From: Spiroplasma diminutum CUAS-1
Lineage (GTDB): Bacteria; Bacillota_I; Bacilli_A; Mycoplasmatales; Mycoplasmataceae
NCBI RefSeq assembly: GCF_000439455.1
Contig: NC_021833.1
Span: 744,001 to 808,000, forward strand
Length of the DNA stretch: 64,000 nucleotides
Direction: 5' to 3'
In this document: piece by piece, positions 1-64,000 of the stretch
How positions within the stretch are numbered: position 1 is the stretch's first letter
Layout of the letters: each line of letters opens with the position of its first letter
Notes under the pieces: generated by a model
Databases searched by the model: none
What the model saw: only the letters and a program-made list of their open reading frames with translations
Told to the model about the DNA's origin: nothing
Program-made: the position numbers and the translations under genes

Positions 1-568
1 ATACTACACTGGCTGGATCTTTTGAATTATTTGTTGATTTAATTAAATCAACATTTGTAAGTCTTTTATCACATCATTCTTGTAATTGTTCAACTGCTCC
101 TGCTCTAAATGTATCTGCAGCTGCTATTAGTACTTTTTTACCTAAATTTGAATAATAATTCGCTATTTTAGCAATGCTTGTTGTTTTTCCAACACCATTT
201 ACTCCGACCATAATAAAGACATTTAATCTACCTTCTTTGTAATTTAATTCAGTATTAAATTTTCCCCCATCAGTATATGCTTCATAAATTTCTTCAGCTA
301 AAATCTCTTTTATTTCATTAAAAGTATTTTTAGGTTTTGTTCTTTTTTGAACTCTATTTGAGATTTCTAAAACTATTTTCATACCCATATCTGTTTTTAT
401 TAAAACATTTTCTAATTCTTCAAAGAACTGGTTATTTGGTTCTTTATAACTTTTACTTAATTTTTTAATATCATTTGAAAAAGTTAGAGTATTCTTGTGG
501 TCCTTTTTATGCTTTTTTTCTTGCTTTTTTATTTCTCTTCTTTGCTTTAAATTATTTCAAAATCCCAT
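1..568 (-). CDS. ftsY: Signal recognition particle receptor FtsY (C-terminus cut by window edge)
   Basis: FtsY is the membrane-associated GTPase that docks SRP-bound ribosomes at the SecYEG translocon. The visible 189 residues hold a short basic N-terminus, the helical N domain (about 40-110), and the start of the G domain with P-loop GVNGVGKT at about 122-129 and the family motif AADTFRAGAVEQL. Start chosen at ATG 566-568, because MGFW with a GAGGAAC ribosome binding site fits better than the internal Met 60 codons later; this reads through a TGA Trp at codon 4. The acidic A domain of long FtsY proteins is reduced to a Lys-rich stretch, as is common in Mollicutes. The 3' end lies outside the window. 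Confidence 0.95.
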
Positions 569-648
569 AAAAGTTCCTCATTTCTCAATATTAATTGTAT
601 AATAAATTTAATATATTATAAATATATTAGTTGTGTGAGGGAATAATT

Positions 649-1533
649 ATGAAGAAAATGTTATCGGTTTGACTATCGTTAGGTCTAACTGTTTCTACAG
701 GAGTTAGTGTTGCTCTTGCAGATGAAAATAAAAATACTAATAGATACTCAAAGTATTTAACATCTATGGATGATTTTTTGTATTATAGAGTAAATCAAAG
801 CAAAATTCCATCTGACATTTCAAATGAAGATATTTCAAAAGCTTTAGAAGAAGCATTTTCACTTGATGAATTTGGTAAGAATTTATTTAAAAAAATTGAT
901 TTTGAAATATTAAATAACGAAAATGGTGAAATTGATGTTTTGTTTATGGATAAAAATAATAGTAGTCTATTAAAAGAAAAAATAATAATGAGATTTAACT
1001 TGGTTTTATTTAACTATGACAAGATTGAAGAATTTTGTACTGTTATAAATAAATATTTAGAAAATAATCCTTTTATTTTAACAAAAAATAATTATATTCA
1101 ATTGGAATTTGAAGATTTATTGAAAGCACAATTTAAAAATATTTTTGATTGATATGCTTCATCAGAGTTATTTTTAGATAATATAAATGAATTCTGGGAA
1201 TTTTTAGATTTTGATCCAATAAATAAATTGGAAAGTAATGAATTAAAAGCTGAATTTTTAAATAATACTGAATTAAAAATAAATATCCTAAGAGATTCAA
1301 AATTAATTGGAAAAAATAAATTTGACAACTATATTAATTTTTTTTCAGATGAAAAATTAATGAATAAGGAAATCTTTAATTGAATTAAAAAGAATTCATT
1401 TTTTACAGATTCAAATATTGAATTTGATAAGCTCTTTAAAATAGAGTCAAAAGAAAAAGATCAATTAACTTTCTCTTTATCAGATAAGTATTTTACAATT
1501 GCAAAGTTAATAACTTTAAATAGAATAAAATAA
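649..1533 (+). CDS. Predicted secreted protein, unknown function
   Basis: 294 residues, not recognised. An N-terminal signal sequence (MKKMLSVWLSLGLTVSTG, then VALA before DENK) suggests export. There is no cysteine at the expected cleavage point, so it is not a standard lipoprotein. The rest is acidic, helix-rich and repeat-free. RBS GAGGGAA lies just upstream of ATG 649, and TATAAT at 598-603 is a possible -10. It is monocistronic, divergent from ftsY, and closed by a strong terminator shared with phoU. It contains both TGA and TGG Trp codons. The N-terminus resembles those of two other exported proteins in this window, at 33581 and 26417. Confidence 0.8.
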
Positions 1534-1566
1534 AAGGAACTTATTTAATAAGTTCCTTTTATTTTT
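1532..1566. terminator. Bidirectional rho-independent terminator
   Basis: Near-perfect inverted repeat: AAAAGGAACTTATT at 1532-1545 pairs with 1547-1560 and is followed by T-rich sequence. It serves the + secreted protein gene and, read on the other strand, phoU, whose stop codon lies inside it. Confidence 0.85.
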
Positions 1567-2251
1567 TATCTGTATCATGATTATTAATAATTGTTTCTTG
1601 TAATTCTTCAAATTTACCAGTTCTAATAAATTGTAAAGTTTCTTCAATATTAATTAAACATTCTCCAGCTCTTTCTAAATTTTTTAATTGTCTAACAATT
1701 GTAATAATTTTTTTTGATTCTACTTGATTTTTAGCTTCAAAATTTCTTATTGCAAGAATATTTGAAAGATTTGAAAATTCAATACTTAATTGTTCTTCTG
1801 TTTTTAAAACTTTTTTGTGTTGATCATTATCGTAATTCTCAATTAAAATAGAAATAATATTAAGCATTTTATTAACTAAATCAAACATTTTTGATATATA
1901 TTCTATTTCAATTGGTTCAGGGTTATATTTAATTGTAAATGCACAAATATGTTTTGCAACGTCAGCTATTCTTTCAATTTCTCGACTAATTAAAACTCCA
2001 CCAACTGCTAGTCTTAAATCTCCTGCAACCATTTGTTGTTTTGCAATTTTTCATAATGCCATTTTAGTGAAACTATTTTGAAGATCATTAATTTTAATAT
2101 CCCCATCAACTACTTCTTTTGCTAAAACTAGATTTTGTTCTTTTAAAGATTCAAAAGTATTTGCATATTGTGATTTTGTAACTTCAACTAATTTGATTAA
2201 TTCTCTTTTAATACTTTTAATATCATTATCTAATATTTTATTGTATGACAT
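1559..2251 (-). CDS. phoU: Phosphate transport regulator PhoU
   Basis: 230 residues, the usual PhoU length: two repeated three-helix bundles, each with a metal-binding patch. The patches are visible here as the segment around AGDLRLAV..REIERIADVAKHI and the second-half segment ending LKNLERAGE. PhoU normally dampens Pst phosphate uptake and signals phosphate status to a PhoR kinase. No phoR/phoB genes are seen here, so a direct effect on the transporter is more likely. Last gene of pstS-pstCA-pstB-phoU; its ATG is 11 bases after the pstB stop and preceded by GGAGGGG. Confidence 0.93.
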
Positions 2252-2262
2252 TTTTTCCCCTC

Positions 2263-3132
2263 CTATCCGAATCTACCTGAAATATAATCTTCTGTTTTTT
2301 GATTTTTTGGATTAGTAAATATTTTTTTTGTTCTATCATGCTCAATTAATTCACCTTGCAAGAAGAACGCTGTATAATCACTTACTCTTGTAGCTTGTGC
2401 CATTGAGTGTGTAACTATTACTATTGTATATTCATTTTTTAATTTTAAAATAAGTTCTTCAACTTTTAATGTTGCAATTGGATCTAAAGCACTTGTCGGT
2501 TCGTCCATTAGTAAAATTTTTGGTCTCATGGCAATTGCTCTTGCAATACATAATCTTTGTTGTTGTCCACCACTTAGTCCTAAAGCTGAATCTTTTAAAT
2601 AATCTTTTACATCATCTCAAAGTGCTGCCTTTTTAAGTGAATCTTCTACTATTTGATTTAATGCATTTTTATCTAAAATTCCTTGATTTCTTGGACCAAA
2701 TGCTACATTATCATAAATTGACATTGGAAATGGATTTGCCTTTTGAAATACCATTCCTACTTCAGTTCTAAGTTTAACTACATCAGTTCCCTTTTCATAA
2801 ACATCTTTTGAATGAACTTTTATTTTTCCATCAACTGCAATATTATCAACTAAATCATTCATTCTATTTATTGATCTTAGTAATGTTGATTTTCCACATC
2901 CAGATGGTCCAATGAAAGCAGTTACTGTATTTTCTTTAATATTCATATTTATATTAAATAATGCTTGCTTAGAACCCCCATTATAATAGAAATTAAAATC
3001 TTCAACTTCAATTACATTAGGTCTTTGTTTTAAAGGAAGATTCTTTGGTTTTTGAAATATCTTTTCTTCTGATAAAAGTTCTAAATCTTCTATATTTGAA
3101 ACTTCATTGTCAATTGCTTTATCTACTGCCAT
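2263..3132 (-). CDS. pstB: Phosphate ABC transporter ATP-binding protein PstB
   Basis: 289 residues. Cytoplasmic ATPase that powers phosphate import with PstCA and PstS. Walker A GPSGCGKS at about 75-82, ABC signature LSGGQQQR at about 186-193, Walker [12 protein letters not shown] shortly after, and the switch His in VTHSM. About 40 extra, weakly conserved residues precede the ABC domain, compared with the roughly 250 residues usual for PstB. The start ATG 3130-3132 follows the pstCA stop by two bases with RBS AGGGAAG, indicating translational coupling. Confidence 0.96.
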
Positions 3133-3134
3133 GA

Positions 3135-5264
3135 TTAATCTTCCCTCATTTCATTTTTACTCTTACTTTTTATTTTAGACTTATTTTTAGCTTCTTGCTT
3201 AATAGTTTTAATTACTTTATTTCTAACTTTTGCATTTTTAAAATGTATTTTCATTCTTTTAAAATTAAAATAATATACTCACTTTCTATAAATAGATATT
3301 GTATCTTTTTTAGTTTTTGCAACTACTTTTTTAAACTTAGCAATTGTAAACATACCAATGAAAATTTTTAATTTAACCTTAAATGGAATTTTTTTATGAA
3401 CTGGATTTAATTTAACTCCAATATATTTACTTAAGAAATTTAATCCTAATACTAACATAATTGTAACTAACGCAATTTGATAAGCTACTCCTAATGTATG
3501 AGGATCATTTCCCTCTGATGCCATCATATAAATTTGTGTAGTTAAAGTAGCACCTGATGAAAAGAATCCCTCTGTTGGCATTCTAACTGCAGTTCCAAGT
3601 GTTAAATAAACTGGTGCAGATTCTCCTATAATTCTTGCAATAGCCAATATTGTTCCAGTAACAAGTCCTTTTGTCGCATTAGGCAATATTACTTTAAATA
3701 AAACTCCTGTTTTAGTCATACCCATACCATATGCAGCTTCTTTATATAAAGGAGGTACTGAAGTTATAGAATCTTCAAATGTTGAGATCATTGAAGGTAA
3801 GATTACCATTGTCATTGTCAAACTTGATGCAAATATTGACATAGGTATACCCATTGCAACAACAAATAAACTTAAACCAAATACCCCAAATACAATACTT
3901 GGAGTTGAAGCTAAAACATTAATTGAAAATCTAATTATTTTTGCAAAAGTACTATCTTTATGTGCATATTCTGCTAAATAAATCGCTACAATCAATGCTA
4001 ATGGAATAGCAAATATTATTGTTGCTAAAACTAGTAATATAGTTGTAAAGATTAAAGCAAAAATACCACTTCTTTGTCCTTCAATTTCAATAAATGCACT
4101 TGGATCAAATCCACCAATACCTTTAAAAGTAACAGTTAAAAGTATTCAACTTGTAAATCCAATTATTATTGCTGTTGATGAAATCATAAAGAAGTTTAAA
4201 ATAAAGCTATTCACTTTTTTTGCAAATCTTTTTTCTGTGTATGTTTGCACTAAGATATTTAAACTATGACTTTCATATTCATAGTTATTTGATCTTGATT
4301 TTACTTTTTTATGTTTAATATTTTTAATTGATTTCGTTTTATTATTATTTATATTTCCCACTGCAATAATAAGTAAATTAATAAAAATAACAATAATAAA
4401 TAAAACCATTCCAATTGCATATAACGCTGATTCATGAATATTACCATGATTCTCTAACATTTCTAATCCAATTGTTCCTGCTAATGTTCTAATTGAAGAA
4501 AATATAAAACCAAAGAACCCATCTCCTGTATTAAGTCCCTTTGTTGAATTTCCAGCAATTAAAATTACTGCCATTGTTTCTCCAATAATTCTTGCAACAC
4601 CAGTAATGATTGCTGTAATAATTTTTGGCATTGCTGACACTAAAACTACACCAAAAGTAGTTTTTTCTTTTGTCATTCCCAAACCTAATGAAGCATATCT
4701 ATGACCTTCTGGAACTGCTTCAATGGCGTTAATTGATAAACTTATCATTGTTGGTAATGCCATAAATGCTAGTGTAAAACTTGCAGTCATCATATTACCA
4801 CTTGTTGGTGCGCCCATTGCAACAAAAATTGGTCCAATTTGGTCTAATGCAAATAGCCCAAACACAACTGAAGGAATACCTGCAAGTAATTGAATTACTG
4901 TAACTACGAATTTTTTTGTTCTATTTTTTAAATATTCAGTAATAAACAATGAACTAAATATTGTTAATGGTATAGCAAATAATAATGTAATGAACATCAT
5001 CATTAATGTAGATAAGATAATTTTACCTAAACCATAACTTGCTCCTGTTGCTTCATCTTTTGCTGGAGCTCAATTTCCAGAAAATAAGAATTTAAAGAAT
5101 GAAAATTCTTTAAAAATGGGAACTGATTTATAAAGAATATATCCAACTAAAATAGCCAATATTATTAAAACAATTGAAGTAATAAAGAATATTGATAATT
5201 TAGTTGTTAAATCCATTTTAGAAGTTTTAGCTTTTGGTAAACTTTTAGCTGAAGTTTTTATCAT
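3135..5264 (-). CDS. pstCA: Phosphate ABC transporter permease, fused PstC-PstA
   Basis: 709 residues in one open frame (TGA Trp at 5070-5072, 4146-4148 and 3279-3281) that joins the two permeases usually encoded separately. The first half is PstC-like, with a cytoplasmic N-terminus, about six membrane segments and the loop [11 protein letters not shown] basic linker rich in Lys and Asn follows (about residues 300-340). The second half is PstA-like, with its own first membrane segment and the matching loop [11 protein letters not shown] charged cytoplasmic tail of about 70 residues ends the protein. Fused permeases occur in other Mollicutes (Mycoplasma genitalium MG411). The start overlaps the end of pstS by 7 bases. 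Confidence 0.93.
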
Positions 5265-6442
5265 GATTTACCTCCTAAAGAAGTTGATTTAAATTTCATT
5301 TCCTTTACTAATCCCTCACTTTTAAATACATCATTTGATTTTTCATCATTGAAATAATCAAATAGTTTTAAAAGACTATCTAAATGATTATTATGTGTAT
5401 TAAAAATTGCAATAAACGGTCTCTTAAACTCATAAACTTTTTTAATAAATTGCTCATTTAATGATTCATTATTTTCAGGACTATTATCCTTTCAAGTTTT
5501 TCATTCATTATCTTCTCACTTTAAAGGTTTATCATTATCTTTTCCTATTGATAATTTACCATCGTTAATTCCAGCTAATTTAATTTGTCCACCTTCATAA
5601 AGTTGACCTAAAAAGGCATTTGATACATATCCTAAACTTGGACTTTTTGTCATATTTTCAACCATTGAACCATTTGAGTTAACAACATTTGAAGTTGACA
5701 TTTCTTTTATACCTGTTAAATCAGAAAAAGCAGATCTTGTACCTGAACCATCTTCTCTTGTAAAAGTAACAATTTTAGTTCTTGGCTGTTTTGAGATTAA
5801 AACTTCAAAATCATTTTTAGCGTTTTCATTATCTAATTTTTTAACTAACTCTTTTGCTAAATCTTCTCAATACATATTTCCACTATAAACTTTTTTAAGT
5901 AATTCTTTATCAGAATCAGTAGAAGAATCTAAATTAAAATTTACTAAATCATTCAAGGTTAATAGGTTTTCACTATTATTTATAGTTATTTTTTCTTCTC
6001 AATAATTTGGTGCATTATAGATAATTCCAATTGCATCAATTGCAAATTCTAATGCAACATACGAATCTTTTCTTTCCTTAGAATTATTCTTAATTTGTTC
6101 TTTATGTCCTTCATAAGCACATTCATTTTTTGATTCATTACATAAATCTAAAAAAGTGTTACCTTGAGTCAAAGTACCACTACTAATATCTTTTGAAATA
6201 AATCCAGCAGAATACATATCTTTTTCTACTCCTCCAACACCAGCTTGACTACCTGTTGAATTATAAATAAAGTCTATTTTTTCGTTATCATAGTATTCTT
6301 TTGTTAATTTCTGCATAAACGGATTAACACTTGTACTACCCCCTAAAATAATTGATTTCTTAGGTGCGGCAAAACTTCATATTCAGAGACCTAATATCAC
6401 TGATAAACAAATCAATAATATTATGCTTATTTTCCTACTCAT
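5258..6442 (-). CDS. pstS: Phosphate-binding protein PstS
   Basis: 394 residues. Extracellular phosphate receptor that delivers phosphate to PstCA. The mature N-terminus carries the phosphate-loop signature GGSTSVNPFMQKL, and the middle has TREDGSGTRSAF, the second ligand-binding segment. The N-terminus has one hydrophobic segment (about residues 5-25) with no proper lipobox: the only early Cys is inside the hydrophobic core at residue 12, so it is probably held by an uncleaved anchor. RBS AGGAGA sits 6 bases before the ATG. First gene of the pst set, only 21 bases downstream of the smc stop, with no promoter or terminator between them. Confidence 0.93.
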
Positions 6443-6463
6443 AGTTTTTCTCCTAGCATGTTG

Positions 6464-9415
6464 CTAATTTGTATTTGATAATTTTTTTGCTTCGATCAAT
6501 TTAATTTGAACAAGTTTTGTAATACCTTTTTGTTCCATTGTTGCTCCAAATAAAGTATCACAATTTTCCATTGTACCCATTCTGTGAGTAACAATCATAA
6601 ATTGAGTATTTGATGTAAATGTTTTAATATATTTTGCAAAACGTTCAACGTTTGCGATATCTAATGGTGCTTCAACCTCATCCAAAATTACTAACGGTAT
6701 TGGTTTAACTTTTAATATTGAAAATAATACTGAAAGTGCAACCATTGATTTTTCTCCACCACTTAATAAATTTAAATTTGCAATTTTTTTACCTGGGGGA
6801 GACATTTTTAAATCAATTCCTGTATTTAAAATATCTTCAGGGTTTGTGTAAATAATTGATGCTGTTCCGCCACCAAATAAAGTTGCAAAAGTCTCTGGTA
6901 ATACTTGATTAACATCTTTAATAATTTTTTTAAATTGAATTATCATTTGTTGATCCATATCACCAATTGCATCTTTTAGATTTTTAATTGAGTCAAGAAT
7001 ATCTTGTGTTTGTTCAACATAATTTTGATATCTTGAATTTTCTTCTTCATATTCTTCAATAGATTCTAAGTTAACATTTCCTAATAAATTAATTTCTTTT
7101 CTTAGGTAGTTAATTCTATCTCTAACTTCATTTTCCTTTTCAACAACTGAAGTATTTAATTCTAAAGCTGCTTCATAAGTTAAATTATAATTTTGAGCTA
7201 ATCTAGTTGTTGCATTAGATTGTTTTTCAAACATTAAAGTTCCATCTGAATTTAAATTAGAATATTTATCTTTTAATGAAGATAACATTCCCCTGTCTTC
7301 ATTAATAATTGAATTCAAGTTATTTTGTCTTTCATTTGATTTATCTTTTAATGATCTAATAACATTAATTTGTTGTTGGACTTCATCTTTTTTAGTTTCT
7401 TGTTCAGAAATTTCAGAAATAATTTTTATAATTTGTTCATCAACTGATTGGAACTCTTGTTCTCCACCATTTAATTCTTTTCCTGTAATTACTCTAAATT
7501 CTTCTTTTACTTCATTTGCTTCTTTTTCAATTAATTCTGATGAATGTCTTGAAGCACCAATAGAAGTTTGAATTTCTGCTAATTCTTCACGAAGAATTTC
7601 AATATTAACACTCAATGAAGTTACTTCTTTTGACATTAATGTTTCTTTATTATCTAATTCCTTTTTAATAATTTCAAGTTCTTGAATTTGATTTGCATCA
7701 TTTAAAAGTACATTTTTAGTTTTTCTACTTCCCCCAACGATTGCTCCATGTGGAAGTATTCTTTGACCATCCAAAGTCACAATATGAAACTTTTGATTTG
7801 TAACTTTAGAAAGTTCCACTGCATTATCATAATCATCAACTACTAAATAATTAGATAATAAGTAATCTAATACTACTTGATATTTTTTTTCAATATTTAC
7901 TAATTCATTCCCAAAACCAATAAATCCTTTAGCTTTTTGAATAATGAATCTTGTTTCGTTATTAATATATGAAGGTTTTAAATTATCTAATGGTAAAAAT
8001 GTTGCATAACCAGCTTTGTTGTTTTTTAAGAATTCAATTGAAACTTTTACATCTGATGCTGATTTAACTACAATATTTTGTAAGCCATTTTGGATTACTG
8101 TTGAAATTGCAACTTCATGATCTTTTTTAACGTTAATTAAATCTTGGACAGTTCCAATAATACCTGAAAGTGTATTTTTATTTTCCAAAATATTTTTTAC
8201 ACCTTCAAATAAATTATCTAATGAATTTTTTCTAGCTAACAAAGCTTCTAAACTTGATTCAGTTTTTGCTAAATGTTTTCTTATTCCATCTAGTTGTTGA
8301 TTTAATTCAAAACGTTTAGAACTTGCTTGGTCTAATTTTTCTCTTTTTTCAACTTTATCATTTAATAATTTTGCAAGTTTTTGTTCTTCTGCTTCTAATC
8401 TGATTTCTAATTCTTTTGATTTATTTTTTAAATCAGAAACTCTGAATTCTTTATTATCAATATCTACTTTACTTTTATTAGATTCTAAAGTTATTCTTGA
8501 CACTTTTAATTCACTTATTTTTTCAACAATTTTAGTAAATTCCTTGTTTAATTTTGAAAGTTCTCTTTCATTATCATAACTTGATTGTGATATCCCATTA
8601 AATTCTTCACTTTTTTTACTAATTTGTTTTTCTAATGAACTGATTTGTATTTTAAGTTCAGTTTTTTGTTCACTAATTTCAATTATCTTTTGTTTATAAA
8701 GTTTAATGTCATTAACTAAAACAGAAACTTCAATATTTTTTAATTCCTCAAAAAATTCTTTATAAGTTGAAGCTTTTTTAGATTGTCTTTTTAATGTTGG
8801 TAGTTTTCTTTCAATTTCATTTATTATGTCATTTAATCTATCTAAATTATCTTGAGATCTTACAAGTTTTCTAATAGCTTCTTCTTTTCTTTTTTTATAA
8901 CGAGCAACTCCAGCTGCTTCATCAAAAAGTCTTCTTCTATCTTCTGGTTTTGATTCAACAAAATTACTAATTGAACCTTGTGAAATTATTGCTAAACTAG
9001 ATTTTGTTAATCCTGTTTCAAGTGCAATATCTTGAATATCTTTTAAACGAACTTTACTTCCATTAATAAAATATTCAGATTCTTTTGTTAATTTAAAGAA
9101 TTTTCTTGTAATTGATACTTCATTATAATCTAATGAGCTAAAAGCTCTATTACTATTGTCGAATACAAGGGTAACTTCAGCCATGTTTAATGGCTTTTTT
9201 TCACTACTTCCTGAGAAAACAATGTCATCCATTGAATCTCCACGTAATGATTTATATGATTGTTCTCCAAGAGCTCACATGATAGCGTCATTTATATTAG
9301 ACTTACCACTACCATTAGGACCTACAATCCCTGTCATTGAAAAATCAAAATTTAAAGTTGTTGGTTCAGCAAAAGATTTGAACCCATATGCTTCAATTTT
9401 TTTTAAGAATATCAT
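6464..9415 (-). CDS. smc: Chromosome segregation ATPase SMC
   Basis: 983 residues, typical of Mollicutes SMC but shorter than the roughly 1180 of Bacillus. Walker A GPNGSGKS at 32-39, two long coiled-coil arms separated by a hinge (roughly 420-600, ending near the Gly-rich LPHGAIVGGSRKT), then C-loop LSGGEKSM and Walker B LVILDEVEAPLD near the C-terminus. SMC dimers with ScpAB extrude DNA loops and compact the chromosome. Start chosen at ATG 9413-9415 (MIFLKKIEAYGFKSF, the family N-terminus) with RBS GAGG; a start at a downstream Met would delete the Walker A motif. Preceded by a near-consensus promoter and separated from rnc by a terminator. Confidence 0.97.
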
Positions 9416-9435
9416 TTTTTTACCTCGTGTAATCG

Positions 9436-9454
9436 TATATAGCCGTCCTATATA
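9436..9454. repeat. 7-bp perfect inverted repeat at the predicted smc transcription start
   Basis: TATATAG (9436-9442) and CTATATA (9448-9454) flank a GC-rich 5-base centre. On the - strand it begins right after the -10 box at 9463-9468, so it would form the first hairpin of the smc mRNA or act as an operator. Confidence 0.5.
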
Positions 9455-9462
9455 ACAAAATC

Positions 9463-9491
9463 ATTATATAGATTTTAATCCATTTGTACAA
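9463..9491 (-). promoter_or_regulatory. smc promoter
   Basis: Read on the - strand: -35 TTGTAC (9486-9491), 17-base spacer, -10 TATAAT (9463-9468). It lies between the plsX-rnc terminator and the smc ATG, so smc and probably the pst genes behind it start here. Confidence 0.8.
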
Positions 9492-9510
9492 TTATTTAGT
9501 ATAAAGTTAA

Positions 9511-9545
9511 AAAATAAAAACCCCCTATTAGTGGGGTTTTTTAAC
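9511..9545 (-). terminator. Terminator of plsX-rnc
   Basis: Stem AAAACCCC/GGGGTTTT with an 8-base loop (about 9517-9540), followed on the - strand by TTTTTATTTTTT. Confidence 0.88.
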
Positions 9546-9547
9546 TG

Positions 9548-10240
9548 TTATTTATTTTTTTTAATTTTAGATAATGCATTCTTTGCAGCTTCTTGTTCAG
9601 CTTGTTTTTTGTTACTTCCTTGACCTGTTCCATACACCATTCCTTCAAGAACTGCATTAACAGTGAAAAGTGTAGTATTATTTTCAAGTTTTTCTTGATT
9701 AGAAATTACATATGATAGTTCACTTCTTACCTCTAATTGAATGAGTTCTTGTAATTCAGATTTAAAATCATGAGATTTATCCAAGAATTGATTAATTACA
9801 TAATCACTAAAAATAGTTTTTTCTAATCATTGATTTAAAACAAATTCACCTTGATCTAAATATATTGCAGCTGTCATTGATTCATAAACATCAGATAAAA
9901 TAGAGTCTTTTTCATAACCCTTTGAATCAAGTTCGCCAACACCAAGCCTAATTAATTTACCTAATTTAATTTTTCTTGATATTTGTGCTAATGTTTCTTT
10001 TTTAACAATTGAGCTTCTATATTTAGTAAGTAATCCTTCATTTGATTTTGGAAAAAGTTTATAAAGATATTCACTTACTTTCATCTGTAAAATGGCATCT
10101 CCTAAAAACTCTAATCTTTGATAGTTTTTAGTAAGTCTATTTTCATTTGAAAATGAATTATGAGTTAAAGCTTCATTATAATGAGTTGAATCCTTAATTT
10201 CAATTAAAAATTCCTTATAAAGAAAATCTCTAATGTTCAT
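9548..10240 (-). CDS. rnc: Ribonuclease III
   Basis: 230 residues. Endonuclease for double-stranded RNA that processes rRNA precursors and structured mRNAs. Catalytic domain with signature RLEFLGDAIL at about 42-51 and the second acidic motif around DVYESMTAAIYLD; a C-terminal dsRNA-binding domain (about 155-228) with the conserved GQGSNKKQAEQEAAKNAL. The ATG overlaps the plsX stop as TAATG. The plsX-rnc pairing is common in Firmicutes, where smc usually follows; here a terminator and new promoter separate it from smc. Confidence 0.97.
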
Positions 10241-11244
10241 TATTCTGCTAAAGCCTTTTTAAGCTTATTCACAACATCATTTTTTATTGCATTATATGTC
10301 ATTTTTAAAGTAGCATAAAATGCAACTTTATCACTTGAACCATGTGATTTAAAAGCTATACTTTTTGTTCCAAGTAAAATTGCACCAGCATGATTTTTAT
10401 AGTCAAATTTTGCTGCAACTTCTTTAAAAGCTTTTCTTAATCTTAAAGCTGCCAATTTTCTAAAAATATTTTTTGTAAGTGCTGTTTTTATTTCAGTAAG
10501 TAATGATTTACCCATTCCTTCTGCTGCTTTTAAAGCAATATTTCCTGTATATCCATCAGTTACAACAATATCAACTATTCCACTTGCTAAATATCTTGAT
10601 TCAATATTTCCAAAAAAATTAATTTCTTCATGATCTTCAAGTAATTTATATGCTTTTTGATGAAGTTCCATTCCTTTTGATTTTTCTTCTCCAATATTTA
10701 GTAAAGCAACTTTTGGATCTTCTACACCATTAACAGCTTTTGAATAAGCTGTAGCCATAACTGCAAAATTTACTAAATCCTCTGGATCACATTCTAAATT
10801 AGCACCAACATCCAATAATAAAGTTATTTTTCCTTTTACAACTGTAGGAATTACTGGCATAAATCCAGGTCTTTCAATACCATCTATTTTTTTTAAGATA
10901 AAGTGACACCCCGCTATAAATGGAGCTGTTGCTCCCCCAGTAGTTACACCGTGTGCTTTTTCATCTTTTACTAATTCAAGTGCTCTTACCATACTTGAAT
11001 CTTTTTTTCTTCTTATATCCATAATCCCATCAGTCATTTCAATTACTTCTGTTGTATTATAAATTTCCACTTGATCTGGATTATGTTTTCTTGATGAAAG
11101 TTCTTTTTTCAAAGCTGCTCCATCTCCAACAAAGATTATTTTTAAATCTTTTTGTTCACCTAAAAGTTTAATAGCAGCATCTACTGCTGGAATTAAACCA
11201 TTATCTGAACCCATAACGTCAAACGCTATTACTTTGTATTCCAT
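10240..11244 (-). CDS. plsX: Phosphate acyltransferase PlsX
   Basis: 334 residues, normal length. PlsX interconverts acyl-ACP and acyl-phosphate. In organisms that take up fatty acids, FakA/FakB make acyl-phosphate directly for the acyltransferase PlsY and PlsX links that pool to ACP. Conserved N-terminal AFDVMGSDNG, central TTGGATAPFI and C-terminal GYTGNIALKAAEG are all visible. RBS CAGGAGAT precedes the ATG. Its own near-consensus promoter lies directly upstream. Confidence 0.96.
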   Translation of the reverse strand: MEYKVIAFDVMGSDNGLIPAVDAAIKLLGEQKDLKIIFVGDGAALKKELSSRKHNPDQVEIYNTTEVIEMTDGIMDIRRKKDSSMVRALELVKDEKAHGVTTGGATAPFIAGCHFILKKIDGIERPGFMPVIPTVVKGKITLLLDVGANLECDPEDLVNFAVMATAYSKAVNGVEDPKVALLNIGEEKSKGMELHQKAYKLLEDHEEINFFGNIESRYLASGIVDIVVTDGYTGNIALKAAEGMGKSLLTEIKTALTKNIFRKLAALRLRKAFKEVAAKFDYKNHAGAILLGTKSIAFKSHGSSDKVAFYATLKMTYNAIKNDVVNKLKKALAE

Positions 11245-11267
11245 AGTTTATCTCCTGTCCAATAGTG

Positions 11268-11296
11268 ATTATATAGAGAATTAATATTTAAAGCAA
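11268..11296 (-). promoter_or_regulatory. plsX promoter
   Basis: On the - strand: -35 TTGCTT (11291-11296), 17-base spacer, -10 TATAAT (11268-11273). The -35 is embedded in the T-tract of the preceding terminator. Confidence 0.8.
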
Positions 11297-11331
11297 AAAA
11301 AATAAAACCTTTTAGTTTTATTTTTTATATT
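11295..11331 (-). terminator. Terminator of the Cys-rich gene
   Basis: A/T-rich hairpin AAAATAAAACT/GTTTTATTTT followed on the - strand by a run of eight T. It overlaps the last codons of the gene. Confidence 0.7.
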
Positions 11332-11536
11332 TTATTTTATTTTCTTGTTGTCTTGCGCTTCCATTATTACAACAAGGGCATTGTTTTGTTAAACATACCT
11401 GGCAGCTAATACATTTTAGACAACTTTGACATCCATGGAATGAACCACTACATACTCTACAAGTATAGCAGTTATGAGCTCCTCCAGGACAACAAGCATC
11501 AGATGATACTTGATTATTTTGTTTTGGCAATGGCAT
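11318..11536 (-). CDS. Cysteine-rich small protein (13 Cys in 72 aa), unknown function
   Basis: 72 residues, 13 of them Cys, at 15, 16, 23, 26, 29, 36, 39, 42, 45, 48, 53, 55 and 56. From 23 to 48 they are spaced almost entirely as CxxC, with five in strict three-residue register from 36 to 48. Two His (21, 34) are nearby, and the tail is basic. No membrane segment or signal peptide. The pattern implies binding of several metal ions or Fe-S clusters. It does not match the classical ferredoxin spacing (CxxCxxCxxxCP) or a standard metallothionein, so no function is assigned. RBS GGGGG, a near-consensus promoter and its own terminator support a real, well-expressed single gene. Cysteine is otherwise rare in neighbouring proteins. 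Confidence 0.85.
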   Translation of the reverse strand: MPLPKQNNQVSSDACCPGGAHNCYTCRVCSGSFHGCQSCLKCISCQVCLTKQCPCCNNGSARQQENKIKYKK

Positions 11537-11562
11537 ATTTATACCCCCTTATATATAAGATA

Positions 11563-11591
11563 ATTATACATAATTACTAACTTACTAGCAA
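11563..11591 (-). promoter_or_regulatory. Promoter of the Cys-rich gene
   Basis: On the - strand: -35 TTGCTA (11586-11591), 17-base spacer, -10 TATAAT (11563-11568). The -35 lies within the last codons of the upstream permease gene. Confidence 0.8.
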
Positions 11592-14500
11592 TGTTAGAGG
11601 TCTTTTTTTAATTTGCAACATAGCCGCAGTTCATCCAATATATAGTATTGCTCCCAATATTATTGCAGAAACAAATGGTATTCAAGGCAATGTTGGTAAA
11701 GCAATTAATACTTTAAACCTTTCCCAAACAAACATCTGAATTCCTTTTCAAACTACAAGAGAAGTTATAAATGCAAATATATAACTTATTGCAGCTCCTG
11801 TCACATATTTACCCATAACCATTCAATTAATTTGACCATTTGTATATCCAAGTGATCTCATAATTGTAATAACATTGATTGAATCAGTAATTATAATATT
11901 CATAATAACTACTAATAAGATAATCAATAAAACAACATCAATTATAATATACATTAACATAGCATTTGTCATTTTTCCAAGTACTTGATTAATAACTGAT
12001 TTTAAAATTGGTAGTGTAATAACTGATGAATCCATAAAGAAATTAGATGCATCTGGTTTTTGTGGACTTATTGTTTTATCTCCAATTATAATATTTGGAA
12101 CCATTATGCTTGCTAATCATGGTTTATTTTCTGATGAAGCAATTGTATATGTATCTCTAGAATAATAAAAATTCTTTCTACTTTTTGCAATATCTTTTAG
12201 ATCAATCGTTCCTTCACTTGCAACTTTTTTACTAATAATTGAATTAAATAGATATTTTTGATTATCTTTAGTTTCTTTTGTTCCAACTTTATCCATCACA
12301 ACAGTGTAGTCTGCATAAATATCTTGAAGCAATGTATCATTTCCATTTATTGCAGCTACTCTAACTTTTAAATTAACATCTTTTCCTATAACAATATCAA
12401 AAATATCTCCAACTTGTTTATTAAGAAGCATAGCAAGTCTATAAGAAATTACAGAATTTACATATTCATGATTTTTTTCTTGTAATTGATTCATTAAACT
12501 ATCAGTTAATGAATCAAAGTTAACAACACTTCGAGCATCTCCACCAAATTTTCCACTTGCATCAATTAATCTTACTAAAGAGCTTTCTGAATCAATGTCT
12601 GTATTATTTTCAATATGATAAGAAAGTGTTGTTTGAAGTGCTTCTATATTTCCATTAAATAAAATTTCATTTACACTTAATAAAGAATTAATTCCTTCTT
12701 TCATTTTTGCAAATGTTGATATAAGCGTAATAAAATTAGAGTTAAAGTTAATTTGATTTTTTCTTGTTTGTTGACCAGGAGTTAATATTTTTTCTAAATT
12801 ATCATCTAAATATTTTTTATATGATTCAACATCATTACAACTTCCTTTATATCCTACACTTAAAGGCGAAATACAAGCAAATTTTCCAATATCGTCAATA
12901 AATATACCTGACATATCTTCTGGTGTTATATTTCATAATGAATCTTTTGGTATATCTTCAATTGAAGGTATATTAATATCTGATTTTATATTTGTAGGTA
13001 GATTTGTTAAGGGAGTAATAACTGCACTGATACTAGATGCAGCAGATAATGCTAATACAGTTTCTTCACTTTGATTAATGTAACTATCTCTGAAACTTGA
13101 CAAATTAGTCATTAATTTTGAAAAATTATTTGTAGTTTTATATTTATCTTCAGTACTTGTTTTTACAAAATCAACTATATTTTTATCGCCTATATTATTA
13201 TAATTTATATTATATTTTTCCTTTGTACTATCTTCGCTAATAGTTCCATTTCTAGTTTTAATTGGAACAACAGTTTTAAATCCGTAATAATGATTTACAT
13301 CTTTTGCATATATATTATAACCACCTTCAATCATATTTTTAATAATTGGCATGGCTCTTAATTGTAATGTAAATAAGAATGAACTGAATATAAACAATCC
13401 CATAATTATTACAAATTTACCTTTTCCTGCAGAAACAAAAGCTTCTTGCATTCTAAAAGTGAATCCTTTATTTCTACTTCTTAATATTTTCAAAATAATT
13501 CAATTTACTAATGAATAAATTAAAGCAGGGAAGAAAATAATCTTTAAAATTAAAACAATATAATCAGATTTTCCTTTTTTAGGACCATTTGTTAACAATG
13601 ATAATGCTCCCTCATTTAAAAACTTAAATATAATTAAGTAACTAAGTATTGAAAATAGTATTGGAACAATAAGAATCAATACAAATAAAAATATAGGAGA
13701 AGCGTATATAACATTGTAATCAAATATTACAAAAGTACTAAATTGTTTTGTAGCTGAATCTATTTGAAATGGAAAAGACAATAAATATCCAATTCCAATT
13801 CCAATAAACATAGTTAAGAAGGTTTTTAAAGAAAATACTCAAGTAAGTTCACTTGTTTTATAACCAAGTGATTTGAATACTCCCAACTGCCTTCTTGTAT
13901 TATTAATTTCTTTCTTAAGAACAAATAAAATAAACATAAATCCTAATACGAATAAAATACTTCCAATTGCTAGATATATTCAAGTAATTATATATAGATT
14001 TGTTAAAGAATTTATTACACTATAGTCTTTAATATCCTTAAACAAAACAGATCCTGGTGGAACAATTGAAATTTGCTCGTTTTCTCTAATCACGTTTATT
14101 GCATTAATATTTTTAGAGGAAAAAATTGAATTTAAATTATAATTTTTATCATTTTTTGAAATAAAAGTTTCAACTTTGTAAGCTAAACTAAATCCTGTTG
14201 TTGCTTGCATTTTTCAATCATCTGGTTGAAAAATTTCTTTAAATGAATAACCATCCTTTGCTTTATTTTCAATAAAAAATGTATTTTTCATAAAAATTTG
14301 TCCATAGTCTTTAATTGAATCTGTAAATGATGAAAAATTTATTGGTGTTAGTGTTGAATATTTTAAACCAATTCCAACAATTGTAAATTCCTTAGTATTA
14401 AGATTTTTACCACCTTCATACAATTGATCAACTCCAAGTAAAATTTTATCTCCTATTGCTTTTTTCTGATTTTTTAGAAATGCATCACTTACAACAATTT

Positions 14501-15326
14501 CGTTGTTTTCCTCAGGTAATCTACCTTTTTGTAAAACAATATTATTTATATTTAATTTATCATCATTACTTAATGAAGTTGCACTTGAAATATTATATAC
14601 ATAACTCTCCTTTGAGTTTTTCATCATTTTGAAATTTGCATTTGCAAAATTTTCATATTTAAATGACCCATTTGATTGTTTTTCCAATTGGTCTAAAATT
14701 GAATAAATAACATAATTATATAAACTTCTATTATTAGAATTATTTACTCCAACCTCAGAAAGTATTTTTTTTGCATTATTAGTAAATATTTTTCCTACAG
14801 AAAAACCCTCAACTTCATCTGTTGAATTAATATTAAATCTTTTTGTAGTTACATCATCTCCATTTGAATAATACATTCAAATTAAAGAACTTATAGCTCT
14901 TATAGTTTCTTGCTTTTTTAGTTCTATTAATTCTGGACTCTCTGTTTGGTCTTTAAATTCATTATCAACATAGTCTTTAACAAGTTTTATTGCTTCGGGA
15001 GTAAATCAACTTTTATTGTTTTCATCTGAATTTAATTCTGGAACTGCTAAGTTAAATTCCATACCTTCATAATTAAATTTAACTTCTTTTCCATTTCAAG
15101 CATACTCATAAATAAATTCATCATCAAATCAACCTCTTGAATTTCATTGAGTTTGTCACAAATTGGTTTCCTTTTTTACAGATGTTGCTTTCAATGATAG
15201 TTGTAATGGAGTTGCCAACATACCAAATATAAGCATGGTAAAAATCATTAAAAACGCAATTGTTCCTAATGTTTCTACCCAAGCCTTTACAAAGGCTTTC
15301 ATATATGATTTAAAAATATTTTTCAT
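11577..15326 (-). CDS. FtsX/MacB-type ABC transporter permease, large
   Basis: 1249 residues across many in-frame TGA Trp codons. One N-terminal membrane segment (about 14-40) and a large extracytoplasmic domain (about 45-430). A first FtsX-type cluster of three to four helices follows (about 450-605), including the coupling-helix region RRQLGVFKSLGYK. Then a fresh membrane segment (about 625-645), a second large external domain, and a C-terminal FtsX cluster containing the parallel IMRSLGYTNGQI. This two-repeat layout is that of lipoprotein- or peptide-handling MacB-like permeases of Mollicutes. It needs an ABC ATPase, and none lies next to it. Substrate unknown. The ATG is preceded by AAAGGAAT; a membrane protein gene ends 26 bases upstream. 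Confidence 0.85.
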
Positions 15327-15352
15327 TTTTTTATTCCTTTCTAATTAAATTA

Positions 15353-16105
15353 TTAAAAAAATGAAAAAGTTGGTGGAGTGTCTCCTTTTGCTTTTTGATT
15401 TAAATAATTTGTTCTTTTAATTGAAATTGTATTTCTCTGTTCAGAGTCATAAACATGTATTATATTTAATATTAATGAATTAGAAAATAACAAAATTTCT
15501 TTAATTTGTAAAAATTTAATTGCTAAAAAATTTATTATTTTAAGAAATAAAGTATATAGATTAAAATTAATAGTTTTTAAAGAATATCATGTTTTCTTTG
15601 CATCTTTTATAAATCTTAATATAGCAAAAATAAATATAACACTTAATAGTTCAAATATTGCAAAAAATATTAAAGATAAAATCAATTTATTAATAAAAAA
15701 TAATTTATTAAACTCAGCAATTCTTTTATCTCCATTTTGTGAAAAAATATAACTAAAAATTACAAAAACAGATATTCCAAGAACTAAATACGCTACAGGG
15801 TTTAACTCAAATTTAATTTTTTTAATTACTTCATCAAAAACTTCTCTATTTATTTGATCAAGTTTAATTTTTTTCAAAAAATAAATAGTTCCTAAATAGT
15901 TTATAAGTTTATAAATATATATAAACACTAATAGAAATCCTATACAAATTAGACCAAATGCTAATAAATAATTAGATAGTGTTATTTCATGAGTTAATAA
16001 TATTTTTAAGATTACAATTGAGCAAAATATCGAAAGAAGAGTAATCATTAAATTGATAATAAAAACTGAAAGTGATTTAATCAAATTCTTTTGTTTATTT
16101 AGCAT
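15353..16105 (-). CDS. Membrane protein, unknown function
   Basis: 250 residues, not recognised. Four hydrophobic segments (about 12-35, 45-68, 103-123, 140-165) with a short basic loop between the second and third (FLKKIKLDQINREVFDEV). The hydrophilic, Lys-rich C-terminal stretch of about 75 residues is probably cytoplasmic. RBS AAAGGAA precedes the ATG. It lies directly upstream of the FtsX-type permease in the same direction and may be a partner of it; that is inference from position only. Confidence 0.75.
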
Positions 16106-16154
16106 AATTTACATTCCTTTATAAAACATTTTAATTATATCTTAATAAAAAATA

Positions 16155-16185
16155 AAAAAATGATTCTCAAAGAATCATTTTTAAT
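16155..16185 (-). terminator. Terminator of fakA
   Basis: AAAAATGATTCT/AGAATCATTTTT hairpin followed on the - strand by T-rich sequence. It ends the asp23-fakA unit. Confidence 0.85.
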
Positions 16186-16186
16186 A

Positions 16187-17830
16187 TTATTCGATTCCAA
16201 TAATGAATGAATAAACTTCTTGTTGTCCATCAATTACTTCATATTCAACATCATGATTTTCATCTAAGTATTTACGTAAATCGTTTATATCCTTAAATGA
16301 TGCATCTTGTCCAGTAAATATTGTTATAATTTCTGTTTTTGATGTAATAAATTTTGATAATGATTTATTAAATACATCATTTAATGATTTTGTAGATATA
16401 GTAATTTTTTTATCAGCTGTCATCATGTATTCACCAGTTTTGATATTTATTCCATCAATTGTAGCTTCTCTTGCTGCTTTATTAATTGAAACTGATGTAA
16501 CGTTTTTGATTGCTTTATTAATATTTGATTCATTTTTCTTAATACTTTCGTCAGCATCTAAGTTTAAATATGCTGTCATTCCCTGAGGAATTGTTTTTGT
16601 TTCAATAACAGCAACTTTAGACATTTTTTCTAAATCTTTGGCTTGTTTCGCTGCTAAAAGAACATTTGAATCATTTGGGAATATATAAACAGTTTTAGCA
16701 TCAACTGCTTCGATTGCTTTTATAAAATCATTTGTTGAAGGATTCATTTTTGGTCCTCCATCAATAACATAATCAAAACTCAATTCATTTTTAAAGTAAT
16801 CTTTCATACCTTTTGATCTTACAACAGCAATTGTTGCAACTTCATTTTTTAATGTACGTTGTTGTTGAGCTGTTATATTTGCAGATGAACTATCTGCAGT
16901 ATTTGCCACATGTTTATCTGCTTGTAAAGTCATATTTTCAACTTTTATTGTTTTAAACTCTCCAAATTGTTGTAAATAAGATAAAACTTGTCCAGGCATT
17001 AATGCGTGTGTATGAATTTTTAAAATATCTTTATCCATAACAGCAACAATTGATGTGTTTCCATATTGTTCAAATGTATTTCTTACTGTATCAATTTGTA
17101 ATTTTTCAATATATTCTTCGTTAAGCATAACGATTGCTTCAGTACAGTAACCAAACTCATCTTCGATTGCCATTTCGATGTTTGCCCCTGTATTTTCTTC
17201 AAGTTTTTTTAGTTTTGCTATTGGTTTTAATTTTTGAATAAAATATTGCATTCCTTCAAAAAACTTAACTAAACCATATCCACCACTATCAACTACTCCA
17301 ACCTCTTTTAAAGCTGGTAATAGTTCTGGTGTATTTTCTAATGATATATTTGCGGCTGTAACCACTTTCTCTCAGAAATCATCTGGAGTTAATTCTTCAC
17401 TCATTGAATTAACAAATTCACTTGTTTCACGTATTACAGTTAATATAGTACCTTCAACTGGCTTCATAACAGCTGCATATGCAACTTCTTTTGCCTTTGT
17501 GAAAGACTCTTTTCAAGTACTTAAGTCCAAGTTTTCTTTGTCTTTCATCCCATTTGAAAAACCCTTAATTATTTGAGAGAAGATAACACCTGAGTTACCA
17601 CGAGCGCCCATAATTAAACCTCGAGAAAATTTGCTCATTAATGAGCCAACATTATCAAAGTCTTCATTTTCAATTTCAGCAAATCCATTAGTACATGTTA
17701 AATTCATGTTTGTTCCTGTATCCCCATCTGGTACAGGAAAAACATTTAATTTATCTATATGTGGATAATTATTATATAAATTATTAACTCCACTAGTTAT
17801 CATACCTTTTAAAATTTGTGCATCTTTCAT
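16187..17830 (-). CDS. fakA: Fatty acid kinase catalytic subunit FakA (DAK/YloV family)
   Basis: 547 residues. Phosphorylates fatty acids held by FakB (DegV-fold) proteins to acyl-phosphate, so that external fatty acids enter phospholipid synthesis. N-terminal DhaL/DAK2 kinase domain with the ADP/Mg motif VPDGDTGTN at 33-41 and GARGNSGVIFSQ; a central domain with DSGGYGL; a C-terminal DegV-like domain that binds FakB. Start taken at ATG 17828-17830 (MKDAQILKGM), which has the RBS AGAAGGTGA. An in-frame ATG 24 bases upstream has no RBS. Two degV genes lie at 62847-64000, and plsX at 10240. Confidence 0.92.
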
Positions 17831-17849
17831 AGTATTGTCACCTTCTATA

Positions 17850-17965
17850 ACCATATTGTTTTTTTATCATTTAAAAATAAAAAAAATGATAAAAAATTGC
17901 AAATATTTATTTGCCAGATTACAAGTTAACATTGAAATAAATAAAAATATTGTTTAAACAACAAT
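17850..17965. other. Region between asp23 and fakA with two AT-rich hairpins
   Basis: One inverted repeat pairs the ATCATTT-containing arm near 17866 with AAATGAT near 17884. A second, ATTGTT/AACAAT at the asp23 stop, is followed on the - strand by ATTTTTATTT and could be a weak terminator or attenuator. No gene is visible in the 123 bases. Confidence 0.4.
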
Positions 17966-18265
17966 AAGATCATCTACAGCAACATCAACAATATAATTTC
18001 GCACGAATTGAGAAACCTTTTCTAATTCATACTTTACACGTATTTGAACTTCATTGACAACGTCTCGAATATTAACTCCATTGATTAGAACTATATGCAC
18101 TTTAACTCTATCAGTATTATCAGCAGTTGTTAATTCAACTGCTTTTGATATATCTTCTGTTTTTATTTCTGCTTCTGTTTTGGCTGCAAAATTTGCAAAT
18201 GAAACAACTCCAGGAACTGTAACAACAGCATTTGATATAGAATCTAAAATAATTTTATCTATCAT
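17954..18265 (-). CDS. Asp23/Gls24 family envelope stress protein (YloU-like)
   Basis: 103 residues, a single Asp23/Gls24 domain: the family N-terminus ISNAVVTVPGVVSF, a central VKVHIVLINGVNIRDVV beta region and C-terminal VRNYIVDVAVDDLIV. Family members are small cytoplasmic or membrane-associated proteins linked to envelope homeostasis. They are encoded beside fakA and opposite rpmB in many Firmicutes, exactly as here. RBS GGAGG precedes the ATG. Molecular function not established. Confidence 0.85.
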   Translation of the reverse strand: MIDKIILDSISNAVVTVPGVVSFANFAAKTEAEIKTEDISKAVELTTADNTDRVKVHIVLINGVNIRDVVNEVQIRVKYELEKVSQFVRNYIVDVAVDDLIVV

Positions 18266-18483
18266 TTACATTTCCTCCATACAAAATATAAGTGCTTTAT
18301 CTAATTCAGGGTAACACGAGATCATGGTGTCACGTTTCAAACTAGTACAAAATTATTTTACACTATTAGCGAAGAGAATAAAACTAAAAATTGTAAAACT
18401 TATAACTTTACTAATATTATTTTTAATATTTTCTTGTAATTTTAAAGTAATTATTATATTATTTATAAGTCCGAGGTGAAAAT
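18266..18483. other. Divergent asp23/rpmB intergenic region with GC-rich inverted repeat
   Basis: 218 bases without a gene. GTAACAC (18311-18317) and GTGTCAC (18327-18333) form a 6-of-7 inverted repeat around a 9-base loop, an unusually GC-rich patch here. It would lie in the leader or promoter of asp23. The rest is AT-rich and holds the rpmB promoter. Confidence 0.45.
18434..18462 (+). promoter_or_regulatory. Probable rpmB promoter
   Basis: -35 TTGTAA (18434-18439), 17-base spacer, -10 TATTAT (18457-18462). Start would be about 15 bases before the ATG-proximal RBS GAGGTGA. Confidence 0.55.
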
Positions 18484-18684
18484 ATGGCAAGAAAAGACGG
18501 TTTAACAGGTAAAGGTCCTTTGTCAGGTAATTCAAGATCACATGCTATGAATGCCAACAAAAGAAAATGAAACCTTAACTTACAGAAAGTTCAAGTAATG
18601 GATGAAAATGGAAAAGTTATGACTTTGAAAGTATCAGCTAGAACTTTAAGAACTTTGAAAAAAAACAACCAATTAGCAAAATAA
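18484..18684 (+). CDS. rpmB: 50S ribosomal protein L28
   Basis: 66 residues. Large-subunit protein. Begins [17 protein letters not shown] and contains the conserved [12 protein letters not shown] core and C-terminal [12 protein letters not shown]. It includes a TGA Trp after NKRK, so a standard-code scan would miss it. RBS GAGGTGA upstream. Lies opposite asp23-fakA, as in Bacillus, and ends in its own terminator. Confidence 0.95.
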
Positions 18685-18695
18685 ACTACAATAAA

Positions 18696-18727
18696 TCAAG
18701 AAACTCTTAGAAGTTTCTTTTTTTTAT
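18696..18727 (+). terminator. Terminator of rpmB
   Basis: AAGAAACT/AAGTTTCTT stem with a 5-base loop, followed by nine T. Confidence 0.85.
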
Positions 18728-18734
18728 ATATAAT
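18707..18734 (+). promoter_or_regulatory. Probable tRNA-Leu promoter
   Basis: TATAAT at 18729-18734, 13 bases before the tRNA. A loose -35 TTAGAA (18707-18712) at 16 bases falls within the rpmB terminator. Confidence 0.5.
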
Positions 18735-18746
18735 AATAAAGGTAAT

Positions 18747-18829
18747 GCCCTCTTGGCGGAATTGGTAGACGCAGCAGACTCAAAATCTGCCGAGAAATCG
18801 TATCGGTTCGACTCCGATAGAGGGCACCA
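18747..18829 (+). tRNA. tRNA-Leu (anticodon CAA)
   Basis: Acceptor GCCCTCT pairs with AGAGGGC, followed by an encoded ACCA end. Anticodon stem GCAGA/TCTGC encloses loop CTCAAAA, giving anticodon CAA (reads UUG). The long variable arm (CGA-GAAA-TCG) is typical of class II tRNA-Leu, and the T arm has ATCGG-TTCGACT-CCGAT. It stands alone between rpmB and thiN. Confidence 0.97.
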
Positions 18830-18837
18830 GTTTAGAA

Positions 18838-18872
18838 AATAAAACAGATTACTTTAAGTAATCTGTTTTTTA
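18838..18872. terminator. Bidirectional terminator between tRNA-Leu and thiN
   Basis: AAAACAGATTACTT/AAGTAATCTGTTTT perfect stem with T-runs on both strands; overlaps the thiN stop. Confidence 0.88.
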
Positions 18873-19487
18873 TTTTGTAATTATTATCATTGCTTCTTCT
18901 TTAAGATTTATTATTCCATTTATATAAGGTTTAAATTGATTAGAGTATGCAAATGAATTATATGCATCTAACTTTACCTCATTTACCTCATATTTCATAT
19001 CTTTAATTGTAATTTGATTATCCTTTAGACTAAATAATGAAACATAAGTGAAATCCTGATACTTATCAAAATCTAATTTATTTTCTCCTTTTTTTAATTT
19101 GAAAATTATAGAATCATCATTTACTATTTTCAAATTATATTTAAAAACATATTCTATGATCGTTAAATTCATATCATATCTTTTACTTGGTTTGACAATC
19201 ATTGTTAAATCATTATATCCTAAGCTATTTAGATGATTAATTGTTGCAATACCATCTAGAAAATCCTTTTCAGAATTAAAGTGAATAAATTCTTTTGAAT
19301 TTTCTTTGATAAGTTCCAATTCTTCACTAATAACTTGATCAAAATCAGATATTGCCAAATCAATTTTGATTTCTTTTTCAATTAAATCTAGACATCCTCT
19401 TTCGACACCAACCATTAAATGGGTATTTTCAAATGTTTTTAAATTAATATTAGTTTTTGAAACTACTATTAATGCTTTATCCTTCAA
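18870..19487 (-). CDS. thiN: Thiamine pyrophosphokinase
   Basis: 205 residues, family length about 210. Transfers pyrophosphate from ATP to thiamine to make TPP. The N-terminal segment GVERGCLDLI and the diagnostic DLAISDFDQV (usually GDFDS) match the catalytic domain; FNSEKDFLDG corresponds to the KDxTD motif in weakened form. The C-terminal TPK domain is beta-rich. It ends the rsgA-rpe-thiN series, overlapping rpe by 11 bases. No TPP riboswitch is seen nearby. Confidence 0.85.
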   Translation of the reverse strand: MKDKALIVVSKTNINLKTFENTHLMVGVERGCLDLIEKEIKIDLAISDFDQVISEELELIKENSKEFIHFNSEKDFLDGIATINHLNSLGYNDLTMIVKPSKRYDMNLTIIEYVFKYNLKIVNDDSIIFKLKKGENKLDFDKYQDFTYVSLFSLKDNQITIKDMKYEVNEVKLDAYNSFAYSNQFKPYINGIINLKEEAMIIITK

Positions 19488-20151
19488 GTTTTTTTACTCT
19501 TTCATTTAGATTTGTAACATTTGAACCCACCAAATAACTTCCAGCAACAATCATATCAACTTTGGCATCTTGAACTAATTTGAAAGTATCTTCATTAATT
19601 CCACCATCAACTTGAATTGAATAATTAAACTTATTTAAATCTCTTAAAAAATTTAGTAATTCAATTTTTTTTAAAGAATTTGATATAAAACTTTGTCCTC
19701 CAAAACCAGGATGAACACTCATAATTAAAACATTATCAATCTGATTTAAATACTTTTCAATATCTTTCACCTCAGTATCGGGATTTATAGAAATTGAACT
19801 TCTTATTTTATTTTTCTTACAAAAATCTATAAAATTAAATATCTGTTCATCATCTAATGCCTCAAAATGAATAGTAATCTGTTCAACATTTTTTAAAAGA
19901 AAAGGTTTTAAATAATCCTCAACAGACAAATTTACTATTTTAACCATTAAATGTAAATCCATTTTAAAATTATATTTTTCAACAATATCTGAAAGTATTT
20001 TTGGTCCAAAAGATAAATTAGGAACAAAATTATAATCCATTACATCATAATGTATTCATTCAATGTTTGCTTGTTCTAACTTATTTAAATCTGTTTTTAA
20101 ATCTAAAAAGTTAGCAGTTAATATACTTGGAGCTACAATAAATTTAGACAT
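19477..20151 (-). CDS. rpe: Ribulose-phosphate 3-epimerase
   Basis: 224 residues. Interconverts ribulose-5-P and xylulose-5-P in the pentose phosphate pathway. TIM barrel with VAPSILTANF at the N-terminus, metal-binding HYDVMD, HLMV, MSVHPGFGGQSF and QVDGGI. The usual Gly of the DVMDG signature is Tyr. The true start is ATG 20149-20151; a TGA Trp lies upstream of the Met in DVMD, so a standard-code call would lose 37 residues. ATG overlaps the rsgA stop as TAATG. Confidence 0.95.
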
Positions 20152-21041
20152 TAGTATTTTCTCCTTTTATTTTGATCTTCAATTTCTAATTGAACTTTTA
20201 CATAATCTTTATAAATAAAATCTGGAAATTTATTATTTTCAACAGCTTTTATAACGTTACAACCTGGAGTTTTATTTATATGTAAGCAATTTGTAAATTT
20301 ACAATTTGCTTGTTTAAAAAAGTTAATGCTCATTGCTATTTCTTCTTGAGAAATTTCTTTATATTCAAAAGAAGAAAAACCAGGAGTATCTCCAATTAAA
20401 GCATCTTTATAAATAAATAATTCATTTTTAGTTGTTGTATGTTTACCTCTATTCAAGGCTTTTGAAATTTCTTGTGTTTTTTCAAAAAGATTTGGAATTA
20501 TATGATTAAGAGTAGTTGATTTTCCAGCTCCGGTTTGACCTGTAAAGACTGAGGTTTTATTCTCTAAGCTTTTTAAAAATGACATTCATTCTTTATCAGT
20601 TTTTATCATATTATTAATTAAATAAACTTCATAACCAAATTTCTTATATGCATTTGCTTTTACTAACTCTTCATCATTGTCTTGAGTTAAATCTACTTTT
20701 GTAAATGCTAATACTGGTTTTATATTTAAAAGTTCTACAAAAAATAAATATTTATTCAAAGTATATGTGTTTAATAATGGATCTCTAAGTGATGTAATTA
20801 TTACTACTTGATCAATATTTGCAATTCTTGGTCTATAAAGCTCATTTTTTCTTTCCAATATATTTGTTAATGACCCTTTAAAGTTTTTTTCATCTATAAT
20901 TTCAAATTCAACATAATCTCCGGTTGTTGGTTTTATATTGCTGTGCCTAATCTTTCCTGTTGCTTTACATTCATATAAATTTTTTTCAAATAATACATAA
21001 GCATATTCACTAAGAATTTTTAATATAATTCCTTTATTCAT
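20151..21041 (-). CDS. rsgA: Ribosome biogenesis GTPase RsgA
   Basis: 296 residues. Circularly permuted GTPase that matures the 30S subunit. N-terminal OB fold (about 1-65), then FTKVD before the P-loop GQTGAGKS (168-175), DTPGF, and the C-terminal zinc site with spacing C..C.H..C in CKFTNCLHINKTPGC. The gene reads through a TGA Trp at 20586-20588. Followed by rpe and thiN, a conserved Firmicutes order. Confidence 0.96.
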
Positions 21042-21042
21042 T

Positions 21043-22053
21043 TTATACTACCAACATAGCAACTAAAAATATTATTAAGGCAATTAAAATGATTCCAAAA
21101 GTAATAAAGAATTTGGTTCTTGCAATAAATGGTAATTTATCATAAGCTGTTCCCACTTTAATTGTTCTTTTACCTTCATTCATATTTATTGTTACCTTTT
21201 TATGATAAATATAAGGTTTTGGACTATCTGATAACTTAATTTTCAAAAGCTCACTTTTAACTTCATCCACTGATTCAAATCTATTACCAGGTTCTTTTTC
21301 TATCATTTTCATAATTAAATTTTCCAAACTTTGTGGAATTGATGGATTAATTAGTTTTGGACTTGTTGGAGTTTCTTTTAAATGTTTTGCAGCAATTTTT
21401 TGAGCTTCTTTGGCAATGAACGGTGCTGTTCCTGTTGCAAATTCATAAAGCATAATTCCTAAAGAATATATATCACTTTGAGGAGATGGATTTTGAGCTG
21501 CAATTATTTCAGGGGGCATATATTTTGGAGTACCAATAGCTTTATTAACTTCTGTTGAAATACCTTCCATAACTGAAATACCAAAGTCTCCTAATTTTAC
21601 TTCACCTGATTGTGTTAATAAAACATTATCTGGTTTTATATCTCTATGAATTATTTTCAATTTATGTGCTTCAGATAATGCATCACAAATTTTTGAAAAA
21701 TAATATTTAAGTTCTTTTAATGTCATAGAACCAAAATCCTGAAATTTATCTTTTAATGTCCCACCCTCAACACATTCCAATATTATAAATCATTCATCTC
21801 CATTTTGAATAATATCAAACAGTTTTACAACATGTGGATTTGATCCTAGTTTTGCAAATGCTTCCTTTTCAATTTCAAATCTCTCTTGTCCCACTGGTTT
21901 TAAAACTATTTCTGGAGCTACAACTTTAACTGCCACAATAGTTTTAGTAATTAAATCATATGCTTTAAAAACAGATGCCATTCCACCTTTTCCTAGCTGA
22001 TTAATTACTTCATATCTTTCATTGATTAACGATCCTTGTTGGTAATTATTCAT
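21043..22053 (-). CDS. prkC: Membrane-anchored Ser/Thr protein kinase (PrkC-like)
   Basis: 336 residues. Hanks-type kinase: Gly loop GKGGMASVF at 21-29, ATP-anchoring Lys43, catalytic HRDIKPDN at 136-143, DFG at 156-158, GTPKYMPPEI activation segment. A single membrane helix ends the protein (about 310-334) and there are no extracellular PASTA repeats, consistent with cells lacking a peptidoglycan wall. Works opposite the PP2C phosphatase encoded just upstream. RBS AAGGAGC; stop lies one base beyond the rsgA ATG. Confidence 0.94.
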
Positions 22054-22084
22054 ATGTCTAGCTCCTTTTCCAATAATATAATAA

Positions 22085-22113
22085 CAAAAAAAGCAAAGTT
22101 AAATTACTCTGCT
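22085..22113 (-). terminator. Terminator after the PP2C gene
   Basis: AGCAGAGT/ACTTTGCT stem (one G-U pair) with six-base loop and T7 on the - strand. The phosphatase stop codon is in the loop, so the hairpin is built from the end of the coding sequence. Confidence 0.75.
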
Positions 22114-22862
22114 TCAATAATTAAAATTGATAGATTATCTGTTGATACATTATCTTTTGCATCTTCAACAATTAAATTTGCTTTATCTTTTAATTTAACT
22201 TTTGAATTAGAAAGAGTTGATGCTGTAATTTCTTCATCCATGTAATCATGTACTCCATCTGTTGTCAACATATAAGTACCTTCTTGATTTTCAATAAAGT
22301 AAGTATCAATTCTTAATGTCTTTTGCGGTCCCAAAGCACTTGTTAAAACTTTTCAAAAAGTTACATCATTTGCTTTTTCATAAATACCAGACATTTGAAT
22401 ATCTCTTCTTTCTGCTTCTGGTGTCGAATTTCATAAATTTTGATCTTGAGTTATTTGAAACAATTCATTATTAACAAGTTTGTATGTTCTTGAATCTCCA
22501 ACATTAATAACAAATCCACCAACTTTAGTAAATAAAATAGCTGTCAATGTTGTACCCATATCTCTTGTTTCAAATCTTTCATTTGAATATTCAACCATTT
22601 CAGTTAAAACGTTATTAACTCCTGCTCTAAGTCATCTGTTAATTTCTTTTTGATTTAATTGAGAAAAATCCTGTTCATGAAAATATTCAATAAATTTTTC
22701 AACAGCAATTTTTGAAGCAACTTCTCCATATGCATGTCCACCCATTCCGTCACATACAATCCCAAATGCTTCTCCTGATTTTTTAGTTGCAAAATCTAAA
22801 TTATCCTGATTAGATTTTCTATAATTTCCTATATCTGAAAGTATTGCACTCTTAAATTTCAT
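22104..22862 (-). CDS. stp: PP2C-type Ser/Thr phosphatase
   Basis: 252 residues. Metal-dependent phosphatase that reverses the neighbouring kinase. PP2C motifs: SDIGNYRKSNQDN near the N-terminus, CDGMGGHAYGEVAS, MGTTLTAIL, NVGDSRTY, LTTDGVHDYM and C-terminal VSTDNLSILII, supplying the metal-binding Asp residues. Several TGA Trp codons interrupt it under the standard code (between 22334 and 22632). Its start overlaps the end of rlmN by 11 bases. Confidence 0.95.
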
Positions 22863-23925
22863 TTTTTATGACACCTTCCCTTTTGGCTCTTAACTGACCA
22901 CAGGCTGCGTCAATATCTGCTCCAAATTCTTTTCTAACTATTGCATTAATATTTTGTTTTTTAAGAATTCTGTAAAATTCATCAATTCTTGTTGATTTTT
23001 TATATGGGTTTTCCTCAACTTCGTTATAAGGAATTAAATTAACATAACCATTGATTCCTTTTATTATTTTTGCCAATTCTAAAGCATGTTCTGGTCTATC
23101 ATTTACTCCATCAATTAAGATATATTCAAATGTTACTCTTCTATTAGTCTGATCCACATAATATCTAACAGCATCTAATAAAGTTTTTACTGGATATGCT
23201 TTATTTATTGGCATCATTGTATTTCTCACTTCATCATTTGATGCATGTAATGAAATAGCTAAATTAATTTGAGTTTTTAAATCAGCAAATTCTTTAATTT
23301 TTGGAACAATTCCACAAGTTGAAATTGTAATATGTCTTGCACCAATTTCAAATCCTCTTTTATCATTTATTATTTTTACAAATTTTAATACATTATCATA
23401 ATTATCAAAAGGTTCACCAATTCCCATAACAACAATATGACTTACTCTTGCCCTTCTGTTTTCTGGATCATCTTTATATTTATTTTTTAAATATAAATTC
23501 ATAGTATAAATTTGTCTTACAATTTCATCAACAGATAAATTTCTTTCTGTCTTTATTAATCCTGAAGCACAGAATTTACAAGACATTTTACATCCTACCT
23601 GAGTTGTAACACAAACTGATTGACCATACTTTTGTGGCATAAGTACAGTTTCAATTGTCTTTTTATCATCAAGCATAAATAAAATTTTAATTGTTCCATC
23701 TTTTGATTCTTCAGTAACTAAATCTTTAAGTAAATCCGCTTTGAATCTAAGTTTTATAAATTCTCTTAATTCTTTGCTTAAATTAGTCATATTATCAAAA
23801 TTTGTTTCCATTTTTATATATAATCAATCATAAATTTGTTTTGCAGAAAATTTTTTAAATCCATTTTCCATTAGAATCTCTTCTAATTCTTCAATTGTGT
23901 ATTTAAATATACTTGTTTGTTCCAT
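22852..23925 (-). CDS. rlmN: Dual-specificity rRNA/tRNA adenine-C2 methyltransferase RlmN
   Basis: 357 residues. Radical SAM enzyme methylating 23S rRNA A2503 and tRNA A37. Cluster-binding CxxxCxxC at Cys112/116/119, GIGEPFDNYDN, ISTCGIVPKI and the catalytic C-terminal Cys in DIDAACGQL. Full start is ATG 23923-23925 (MEQTSIFKYTIEEL, RBS GGAG), restoring 38 residues lost before a TGA Trp. Heads the rlmN-phosphatase-kinase-rsgA-rpe-thiN run. Confidence 0.96.
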
Positions 23926-23984
23926 AAAATTTTTACTCCAATGTATATTTTATCACACTAATAATTGTTTCATTTAAAATTGCT

Positions 23985-26417
23985 TTAATTTTGCTTTTTA
24001 TTTAATTTTTTAAGAACAAAGAAAAATAATATTGAAGTACCTAGAGTTATAGGTATAAGTGATATTGCCAAAATTTTAGTAATGTTTTTATTTTTATCTT
24101 CTTTTGTTTTATCTTTACCATTTTCATTGTTAATATCTTTTTGATCGGCTTTAATTGTTATTTTTGATTTTTCTCCATCCGTATTAAGAACTTCAATATA
24201 TCCAATTGAATTTAAATCTAATAATTTTAAAATAAAATCCTGTTTTGTCTTAGTTAATTCTAGATTTTCATTCATAAATAAAATATCTGTAGATGATCTA
24301 TCAAAAGTTAATTCCTTTTTATTTGTAAAGACATTTTTTTCACTTATCTCTTTTACTATTTTAATATTTACAATTTCAATTTGATCTTTGTATTTAATTT
24401 TTAAATTAAAATCACCATAGCTTTTTGCAATAAAAACTATTTCTGAATCAGTTCTGGTAAATAAAATTTCATCACTATTTGCAGTAATATTTAAAAAATC
24501 TGAATCAATTTTTTCATAGTTACTTATTATTAAATTATTTTGAGAATTTATTTCACTAACAATAAAATGCTTATTTAATTCTAATAAAGCATTATTATCA
24601 ACTACATTTATTTTTACTATTTTGCTTTCAAGTGTAAGTTTTGAAAATAACTCCAACTCATAATATCCTAATTTATTTATTGTTATACTTAATTCTTTAT
24701 CAATTATTTTTGCATTTACATTTTTATTCTTATTAATTAATTCAATACCTTCAATATAATCTGTTTCAATATCTATAATTTCAGTTTCTCCTTTTGACAT
24801 TTCAATTTCTTCTTTATCTAAACTAAAATCTCCCAAAGCTTTTATAACATTAAATTCAATAATTTTACTTTCCTTTGCATCAATAGAATCTAACTTGATG
24901 TAAGCGTTTCCTTCTGATAAAGCTTCAATTTTTATTATATTTTTATTTTCAAATTTAACTTTTAAATTATCACTGTTCTTTATTTTTATATTTCTAAATT
25001 TGCTTCCATTAAGAATAAAAATATTTTGAATTTCTGTTCTTCTTATTGTTGTTTTTTCAATTGAAGTTTCAAAATTTTTAAATTCCAATTCTTCTCCTTG
25101 AATTTTTGATTGATCTAATACAATTTGATTATTAAATTCATAATTTTTATCTGTTTTTGAAAATTTTATTTCATTTCATTTTGAAACAATTATATTTTCT
25201 TCACCCTTTTTATATGCATGACTTACATGAACTTTAAATATTAATTTGGCCCCACTAGGTTTTATATATTCATATTTAAATTCTGATTTAATTGAATTTT
25301 CAAATTTTTTTATTGCATTTGAATTATCAATATCATCTAAATTAAATTTAATTTTCTTTTCAGGAATTAAATATTTATTAGATAAATAATACTTAATTCT
25401 ATTATGTTCTTCATCAAGATTTTTTAGATTACTTTTATAATCTATATTTATCAAATCATCTTTATTATTAATTTCAGCTCCAATAATAATTATTTTTATA
25501 TTTTTTTTAATAACTTTTGATTTTTCAAAAAGATCAACTGTTGCAAAAATTTTATTATTTTGAAAGTAAGAGTCATTAAATAAAGCATTAATATTTACAT
25601 CATGATATGAATTTTTTGTAATTCCTAAATATCTATAAAAGTTTTCATCATATTTTAAAGTTTTTTCTAAATTGTATAATGAAGCTCTATAGTCTGTAGG
25701 TAAATTTGTTTTCATTACATAATATTCTTCATTTGTATCTTCAAAGAAGTCTTTTCTAGATATAAAATTTGTTTTTATATTTTTTAAAAAAAGTCCACCA
25801 CTAATTTTTTTTGCATATTTTTGATTATATCCTTTAAAATTTAGAACCTTAGAATCAAAATATACTTCTTCTTGAACTATTCCTGATATTTGTAATCCTT
25901 TATTTTCTCCATATATTTTTCTAACTTCAAGATTTAATTTTGAATATACAAATACATCATTTCATTTATCATGATATGAAGATTCATGTTGTATTTTTTT
26001 ATATTCTTGTCTTTTATCTAATTTAATATTTAAATTAAATGTTTCTTTAGTAATTGTTTCATAGAAATAACTATTTTTATTTCCCTCATTTGAATCTCTT
26101 TGAATAATATTTGTAAAATGTAAGTCCAAATCAGAATCAAATCAGAAATCTTCAATATGTTCTAATTCTAATTCCTTTAGAGTTAGAAAATTGTCAAAAG
26201 TTGTTGTTGTTATTGAACTATTTTTTTGATATTCAACTTCTTCTTTAATACCATTTGAATACTTATTTGTTAAAAAATACATAGGTTCTTTTTTTAATTC
26301 ATGTTCTTGTATATTAAAATCTTGTTTAAATATATTTATAATTTCTGTATCAATAATGTTTGTTACAGTTGGTGCTGTTCCAGAAATTATAAAAAGTAGT
26401 TTTAAAATTTTTAGCAT
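23985..26417 (-). CDS. Large surface protein with C-terminal membrane anchor and Ig-like repeats
   Basis: 810 residues, not recognised as a named family. Short hydrophobic signal at 1-20 with no lipobox Cys. A Lys/Asn/Ser-rich external domain runs to about residue 440. After it come about four units of 75-90 residues (roughly 450-760), beta-rich and each ending in a pattern like IIEFNVIKA, IVKINVVDN or IVNIKIVKE, reminiscent of bacterial Ig-like (Big) domains. A charged linker (KDKTKEDKNKN) leads to one membrane helix (about 782-802) and a KKLNKKQN tail. The topology fits an adhesin or other surface protein; function is inferred. RBS GGGGAGG. Confidence 0.75.
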
Positions 26418-26455
26418 TTCAAATTCCTCCCCATAATGTTATCGACAGTATAAAT

Positions 26456-26488
26456 AAAAAAATGAAAAGTTAAATTCTTTTCATTTTA
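26456..26488 (-). terminator. Terminator of rsmB
   Basis: AAAATGAAAAG/CTTTTCATTTT stem with 7-base loop followed by T-rich sequence on the - strand; overlaps the rsmB stop. Confidence 0.85.
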
Positions 26489-27723
26489 CATATATAAAAA
26501 CCATCATTGTTAAATTCATTTCCAAAAAATATTTTTTCATATATTTTTTTAATGTTATTATGATTATTTAAAAACTTTTCAATTTGCTTTTCATTTTCAT
26601 CTTTATTTATTGTACAAGTTGAATAAACTATTTCTGTTCCAACTTTGCTGCATTTGTAAGCTTTCTCTAACAGTTTAGATTGTACTTCCAATAGTTCTTC
26701 AACTTCTTCTTGTGAATATTTTTTTAATTTTATTTCTGGTTTTTGCCTTATTACGCCATAACCAGAGCAAGGAGCATCGAGTAAAATGAAATCATAATCT
26801 TCTTCATTAATATCTAATGCATTTCCAAAGATTAAAGAAATGTTTTTTACACCCAATCTTGTTATGTTCTCTTGAATAAGTTTTTCTTTATTTTTTTGAA
26901 GTTCATTACCCACAATGATTCCAGTATTATTCATTATTTGTCCTAAATGTGTTAATTTGCCACCCGGTGCACAACACATATCTAAAACCTTAGAATTTGG
27001 TTTTGGGTTTAAAATTTCTGAAGCTAAACCACTTGTTTGATCTTGAATAGTTACAAGACCCTTTAAAAATATTTCCTCATTAACTATATTAAAATCAGAT
27101 AAATAAAAACCCTCTAATAACTCTGATTTAATTAAACTATATTTCTCTAAATAAAGGTTTTCAAAATCTTCTATAGAAATTTTTAATGTATTAACTCTTA
27201 AACTTATCTTTGATTGTATATTTGTAAATAAAACAAATTGCTTAGCGTCTTCTTTTGAATAATCTTTTTCAATTTTTTTATAAAGTCAAAAAGGAAAACC
27301 ATTTTCGAGAGCAAATATATTTTGTTTATTTTTAATTTCAACTTTTCATAATTCTTGATTAGTTAATACTTTTGATACTTTATTTACTAAACCTGAAAAA
27401 TTTTTATTAATTTCTTTTGTTATTTCAACAGATTCATTTATTACATAATAAGCTTTTGATTCTAAAAATTTCAGTTGATATAAATTCATTCAAAGTAAAA
27501 TTTGAATTTTGTAATCTGTCTTTTGTGGATCTATAACTTTATTCACAACATATTCTAAATATATTTTGTATTGAATTGTTCCATATACTAATTTAAAAAT
27601 AAAGGCTATGTCTTCTTTAGACATAGCCTCTTTTTTTATTAGATTATTAAGAAGTTTATTTGAAAATTTATTATTTTTAAATACCTCAAATAATATATTA
27701 AGTGCTTCTTTTCTTGAGTTCAT
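26470..27723 (-). CDS. rsmB: 16S rRNA cytosine-C5 methyltransferase RsmB
   Basis: 417 residues. SAM-dependent enzyme for m5C967 of 16S rRNA. NusB-like N-terminal helical domain (1-140), then the Rossmann methyltransferase with SAM motif CCAPGGK (250-256), the motif IV Cys319 in DAPCSGYG and the nucleophile Cys370 in STCTINKDENE. The ATG overlaps the gmk stop (TAATG). An unusually strong terminator-like hairpin for the opposite strand is embedded at 27604-27628. Confidence 0.93.
27602..27638 (+). terminator. Terminator-like hairpin on the + strand, antisense inside rsmB
   Basis: GGCTATGTCT (27604-27613) pairs perfectly with AGACATAGCC (27619-27628) around a 5-base loop, followed by TC and seven T. 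It encodes part of RsmB on the - strand. No + gene lies upstream within 8 kb. Confidence 0.5.
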
Positions 27724-28607
27724 TATTTTTTAAATTCTTTTTGTTCAATACTAAAGAAGTTAACATCAATCATAAAGTGTTCTACAATTGTTGAAATAAA
27801 TTCTGAACTTTCAAGAATTTCTAAATCCTCATTTGCTAATACATGAGCATATGTTTTATCTGTTAATAATTCAACTAAGTAGTTTTTAAAATCAAAGTTT
27901 TCACTTATTACTTGTTCTCCTACTTTTTGAACATTTTCTTTTCAGTTATTTACAAAGAATTCATACTCTTCGCTCACAATTTGTTCTACTTTATTTTTTA
28001 ATTTAAAGTATTTACTTTGTGATTGATCAATTTTTAATGTATTTTCTTTTGTTAATACTTCTTTTACTTTTGCAACAGCATTTTCAACACTATCAATTTC
28101 AATAATATATTGATATTTGTGTTTTAGAGGAATTTCTAATAAAGCTTTATCTAATCTTTGTTTAATGATTTCTTCTTTTTCTGTTCCACGTTTTCTTAAT
28201 CTTTGTTCAAGTGCTTTTAAACTTGGAGGCATTAAGAAAATTGACACTAAGTTCTCTGGTTTTTCTTTTTTAAGAACTTGAGTTGCTCCAACAACTTCAA
28301 TTTCTAAAATTACATTTTCACCATTATTTATTTTATCATGGACAGTTTTTCTTGGTGTTCCATAGTAATTATCAATAAATTCAGCATATTCAATTAATTC
28401 ATTGTGTTGAATTGCGTCTTTGAAAGTTTCTTTATCCACAAAGTAATAATTTACTCCCTCAATTTCTCCCGGTCTTGGAGGACGAGTTGTCATCGAAATT
28501 GATTGTACTAAATTTAAAGATTTATCTTGTGCTAATTCTTTATTAATAGATCCTTTTCCAACACCAGATGGTCCTGATAAAATGATTATTTTACCTTTTT
28601 TATTCAT
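27723..28607 (-). CDS. gmk: Guanylate kinase with C-terminal extension
   Basis: 294 residues. Phosphorylates GMP to GDP. P-loop SGPSGVGKG at 11-19, GMP-binding TTRPPRPGEIEGVNYYF and NYYGTP. The kinase core ends near residue 200 (the family is about 205 residues). About 90 further residues are charged and helical and match nothing I recognise. The extension reads through TGA at 27942-27944. Start at ATG 28605-28607 (MNKKGKI) is preferred because GGGAG lies just upstream; an in-frame ATG seven codons earlier lacks an RBS. Overlaps the end of rsmD by 8 bases. Confidence 0.92.
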
Positions 28608-29175
28608 TTTCAAGTTCTCCCTTTTCAAGTCTTAAAATATATAGATGTTTATTTTTAAAGTCTTTGTACTTTAAGATATTCAGAATTTCAATTTTATTCA
28701 TATCTAATGGTAATTCTGATTCCATTATTAATATACCATAATTATTTAATAATTCCTTTTCATAAATATATTTAAAGAAATCATAATAATATTCTACTTT
28801 AGCAAATGGTGGGTCAAAAAAAATTAGATCCATTTTTTTATTAGAATTAACTAAAAAATCAAGCATTCTTTTATAATCTAAATTAAAAAGTTCAAATTCA
28901 TCTGAATTTAAGCCTCTAAAATTCTCTTTAATGATTTCTAAAGCAGGTTTATGATGATCATTAACATATGCAAATTTCAACCCTCTTGATAATGCCTCTA
29001 AAGATAAAGCACCACTACCACCAAATAAATCTAAACAAACTTTATCTTCAAATATAAAATAATTATTTAATACATTAAACATATCTTCTTTTACTCTTGT
29101 AATTGTTGGTCTAGTATTCATTCCTTCTAATGTAACTAATTTTCGCCCTCTAAAACGTCCGCTTATAACTCTCAT
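28600..29175 (-). CDS. rsmD: 16S rRNA guanine-N2 methyltransferase RsmD
   Basis: 191 residues. Methylates G966 of 16S rRNA. Start MRVISGRFRGRKL is the family hallmark, followed by DLFGGSGALSLEALSRG (SAM site) and the catalytic FDPPF. RBS AAAGGA. It is first gene of rsmD-gmk-rsmB, divergent from def. Confidence 0.95.
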   Translation of the reverse strand: MRVISGRFRGRKLVTLEGMNTRPTITRVKEDMFNVLNNYFIFEDKVCLDLFGGSGALSLEALSRGLKFAYVNDHHKPALEIIKENFRGLNSDEFELFNLDYKRMLDFLVNSNKKMDLIFFDPPFAKVEYYYDFFKYIYEKELLNNYGILIMESELPLDMNKIEILNILKYKDFKNKHLYILRLEKGELENE

Positions 29176-29246
29176 TTCATTTTTCCTTTGCTTTTTATAT
29201 TATACAAAAAATAATTATTATATAATAAATCTTGAGGTGTAAATTT
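29176..29246. promoter_or_regulatory. Divergent rsmD/def promoter region
   Basis: Two -10-like boxes overlap in a 71-base gap: TATAAT at 29221-29226 for def (+) and TATAAT read on the - strand at 29199-29204 for rsmD. Their -35 elements are not convincing. With the boxes less than 25 bases apart, the two promoters probably compete. Confidence 0.5.
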
Positions 29247-29855
29247 ATGAGATTAGACTTAAAAAAAGATTTACTACAAAAGGAAATACCAACTAATAAA
29301 TGACTTTGTAAAGATAATCAAGTTGAAATAATTAGAAATAAATCAATTGATGTTGAATTACCTTTAAATCAAGAAAATCAATTAGTAATGGAAAAATTAA
29401 TTGATTTTGTAAGATATAGCCAAGACCCTGATTTAAACAAAAAGGATAATGAAGATTATTTAAGACCAGCTGTTGGACTTGCAGCTCCTCAAATTGGAAG
29501 TAATACAAATATGTTTTTTACAAGATTTGAATGAGATGTTGAAGAAGGAGATGTTGAAGAATTTGCAATGATAAATGCAAAAATTGTTGCTAAAAGTGAT
29601 CAATTATCATGTTTGAGTGATGGTGAAGGTTGTTTAAGTGTTGATAAAGATCATAAAGGTTTAGTTCCGAGAAACTATAAAATTCAAGTACAAGGATATG
29701 AATGATTAACAAAACAAGAAGTTAATTTAACATTAAGAGGATATCATGCAATAGTTTTTCAACATGAATTAGAACATAATCAAGGAAAACTTTACTACGA
29801 TAGAATTAATGAGAATGATCCAAATTTCAAAGATGAAAATTGAATAATAATTTAA
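29247..29855 (+). CDS. def: Peptide deformylase
   Basis: 202 residues. Removes the formyl group from new N-terminal Met. Motif 1 GLAAPQIG (77-84), motif 2 EGCLS with metal ligand Cys129, motif 3 HELEH with ligands His173 and His177 and catalytic Glu174. Motif 3 is HELEH rather than the usual HE.DH. Four TGA Trp codons break it under the standard code, so it is easily overlooked. RBS GAGGTG. Confidence 0.96.
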
Positions 29856-29884
29856 AAAAACACTTTATAAAGTGTTTTTTTATT
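29855..29884 (+). terminator. Terminator of def
   Basis: AAAAACACTT/AAGTGTTTTT stem with loop TATA and following T-run. Confidence 0.85.
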
Positions 29885-30051
29885 TAATAAAGAAAGATAC
29901 AATTTAAAATATTTTGTTCTTTTTAGATATTTTTTGCTAAAATACTAGTAACTATGACTTTTTAAATTATTTGGAAACGATAATACAATTTAATACTTTT
30001 GAAGTATCTTTTTACAAATTTTTACAATTAAATAAATAAGGAGTTGATAAT
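29885..30051 (+). promoter_or_regulatory. rnj promoter and leader
   Basis: Extended -10 promoter: -35 TTGTTC (29914-29919), 18-base spacer ending TGC, -10 TAAAAT (29938-29943). The resulting leader is about 100 nt long. It contains a small hairpin ATACTT/AAGTAT (29993-30007) followed by CTTTTT, terminator-like but weak, then RBS AAGGAG. No gene is in this gap. Confidence 0.6.
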
Positions 30052-31851
30052 ATGGAAGACAAAAAAAACACGTCTCTACAACAGGTTAAAAGCGTAGTTG
30101 CAGATTTAGAGAAAAAAATTGAAATTAAAAAAATGGCTGACAATTTAAATCCGCCAAAGAAAAAATTACCACAAGCACCCTTTCCAACTAAAGTTTATGC
30201 TTTAGGTGGATTAGAAGAAGTTGGTAAAAATACATATTGTATAGAATATAACGATGAAATTATTATGATCGATGCAGGAGTTAAATTCCCTGACGCTACT
30301 CAATTAGGAGTAAGTGCTGTAATACCAGACTTTACTTATTTAGTAGAAAATAATTCAAAATTAAAAGGATTATTTATTACTCACGGTCATGAAGATCATA
30401 TTGGAGGTATTCCCTATTTACTTCAGCAAGTTGAAGTACCAGTTATTTATGCCCCAGCTTTAGCTGCAGCATTAATAAGAGATAGATTAAAGGAATATAA
30501 ATTACAAAATAAAACAGTTGTTAAAGAATACGTTGAAAGTGATGTTTATTCAACAAAAAACTTTACAATACAGTTTGCAGCTGTAAATCACTCAATACCT
30601 GATGCATTTGGAATCCATGTACAAACACCTAATGGTGCAATCTTTTCAACAGGAGATTACAAGTTTGACTGAACACCATTAGGGCATGATGCTAATGTTC
30701 AAAGGTTAGCATCATGGGGAAACGACGGAATTGAACTATTAATGGCAGATTCAACAAATGCTGAAGTTGAGGGTTATACAATTGGTGAAAGAAAAGTTAT
30801 TCAAAATATTGATACACATTTCTTAAAATCAAAAGGAAGAATTATTATTGCTTCTTTTGCATCAAATGTACATAGACTTCAACATATTATTGAATTAGCA
30901 AATAAATATGGAAGAAGAATTGTTGTTATTGGTAGAAGTATTGAAAGAATTATTAAAATAATTAGACAAATGGGTCACTTGAATATCAATGATAAAATGT
31001 TTATTAAACCAAATGAAATTGATAACTTCCCAAAAAATCAAATTATGATTTTATGTACAGGAAGTCAAGGAGAACCAATGGCTGCTCTTTCTAGAATATC
31101 TAGAATGGAACACCAAACTATTAAAATAATTCCTGGAGATAATGTAATTATGTCTTCATCACCTATTCCAGGTAATAGAGCTGATGTAGAAAATGTTATC
31201 AATAAATTAACAAGAATTGGCGCAAATGTAATTGAAAATAGTGCTGATAATAAAATCCATACTTCTGGACACGCTAGTCAAGAAGAACAAAAACTACTAT
31301 TCACTTTATTAAAACCTAGATGTTTTATGCCTATGCACGGTGAATATAGAATGTTAAAAATTCATGGGGAAACAGCAACAAAAGTTAATGTTAAACCTCA
31401 TAACGTATTTGTAGTTGCAAATGGAGATCAAATTGAATTACATAATGGTACAGGTAAAGTTGGAAAAAGAGTTCCTGCTGAAGCTGTATTTATTGATGGA
31501 AAAGATATGACTGGTAAAGCAAGTAATGTTATAAGAGAGAGAAACATTTTAAGTAAGGATGGTCTAATGGCTGTAATTATTTCAATTGACTCTCAAGCAA
31601 ATAAACTATCTGCTCCTCCTAGAATTGTTTCTAGAGGAAGTTTCTATGTAAGAGATAGTGGAAATGTTATTGCTGAATCAATTAATATTGTTACAAATGC
31701 GGTTCAAGAAATTCTTAATTCCCAAAAGCCTACTTTCGGTGCAATTAAGAACGCTATTAAGGAATCATTATCACCTTTCATCTTTAGATATAAAAGAAGA
31801 AATCCTTTAATTATTCCTGTTATTTTAAACAAAAAGGTAGAGGTTAAATAA
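30052..31851 (+). CDS. rnj: Ribonuclease J
   Basis: 599 residues. Metallo-beta-lactamase/beta-CASP RNase with 5'-3' exonuclease and endonuclease activity in mRNA decay and rRNA maturation. LGGLEEVGKN at about 51-60, zinc motif HGHEDH at 111-116, beta-CASP region with GSQGEPMAAL, then HTSGHAS and MPMHGEYR. About 40 Lys/Gln-rich residues precede the catalytic core, longer than in Bacillus RNase J1. RBS AAGGAG; the next gene starts 3 bases after the stop. Confidence 0.96.
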
Positions 31852-31854
31852 AAA

Positions 31855-33525
31855 ATGAAAACAAAAAAAGAACAATTAGGCCTATTCTCGATAATATGAA
31901 TTGGTTTTACTTTTATTGCTGGAATTACATTTACAGCAAGTTTTGGAGACATCGTCCTTTCAAAAGAAGGTGCTGGGGTTGGTCTTCACATAATTTGAAT
32001 ATTTGTTTTAGAAGGTTTCATAGCATTTATGTGTGCATGAGCTTTTGCAAAATTAGTTAAATTTCACCCACAAGCTAATGGTGGTGGAAGTCAATATGTT
32101 AGAACTGCATTTGGTAAGTTCTGAGGACTATTGATGGGATTCTTTAATTATTCAGTTATTCCAGTTATTGGAATGGCTTTAATAGTTACAATGGTTAGAG
32201 CAAACTTTGGACCACAAGATATTGAAGGTTTATGACTTGTTGGTCAAAATAGTAATGGTGAATATGGAAAATTTGGAGCTTGAGGTAATTTATATTTAGA
32301 TCTAATAGCTTTCGCTTTATATATATTTGCAGCAACTATTATATTTTTTGGAATAAAAAAATATAAATATGTTGGATTAATTATTGGATACATGACTTGA
32401 GGTATAACAATATTATTAATGATATTTGGTATTACAGCAGGGTTTATTCAATTAGATGGAACTAATAATCCATTTGAAAAATATGCTGAAGTAGATTTAA
32501 ATCTTTCTGGATTTACAAAAGCATTTGTAACTTGTTTCTTTGCATTTGGTGGTATAGAAACATTTATTACAACTGGAAAAAATATTAAAAATAGAGGAAA
32601 AAATATGCCAATTGCTATAATAGTTATCATGATAGCAACAACTGCTTTTTATATTATTTTTTCACTAATAACAATGTTTGCAATTGGTGGTTCTCAATTT
32701 AGTTCGAATCCAAATACACAGTTATTCCCAGATAATAATTTATTAAAAGTTTTTGGACCAATATTAATTATTATTTGTACAATGCTAATGAGATTTAATT
32801 CTTCATTACAAATAACAATGTTTGGTGGTTCAACTTTAGAACCTCTATCAAGTCAAGGATATATTTCTCCTGTATTTAAAAAGGAAAATAAAGAAAATGT
32901 TCCAGTAGCTGGAGTCTTTTCAACAATTATCTTATTTGTAATTTGTGCAACAATGTTCTTATTTATTCCAGATATTATTGAAGGAGTTACAAAAAGACCT
33001 TCTCCATTAAATTATGGAACAATTGCTAGTTGTGCATCAATACTTTTAATAGCAATTTATGGAACAATTATTCCAACAGTAATTGTGCAAGGAATAAGAA
33101 AAAATGTAAAAATTAGAGTTTGAGAATACATTGCTTGAGCAATAACAGTTCTATTCTTATTATTTGTTTTAATCAGTTACTTTATTACAACTTTATTTGA
33201 TCCATTTATTAAACCTTATGATAAAAACAATGAAATTAGACTACAAGATATCGTAAGTAGTGTATTCCAAATAATTTACTTTATTGGTATTATTATTTGA
33301 GCAGTTCTACAATACTTTGTATATTACAAGTCAAAAATGGCAAAATTAAATTCTGATTCAGAAAGAGCAAAAGAAATTGCAGAATACGAAAAATTATTTA
33401 GATTATTAACAGATAAAGAATTAGAAGATATTGCAAAAAAACAAGCTAAAGAAGACGAAGAATACAAACAATATAAATTACAATTAAAAGAAGAAAAAAT
33501 GAAACTAAAATCAGTTTCAAAATAG
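31855..33525 (+). CDS. APC-superfamily amino acid permease
   Basis: 556 residues with about 12 membrane segments. The first helix (IIWIGFTFIAGITF) and the helix containing FAFGGIETFITTGKNIKN are the APC signature for substrate and Na+/H+-coupled uptake. Several tryptophans are TGA. The hydrophilic C-terminus (about 495-556) is a charged coiled coil rich in Glu and Lys, longer than in most APC carriers. Cotranscribed with rnj (3-base gap). Substrate not determinable from sequence. Confidence 0.9.
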
Positions 33526-33548
33526 TCCATATAGGACTATTTTTTTAT
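33520..33548 (+). terminator. Terminator of rnj-permease unit
   Basis: AATAGTCC (33521-33528) pairs with GGACTATT (33534-33541), followed by T-run. Confidence 0.88.
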
Positions 33549-33580
33549 ATTATAATTAGTCTAATAGAGGATGTGAATTT

Positions 33581-34534
33581 ATGAAAAAAATATTGACAAT
33601 TTTATCAACAGTAACTTTATCAACAGCAGCTGTTGTTCCAATTATAAATGGTTTTGTTTATGCACCTTCTCAAAGTTATAAAATGAGTTATTCATATTCA
33701 TATAATTTAAGAAATTTGGATTGAAATAATATTGATTTTAAAGAGGAAAATGGAATTAAGAAAGCAACTTTAACTTCACCTGAATTTACACAATCTTTGA
33801 AAGATACTGTTGAGCAAATGTTTAATGATATAAAAGAATCTGGTTATACAGAATATGAAGTTATTGATATAAGAAGTGATTATTCAAATCATGGTCAAAG
33901 TAATCTTTATGGGGACCTTGAAACATTTAATGAATTATTCAGCAGTGCTAATTTGGATATAAACGACTTAAACATTCAATCTCAAAACTTAATAATTGAA
34001 CAGTTTGATGATCCCTCTTCAGGTGTTTCATATTATGAAAATATTGAAGCGATAATTAATAATCAAAAAGTTAAATTATACGCATATAGAAACCCAAAAC
34101 CAATAAATAATTTGGAAACATTGAAATCTAACTTTAAAAATACTTTTACCTTAGAAGTTATAAAGGAAGTTTGAATAGATGGTGAAGATTCAAAATATTG
34201 ACAACTTCAATTACCACAAAACATTGAATTTCAGTATGTTGATCAAATTATAGGTTGATTTATGAACTCTGAAAATGCTAATATAAGAAATTCAGTAATA
34301 GAACATATTAATAATGAAAAAAATGTAAAACTTACTAAGTTTGATCGTCCAGAAAGATTATATAAAGCTATTTGAGATGAAAACTTGAAAACTTATATTG
34401 CTGGAGAACAATATGCAAGTAATGCTGTAGTTAAGGAAGAATATTTCTATATTGGAATTACTAGCAAAGAAGAAGCAAATGGTGAATATAAAGTTATTGT
34501 AAAAAATACATTAGGTACAAAAGGAGAAGAGTAA
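33581..34534 (+). CDS. Predicted secreted protein, unknown function
   Basis: 317 residues, not recognised. Signal sequence MKKILTILSTVTLSTAAVVP with no Cys at the cleavage region, then an acidic soluble domain. Near the C-terminus it has EEYFYIGITSKEEANGEYKVIV. Tyr- and Asn-rich without repeats. RBS GAGGATG; TATAAT at 33551-33556 could be the -10. Single gene with its own terminator. Resembles the secreted protein at 649 only in length and signal sequence. Confidence 0.78.
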
Positions 34535-34555
34535 AAATATTTTTACTCTTTTTTA
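34527..34555 (+). terminator. Terminator
   Basis: AAGAGTAAAAA/TTTTTACTCTT stem followed by TTTT; overlaps the stop codon of the secreted protein gene. Confidence 0.85.
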
Positions 34556-34585
34556 GTGGTAAAATTCTACTAAGGAGGTGTAAAA

Positions 34586-35509
34586 ATGAGAGGAAACAGA
34601 GAAACTTCAGGTCTAAGACTGATGCTTATGATAGCAAACATATTTGGTTTAGTTGCTGGTATTTTTGGAGGAATTGCTTATATTTATTATGGATTCATAG
34701 TATTTAGAAATGATCCATCACAAATAAATCCAGAAATATTCAATTATATGCCAATGTTGATGTCAATTGCAGGATTCTTTATAATAACAAATATATTCTT
34801 TTGTTCATTTATAATTAACTTCTTAAAAAAAGCAGATGATATAACTTTATTAAATAACAGATATATAATTGCGCTTTTTTCAATTTCAATTGGTGGATTC
34901 TTTACACCATTTGTTCTTGCACAAATGAAAAATATTCCAATTCAATCAACAGTTAGTCCAAAATTTACAATTTCTAAAGGTTATGGTGGAAACAGTCTTG
35001 TTTCAGGAGTAATTGCTTTAGGTTCATATTTTTGATTCTCAACAGTGGTTTTTAAAAGCTCAAATACAGTATTTACAGCTGGTTTAGCAGATCAAATTTT
35101 TGTTGGAATAGTATCATTAATAATTTTTTGAGGAGCTTTAAATTGTATGTTATTTGCAACACCAAATGCAAAAGCTGCATGAGATAAAAAAGCTGGAGCT
35201 TATAAATTTATGAATTTTATTGCAATAATTAACTTGATATTTGCAACTTTTGTACTAATAATGCAATTATTATCTTCTATACTAACAATATTCAGTATTA
35301 TTGCTGACCTATTTGATAGAAGAAGAGGATTCTTAGGAACAATTTTAAACACAACATTTGCTACATATAGAATTGCAGTGCAATTGTTTATTATTTATAC
35401 ATTAAATAAAATTATTAAAGGTCTTTGATCAAAAGGAGATCAAATTCATTATCAAGATTACTCAAAACTTGCTGAAAAGCAAAGAGAATATGAAATGAAT
35501 AACGCTTAA
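34586..35509 (+). CDS. Polytopic membrane protein, unknown function
   Basis: 307 residues with about six membrane segments (roughly 12-35, 55-80, 93-112, 133-155, 168-190, 208-240). A short basic segment DRRRG lies between the last ones, and the tail is hydrophilic (YSKLAEKQREYEMNN). No transporter signature seen. RBS GGAGGTG. Monocistronic between two terminators. Located opposite another membrane protein gene (35595-36365). Confidence 0.78.
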
Positions 35510-35510
35510 C

Positions 35511-35547
35511 AAAAAAATGAATCTATTTAATATAGATTCATTTTTTT
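35511..35547 (+). terminator. Terminator
   Basis: ATGAATCTAT/ATAGATTCAT stem flanked by A-run and T7; ends the membrane protein gene. Confidence 0.87.
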
Positions 35548-35569
35548 ATTTTCTTCCAATTTTAATAAA

Positions 35570-35597
35570 ATAAAAAAGTGATTAATTCACCTTTTTA
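35570..35597 (-). terminator. Terminator of the 35595-36365 gene
   Basis: On the - strand AAAAAGGTGA/TCACTTTTTT with loop ATTAA, one G-U pair, then T-rich tail. Confidence 0.7.
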
Positions 35598-36365
35598 TAT
35601 TTTTTCTTTTTGTTCATCATTATCTACTTTTCTTGGTGTTTTAATACTTGTATTTATTGTAAATGGTACAACTGATTGTAATTTAAATAAATTTAAAACT
35701 TGTTTTCTTTCTTCTTCAGGTAAGTTACCTTCAGTAATTTCATTAAGTTTTTTAACTAATTTTGAAAATATTTTAACTCATCATAATCAAGATAATACTA
35801 ATAACAATGTTCCAGCAATAGCCAAAGCTACAAATAATCAGCTTAAGTTTTGAGTTGAAAGTGCTCCAAAGTTTACGAATCTAAAACATAAGTATGATGT
35901 CAAATTAGCTATAAGTCCGAATGAAGCTAGTATATGACAATAAATTGATCTACTTCAAAAGTTTGTTGCTTGTTGACGTATATCTAAAATATTTGTAAAG
36001 TTATATAACATTAACATTGTTCCTTTTAATGTATTATTTTCTTCATATCATTTTGGTAAATGTAATTCCTGGAAAGCAGATCTATAGTTAAAATGGTTAT
36101 TAAGTCTTTTTCTTTGTCCATAAAGTAATTTTATATCTGTATAATTTGTTTTAATTGATAATGCTTGAAATAGATCCTTTTGTAAAACTTTACTATTTTT
36201 ACTTTTTGATACTGAAAATACAACAATATTAATGATTGTTGCAATAATAATAACTATGATTGCAAATAATGCTGCTCCAAATGTCAAATACATTTGTCAA
36301 TCATAATAAAATATACCAAATCTTTCATCACTTCCATCATTTGGTCTTAAAATAATGTTTCTCAT
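35595..36365 (-). CDS. Membrane protein, unknown function
   Basis: 256 residues, four predicted membrane segments: about 25-48, then two around 130-155 and 165-190, with a Trp-rich one (LSWLWWVKIF, all Trp as TGA). A cytoplasmic segment follows the first helix and contains QRKRLNNHFNYR. The C-terminus is charged and ends in DDEQ-like acidic residues and Lys. No family recognised. Preceded by a gene of unknown function in the same direction. Confidence 0.75.
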
Positions 36366-36406
36366 GTTCTCGCGCACCTAGCCTTTCACAATAATATAAT
36401 TTTATA

Positions 36407-37183
36407 CTAATAAATTAAATTTAACATATCACTTTTTATATTTTTTGTATTTTTTTTAACAATTAAAGTATTTTCATCCAATAAAATAGCTCTTTTTAAG
36501 AAACTTTTTTGAAATATTTCACTTTTTTCAGTAAAGACATTATATATTTTTGTAACCTCATTTTTTAAATAACTAATTAAAATATTGGTTTTATTTAAAT
36601 AGTATATTTTTTTGAACCCTTTATCTGAATCAATTATTTTTTCAAACTTAAAGTCCAAATCTACAAGTATAATTTCTTCGTTTTCTTTTTGAATTACATA
36701 GTTATCTTTAATTTTTATAACATCTACAAGTTTATAATCTATTTTTTTAATAATTTTGAAATTTTTGTCTGTTAAATAAAATTCCTCTTTAATTTTTATA
36801 ATTAAATTATTCTCTATAACCGTTATTATTTGTAATTCTATTAATTCATCATCACTTAGAAATTTTTTAGTAAAGACTTTATTTTCGATTATATAGCTTA
36901 TATATTTTATATCTTCAACTACAACAAAATTCTGAATATAATATTTGCAAGAATGTAAAATAGAAACATCCGTTTTAGTTATCATTTCAAAAGTAGAAAT
37001 AATTGGATTTGGATGAGCTAAGAAGCATCTATCCAAATCTGCTTTATTATTCAGATTTTCTTTAAAGTTAGTTTTACTTATAGAACATAAATTATTATTT
37101 GTGTTATTAAGGTCACTGTCAGTAAAATATATATTCTTTTTATCCAAAAAAATATGATTTATTCATTGAGTATTATCAATCAC
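36407..37183 (-). CDS. Unknown beta-rich protein
   Basis: 258 residues from the GTG chosen here, not recognised. Alternating short hydrophobic and charged stretches (such as LIIKIKEEFYLTDKNFKIIKKIDYKLVD, seen as repeated strand pairs) suggest a beta-propeller-like or beta-sheet protein. No signal peptide or membrane segment. Start uncertain: there is no ATG. GTG 37181-37183 (MIDNTQW) is preceded by purine-rich sequence. GTG 37208-37210 is also in frame and would lie right at the predicted start of transcription from TATAAT 37219-37224. Follows the pgk terminator. Confidence 0.65.
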
Positions 37184-37227
37184 TCTTATTTTTCTTTTCA
37201 AGTAAATCACCAATATTAATTATAAAT

Positions 37228-37255
37228 TAAAAAACACGGTTTAAAACCGTGTCCT
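37228..37255 (-). terminator. Terminator of gap-pgk operon
   Basis: ACACGGTTT/AAACCGTGT stem followed by TTTTTTAATTT on the - strand. Confidence 0.9.
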
Positions 37256-37263
37256 TATTTTAA

Positions 37264-38460
37264 TTATTTATTTTGAATTGCTTCAACACCAGGTAAAACT
37301 TTACCTTCCATATATTCTAATGAAGCTCCTCCACCAGTTGAAATATGTGTAAATTTTTCTTTAAATCCTAATTGAATTGCAGCTGCAGCTGAATCTCCTC
37401 CACCAATTAAAGTAAATGAGTCTTTCAAGTTAGCTATTGCTTCACAAACTGCTAGTGTTCCTTTGTTATAATGTTCGAATTCGAATACTCCCATTGGTCC
37501 ATTTCATGCTACAGTTTTTGCGTCTTTTAAAATATCTTCAAATAATTCAATTGATTTTGGTCCAATGTCTAATCCCATTACATCTTCAGGAAGATCTACT
37601 CCTGAAATTGTTGGTTCAGTATCTTTAAAATCAGTATTATTTGCTGAGTCAATTGGTAAGATAATTTTTCCATTTGCTTTATCTAAATATTCTTTTGCTA
37701 AAGCAACTTTGTCTTCTTCACATAATGATTTTCCAATGCTATGACCTTGAGCTTTGAAAAAAGTATATGCCATTCCACCACCAATAATAATTTTGTCAGC
37801 TTTTTCTAATAAGTTATCAATAACTCCAATTTTATCAGAAACTTTTGCACCACCAATAATTGCTACAAATGGATGTTCTGGTTTATCAACACCTTTTGCT
37901 AACATTTCTAATTCTTTTTGAACTAAAAATCCTACACAACTTTCAGCTATATTTGATGCTATTCCAACGTTTGATGCGTGAGCTCTATGAGCTGTTCCAA
38001 ATGCATCATTTACGAATACATCTCCTAAATTAGCTCAATATTTTCCTAATTCATCATTGTTTTTTGATTCAAATTTAACAACTTCTCCATTTTGAACATC
38101 TTCAAAACGTGTGTTTTCAAATAGAAGAATTTCACCTTCATTTAAAGACTTAATTGCTTCTTCCAATTCTTGTCCTCTTGTTTGAGCAATAAATTTAATT
38201 GCTTTACCTGATAATTCTTCTAATTTTTTAGCAACTGGTGCTAGTGATTTTTTAGCTTTATCACTTTCTTCTTTAATTCTGCTTAAGTGAGAAAATAATA
38301 CAACTTTTGCACCATTTTCAACTAAGTGATTAATAGTTGGTAATGCTGCTCTAATACGGTTATCATCTGTTATAACTCCATCTTTTAATGGAACGTTAAA
38401 ATCAACTCTAACAAGAACAGTTTTTCCAGATACTTGAATATCATTTAATGTTTTTTTCAT
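37264..38460 (-). CDS. pgk: Phosphoglycerate kinase
   Basis: 398 residues, normal length. Makes ATP from 1,3-bisphosphoglycerate. N-terminal [12 protein letters not shown], the substrate Arg in LFENTRF, the nucleotide domain with [21 protein letters not shown] and C-terminal [10 protein letters not shown] and [20 protein letters not shown]. Last gene of the gap operon, separated from gap by the Panacea-domain gene. Confidence 0.97.
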
Positions 38461-38483
38461 TTTTATTCTTCTCCTATACTTAT

Positions 38484-38996
38484 TTATTTTAAAACATTTT
38501 TAACCATAAAATCTAAATAATGAAAAAAATTATCTTGATTTTCATTATGAAAACGAATGATATCATTATCTTTTATTAAATTATTTTTACTAGGTCTATA
38601 TAAATTTTTTCAAGGAGTTTGTTCATGACATATTACAACAATATCTCAGGACTTTAATTCTAAAAGATATTTAACTATTTTATATACTATTGAATTGTAT
38701 TTTTGATTATTTTTAACTATATCTAAGTATTTTTCTTGATTAAATTCTAGTGGAACATTAGATCTTGAATATAATGTTTGTTTCTTTCATAATTCATATA
38801 TCACAGGGCCTCATTTTCAAGTTTCAAAATCTATATTTGCTATTTTACTTTCAAATAAAAGAAAGTAACAATAAACAATATATATTATTTTTTGTATTTG
38901 TATTTGTGTTACTTTAAATATTTTATTGTCCATTTTTACTTTGGCTATTATATTTAATAAATATTCAACATAATCTTCTTTAGAATAAAAAAACAT
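38484..38996 (-). CDS. Panacea (DUF4065/SocA-like) domain protein
   Basis: 170 residues; all four Trp are TGA, so the gene is invisible to a standard-code scan. The whole protein matches the Panacea/DUF4065 layout: an N-terminal helix pair with [13 protein letters not shown] (the LQKLLYF motif), ETWKWGPVIYELW at about 58-70 (the conserved EAWxxGPV), then [16 protein letters not shown] at about 114-129 (the L..THxxxPW motif). Family members are antitoxins or proteolytic adaptors in toxin-antitoxin and prophage loci. Here no toxin gene is adjacent. RBS GAGGTGA is excellent. It sits 58 bases after gap and 23 before pgk, so it is cotranscribed with them. Assignment is by motif recognition. Confidence 0.85.
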
Positions 38997-39054
38997 ATTT
39001 TCACCTCAATATAAATATCGATTTAAAAATATGTTAATTGTATTTTTTAGAAAA

Positions 39055-40188
<1,134 letters not shown>

Positions 40189-41088
40189 CTAATACCTTTT
40201 ATTTTCTCCATCCATTTCAAATTCCATTGAAAGACCTTTAATCCTCTCAGTAAATCTTAATGTCTTTTGCTTTTCAAATTTTTTCTCATCAAAACTAGTT
40301 ACTTTTTTATTCAAATAGTAAGTTTGAAGTTCAGATATTGAGAAGTTTGAAGTGAAATATGTTATTTTTTTATTTTCTAATCTATGATTTAATATACCAA
40401 ATAAAAGTTCATCTCTACTTCAATCACTTACTATTTCAGCACCAATATCATCAAGAATTAATACATCTACATCTAAACAATTATCATAGAATCTTGATAG
40501 ATTAGTTCTTTCTTGAGTATTAAATGTATCTTTTACAATTTTGACAAGTTTGTTTACAGTTACAAATATAACCTTTTTATCTTTTTTAGCATAAGTATTC
40601 GCTAATCTTTTCATTAAAAATGTTTTTCCGATTCCAGGAGAGCCATATAAATAAATACCTTTTCAAGAATTATTGGCAATATTATCTCTAATTTTAGTAA
40701 AAAGAATTTTTTCTTTTTCACTTACTTTGTTTAAATCTAAAGTTTCAATATATTCCCCAATTGATTTGCTATTCTCTGTAAGATCATAATCAGCATGAAT
40801 GATATTCTTCTTAATTTTGAAGTCCCTATTTTCATAGATTCAATGTTTACAATTTTTGCTTGTTATATAAAAAAGATTATTTTTATATACAAGCTTTTGT
40901 TGAACACCAACTATAGTTTGTTTACAATATTTTAATTCTTCTTCTTTGTCACAATAAATATATTCATTTAAAAATCTATTTATTACTAATAGATTATTTT
41001 TTAAAATTTCATCGGAAATGTTTTGCTTTGCAATTAATTCTTTTAAATCCGGGTGATTTTTAATTTCATTGATACTATAATTTATCAT
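40189..41088 (-). CDS. dnaI: Primosomal helicase loader DnaI-like
   Basis: 299 residues. AAA+ ATPase that loads the replicative helicase at the origin and at restarted forks. N-terminal domain (about 1-120) with CxxC-like Cys in YCDKEEELKYC, Walker A GSPGIGKT at about 150-157, Walker B LILDDIGAE, sensor region YFTSNFS and a C-terminal Arg-rich end. It begins immediately after the dnaB stop (TAGATG). The dnaB-dnaI pair is conserved in Bacillus. Confidence 0.9.
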
Positions 41089-42363
41089 CTAAAAATCACC
41101 TCAGCCCTTTTCATCAAAGTTTAATGTACTGTTAACATCAACTTTATATGTTTCTTTATTTAAGGCATCTTGTCATTTAGAATTTAATGTAATTTGATTA
41201 TTAGTATTAGATTTAATTTTTGCTTTTGATTTTTGATGTGCTACTTTTAGATATTCTAATGTTTCAGATGCTGTTTTAAAATTATTCTCAGCCATTGTTG
41301 AAGCAATTTTATAAATATAGTTAGGTACAATCTGCCCTTTGTTTTTTAAGAATACAAAGTCAAACAAACAATTTATAACTCCATTTCTTAATTTATATTT
41401 ATTTTGCAAGACTTCAATAATTTCATTATTAGTTTTATTTAATTCTTTTATAGCAGGTGATTTTGTTTTTAATAGCGCCAATAGATACTCTTCAGGATCA
41501 ATTGTTTCCATTTCACTTAATTTTTTATTTTTTTGATTCTTAATATGTAATTCTGTATTAAATTCAGGAATAGTTACATCAAATTCTTCCCTATCAAATA
41601 CTATTTTTGATATTTCTTTGTAAAAAAGTGAATTATCAAAAGAACATGTTTCTTTTTGATAAATTTTTTTAATGACCTCTTTAATTTCGTATTGACTTAT
41701 ATTATATGATCCAAAAACATCTTCAATTGCTTTTTTTACTAGTTGATTATTACCACTAATAATCACATCGTCAGTTTCTAAATCAGTCAATAAATTAGTA
41801 TAATCTAAACCTTTAAGTAAAGCATTACTTCTTTTAGGCTTTGCTTGAATCATTTTATTAGTTTCTAATTTTAAATTTTCAATCTCTCCAAATACTTCTG
41901 CAAATTTAGATGAAGTATCTTTGTATCCACTTTCTAATGAAAGTTCTCCTTCATCTCTAAAAGTAAATCTTACTAATTCATAATCATCTTTTTTTAATTT
42001 TGAAATTAAAGCATTATTAAATACTTTATTTTCAAAAAAACTAATTGGTTCTAATGGAGAATATATATTAAAAATTATTGTACTTTTATCTTTATTTTCT
42101 AAAGTTCTTAAAAGACCTAAAGCTTCAAGTTTTTTGAAATATTTTGGTAAAGTAGATTGTGATATCCCAGTAATTTTGGCTAATCTAACTTCTGATAGAG
42201 TTATCTTTTTAAATTCACTTAAAATATGAGATTCATTTATCAATGTATAATACAGAGATACTGCCTTTGATCCCATTATTGGTTGGTATAGATAAGTTAT
42301 GATTTTATTATTTGAACTATCTATTATATTTTTTAGAATAACTCTATAGCTAAATTTATCCAT
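41089..42363 (-). CDS. dnaB: Replication initiation/membrane attachment protein DnaB-like
   Basis: 424 residues; Firmicutes DnaB, not the helicase. Helps DnaD and DnaI load the helicase. Winged-helix N-terminus with a segment resembling an HTH (EVRLAKITGISQSTLPKYFKKLEALGL, about 55-85), and a C-terminal DnaB_2/DnaD-like domain with NGVINCLFDFVFLKNKGQI, YIYKIAST. Reads through TGA at 41173-41175 to add 28 residues. RBS GGAGG. Directly followed by dnaI. Confidence 0.85.
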
Positions 42364-42513
42364 AAATTACCTCCAACCCTTTGCCTATTAATAATAAAAA
42401 AAAGAAAAAAAAATGAAACAGATTTAGTAATTTTTTTAAAATTGATTATCAAATGTTAATAAAATTATATGAAAAACACCATATATAATGGTGTTTTTTA
42501 AGATATCCACATT
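42364..42513. other. mutM-dnaB intergenic region
   Basis: 150 bases without a gene. It holds the polA-mutM terminator (42468-42499), a short palindrome TTGATTATCAA near 42442-42452 that includes a TTGATA -35-like box on the - strand, and A-rich sequence before the dnaB RBS. Confidence 0.4.
42468..42502 (-). terminator. Terminator of polA-mutM
   Basis: AACACCAT/ATGGTGTT stem with A/T-rich loop, five T on the - strand side. Confidence 0.8.
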
Positions 42514-43347
42514 TTAATATAAACTTTGACATTTTTGACAGAAATAAGTACCTCTTCCATTAACTTTTATTTTTTCAATAATTTTTCCACATTCATAACA
42601 TGGTTTGCCTTTTCTTGTATGAACTTTTAATTCATTTTGAAATTTACCATCAATTCCTTGTTCTGGTTGATAGGAATCAATTGTAGAACCCCCCAATTCA
42701 ACTGACCTTTTAAGTATTTTAATAGATGACTTTAGAATTTGATCATAATCTGAAATTTTTAAAGAGCTTGCTCTCTTTTCAGGATGAATCTTTGAATCAA
42801 AAAGTATTTCGTCTGCATAAATATTACCAATACCCGATATTTTTGTCTGGTCTAATAGAATAGTTTTAATGTGCTTATTTGACTTTGACATTATATCGTA
42901 TAGATATTGTCCGTTTAAACTGCTGTCAAATGGCTCTGGACCCACTTTGTTAATAGGTTTCAAACTTTTAAATGTATTTTTTTCTTGTAAATGAAATGTA
43001 CCAAATTTTCTCGTATCACTGTAAACTAATAATTTATTATTATTTAATTCAAAAATAGCTTCAACATGTTTTGTATCATATAGCGACCCGCTTTCATATA
43101 CAAATCATTTTCCTTCCATTCTTAAATGACTTATTAGAACCAAATCCTGTAATTCAAAAATGATATGCTTTGCTATTCTTGATATATTATCTATTTTTCT
43201 ATCTTTTAAAGTATTTTCAAAATCTGTAATTGATATATCAGTTTTTAGTAAATTTGGATAGGTTATTTTGACATTTTTTATAATTAATCCCTTTATTTTC
43301 TTATTTAAAGTTCTAACTACCGTTTCGACTTCTGGTAATTCTGGCAT
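42514..43347 (-). CDS. mutM: Formamidopyrimidine-DNA glycosylase
   Basis: 277 residues. Removes oxidised purines (8-oxoG) and cuts the abasic site. Starts MPELPEVETV with catalytic Pro2 and Glu3; H2TH region with KISGIGNIYADEILF; C-terminal zinc finger CYECGKI...YFCQKC. One TGA Trp at 43105-43107. RBS AAGGAG; 12 bases downstream of polA, the usual Firmicutes pairing. Confidence 0.96.
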
Positions 43348-43359
43348 AAATAAATCTCC

Positions 43360-46056
43360 TTATTTTAAATTAAATCAATCGTTTGCTTGTGAAAAATTAA
43401 TATCAAGCTCAACAAGTGCTTTTCTATTCTTATTTGATATTTTCAATAATTCATTATAAGCATTTTTCATAGTTTCCAAAACCATTTTTTTTACTTTTTC
43501 TAATTCCTCATTTTTTACTAACAAAATAATTTCATCATGAATCTGAGCAACCATCTTTGATTTTAAATCGTTTTTTCTTAAATTATCAAATACGTTTATC
43601 ATTGCAACTTTTAATATATCAGCTGCTGTTCCTTGAATTGGAGCATTTACTGCAGCTCTTTCACCAAATTGTTTCACCATATAATTTGAATTTGATAATT
43701 CATAAATATATCTTCTTCTATTTCCAAGAGTTTCTACATATCCATTTTCATATCCAAATTTAACTACCTCTTCTTTAAATTTCAAAATTTGAGGAAAAGC
43801 TTGATAGTAAGCTTTTATATATTCTTTAGCTTGCGGAATTGATATTTTTAAGTCTTTTGCAAGACCAAAATCACTTAATCCATATAGTATTCCAAAGTTA
43901 AATACTTTGGCTACTCTTCTTTGATCTGAACTAACTTCTTGCTCATTGGTTAAATTAAAAATACTTCTTGCAGCTTCAGAGTGAATATCTCTGTTCATTG
44001 AAAAAATTTCAATTAATCTTTGCTCATTTACAATATCTGCAAGAACCCTAAGTTCAATTTGTGAATAGTCAAAACTTAAATAAGTATTATTCTCATTTGT
44101 AACAAATATCTTTCTTACATTTTTTTGTTCTTCATCTCTTACAGAAATATTTTGAATATTTGGATAACTAGAACTTAATCTCCCTGTATTTGTAAGTGTT
44201 TGATTAAATATAGTATGAACTTTACTATCTGAATGAATAAACTTTTCAAATCCCTTTAGATATGTTGAATATAATTTACTGTATTTTCTAAAAGTTATTA
44301 TTTTTGAAATTACAGGATGTTTATCTTCAATTGCATCCAAAGTTTCTCTATCTGTACTACCTTTATTATAATTTGGTAATTTCAATTTTTCAAAAAGCAA
44401 TTCCTTTAACTGTTTTGGTGATGCTATATTAAAATCATCATCAATATATTCACTTAAATCGGTTTTAATTTCCAATTCTATTTTTGTTAATAGTTGCAAT
44501 ATATTATCTTCTTGTTTTTTTAATTCTAATTTATCAACTTCAATTCCTTCAATTTCAATATCAATTAGCACTTTTGAAAATGGTAGTTCAATATTTTCAT
44601 ATAATGATTTCTGATTATTTTCTTCTAATTTTGAAAGTATTTCGTTTTCATATTTTTTGATTATTAAAACTTTATTTACAAGATAATCCATTTTAATTTT
44701 TTCATCAATTAGATGAGTTTTTTTTACACCTTTTCCAAAAATTTCATCAAAAGTTTTTAATTCATTAGAAGGATCAATCATTATTAAATGCTGCTCAAAA
44801 GTTGATTTAACATTAGAGTTTATTACATAACACCCAATCATCATGTCATAAGTAAAATTTTGTGGCATTACTTTATATCCCATTTTTTTAAGAGAAATAA
44901 TAGTTTTTTTAATATCATAGGATTTAAATTTAGCATTTAATAAAAAACTTTGAAATTCTTCATCAATTACAGAATGATTTCAATTAAATATATTAACTTC
45001 TTCACTTGAATTAAATGAATAATAAAAATTACCCTTTTTATTAGATATTGCTAAACCTATAACAGCACTTGTGTGATAATTATCATTTAAAGTTTCTAAA
45101 TATATATAATTTATTTCATCATTAAATTCAAAATTTCATTTATTTAATATTTTATAATCTAACTTATTATCAATTAAATCTACTTCAGTTTTAGAAGTAT
45201 ATTTTTTCAATAGAGAATTCATTTCATATCTTACAAAGAAATCCTTTAGACCTTCAAAATTAATTACAGTATTATTGAAGTTTATCATTCCTAAATTCAT
45301 GTCTTTATAAATTGTAGCAATTTCTTTTGAAAGAAATGCATCATTTTCACCAGCAATAAGTTTTGCTTGCTTTGCACCCTTTATTTTGTCAATATTAGCA
45401 TAAATATTTTCTAGCGTATGAAATTCTTGAAGAAGTTCTTTTGCTGATTTTTCTCCAATTCCTGCCACACCTTTAATGTTATCTGATGAATCTCCACGCA
45501 ATCCTTTATAATCAATAACTTGTTCTGGAGAAACACCTCATTTTTCATATAATTTTTCTTTTGTATATACCATTAAATCGCTTGTTCCAACTTGTGGTGA
45601 TAAAACAAATGTCTTATCAGAAATTAATTGATACATATCTTGATCACTTGTTAATATATGAGTTTCTGCTTCAGCATCTGATTCTAGTATTTGAGAAATA
45701 GTTCCAATAATATCATCAGCTTCATAATTATCAACTTCAAATCATTCAATATTTGCATTTGTTAAAAACTCTCTTACAATAGGAAATTGTATAACCAATT
45801 CTGAAGGAGTTTTTGCTCTTCCAGCTTTATAATTTTCAAGTTTATCATGTCTAAATGTTTTTTTGCCTTTATCAAAAGCAACTTTGACACAAAAATATTC
45901 ATTTTTTTCAATGATATTCATTAACATATTAATAAATGAGTATACTGCATTTGTTGGTATACCACTTTTTGTTGTTAAAGTTGCTCTACCATAAGAACTA
46001 TAAAATGCTCTAAAAATTAAAGCATTACCATCAACAAGCAAGAATTTTTTTTTCAT
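43360..46056 (-). CDS. polA: DNA polymerase I
   Basis: 898 residues. 5'-3' flap nuclease domain (1-290) with LLVDGNALIFRAFYSS, the YEADD acidic motif and GLRGDSSDNIKGVAGIG. The 3'-5' exonuclease-like domain (about 310-480) has lost its DxE metal residues (the segment is IYLETLN), so it is probably proofreading-deficient. The polymerase domain has motif A DYSQIELRVLA, O-helix RRVAKVFNFGILYG and motif C QIHDEIIL. Works in Okazaki fragment maturation and repair. Full-length, whereas many Mycoplasma keep only the nuclease. RBS GGTGAAA. Confidence 0.95.
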
Positions 46057-46083
46057 AATTTTTCACCATTAATTCTATAATAA

Positions 46084-46108
46084 CAAAAAAGTGCTATTGC
46101 ACTTTTAT
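46084..46108 (-). terminator. Terminator of dnaE
   Basis: AAAAGTGC/GCACTTTT stem with loop of 4 and T-run on the - strand. Confidence 0.88.
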
Positions 46109-49104
46109 TATATCTCTTTAACAACTTCAAGTAGAACTGCATTTATTTTATTATTAAATTTTTGAGTTTTAATTTTAATAATAATGTTTTTACCTAAATT
46201 TAATTTATTCTTAACATTTTCAAAAACAGATGAAAAAACAGTTAGCATTAATGAATCTGTTTCATCAACTATATCAACAAATCCCATTTCATTACCATTT
46301 TTGTCTGTCTTAGTAACAATATTTTCTACATTAATTAATACATCACAAACTATATTTTCATCTTTTAATGTATTTAATAATCTTAATTTATCATTATTAA
46401 TTATTCTTTTTCTAATTATTGATAAAGGATGTGAAGAAACAAAAAATCCTAAATATTCCTTTTCAAAACCAACTATATCCTCTGGATTATCTTTTTTCTT
46501 TTCTAAATCCAAAGTCATATTTGAATCATTCAATAATGTAGCTGTTGAAGCTAAATTAAATATTTGTTCTCTTTTAGAAATTAAATCTTTTCTTGAATAA
46601 CCATAACAATCAAATGCCCCAGAATAGACTAGCGCTACATATCTTTGTTCTGTTAATCCTCTATCTTTCATATTTCCAATAAATAATAAAATATTTTCAA
46701 AAACTTCCTTTTTAGTTTTAAATAAGTCTTTTAAATTTCTTAAAAATTCAGGACCTATATATTTAATTACATTTAGTGGTACATTAATCATTTTATTGTG
46801 ATAAATGTAAATATTATTTGGATTTCTAATTGTAGGCGGATTAACATTAAAACCAGAAGCTTTTATTTCATTTAAATATTGAGATGTTTTTATTTCATTT
46901 CTTATTGAGCCATTTAATAAAGAGCAATAAAATGAAGACTTATAATTTGCTTTTAAATAAGCCATTCAATAACTTATTAATGAATATGCAATAGCGTGTG
47001 ACTTATTAAATCCATATAATGCAAACTTTTCAATATAAGTTCATATTTCATTTGCTTTATTTTGATTATAATTATTCTCTACAGCTGATTGTATAAATTC
47101 ATCTTTAAATAGATCCATTAATTTTTTATCTTTTTTTCCTATTGCTCTTCTTACAATATCTGCTTTACTTAAGCTCATGTTTGCAACACGTTGAAGCATT
47201 TGCATTATTTGTTCTTGATAAACTATTATTCCAAATGTTGATTCTAAAATATCTTGAACATTCTTATCAATCACAAATTTTGAGTTACTATTATTTTTTC
47301 TTTCAATAAATAATGGGATATTCTCTTGTGGACCTGGTCTATAAAGAGCACTTGTTGTTGCAATATCTTCTACAGAATTAACTTTCATTTTTATTAAAAC
47401 ATCAGTCATGCCTGATGATTCCAATTGAAATATTCCACTTGTATCACCATTTTTTAATAGATCAAAAGTTTTCTTATCATTTAAAGGTATTTCACTCAAT
47501 TTTAGTTCAACTTTATCTATTATTTTAATATTTTTCAATACCTCTTGAATAATTGAAAGATTTCTTAAACCTAAAATATCTGTTTTTATTAAACCCATTT
47601 CTTCCAAATAATTCATTGAGAATTGAGTTTGTAAAATACCATTAATACCAACTTTGGTTGGTACAACTTTATATAAATCAATATCTGAAAATACAACACC
47701 TGCTGCATGAGTTCCGGTTTGACGTGGTAACCCAATCATTTTCGCACTAATTTCAAATATTTGAGGATATTTATCTTTATATTTTCTCAAGATTTCACTA
47801 TCTTTTAAAGCTAATTCTAAATCTTTAATATTTTTCTCATTTATTTGTTTTGTCATTTGATTAATATCATTAATTGGGATATCAAAAACTCTACCACAAT
47901 CTCTAATTGCATTTTTAATACCAATTGTTTGAAAAGTTGTAATAGTTGCAAAATGATTTTTTCCATATTTATTAAATAAATATTCAAGTATTTCTTCTCT
48001 TCTATCATCTTGAAAATCTAAATCAATATCTGGAAGAGTAACTCTTTCAATATTTAAAAATCTTTCAAATAAGAGATTTCATTCAATTGGATCTAGTTGT
48101 GTTATTTTTAATAAAAAGGCAACCAAACTTCCTGCAGCAGATCCTCTACCTGGACCATATAAGATTCCAAGTCTAATTGCTTCACAAATTAAGTCATGTA
48201 CAATCAAAAAATAATCTTCAAAACCCATTTTATTAATAACTTCTAATTCATATTGAAGTCTTTCTTTATAATCTTCTTTATTAATAATTTTTTTTGATTC
48301 TAAATATTGTTCTAAATTTTCTTCACAAATCATTTTCAAATAATTTTGTGAAGGCATTTTTTTACTATTTGGGTATTTTAGAAAATGCTTTTCATTGATG
48401 AATAAATTTTCATAATCTATTGATGATCTAATTTTTAAAATATTATTTATATGTTTTTCTGTAGAAATGTATTTTGAAACTAATTCCTTAGAAAAATAAA
48501 AATTTTTTCCCACATTTGTAAGTTCAGATATTAATTTTCCTTCATTAATTGCACATAATGTTTTATATACAGAAAATTCATTTTCATTCAAAAAATTTAT
48601 TTCATTTGCAAAAACTACATTATCGTATTTAGAAAAATAATTATAATTTTGTTTATTTATGCCTAAATAAAAATTTTCTTTACTTACTAGTTTATTAAAT
48701 TGGTCCAAATAATTATCAACATTTTCAATAGAAAATGAACAAACTACTACTAAATCATTTCCCAAAATTTTTCAAAATAATTTCTCCAATTTTTCTAAAT
48801 CGATTTTATCATTTTCATTAATAAAAGAACTTATATAACTTATATTTTTATACCCTTCATTGTTTTTTGCGTAAAGTAATATTGTTCCAAAAGAAAGTTC
48901 TAAATTTAAACCTATTATTGGTTTAATATCTAACTTTTTGGCCTTTTCATAAAATTCTGCTGCTCCATACATGCTGTTTTTATCTGCATAAAAAGCAAAA
49001 TCAAGATTATTAAGTTTTAAAAATTTTAAATAATCTTCAATTTTTATTGTTGAATTTAAAAAATTGTAGCAACTTTGAACATTAAGTAAATTTAAATATT
49101 CCAT
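46108..49104 (-). CDS. dnaE: DNA polymerase III alpha subunit, DnaE type
   Basis: 998 residues. Second replicative polymerase of Firmicutes/Mollicutes (beside PolC). Catalytic motifs [11 protein letters not shown] and [46 protein letters not shown]; a C-terminal OB-like domain. The N-terminal PHP domain has the fold ([21 protein letters not shown]), but the HxH metal motif is replaced by LNVQ, so PHP catalysis is probably lost. Start at ATG 49102-49104 with RBS GTGAGG; a GTG 12 bases upstream is part of that RBS. Confidence 0.95.
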
Positions 49105-49138
49105 AAATAACCTCACTTTCTTTATTTTACATTATTAA

Positions 49139-49167
49139 GAAAAAAACACCATTTTAAAAATAGTGTT
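49139..49167 (-). terminator. Terminator after the J-protein gene
   Basis: AACACTATTTT/AAAATGGTGTT (one G-U pair) followed by TTTTTCTT on the - strand. Confidence 0.8.
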
Positions 49168-49570
49168 AGTGTCTTCTGTTGAATTCTTCAGCAATAATAT
49201 CATATGCATTATTAATTTTTGTCATTTCTGCTTGAGCTTCCAAATTGTTTGGATTTTTATCTGGATGATATTTCTTTGCAAGTTCAATATATCTTTTTTT
49301 AACCTCTTTTAAACTTACACCTTTTTCTAATCCCAATGCCTGATATGCTTGATCAATTTGGGATTGACCTTGATAGAAATCTTGATATTGATTTGATTGA
49401 TCATAACCATCATTAGTTGTCTGATCATCATAATATTTACTTTGTTTATTATTTTTATCTCTTTGATACCCCCCATTGCGTCTTCTAGTTTTATTAAACA
49501 ATAAATCAATAATTAGAACTGTAATAATAATATTAAGTAATCTTGATATTAGTCTAAATAATTCATTCAT
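49166..49570 (-). CDS. Membrane-anchored J-domain protein
   Basis: 134 residues. One N-terminal membrane helix (about 5-25), a basic segment NKTRRRNGG, a Gln/Tyr/Asp-rich linker (35-72) and a C-terminal J domain (about 73-132) with the HPD motif at 102-104. J domains stimulate Hsp70 (DnaK) ATPase; this one would recruit DnaK to the membrane. Start ATG 49568-49570 follows AAGAGTGA; a TTG 11 codons upstream is in frame but less likely. Lacks the Gly/Phe and zinc domains of true DnaJ. Confidence 0.88.
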   Translation of the reverse strand: MNELFRLISRLLNIIITVLIIDLLFNKTRRRNGGYQRDKNNKQSKYYDDQTTNDGYDQSNQYQDFYQGQSQIDQAYQALGLEKGVSLKEVKKRYIELAKKYHPDKNPNNLEAQAEMTKINNAYDIIAEEFNRRH

Positions 49571-49584
49571 TAAATCACTCTTTC

Positions 49585-49878
49585 TTAACGAATCACTAAT
49601 CAAATTATTAGTAATACAATTATCAATAATATTATTATATATGCAGTTACTTTATAAATAAGATAATTTGTTTTTCTTTTTTTAATCTTATTATTTACTT
49701 CACCTTTTTTATCTTTTGAAGCTGGTATTTTTATTTCAGTTATAGTTAACGAATCATCTTGATAATTTTCAACTTCAAATTCATGATCATATGCAAGTGT
49801 TTCACTACTTATTACATTTCCATTAAAAACTCCAAATTTACTTGTATCACTTTTAACTTTATTTTTCTTGTTTTTCAA
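49585..49878 (-). CDS. Small protein with C-terminal membrane anchor
   Basis: 97 residues, not recognised. Hydrophilic basic N-terminus, an acidic middle and a C-terminal hydrophobic helix (about 73-95). Reads through TGA 49600-49602. No ATG is available; TTG 49876-49878 is used, with GGTGAT 6 bases upstream. It overlaps the thiI end by 20 bases. Lies between thiI and the membrane J protein in one operon. Confidence 0.65.
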
Positions 49879-51052
49879 CTAGATCACCATCTTTTCATAT
49901 ATAAGTTTTTATTAAATTTTCAACAGTATAATTAATGATCTCATCTAATAATAAGTTTTCTTCTTGCTTTTGAGCAATAAATGATTTTGGTTTTGTAACT
50001 GGATTCTTTGGAACATACATAGAACAAACATCTTCAAATGGTAATATAGAAGTTTCATATGTATCAATTGCTTTTGCAACTTCTATTATTTCTTCTTTAT
50101 CAAAAGTTAATACCGGTCTTAATATTGGAAGTTTTGATACCTCATTAATTACATTAATTGACTCAATAGTTTGACTTGCAACTTGTCCTAAAGATTCACC
50201 AGTAATTAATGCTTGCGCATTAATTTTAATTGATAAACTATTTGCTATCCTAATAAATATTCTTCTCATTATAGTTATTCGATAAGATTCTTCTTTTATA
50301 TGCATTAATTCTTTTAGAATCATTGAAAAATCACAAACATATAAAGAAAAATTTGATTTGTTATATTTTTCAATTTTACTTGCTAATTTGAATACTTTAT
50401 CCAAAGCTTCTGGTGATGTATGGGGCGGGGTCATAAAGTGAATAAAATCTACTTGCATTCCCCTTTTTAAAGTTAAATAACTTGCAACTGGTGAATCAAT
50501 TCCACCACTTAATAGAGATAGACCTTTTCCACTCACACCAACTGGCAAACCTTTTGAAGAAACAATTTTTGATGTGAATATAAATGCACCATTGTGTTTT
50601 ATAATTACAGTTATTTTTAGTTGTGGTTTATGTACATCAACACTAATTTTATTATTATTTTTCAGTATATTTACAGCAACTTTAGTTTTTAATTCTTGGG
50701 AACTAATCTCAAAACTTTTATCTTTTCTTTCAACTTCAACTTTAAAAGTTCCTGAGTGTTCCATAGCAACCTCTAAAGTTTTGCTCATAATAACTTCAAG
50801 ATCTTTTTCAACTATTTCTACAATTGATAAAGAATATATACCAAATATATTTTGTAATATTTTTGAGATTTGCTCAACTTTTGATCCATCACTAATTTCT
50901 AAAACTAAACTATTATGGTCCTTTTTATAAACAATGACCTCTTTATATTGTTTTAGTTTATATTTAATATTTTGTATCAACTTAGTTATAAAAGAATTTC
51001 TATTGTTCCCTTTTAAAGTTAATTCTCCATATCTAATCAATATATTTTTCAT
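49859..51052 (-). CDS. thiI: tRNA 4-thiouridine synthetase ThiI
   Basis: 397 residues. Adenylates and thiolates U8 of tRNA. Ferredoxin-like and THUMP domains (1-165), PP-loop SGGIDSPVA at about 182-190, and EDVCSMYVPKNP near the C-terminus. No C-terminal rhodanese domain, as in Gram-positive ThiI that pairs with a dedicated cysteine desulfurase (not in this window). The natural end is TAA 49859-49861, 12 residues past a TGA Trp. Confidence 0.95.
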
Positions 51053-51063
51053 GTATACCTCTT

Positions 51064-52818
51064 TTATCTTCTATAATTTTCCTTTATTTTTAATAAAGTA
51101 CTTAGTGAATATCCTATTAATTGATCTAATTCTCTTCGCTTGAATAAAGTTTCACAATCAAAAATTATTTTTTCAATTCCTTCAATCTTTCCTACGTATC
51201 TTTCAAGATAAACAATTATTTCTTGTGAAATATAATCTAAAAAAATTGTATCATTAAGATCTCTTGCTATTACAAGAGTTTCTTGATTACATCTTTCTAT
51301 ACTATTTGCAATTATAGCTCTTTCTTCCTGAGTTGAAATTTTTTTCAACTTATCCAAAGAAAAGTCTTGAAGTTTTACATACATTTCTTGAATTGGTGAT
51401 ATAAATCTTTCAAGTTCCTTAACTGATTTATATTGATTAATTTTCACATCAAGTTGATTTAAAATTGATTGAATAAAAATTACTTGGTTAACTAATGAAT
51501 CAATATTTGTACTTTTACTTTCTACAACTTTTGCAGATTTTTCTAAAGCAGACATATCTTTTAAAGCTTGCTCCATTAATTCGAGCATTTGAGTTTTAAT
51601 CTCTATTAAATTAATTTCATTTCCACTGTTTGTACCTAAATCGATTTGTGAAAATAATAAATCCGCTCTTCTTTTTGTCTTTGAGTAAGCTACTTTTGCA
51701 GCTTCAAAATCATTTCTTTCTTTAGAAAACTGCTTTGTGATATCTTCTACTCTTGCAAAATCTCTTTCAACAAGTCTAGAAGAATGTTCAATAATATCAA
51801 ACTTGTTTCTAATTTCAGGAGTTCTTACTTCAAAGAAAGATTTTAGATTGTCTTCGTTTTCAACAGTGCTTTTAAATTCTTTTATTTGTACAAATACTTC
51901 TTTTAAAGTTCTATTAGCTTTTTTGAATTGTAATTTTTGTAATTCATTATTAATTTTAATTCTAAGTTGATCAACTTGTTTCTCAAGTTCTGCATATTTA
52001 AGTGCATTTCTTGGTAATTTTCTTTCAACAGGACCAAATGTTACGTGTTTGTTTTTTAATTCAACCATCATTTGAGGAATTATAGTTGTAATTGTAGAAA
52101 TTATATACGGTATTGAATCTAAAAGTTCAATTAGAAATACTAAAGCTTGATCAATTTTTAATAAATAATCTCAACTTTCTTTGTATCTTCCTTCATCAAG
52201 TTTTAAATAAAAGTCTTCAAAAAGGCCATCTATTTGTTCAATTGTTGATTTTAATTTAACCTCATCTATTGCAATATCTTTAAATGTTGTCATTATAACT
52301 TCATCTTTTAATATTCTAAATAGTTCTTTTTGGAAAGTTAAAGAGTCTCTTTGAATAAATTCAATTTCTAAGTAGTTCATAGTTTCAATAAAAATATCGT
52401 GAACATTCTTATTAATATTTTTTGCATTTAAATAAATAGCTTCAAATTTTTTAAGATTCTTAATATTTGGTCTAGTATTCTTTTTATCTTCTAGTAAATC
52501 TACAAAATCTACAAATATCTTCTTTAATTCAATTTCAAAAAGAATTTCATATTTTGTTCTTCATATCATTAATTCTTTTTCCAAATTACCTGTTTCTTCA
52601 AAAATAAGTGATATTCTATTCAATCGATATTTTAAAGGCGATTTTTTTAAATCATCAATTAAATCAATTGTTTTAGCTGCAGTTTGAAGTATTTTTTTGT
52701 ATATATTCATTAAAATAATTACAATAATAGATGTTATAAGTAAAGCAAAAAATATACATAGTGCTGCTATGTATACTGGATTTTTAAAAATTTGATCAAT
52801 GTCTCAAAATGATTTCAT
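51064..52818 (-). CDS. ezrA: Septation ring regulator EzrA-like
   Basis: 584 residues, like Bacillus EzrA (562). One N-terminal membrane helix (about 16-38) with the short outside N-terminus, then a long all-helical spectrin-like cytoplasmic part. EzrA negatively regulates FtsZ ring formation and coordinates division. Location directly upstream of thiI is conserved in Bacillales-like genomes. RBS AAGGAAG. Extended -10 TGATATAAT (52846-52854 region) read on the - strand lies 28 bases upstream. Confidence 0.8.
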
Positions 52819-52845
52819 ATTTTTTGCTTCCTTAAAATCAAATTC

Positions 52846-52854
52846 ATTATATCA
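52846..52854 (-). promoter_or_regulatory. ezrA -10 region
   Basis: On the - strand: extended TGA-TATAAT (TATAAT 52846-52851). No good -35, as is usual for extended -10 promoters. Confidence 0.5.
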
Positions 52855-52912
52855 TATAGAGAATTATTGGGCATTTTTTTAAATTATCTTATTTTTTAAG
52901 AGAAATTTAATA

Positions 52913-53087
52913 TATAATTATTTTTGGTTAATCTGCAATTAAACACTGCAAAAAAATTAGTCTATAACTTATCAAAAGTAACCCCTGCAGATGGAGGGCG
53001 AAATATAGACTTCCTTTGTTGGAGTTTAACTTTAGTTATGATTTTCCAAATAATATAATAAAAAAAGAAAATAAGAGGAAACAAAGT
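52913..53087 (+). promoter_or_regulatory. rpsD promoter and structured leader (candidate S4 autoregulatory element)
   Basis: TATAAT at 52913-52918 begins a leader of about 160 nt. AGTCTATA (52959-52966) pairs perfectly with TATAGACT (53004-53011), enclosing CCCC...GGG (52982-52998). TGCA repeats at 52934-52937 and 52947-52950 can form a hairpin, or pair with TGCAG at 52986-52990. Bacillus rpsD is autoregulated by S4 binding a leader pseudoknot; a similar role here is inference. Confidence 0.6.
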
Positions 53088-53705
53088 ATGTCAAGATATA
53101 CAGGTTCTACATTTAAAAAAGCTAGAAGATATGGATTTTCTATCTTAGAAACTGGGAAAGAATTCTCAAAAGGTAAAAAAAGAACTACAGCACCTGGGCA
53201 ACATGGTGCAAGAAGATCAAAACTTTCAGGTTATGGTCAACAAATGCAAGAAAAACAAAAAGTTAAATTCATGTATGGTTTAACTGAAAGACAATTCAGA
53301 AACACTTATGCAAGAGCTAAAAAAATTAAAGGTATTACAGGAACAATTTTCTTACAACAATTAGAATCAAGATTGGATAACGTAATTTACAGAATGGGAT
53401 TATCATTAACAAGACAAGGTGCAAGACAATTAGTTTCACACGGTCATATTTTAGTTAATGGTCAAAAATTGGATATTCCATCATATTCAGTAAAAACTAC
53501 AGATGTTATTTCAGTTAAAGACAAAATGCAAAAAAATGACAAAATCGTTGAAGCATTAGCATCAAATGCAGCTACAGTAGAATTTGTTAAATTTGATAAA
53601 GCAAAAATGACTGGTTCATTAGTTAGATTACCAGAAAGAAAAGAATTAAACCAAGAAATCAATGAAGCGTTAATCGTTGAATGATACAACCGTTTAATTA
53701 AATAA
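53088..53705 (+). CDS. rpsD: 30S ribosomal protein S4
   Basis: 205 residues. Primary assembly protein of the small subunit. Starts [18 protein letters not shown], with the S4 RNA-binding domain containing [13 protein letters not shown] and [14 protein letters not shown]. The C-terminus YNRLIK follows a TGA Trp. An in-frame ATG at 53016 would add 24 unrelated residues within the leader and lacks an RBS; the true start has AGAGGAA upstream. Confidence 0.97.
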
Positions 53706-53708
53706 TAA

Positions 53709-53739
53709 AAAAAATAGATTAAAATCTATTTTTTTTATT
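53709..53739. terminator. Bidirectional terminator between rpsD and tsaC
   Basis: AAAATAGAT/ATCTATTTT stem with A-run and T-run on either side; overlaps the tsaC stop on the - strand. Confidence 0.87.
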
Positions 53740-54241
53740 ATCTAATTACCTTATTTTCAATGAGATCTATTATTTTTGAAGGTTTCGAAATTAGTTCCCC
53801 ATCCCAAAATACTTCACTTACTTTTATATTAAATAATCTAAATTCTTCTAATTTAGTTAAAAAAGGATTTCCAGAGTAATTAACACTTGTTGAATAAATT
53901 AAACCAACTCTATTTATTATCTTTTTTAAATCTTTTCTTTTAACCATTCTTAACGCAATTGAACTATTTTTAGTTTTTAAAATTTGTGTTATTGGTTCTT
54001 TGCTCTTTGTATTTTTTTTAAATTGCTCAGTAATTTTAACTAAATTTTTAATTTGAGATAATTTTGAAAATAAAACTATTAGTTTTTTAGATTGGTCTGA
54101 TTTTTTAATTAGATTTATTTGCTTTTCATTTTCCTCATTAAAAATCGCACTTAAACCATATATTGTATCTGTTGGTAATATTACAACTTTATTTTCTTTT
54201 AAAAGAGTTGTAGCTAATTTAATTTCTTTACTTTTAAGCAT
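53738..54241 (-). CDS. tsaC: Threonylcarbamoyl-AMP synthase (Sua5/YciO/YrdC family)
   Basis: 167 residues. Makes threonylcarbamoyl-AMP for t6A37 of ANN-decoding tRNAs. LLKENKVVILPTDTIYGLSA is the nucleotide/bicarbonate-binding start, then IKKSDQSKKLIVLF and STSVNYSGNP. Shorter than TsaC (about 190) and far shorter than Sua5. The ATG overlaps the SDR stop as TAATG. Confidence 0.9.
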   Translation of the reverse strand: MLKSKEIKLATTLLKENKVVILPTDTIYGLSAIFNEENEKQINLIKKSDQSKKLIVLFSKLSQIKNLVKITEQFKKNTKSKEPITQILKTKNSSIALRMVKRKDLKKIINRVGLIYSTSVNYSGNPFLTKLEEFRLFNIKVSEVFWDGELISKPSKIIDLIENKVIR

Positions 54242-55041
54242 TATTTTCTTTTTCTCTGATAATTGTAAACTGAGTTTAGAACAGTTGATTCAGGAGCTCA
54301 TTTTGTAATTCATTTAATAAATTTATTAATTTTACCAGTAACAATATAATTTTTTCTTTTTGTGTTTAAGCCAGAATATAAACTCTTTCTTGCATATACA
54401 TTTGTTTTCATTACTTTAACATTTGATTTATATTTTGCTTCATTTTGATTACTACTTCTATTTCAAAAGTCAGTCTTTAAAGGACCTGGGCATAAAGTTA
54501 TTACTCTAACTTTTGATTTAGTTTTTTTAAGTTCTGTATTTATTGCTACACCTAAACTTCAAACATATGCTTTTGAAGCATAATAACTTGAAAAAACTGG
54601 TGCAGGTGTAAATGAAGCCATTGAACCAATATTTAAAACTCTACCCTTATCTTTTTCTTTAAAATATTCTACAAATAACTTAGTTAAGATGTGCAAAGTT
54701 TTAATATTTAAGTCTATCATATTCATTTCTTGTTCTAAATCAGTTTGATCAAAATATCCCCAAACTCCATATCCAGCATTATTTATTAATATTTCAATAT
54801 CAAAGTTTTTTGCCTTTTCATAAAGATTAGTTGCACCTTCTGGATTACTTAAATCAATATTTCATGATTCAACTTTTAAATCTACATATTTTTCTTGTAA
54901 GTTCTTTAAACTTTCTGTATCTCTTGCAACGCCAATTACGTTATAACCTAATTTTAAAAGCTCTTCACAATAAGAATAACCTAAACCTTTGCTTGCCCCT
55001 GTCACAATAGCAAAAGCTTCTTTATTTTTATTTTTTTTCAT
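54241..55041 (-). CDS. Short-chain dehydrogenase/reductase
   Basis: 266 residues. Classical SDR: TGASKGLG nucleotide loop near 15-22, NNAG motif, catalytic YYASKAY (YxxxK) and a PG segment (LCPGPLKTDFW). Substrate unknown; located between pgsA and tsaC. The basic C-terminus contains RKNYIVTGKINKF. Start at ATG 55039-55041 with GGAGAAAA upstream; overlaps pgsA end by 14 bases. Several TGA Trp codons. Confidence 0.9.
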
Positions 55042-55684
55042 TATTAGTTTTCTCCATAGAACTGTCAAATAGTACTTTTCTATTTGAATACATATAAATT
55101 CCTGCTGATAAAATTGAAAGAATTGTTGTAATATACATTGGTATCAGAACTAATTGATTAATTAAACCAAATTCATAAATATTTGACCAAGATTGTAATC
55201 CTAAAAAGAACAAAATTGATATACCTATCATTTCAACAGTTGCTCTAATTCTTCCCATTTGATTTGCAGCCATTACAATTGTTGAATTTGCAAGTACTTG
55301 TCTTACAACATCAATTATGAAATCACGACAAATTAAAATGACACACATTCATATTGGCAATATTTTAAAGCAGGCAAAAATAATTAATACTGCATTTGTC
55401 AATAATTTATCTGCAATTGAATCAAAAAATTTACCAAAATTTGTTACCATATTATATTTTCTTGCAACATAACCATCTAAAAGATCTGTCAAACTAGCAA
55501 TGATAAAAAGAATACCTGAAATTAAGTATGTTCAACTTAATTGATAATTACCAATACTTATACCATTTCTAAAAATATCTACTCCATTATAACCAACTGA
55601 ATCCATAGGAGTTAAAAGTAATAAAACAACTATAATTGGAATTAAAAGTATTCTCACTAGTGTAATTTTATTTGCTAAATTCAT
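55028..55684 (-). CDS. pgsA: CDP-diacylglycerol-glycerol-3-phosphate phosphatidyltransferase
   Basis: 218 residues. Integral membrane enzyme making phosphatidylglycerol phosphate. CDP-alcohol motif DG..AR........G...D...D is present as [19 protein letters not shown] followed by SIAD, and about five to six helices surround it. Full start is ATG 55682-55684 ([14 protein letters not shown]); reads through TGA at two sites upstream of [20 protein letters not shown]. First of pgsA-SDR-tsaC. Confidence 0.95.
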
Positions 55685-55789
55685 AAAATTCCTCTTTTCG
55701 TTCTTAATTATTATAATACATCACAATAACCAACCTACTTAATATTTCAATATTTAATTGTGATAAAATTAATATAAATGAGGGATTTT
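55685..55789. promoter_or_regulatory. Divergent pgsA/DUF3800 region
   Basis: 105 bases. Extended -10 TGATAAAAT (55761-55769) for the + gene; AT-rich otherwise. Confidence 0.45.
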
Positions 55790-56518
55790 ATGTCTAATTT
55801 CATAGATGAAAAACTATATATAGCATTAGATGAAAGTGGTAAATTAAATCAAAATGATATTGCCAATTTTTTTGTTGTAGGTGGTTTTTTATACTCAGAT
55901 AAAGATACTGTTAAAACAAAAATAAGACAAATTGAGAACGAAATAAAAAATAAATATAATATACCAAAAAACTTCGAACTTAAAGGAAATAAATCAGATG
56001 AGTTAGCAACTGTTGATTTTATTAATACAATTTTTGATGAAATTGGAGATTTAATTCGTCCCATATTTTCAGTAGTCTCAAGAAAAGAATTAAACAAACA
56101 CTTTACTATTAATGAGATGTTAGCTTATGACTTTTTTGTAAATAACTTAATTCATTTTAATTCAAAATTATTTTCATTTGAAGAAAAATGTAACAGAATA
56201 TTCTTACTAATGGATGAAAGAAATTTAAAAAAGACAGAATATAATCAATTAGAAAATCTTTTAAAAACAAATTATATAGAAAAACCTTATTCAATAAATA
56301 CTTATTATTTATCAAGTAAAATTACTGACGTTATTAGACTTGCAGATATATTGGATCATATTGTCTATACTTATTACAACAATCCAACTTCTGAAAAAAA
56401 TGAAATATTTCAAAATAAGATAAAAAAAGAATATCTTGAAAGAATTAAAAACGGTACTATCTATTATCCATTTAAAGAGTCTTATTTTAAACGTATGAAA
56501 GATATGGAAAAGAAATAA
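55790..56518 (+). CDS. DUF3800 domain protein
   Basis: 242 residues. Begins with YIALDESG (10-17) and FFVVGGFL, followed by EIKNKYNIP and later LLMDERNLKKTEY and ITDVIRLADILDHIVY. This is the DUF3800 signature: an RNase H-like fold with Asp near the start and a later LADxxA-like helix. Function unproven; members turn up in defence and mobile regions. Start ATG 55790 has AGGGA upstream; an ATG 12 bases earlier overlaps that RBS. A solitary + gene among - genes. Confidence 0.85.
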   Translation: MSNFIDEKLYIALDESGKLNQNDIANFFVVGGFLYSDKDTVKTKIRQIENEIKNKYNIPKNFELKGNKSDELATVDFINTIFDEIGDLIRPIFSVVSRKELNKHFTINEMLAYDFFVNNLIHFNSKLFSFEEKCNRIFLLMDERNLKKTEYNQLENLLKTNYIEKPYSINTYYLSSKITDVIRLADILDHIVYTYYNNPTSEKNEIFQNKIKKEYLERIKNGTIYYPFKESYFKRMKDMEKK

Positions 56519-56549
56519 AAAAACTAATATATTAATATTAGTTTTTTTA
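56516..56549. terminator. Bidirectional terminator
   Basis: AAAAAACTAATAT/ATATTAGTTTTTT stem; closes the DUF3800 gene (+) and overlaps the stop of the - gene at 56547. Confidence 0.87.
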
Positions 56550-57278
56550 AGCTCTAACTCTATTTTCTTTAAATAATTGTTGTTTTATAACATTTGAAAA
56601 TATTTCAACATCAACAATTAAACCCATAAACTCTGCATTTGCATTTGATAATTTAACTATATCGTGTACTCATCCATATTCATCAATAAGCGCATTATAA
56701 TCAATAAAATAATCTAACTTCTTAATTTCATCTTGTTTATTCAATAATTCATTTGATAATAAGACAAGATCATTTACTGTTTCACAAGACATCATTTTTT
56801 TTAAACAATCCAAAAATTCTTTAACCTTATTATTGTTAACAAATCTATTAGGTAAATTTTCATATTTGTTCAAAATTCTTTGAGAACTTGAAGTTAATTT
56901 TCTTACAACAAACTTTTCATTTAAATCTATAAGTTCTCTTCCTGATTCAGAATGTTTTAGAAAATTTAAATTTATAAATGATTCTTTTATTTTTCTAAAT
57001 CCTTCATACGCTGATGATAATAATATCTCAGTACTTGCAAAAAATTTATGATCTGCATCTTCTTTAGTTAAAATATTTTGATTTTCTTGTCTTAATAAAT
57101 TTAATTCATCTATTATTAAATCAATTGAATCTATATTTTTAGTAGTTAAATTTTCTAATAAGAAATCATTTCCTATACTTACATTTTTATTGTTAATTTT
57201 TATATTTTTAAAACATTCTTCATTAAAATAGTTTAGTAATTCTTCAAACATATTTTTTAAAATTAAGTTAAAGTCCAT
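56547..57278 (-). CDS. Unknown helical protein downstream of tyrS
   Basis: 243 residues, not recognised. Soluble, acidic, almost entirely helical, with no signal or membrane segment. The C-terminal 40 residues follow TGA 56670-56672. Contains SSAYEGFRKIKESF and SSSQRILNKYENL. It begins 5 bases after the tyrS stop with RBS AGGAG, so it is cotranscribed with the aminoacyl-tRNA synthetase. Confidence 0.7.
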
Positions 57279-57283
57279 ATTAA

Positions 57284-58534
57284 TTACTCCTGTGTAATTT
57301 CTATAACAATATATTTTTTCTTACCCTTTTTGACAATTATAAAATTATCAACAGTAAACATATTTTCATCAATTAAAGTACCTTCTTTGAAATTATTAAT
57401 ATTATTAATTGTTATTGCATTATCATTTAACAATTCTCTTGCTTCTCTTTTTGAAGAAGCAATTTTACTATCAATTAAAAATTCCAATATTTCTTTATTA
57501 TTTTCTACTTTAATTTTTTGCATTGAATTTACTATTGAAAGTAACTCTTCTTTTTTCAAATCAATGATATTTCCGCTAAATAATGCTTCTGTTATTTTTT
57601 CAGCCTTTTCAAGTCCAGTTTCTCCATGAACAAACTTTGTGATTTCCTGAGCTAATCTTCTTTGCATTATTCTCTTAAATGGAGCTTTTGAGTGCTCTTC
57701 ATTAATTGATTTAATTTCTTCAACTGAAAGTGTTGTTAAAAACTTGAAAAGTTTATCACAATCTTCATCATCTTGATTAAAGAAAAATTGATAGAATTCA
57801 TATTCACTTGTTTTAGTTTTATCTAATCAAATTGCTCCTGATTCAGTTTTACCAAATTTTACACCATCTTTTTTTGTTAAAAGATTCATTGTAATACCAC
57901 AAGCTTTAGAATTTTCTCTACCTACTTTGCTTGCAATGTAATCTGTTCCACTTGTTATATTTCCCCATTGATCAGATCCACCAATTTGAACTCAACAATT
58001 TTTATCTTCATATAGTCTAAAGAAGTCATAACCTTGAAGCATAGTATATGAAAATTCAGTAATACTTAATCCCTTTTCAATTCTAGACGAAATATTTTCT
58101 TTTGCTAATAAGTATGCAAGATTAAAATCCTTACCAATATCTCTTAAAAAATCAATAAGAGACATTTTACCTAATCAATCATTATTATTTACAACACTAA
58201 TATCTGGAATTAAAAAATCTAATTGTTTTTTAATTCCCTGAATATTTTTTTCAACTTGTTCTAAAGTTAATAAATTTCTCTCTTCGCTCTTAAAACTTGG
58301 ATCACCTATCATTCCAGTTCCTCCACCAATAATTGCAATTGGAGCAAAACCAAAATCCTTAAATCTTTTTAAATTAATAATTTGAATCAAGTGACCAACA
58401 TGCAAAGAATCTGCTGTTGGGTCAAAACCACAATATATACCTGCTCCTTCATTTTGAGCATTTTTTATTTTTTCTTCATTAGTATATTGTTTTAATAAAT
58501 CTCTTTCCTTCAGTTCATCCAAAATATTATGCAT
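57284..58534 (-). CDS. tyrS: Tyrosyl-tRNA synthetase
   Basis: 416 residues. Class I synthetase: HIGH motif as HVGHL (about 45), Tyr pocket [21 protein letters not shown] and KMSKS as KFGKT. C-terminal S4-like RNA-binding domain (about 345-415). In-frame TGA Trp codons after VVNNND and elsewhere. ATG is 2 bases after the stop of the YtxH-like gene. Confidence 0.97.
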
Positions 58535-58536
58535 GA

Positions 58537-59037
58537 CTATTTCTCCTTAATATTTACTTTTGTTGTTTTTTCTGAGTCACCTTGTTCATAAACATCATCA
58601 CTCATACTAATTGATACATCTTTTACTTTTGAATATACTTCATCAGCTTTATCTATAATATCAACAGTTATCATTGCTAAATCCTTTGCAATAATTTTTA
58701 CATTATCAGATTTTGCAAGTTCTTGACCAACTTTTACTGTTGATTGACCAATTTTTTGTAAAGCTTTGAATGCTAATTCTTTTGTTTTTGCTGCATCTAA
58801 TTCATCGCTTGCTTCTCTAATATTTGATAATTTCATTTCTATATTTGCCACAATCTCATCACTTTCATTACCTTGTGATTTTTCTCAAGATTCTTCAATT
58901 GTAGCTATTAATTTTTTAATTTGAGGTCTATATTTTTTAACATAGTCAACAAAGTCTGATCTAATTTCTACTCCTCTTTTTGGAGCTAACATCATACCTA
59001 TAAAGACTCATGAGGCCAATTTTAATAATTTAAACAT
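58537..59037 (-). CDS. YtxH-like small membrane-associated protein
   Basis: 166 residues. Starts MFKLLKLASWVFIGMMLAPKRG, i.e. a hydrophobic helix followed by APKRG, the YtxH family hallmark. The remaining 140 residues are helical and charged. YtxH proteins are general-stress proteins of unknown role. RBS CAGGAGG. Reads through two TGA Trp codons near the N-terminus. Confidence 0.75.
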
Positions 59038-59052
59038 TTTAATACCTCCTGA

Positions 59053-59403
59053 TTAATCTTCTGAGTTCGCAAATTCTCTTAATTTATCAACTAATTTATA
59101 AATCACATCTTTATTTTTAGTTGCAACTTTTACTCATGATTTAACATTTCTTTTCGCAAATGCATCAAAAATATCAGCATAATTTGTTACTCTTGCAACT
59201 GTATCAACAGTAGCATTTAGCATTTCTGATTTATAAGTTAGATCTTCGAAAAAGTAATCTACTTTCTTAGCAGCTATTCCAACTTTTCTTAAAGTAATAA
59301 TTGTATATAAAGTTAGTATGATAGCAAGAGCTAATAAAATAACTATCATTACTGTTTGAGTTGTTTCAACTGCTTGTGAAGCAAAAATTAATGTTAAGTT
59401 CAT
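59053..59403 (-). CDS. Small membrane protein (DUF948-like)
   Basis: 116 residues. Membrane helix at about 15-37, then a helical charged region with LRKVGIAAKKVDYFFED and ATVDTVARVTNY, reminiscent of DUF948/YtxG proteins that pair with YtxH. Start at ATG 59401-59403 has RBS AGGAGA. Ends 15 bases before the YtxH-like gene; a YtxG-YtxH type pair is the likely reading. Confidence 0.7.
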
Positions 59404-59471
59404 ATTTAATCTCCTAATAATCATTAAAATTATACAACACTAACAAAGTTTTTGTAATATAAATTAGATAT

Positions 59472-59505
59472 AAAAAAACTTGATAACTATTCATCGTCAT
59501 CAAGT
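59472..59505 (-). terminator. Terminator formed by the end of the 59487-60179 gene
   Basis: ACTTGATGAC/GTTATCAAGT (one wobble) with 8-base loop followed by seven T on the - strand; the last Asp codons and stop are in the stem-loop. Confidence 0.8.
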
Positions 59506-60179
59506 ATTCCTAATCTTTCCATTCAATTATCACTACTTCTTTTTGGTTCTACTTTTAATTCATTTTTAATTTGATTTGATCATGAAGATTTATTTTTGTT
59601 TCTTAACTCTACAAGTTTTCTTGCTCTCTCTGTTTCTGCATTATATGCATTATTGTAAATATGTTTTCTTCTATCACCAAGTGATATTTTATTATCTCTT
59701 AAAATAATAGTGTCTATATCATCATGTATCTTGTCAAAAACTCTTAAGTATTCAGCTTGAAGTTTTACTGTTTTTTCTAATTCTTCTTCATTTTCTTGTG
59801 CAATTAAGCTGCCTATTTTTTTATTTGTTTTTGAAATTAATCTAGAAATTTTCAATTCTTCTTTAAATAATTTTTTTTCAAAAGTTCTATTTGATTTTTC
59901 AATTTGTTTATATTCTGTTTGAATATTTGTCATTGTTTCTTCAATCTCTTTTTGTTGTTCATCTGTAAAAGGAAGATTTTTCTTTTTTCTTGGTTTAATA
60001 AGAGCAACTTGATCGCTTTCTTGTCCTCTTTCTTTTCTTTTTGGAACATAAAAATTATTAGCTGCTATTTTTGAATTAATTAAAATATTACTATTTTTAA
60101 TTTCATCAAGTCTTTTTTTAGTTTGTTCTGTTTCAAAATCTTTTCCTTGAATTAAATCATTTTTATTATTTTCGTCCAT
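59487..60179 (-). CDS. Coiled-coil protein with LIKPR motif
   Basis: 230 residues, not recognised. Highly charged, helical; residues about 75-160 are predicted coiled coil. Contains VALIKPRKKK near residue 63 and AETERARKLVE near 185; both motifs recur in the gene upstream. No signal or membrane segment. The C-terminus RLGILDDDE follows two TGA Trp. RBS GGGTGATG; 12 bases separate it from the upstream gene. Confidence 0.7.
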
Positions 60180-60191
60180 TTAGACATCACC

Positions 60192-61118
60192 CTATTCCTT
60201 TTTGTCTTGAAGCCTTCTTGGTTTAATAAGTTCAGGTTTCCTATCTGGTTTTGTACTTTCCTTTAATAATTCATCAAATTCTTTTAGTTTCTCTTCAAAG
60301 AACTCTTCTTTTATTTCTTCATTTAAAAATTTTTTTGAATCAAATTCTTGAATTGTCTGTTCAATTTCTTCTTCTAAATTTCTTAATTTAATTTCTTTTA
60401 ACTTAAATAATTTGTCTTTAACTTTTTCTTCAATTGAGTTTTGTCTAATTTGACTCTTACCCACAGCCATAAATATGCTTAGATCTTGTTGAGTTTCATC
60501 AATCAAAGATTTATTCTCTAAGTGTGATTTAGATTCTTTTTTTCTTTCATCTCTTTGATTTTGAATTTCTTGAGATAACCTTCTAGCTCTTTCTAATTTT
60601 GATTCTAGAGGTTTAGAAGAGTTTTTTTCGTGAAATTCTCTTGCTCTTTCATAATAACTTATTGAATTACTTTTTATTTTCTCTACATCTGTATAAACAT
60701 CATCATGTACTCCACCATTTTTTCTTAATTCTTCAATTTTTTGAAGTTTCGCAATTACAGGGTCATTTTCAATTATTTCATTTTGAATGCTTTGTGATTT
60801 CATTCTTGCTCCATTAATTATAGAACCAAGAACGCCTCCTGTATTATTTGATGATTCAGTTTTTCCTAAATTTCTTCTAATTTCAGCTATTCTATCTGTA
60901 ACTGAAGTATTTTCTTCATTTAAAGGTCCAGTTGCATATTGCTTTGATATATCTTCAATAGATATTTTATTTGCATCAGGATGATCTGTGAAAACAGGTT
61001 CCATATTTAATAGAGGATCATCATTATAAGTTCAATGATTTGGTGCTCTATCTTCATGTTTTTCTTGGGATTCTTGTATTTTTTTATTTCTACTTTTTTT
61101 TCTATTTATTAAGTTCAT
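60192..61118 (-). CDS. Coiled-coil protein with LIKPR motif at C-terminus
   Basis: 308 residues, not recognised. Starts MNLINRKKSRNKK, a Lys/Arg-rich N-terminus, and is charged and helical throughout, with LERARRLSQEIQ and YYERAREFHEKN. Ends PELIKPRRLQDKKE. It shares the LIKPR and E-R-A-R motifs with the next gene, suggesting that the two act together or are distant paralogues. RBS AAAGGGGGA. Confidence 0.7.
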
Positions 61119-61149
61119 ATCAAATCCCCCTTTATCTATCTTTATGGTA

Positions 61150-62193
61150 CTAATTATATTTTATACTTTTTATCTTATTTGAAAGAACATTTTCTCTTCC
61201 AAATTTCGATTGTTTTTTTCCATCAATTAGAACTATATCTCCAGTGAAAGCAATTTTATTTTTTGTTATTGCTTCTCCTACGCCATAAATATCTACAGGT
61301 GTATTTAAATCTTCAAAATATTTAATTTTATTTTCATCAAATCCTGAAGATACTATTATTTTTACATTTTTATGTCCATTTTCATCCAATTTTTCTCTTA
61401 AAAGTTTTACCAATGTTGGATTTACTCCATGAAGTTCATTGTCTTTTTCATTTAGATTTTGCAATGATTTATCAACTAAACTTGGTGAAGTATCTAATCT
61501 AACAGCATATACTTCATTTCTAAAATTATTACATACTCTTAAAGAGTCATTAATACAATCATTATTGTAATCAACTAAAACAACAAGATTATTATTTGGA
61601 AATACTTCCTTATAAGCTTCTGTTGCTTTTAATAGGTCTCCATCAAATGAAGCAATTAAAGCATGAGGCATTGTACCATTTAAATTTGGTTGAGATTCAA
61701 GAAATTCAAATGAAGCCTCAGTAACTAAATTTGTAATACCACCAATTGAAGATGCATATCCATCAATTTGTTGATTTGTATAATAGTCCATTCTATCGTT
61801 CATGTTTAAAACCATTTTACCATTTGCAACATTTATAATTTTTTTTGCATTAGTTGCAATAGTTGATGCTCTTGAAAGTATTCCATCAAATAATCCCTCA
61901 AAATGGGCAAAATTATTATATTTTCCAGTTATTTTTAAAACGGGTTCTAATGAATTAACAACTTCACCTTCCTCAACTGCTTCAACATTTAAGTCTTTAA
62001 CTTCAGATAATCTTAAAATTTCTTTAATAACTTCAATTCCACAAATAACTGTATTTTCTTTTCTTTGAAATCACTGCATTGTAACTAATTGATTAGGTTT
62101 AAATTTATTTAAAATTTCTCTGGTCTTTTTGAAATAATCAGCTGAATAATAATTTTCAAATATTTTTAAATCAATGTTAAATTTATTTTTCAT
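61150..62193 (-). CDS. pncB: Nicotinate phosphoribosyltransferase
   Basis: 347 residues. Turns nicotinate plus PRPP into NaMN for NAD salvage. Type II phosphoribosyltransferase fold: QWFQRKENTVICGIEVI and EEGEVVNSLEPVLKITG near the N-terminus, HALIASFDGD, VYAVRLDTSPSLVD, KIIVSSGFDE, VDIYGVGEAI. Shorter than classical PncB and without its C-terminal domain. Start ATG 62191-62193, RBS GAGAGG, overlaps the end of the YtpR-like gene by 11 bases. Confidence 0.88.
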
Positions 62194-62767
62194 TTAAAAC
62201 CTCTCATATTGATTTTCCAATGTATGAATCATTAAGATCTCATTCCATAATCCCTTGTTTATTATAATTTTCATTTACAATTTCTAATTCTTTTGCAGAA
62301 CATAACATCCCAAATGAATCAAAACCTTTTAATTTTCCTTGACTTATTCTACTTCCATCAGGCATTCAAGAACCTACTGTTGCTAAAGTAGTATATATAT
62401 CTTTTTTAACATTACTTGCCCCACAAATTACTTGTATTTCTTCTGCTCCAGTATTCACCTTGCATTTTGATAAATGTGTATCTGGTATTTTTTCACATTC
62501 AACTACTTTTGCAATAATAAATTGGTTTTTGTATTCAAAATCTCCAAAATATTTTGAAATGTAAGGTCTTACTAACTCTTGTAATTCATTATCTTCTAAA
62601 GAAAATGATTTTTCAGATTGAAAATTAAAAATATTTAATCCTATGATTTGATCATTATTAAATAATATTTCATAGTCCTTTTCCTTTTGAGTTCTAGTAA
62701 CTTTTGATTCATTAAATGAAATAGCAATTGTCTTAAAACTTTTAATATATTTTAAAAATAATTTCAT
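62183..62767 (-). CDS. ytpR: YtpR-like tRNA-binding domain protein
   Basis: 194 residues. N-terminal half unique; the C-terminal half (about 95-185) is the EMAP/tRNA-binding OB fold seen in PheT and YtpR: IIAKVVECEKIPDTHLSKCKV, ICGASN, FGMLCSAKEL. Role unknown; binds tRNA or structured RNA. RBS GAAGG. Divergent from degV; their promoters overlap. Confidence 0.88.
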
Positions 62768-62787
62768 ATTATTAACCTTCTTTTCTA

Positions 62788-62816
62788 TTGGAATAATATC
62801 AAAACAATTATATAAT
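62788..62816 (+). promoter_or_regulatory. degV promoter
   Basis: -35 TTGGAA (62788-62793), 17-base spacer, -10 TATAAT (62811-62816). On the opposite strand an extended TGA-TATTAT for ytpR lies within the same 30 bases. Confidence 0.75.
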
Positions 62817-62846
62817 ATATTAAGTCTTTTATATAGAGGAGGATTT

Positions 62847-63698
62847 ATGAAAATTGCAATTTTAATTGACTCTTCTTGTGGAATTAAAAATACTAAGGAT
62901 TATAAAGACTTGTATTTAGTTCCATTAATGATCACCAAAGAAGATGGACAACAAATAGCTGATGATGCTAATTTAAAAGATGATGAATTTTACAAATTAA
63001 ATGATTCACAACTTTTAAAGACATCTCAATCAGTTCCAGGTGATGTTATGGGAAAATGAGATGAATTATTGAAAGAATACGATGAAGTAGTTTGTTTACT
63101 ATTATCAAAAGGTCTTTCAGGACAATATAATACATTTAGAATGTTTTCTCAAGAAGATGAATATATAAATAAAATACATGTAATTGACACTAACGGTGTA
63201 AGTATCGTTATAAAACGTCAGTTAGAATTAGTTCAAAAACTAATAAGTGAAGGTAAAACTGGAAAAGAAGTAAAAGAGATTATAGAGAAATTTTATAATC
63301 AAATAAATGGATATATAATTCCAAAATCTCTTGATCAATTGGTTCGTGGTGGAAGAATTAGTAAAGCTGCAGCTGGACTTGCAAAAATATTAAAAATAAC
63401 ACCAATATTAAAATATAATGGTGAAATTGACAAGCAAGGAAAAACAAGAACATTTAAAAAAGCTGTTGAAGAAGCTATTGAATTACTTAAGCACACCTAC
63501 CCTAATAACAAAAAAATTGATATTTCTTATTCAAGAGCAGATGATGAGACATTAGAGCTTGTTAAAAACATAATTGAAAATAGTGGTTTAGAAATCGGTT
63601 TATTTGATAACTTGGCAAATACAATTATTTGCCATACAGGTAGAGAAACATTTGCATTTATGCCATTTGAAGTATGAGGAGAAGAATTATGAAAATAG
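62847..63698 (+). CDS. DegV family fatty-acid-binding protein (FakB-like), copy 1
   Basis: 283 residues. DegV/FakB fold that binds a fatty acid and presents it to FakA. Starts MKIAILIDSSCGI, with SKGLSGQYNT, LDQLVRGGRISKA (the conserved RGGRI) and YSRADD near the end. TGA Trp occurs after MGK, and two more near the C-terminus (stop TAG 63696-63698). RBS GAGGAGG. The end overlaps the start of copy 2 by 10 bases. Confidence 0.92.
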
Positions 63699-64000
63699 CT
63701 ATAATAACTGATTCATCTTGTGGAATAAGTAATATAAGTAGTATCGATGATTTATATTTAGTTCCATTAATGATTACCAAAGAAGATGGGCAACAAGTTG
63801 CTGACGACGAATCCTTTAATTCAGATGAATTTTATAAATTAAATGATTCACAAATTTTAAAAACATCTCAATCAATTCCAGGAATTATGATGGGTAAATG
63901 AGATGAATTATTAAAAGAATATGATCAAGTAGTATGTTTATTATTATCAAAAGGTCTTTCAGGACAGTTTAGTACTTGCAAAATGCTATCGCAAGAAGAT
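63689..64000 (+). CDS. DegV family protein, copy 2 (partial, cut by window end)
   Basis: 104 residues visible. Starts MKIAIITDSSCGI with RBS GAGGAGAAG. Near-identical to copy 1 from LYLVPLMITKEDGQQ through to SKGLSGQ, with divergence in between, so this is a tandem duplication. Start at ATG 63689-63691 rather than the upstream in-frame ATG, which lies within copy 1. Confidence 0.9.

Follow-up and report, generated by a model that had tools for sequence, protein, structure and literature searches.

The described proteins that come closest to the one reported here are the copper storage (Csp) proteins, the iron-sulfur ferredoxins, the zinc-finger and zinc-ribbon proteins and the bacterial metallothioneins. 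Csp proteins (DUF326) are four-helix bundles of more than 100 residues, in which about 13 cysteines stand in register along the helices. Our protein likewise has 13 cysteines in register, but it is only 49 to 72 aa long and gives no Csp match. The 2[4Fe-4S] and single-cluster ferredoxins (Fer4) resemble it in size and in their CxxCxxC motifs, and the variant CxxCRxC occurs in some ferredoxins; unlike them, it has as many as 13 cysteines and no CxxCxxCxxxCP motif. Zinc-finger and zinc-ribbon proteins share with it CxxC pairs, a conserved histidine and arginine and a basic character, but five of its cysteines follow one another in consecutive CxxC steps and its core is 31% cysteine, which far exceeds the usual density of zinc fingers. 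The bacterial metallothioneins SmtA/BmtA, Pseudomonas PsdMT and mycobacterial MymT are, like it, small and cysteine-rich with histidine among the ligands, so that a metal-thiolate cluster would be expected in our protein too; it differs from them in the spacing of its 13 cysteines, in giving no profile or sequence match to them and in occurring in Spiroplasma only. Ordinary metallothioneins also accept more change between their cysteines, and the non-cysteine residues of our protein are more strictly conserved than theirs. The clusters that such small proteins can build are illustrated by the Pseudomonas PflQ2 metallothionein, which forms Zn3Cys9His and Cd4Cys9His clusters (PMC7387436).

Identification of a cysteine-rich gene

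The window that we analysed is a stretch of 64,000 nucleotides from Spiroplasma diminutum CUAS-1, and it lies inside a single-contig genome of 945,296 bp. On its reverse strand the open reading frame at 11318..11536 (read from 11536 to 11318, stop codon included) encodes a cysteine-rich protein of 72 aa, hereafter T, with the sequence MPLPKQNNQVSSDACCPGGAHNCYTCRVCSGSFHGCQSCLKCISCQVCLTKQCPCCNNGSARQQENKIKYKK; because the frame contains no TGA codon, the protein is the same under genetic codes 4 and 11. T is present as a single copy in this genome, and inspection of the sequence by eye revealed neither a signal peptide nor a membrane segment. Its 13 cysteines occupy positions 15, 16, 23, 26, 29, 36, 39, 42, 45, 48, 53, 55 and 56, its histidines are residues 21 and 34, and residues 36-48 (11393..11431, reverse strand) read CxxCxxCxxCxxC. 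Such a content is far from what the window would predict: cysteine makes up 0.69% of the residues in its ORFs longer than 150 aa, the probability of at least 13 cysteines in 72 residues at that frequency is about 4e-15, and the next-richest of its 246 ORFs has at most 5 cysteines in any 42 residues. Since only 0.5% of shuffles with the 13 cysteines fixed in number contained CxxCxxCxxCxxC, the register is also unusual in its own right. All 13 cysteines and the invariant His21 fall within a core of 42 residues, C15-C56 (11369..11494, reverse strand), delimited from the alignment and its column counts, and this core corresponds to nearly the entire 49-aa form of the protein found in the citri clade.

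T is a real gene, as indicated by its orthologues in all genomes of the genus, by substitutions that are mostly synonymous and by conserved signals around it; among the first 60 genomes searched, 26 already gave a match. The probability that we are dealing with a chance ORF or a pseudogene is negligible, this reading being refuted by the same conservation.

Evolutionary constraints on the cysteine-rich core

Twelve of the 13 cysteines, together with His21, are found in at least 32 of the 33 aligned sequences. Invariant in all 33 are C15, C16, H21, C23, C26, R27, C29, C36, S38, C42, I43, C45 and C53, while C39, C48 and C56 have each been lost once and C55 four times. Constraint extends to residues other than cysteine, as P17, H21, R27, S30, G35, S38, I43 and K51 are invariant or almost so across clades. 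The proteins of the Apis and citri clades are about half identical, and both keep the CC pair, the CxxC motifs and H21. The earlier note had described 13 cysteines with five of them in strict CxxC steps; both the number and the CxxCxxCxxCxxC block were confirmed, but the block is not strict, because C39 is replaced by serine in one Apis-clade species and C48 by tyrosine in one mobile copy, leaving C36, C42 and C45 as its invariant members. The groups 23/26/29 and 53/55/56 that it listed are where it had placed them, C15 and C16 being absent from its list, and of the two nearby histidines that it pointed to both are present but only His21 is invariant, His34 not being conserved. That note had also made its reading depend on the cysteine spacing being kept in relatives, and kept it is.

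Comparison of the 42-codon core in the window with that of close Apis-clade relatives gave pN/pS values of 0-0.06 in several pairs and higher values with increasing distance, these figures being approximate owing to near-saturated synonymous sites. In close Apis-clade pairs the core has changed less than plsX, rnc or smc: between the window and the relative G002, for instance, nonsynonymous differences in the core amount to 2% per site, and the proteins encoded by plsX, rnc and smc are 76%, 73% and 75% identical, respectively. The citri clade, too, shows strong constraint, with pN of 0.02 at a pS of 0.61 (L072 versus L075).

Taxonomic distribution

Orthologues of T were found in 20 of 20 genomes of its own genus (g1, which is the Apis clade of Spiroplasma), in the three small genera g6, g7 and g9 that are its sisters and, as the short form of about 49 aa, in 13 of the 14 species of genus g8, which we take to be the citri clade and which appears to include S. 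phoeniceum (G435) and S. poulsonii (G436). One of these 13 copies is a frameshifted remnant (G438), and in the fourteenth species (G434) no T was found. In searches of 395 genomes of the class and of 320 genomes of the order, T was not found in the other genera of the family (g2-g5 and g10-g12) or in other Mollicutes, with the exception of one genome (G050) of another family, f9. The surroundings of fakA in g12, g11, f9 and G434, and those of ispG in g12 and G434, were inspected for diverged copies, and none appeared. When 84,980 species were scanned with two peptide patterns, only Spiroplasma was returned; these patterns are liable to miss diverged forms, and genomes near the window may have been left out of the scan. 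Phage and viral collections contained no relatives. One further match, in G613 (E = 9e-4), was rejected because it scored 19 bits and contained two stops.

By these searches T is confined to Spiroplasma. The search across Mollicutes that the earlier note proposed did find relatives with the cysteine spacing, but the range it had in mind was too broad. Some species lack T or have only a broken copy, so it is not essential everywhere.

Genomic context and mobile copies

In the window T lies about 40 nt from an upstream gene for an FtsX-type permease of 1249 aa (11577..15326, reverse strand) and is followed by plsX, of fatty acid and phospholipid synthesis (10240..11244, reverse strand), and then by rnc and smc; we take these neighbours as context only. 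The permease adjoins T in the Apis-clade loci that were read, where T is mostly 37-54 nt behind it and usually ahead of plsX-rnc-smc. In g6, g7 and g9 there is no permease, and the genes flanking T are fakA and plsX. In most citri-clade genomes T is located 46-124 nt after ispG and is convergent with a gene for a dual-specificity phosphatase. T thus persists while its neighbourhood changes. No recognisable metal transporter or metalloregulator was seen among the neighbours, and no partner gene conserved across clades was found beside T.

Several features of these loci may be recorded separately. The very large permease is evolving fast, at 36-63% identity, much faster than the genes around it. 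In G012 an ORF of 291 aa with repeated PVQQAT units adjoins T (L051 7245-8117). The ispG gene next to the short form in G432 (L070) consists of two overlapping pieces, owing to a frameshift or a sequencing error.

The T copies of G306, of S. phoeniceum (G435) and of G050, which belongs to another family, are close relatives of one another (pS 0.16-0.24). The FakA protein of G050, unlike its T copy, is just 50% identical to the g6 query, and the membrane protein of 275 aa beside T is 92% identical between G050 and G435. In G306 (L066) T appears to follow conjugation-like genes and a gene with an S1 RNA-binding domain, which ends 39 nt before this mobile copy, and to precede the gene for a likely secreted protein with a HELGH motif. 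Close copies across families, a divergent FakA, a nearly identical neighbour and a conjugation-like setting together point to horizontal transfer of this branch. The 275-aa membrane protein lies about 20 nt after T (L063 and L068) and has no Pfam match. The short form is also carried by the S. citri plasmid pSciBLH13-1 (L033 5001-5138), where no gene is listed for it, and we call it unannotated provisionally, as the gene table of the plasmid is incomplete. This plasmid copy is close to genes for fib, YitT, endonuclease IV and a phosphatase, part of the chromosomal neighbourhood thus being present on the plasmid.

Transcription and translation signals

A promoter-like sequence, TTGCTA-17-TATAAT, precedes T at 11563..11591 (reverse strand), with TATAAT at 11563-11568. 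The motif scan found 7 promoter-like sites in the window against 8.0 in shuffled sequences (sd 3.0), so that by itself it shows no excess; the -10 element owes its credibility to the relatives, since in 13 of 16 loci of the Apis clade TATAAT is found again 32-39 nt ahead of the start, although these relatives are not independent of each other. The near-consensus promoter that had been noted earlier is in this sense there, and its -10 recurs, but the window scan does no better than shuffles. The ribosome-binding site and the terminator noted with it both hold. AAGGGGG (11544..11550, reverse strand) has its first base 14 nt ahead of the start, and such a site is present in most Apis-clade loci. 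An AT-rich stem-loop with a U run (11297..11326, reverse strand) overlaps the last codons and the stop; its 13-bp stem leads into the U's with -8.8 kcal/mol and z = -4.27, and similar stem-loops are found behind most orthologues. Strand-specific RNA-seq data for S. diminutum and S. taiwanense have been published (PMC5726471; SRR3466528-SRR3466531), with sense-strand medians of 324-400 RPKM.

Comparison with known families and structures

Searches of Pfam, NCBIfam, PHROGs and PADLOC gave no significant match to T, and a PDB sequence search gave chance matches only. Specifically, no match to a metallothionein family or solved metallothionein, to Csp or to other metal-protein families was obtained in Pfam, NCBIfam or the PDB sequences, nor was a zinc-finger profile of Pfam matched. 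None of the 33 members matches the Fer4 profile, and the CxxCxxCxxxCP motif is absent from their alignment. AlphaFold models are of moderate confidence (pLDDT 71 for the long form and 68 for the short form) and contain short helical segments only, with no sign of the four-helix bundle of Csp, and a Foldseek/VIA search with the long-form model found no fold match, none being in the PDB. This agrees with what the earlier note had stated, namely that the protein fits no ferredoxin, zinc-ribbon or metallothionein spacing familiar to its author. The Spiroplasma literature on metallothioneins and on cysteine-rich and small proteins yielded nothing about T.

The short form, of about 49 aa, is 27% cysteine, is almost devoid of aromatic residues, carries a net charge of +5 to +8 and leaves no space for a further domain; over all members the net charge is +3 to +9. 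Composition is the most informative evidence on what T is, and its cysteine density and scarcity of aromatics are of the metallothionein kind.

Functional interpretation

Taking these results together, metal binding is most likely what T does, and we give a probability of about one half to its being a small cytosolic, metallothionein-like metal-thiolate protein specific to Spiroplasma, which would serve as an intracellular reservoir or donor of zinc or copper. The 31% cysteine core, the invariant histidine, the net positive charge and the near lack of aromatics in the short form argue for it, as do the T-specific -10 element, ribosome-binding site and terminator retained in differing neighbourhoods and the existence of plasmid and mobile copies. 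As the known bacterial metallothionein families are unmatched by profile or sequence, T should be said to work like a metallothionein, not to be one. The 13 cysteines and His21 would hold some 3-4 Zn2+ ions, or several Cu+ ions, arranged as a single cluster or as two, and the basic residues would offset the cluster charge. Against this reading count the lack of metal genes among the neighbours, the lack of a family match, the moderate AlphaFold confidence, the loss of the gene in some species and a conservation between the cysteines stricter than in ordinary metallothioneins. Strong conservation extends to the residues that separate the cysteines, and for this reason T probably has a fixed fold and may have one partner protein. 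Carrying this further, we suggest tentatively that T may found a new metal-thiolate family whose cluster topology would also be new (13 Cys and one His in a 42-residue core) and may act as a lineage-specific metallochaperone, not as a passive metallothionein; the near-fixation of its core would then stem from its supplying metal to a single specific Spiroplasma partner or from its giving that partner structure.

The same near-invariance of P17, H21, R27, S30, G35, S38, I43 and K51, with purifying selection acting on the entire core, could also be read as that of a compact multi-zinc structural protein, a zinc-finger-like adaptor for RNA, ribosome or protein in which the metals hold the fold and are not stored. 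The basic charge would suit such a role, as would the S1-domain gene ahead of a mobile copy, a neighbour that only the mobile copy has. This possibility we hold to be appreciable but doubtful, since so dense a cysteine core is unusual for zinc fingers, no Pfam zinc finger matches and no partner gene accompanies T across clades. It is rather unlikely that T carries [4Fe-4S] clusters, whether to transfer electrons or to act as a cluster scaffold, for instance on behalf of IspG/IspH, although two CxxCxxC stretches, one of them CxxCRxC, and the position behind ispG, a 4Fe-4S enzyme gene, in most citri-clade species would fit it, as would the fact that T-positive genomes of the family are nearly always ispG-positive and that a SufU/IscU-type scaffold is encoded in 24 of 24 genomes tested. 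A canonical small 4Fe-4S ferredoxin is nevertheless encoded separately in the window genome, in the T-positive G024 of another genus and in the T-lacking G030, and the presence of T does not follow that of ispG: in three g12 species and in G434 there is ispG but no T, G438 has ispG with only the frameshifted remnant of T, and G050 and the incomplete G025 have T with no ispG detected. The distributions of ispG and fib in the family are nearly alike, which explains the co-occurrence by common descent, and 13 cysteines are more than a ferredoxin needs. The iron-sulfur reading is on these grounds possible but less likely than the metal-thiolate one. Least probable among the functional readings is a thiol redox buffer or radical scavenger with no firmly bound metal; the high thiol content would allow it, but the invariant His21 and the fixed cysteine spacing suggest metal coordination and not free thiols.

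Two more specific proposals were dropped along the way. The idea that T supplies the ferredoxin missing from the MEP pathway was weakened by the canonical Fer4 protein, by the T-lacking genomes with ispG and by the near-identical distributions of ispG and fib; flavodoxin was also sought as another possible donor, but none of 24 genomes had one at the threshold used, and the result did not discriminate. A connection between T and the fibril protein Fib was rejected because the Fib-positive genera g11 and g12 have no T, shared ancestry being the explanation. The Fer4 protein of the window genome is a single-cluster, ferredoxin-like protein of 60 aa (L094 963-1142, reverse complement) encoded near a cytidylate-kinase-like gene, and a similar pairing occurs in G030 (L096).

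Conclusions

T has no name in the libraries and literature that we searched. Mollicutes genomes are very small, and most helical Spiroplasma keep this gene under tighter constraint than SMC or PlsX, so that T should matter for life in arthropods, the hosts of Spiroplasma with T being insects and ticks. If T is a metal-cluster protein, it would present bioinorganic chemistry with a new cluster topology and would provide Spiroplasma with a dedicated metal reservoir, relevant to the competition for metals with the host.
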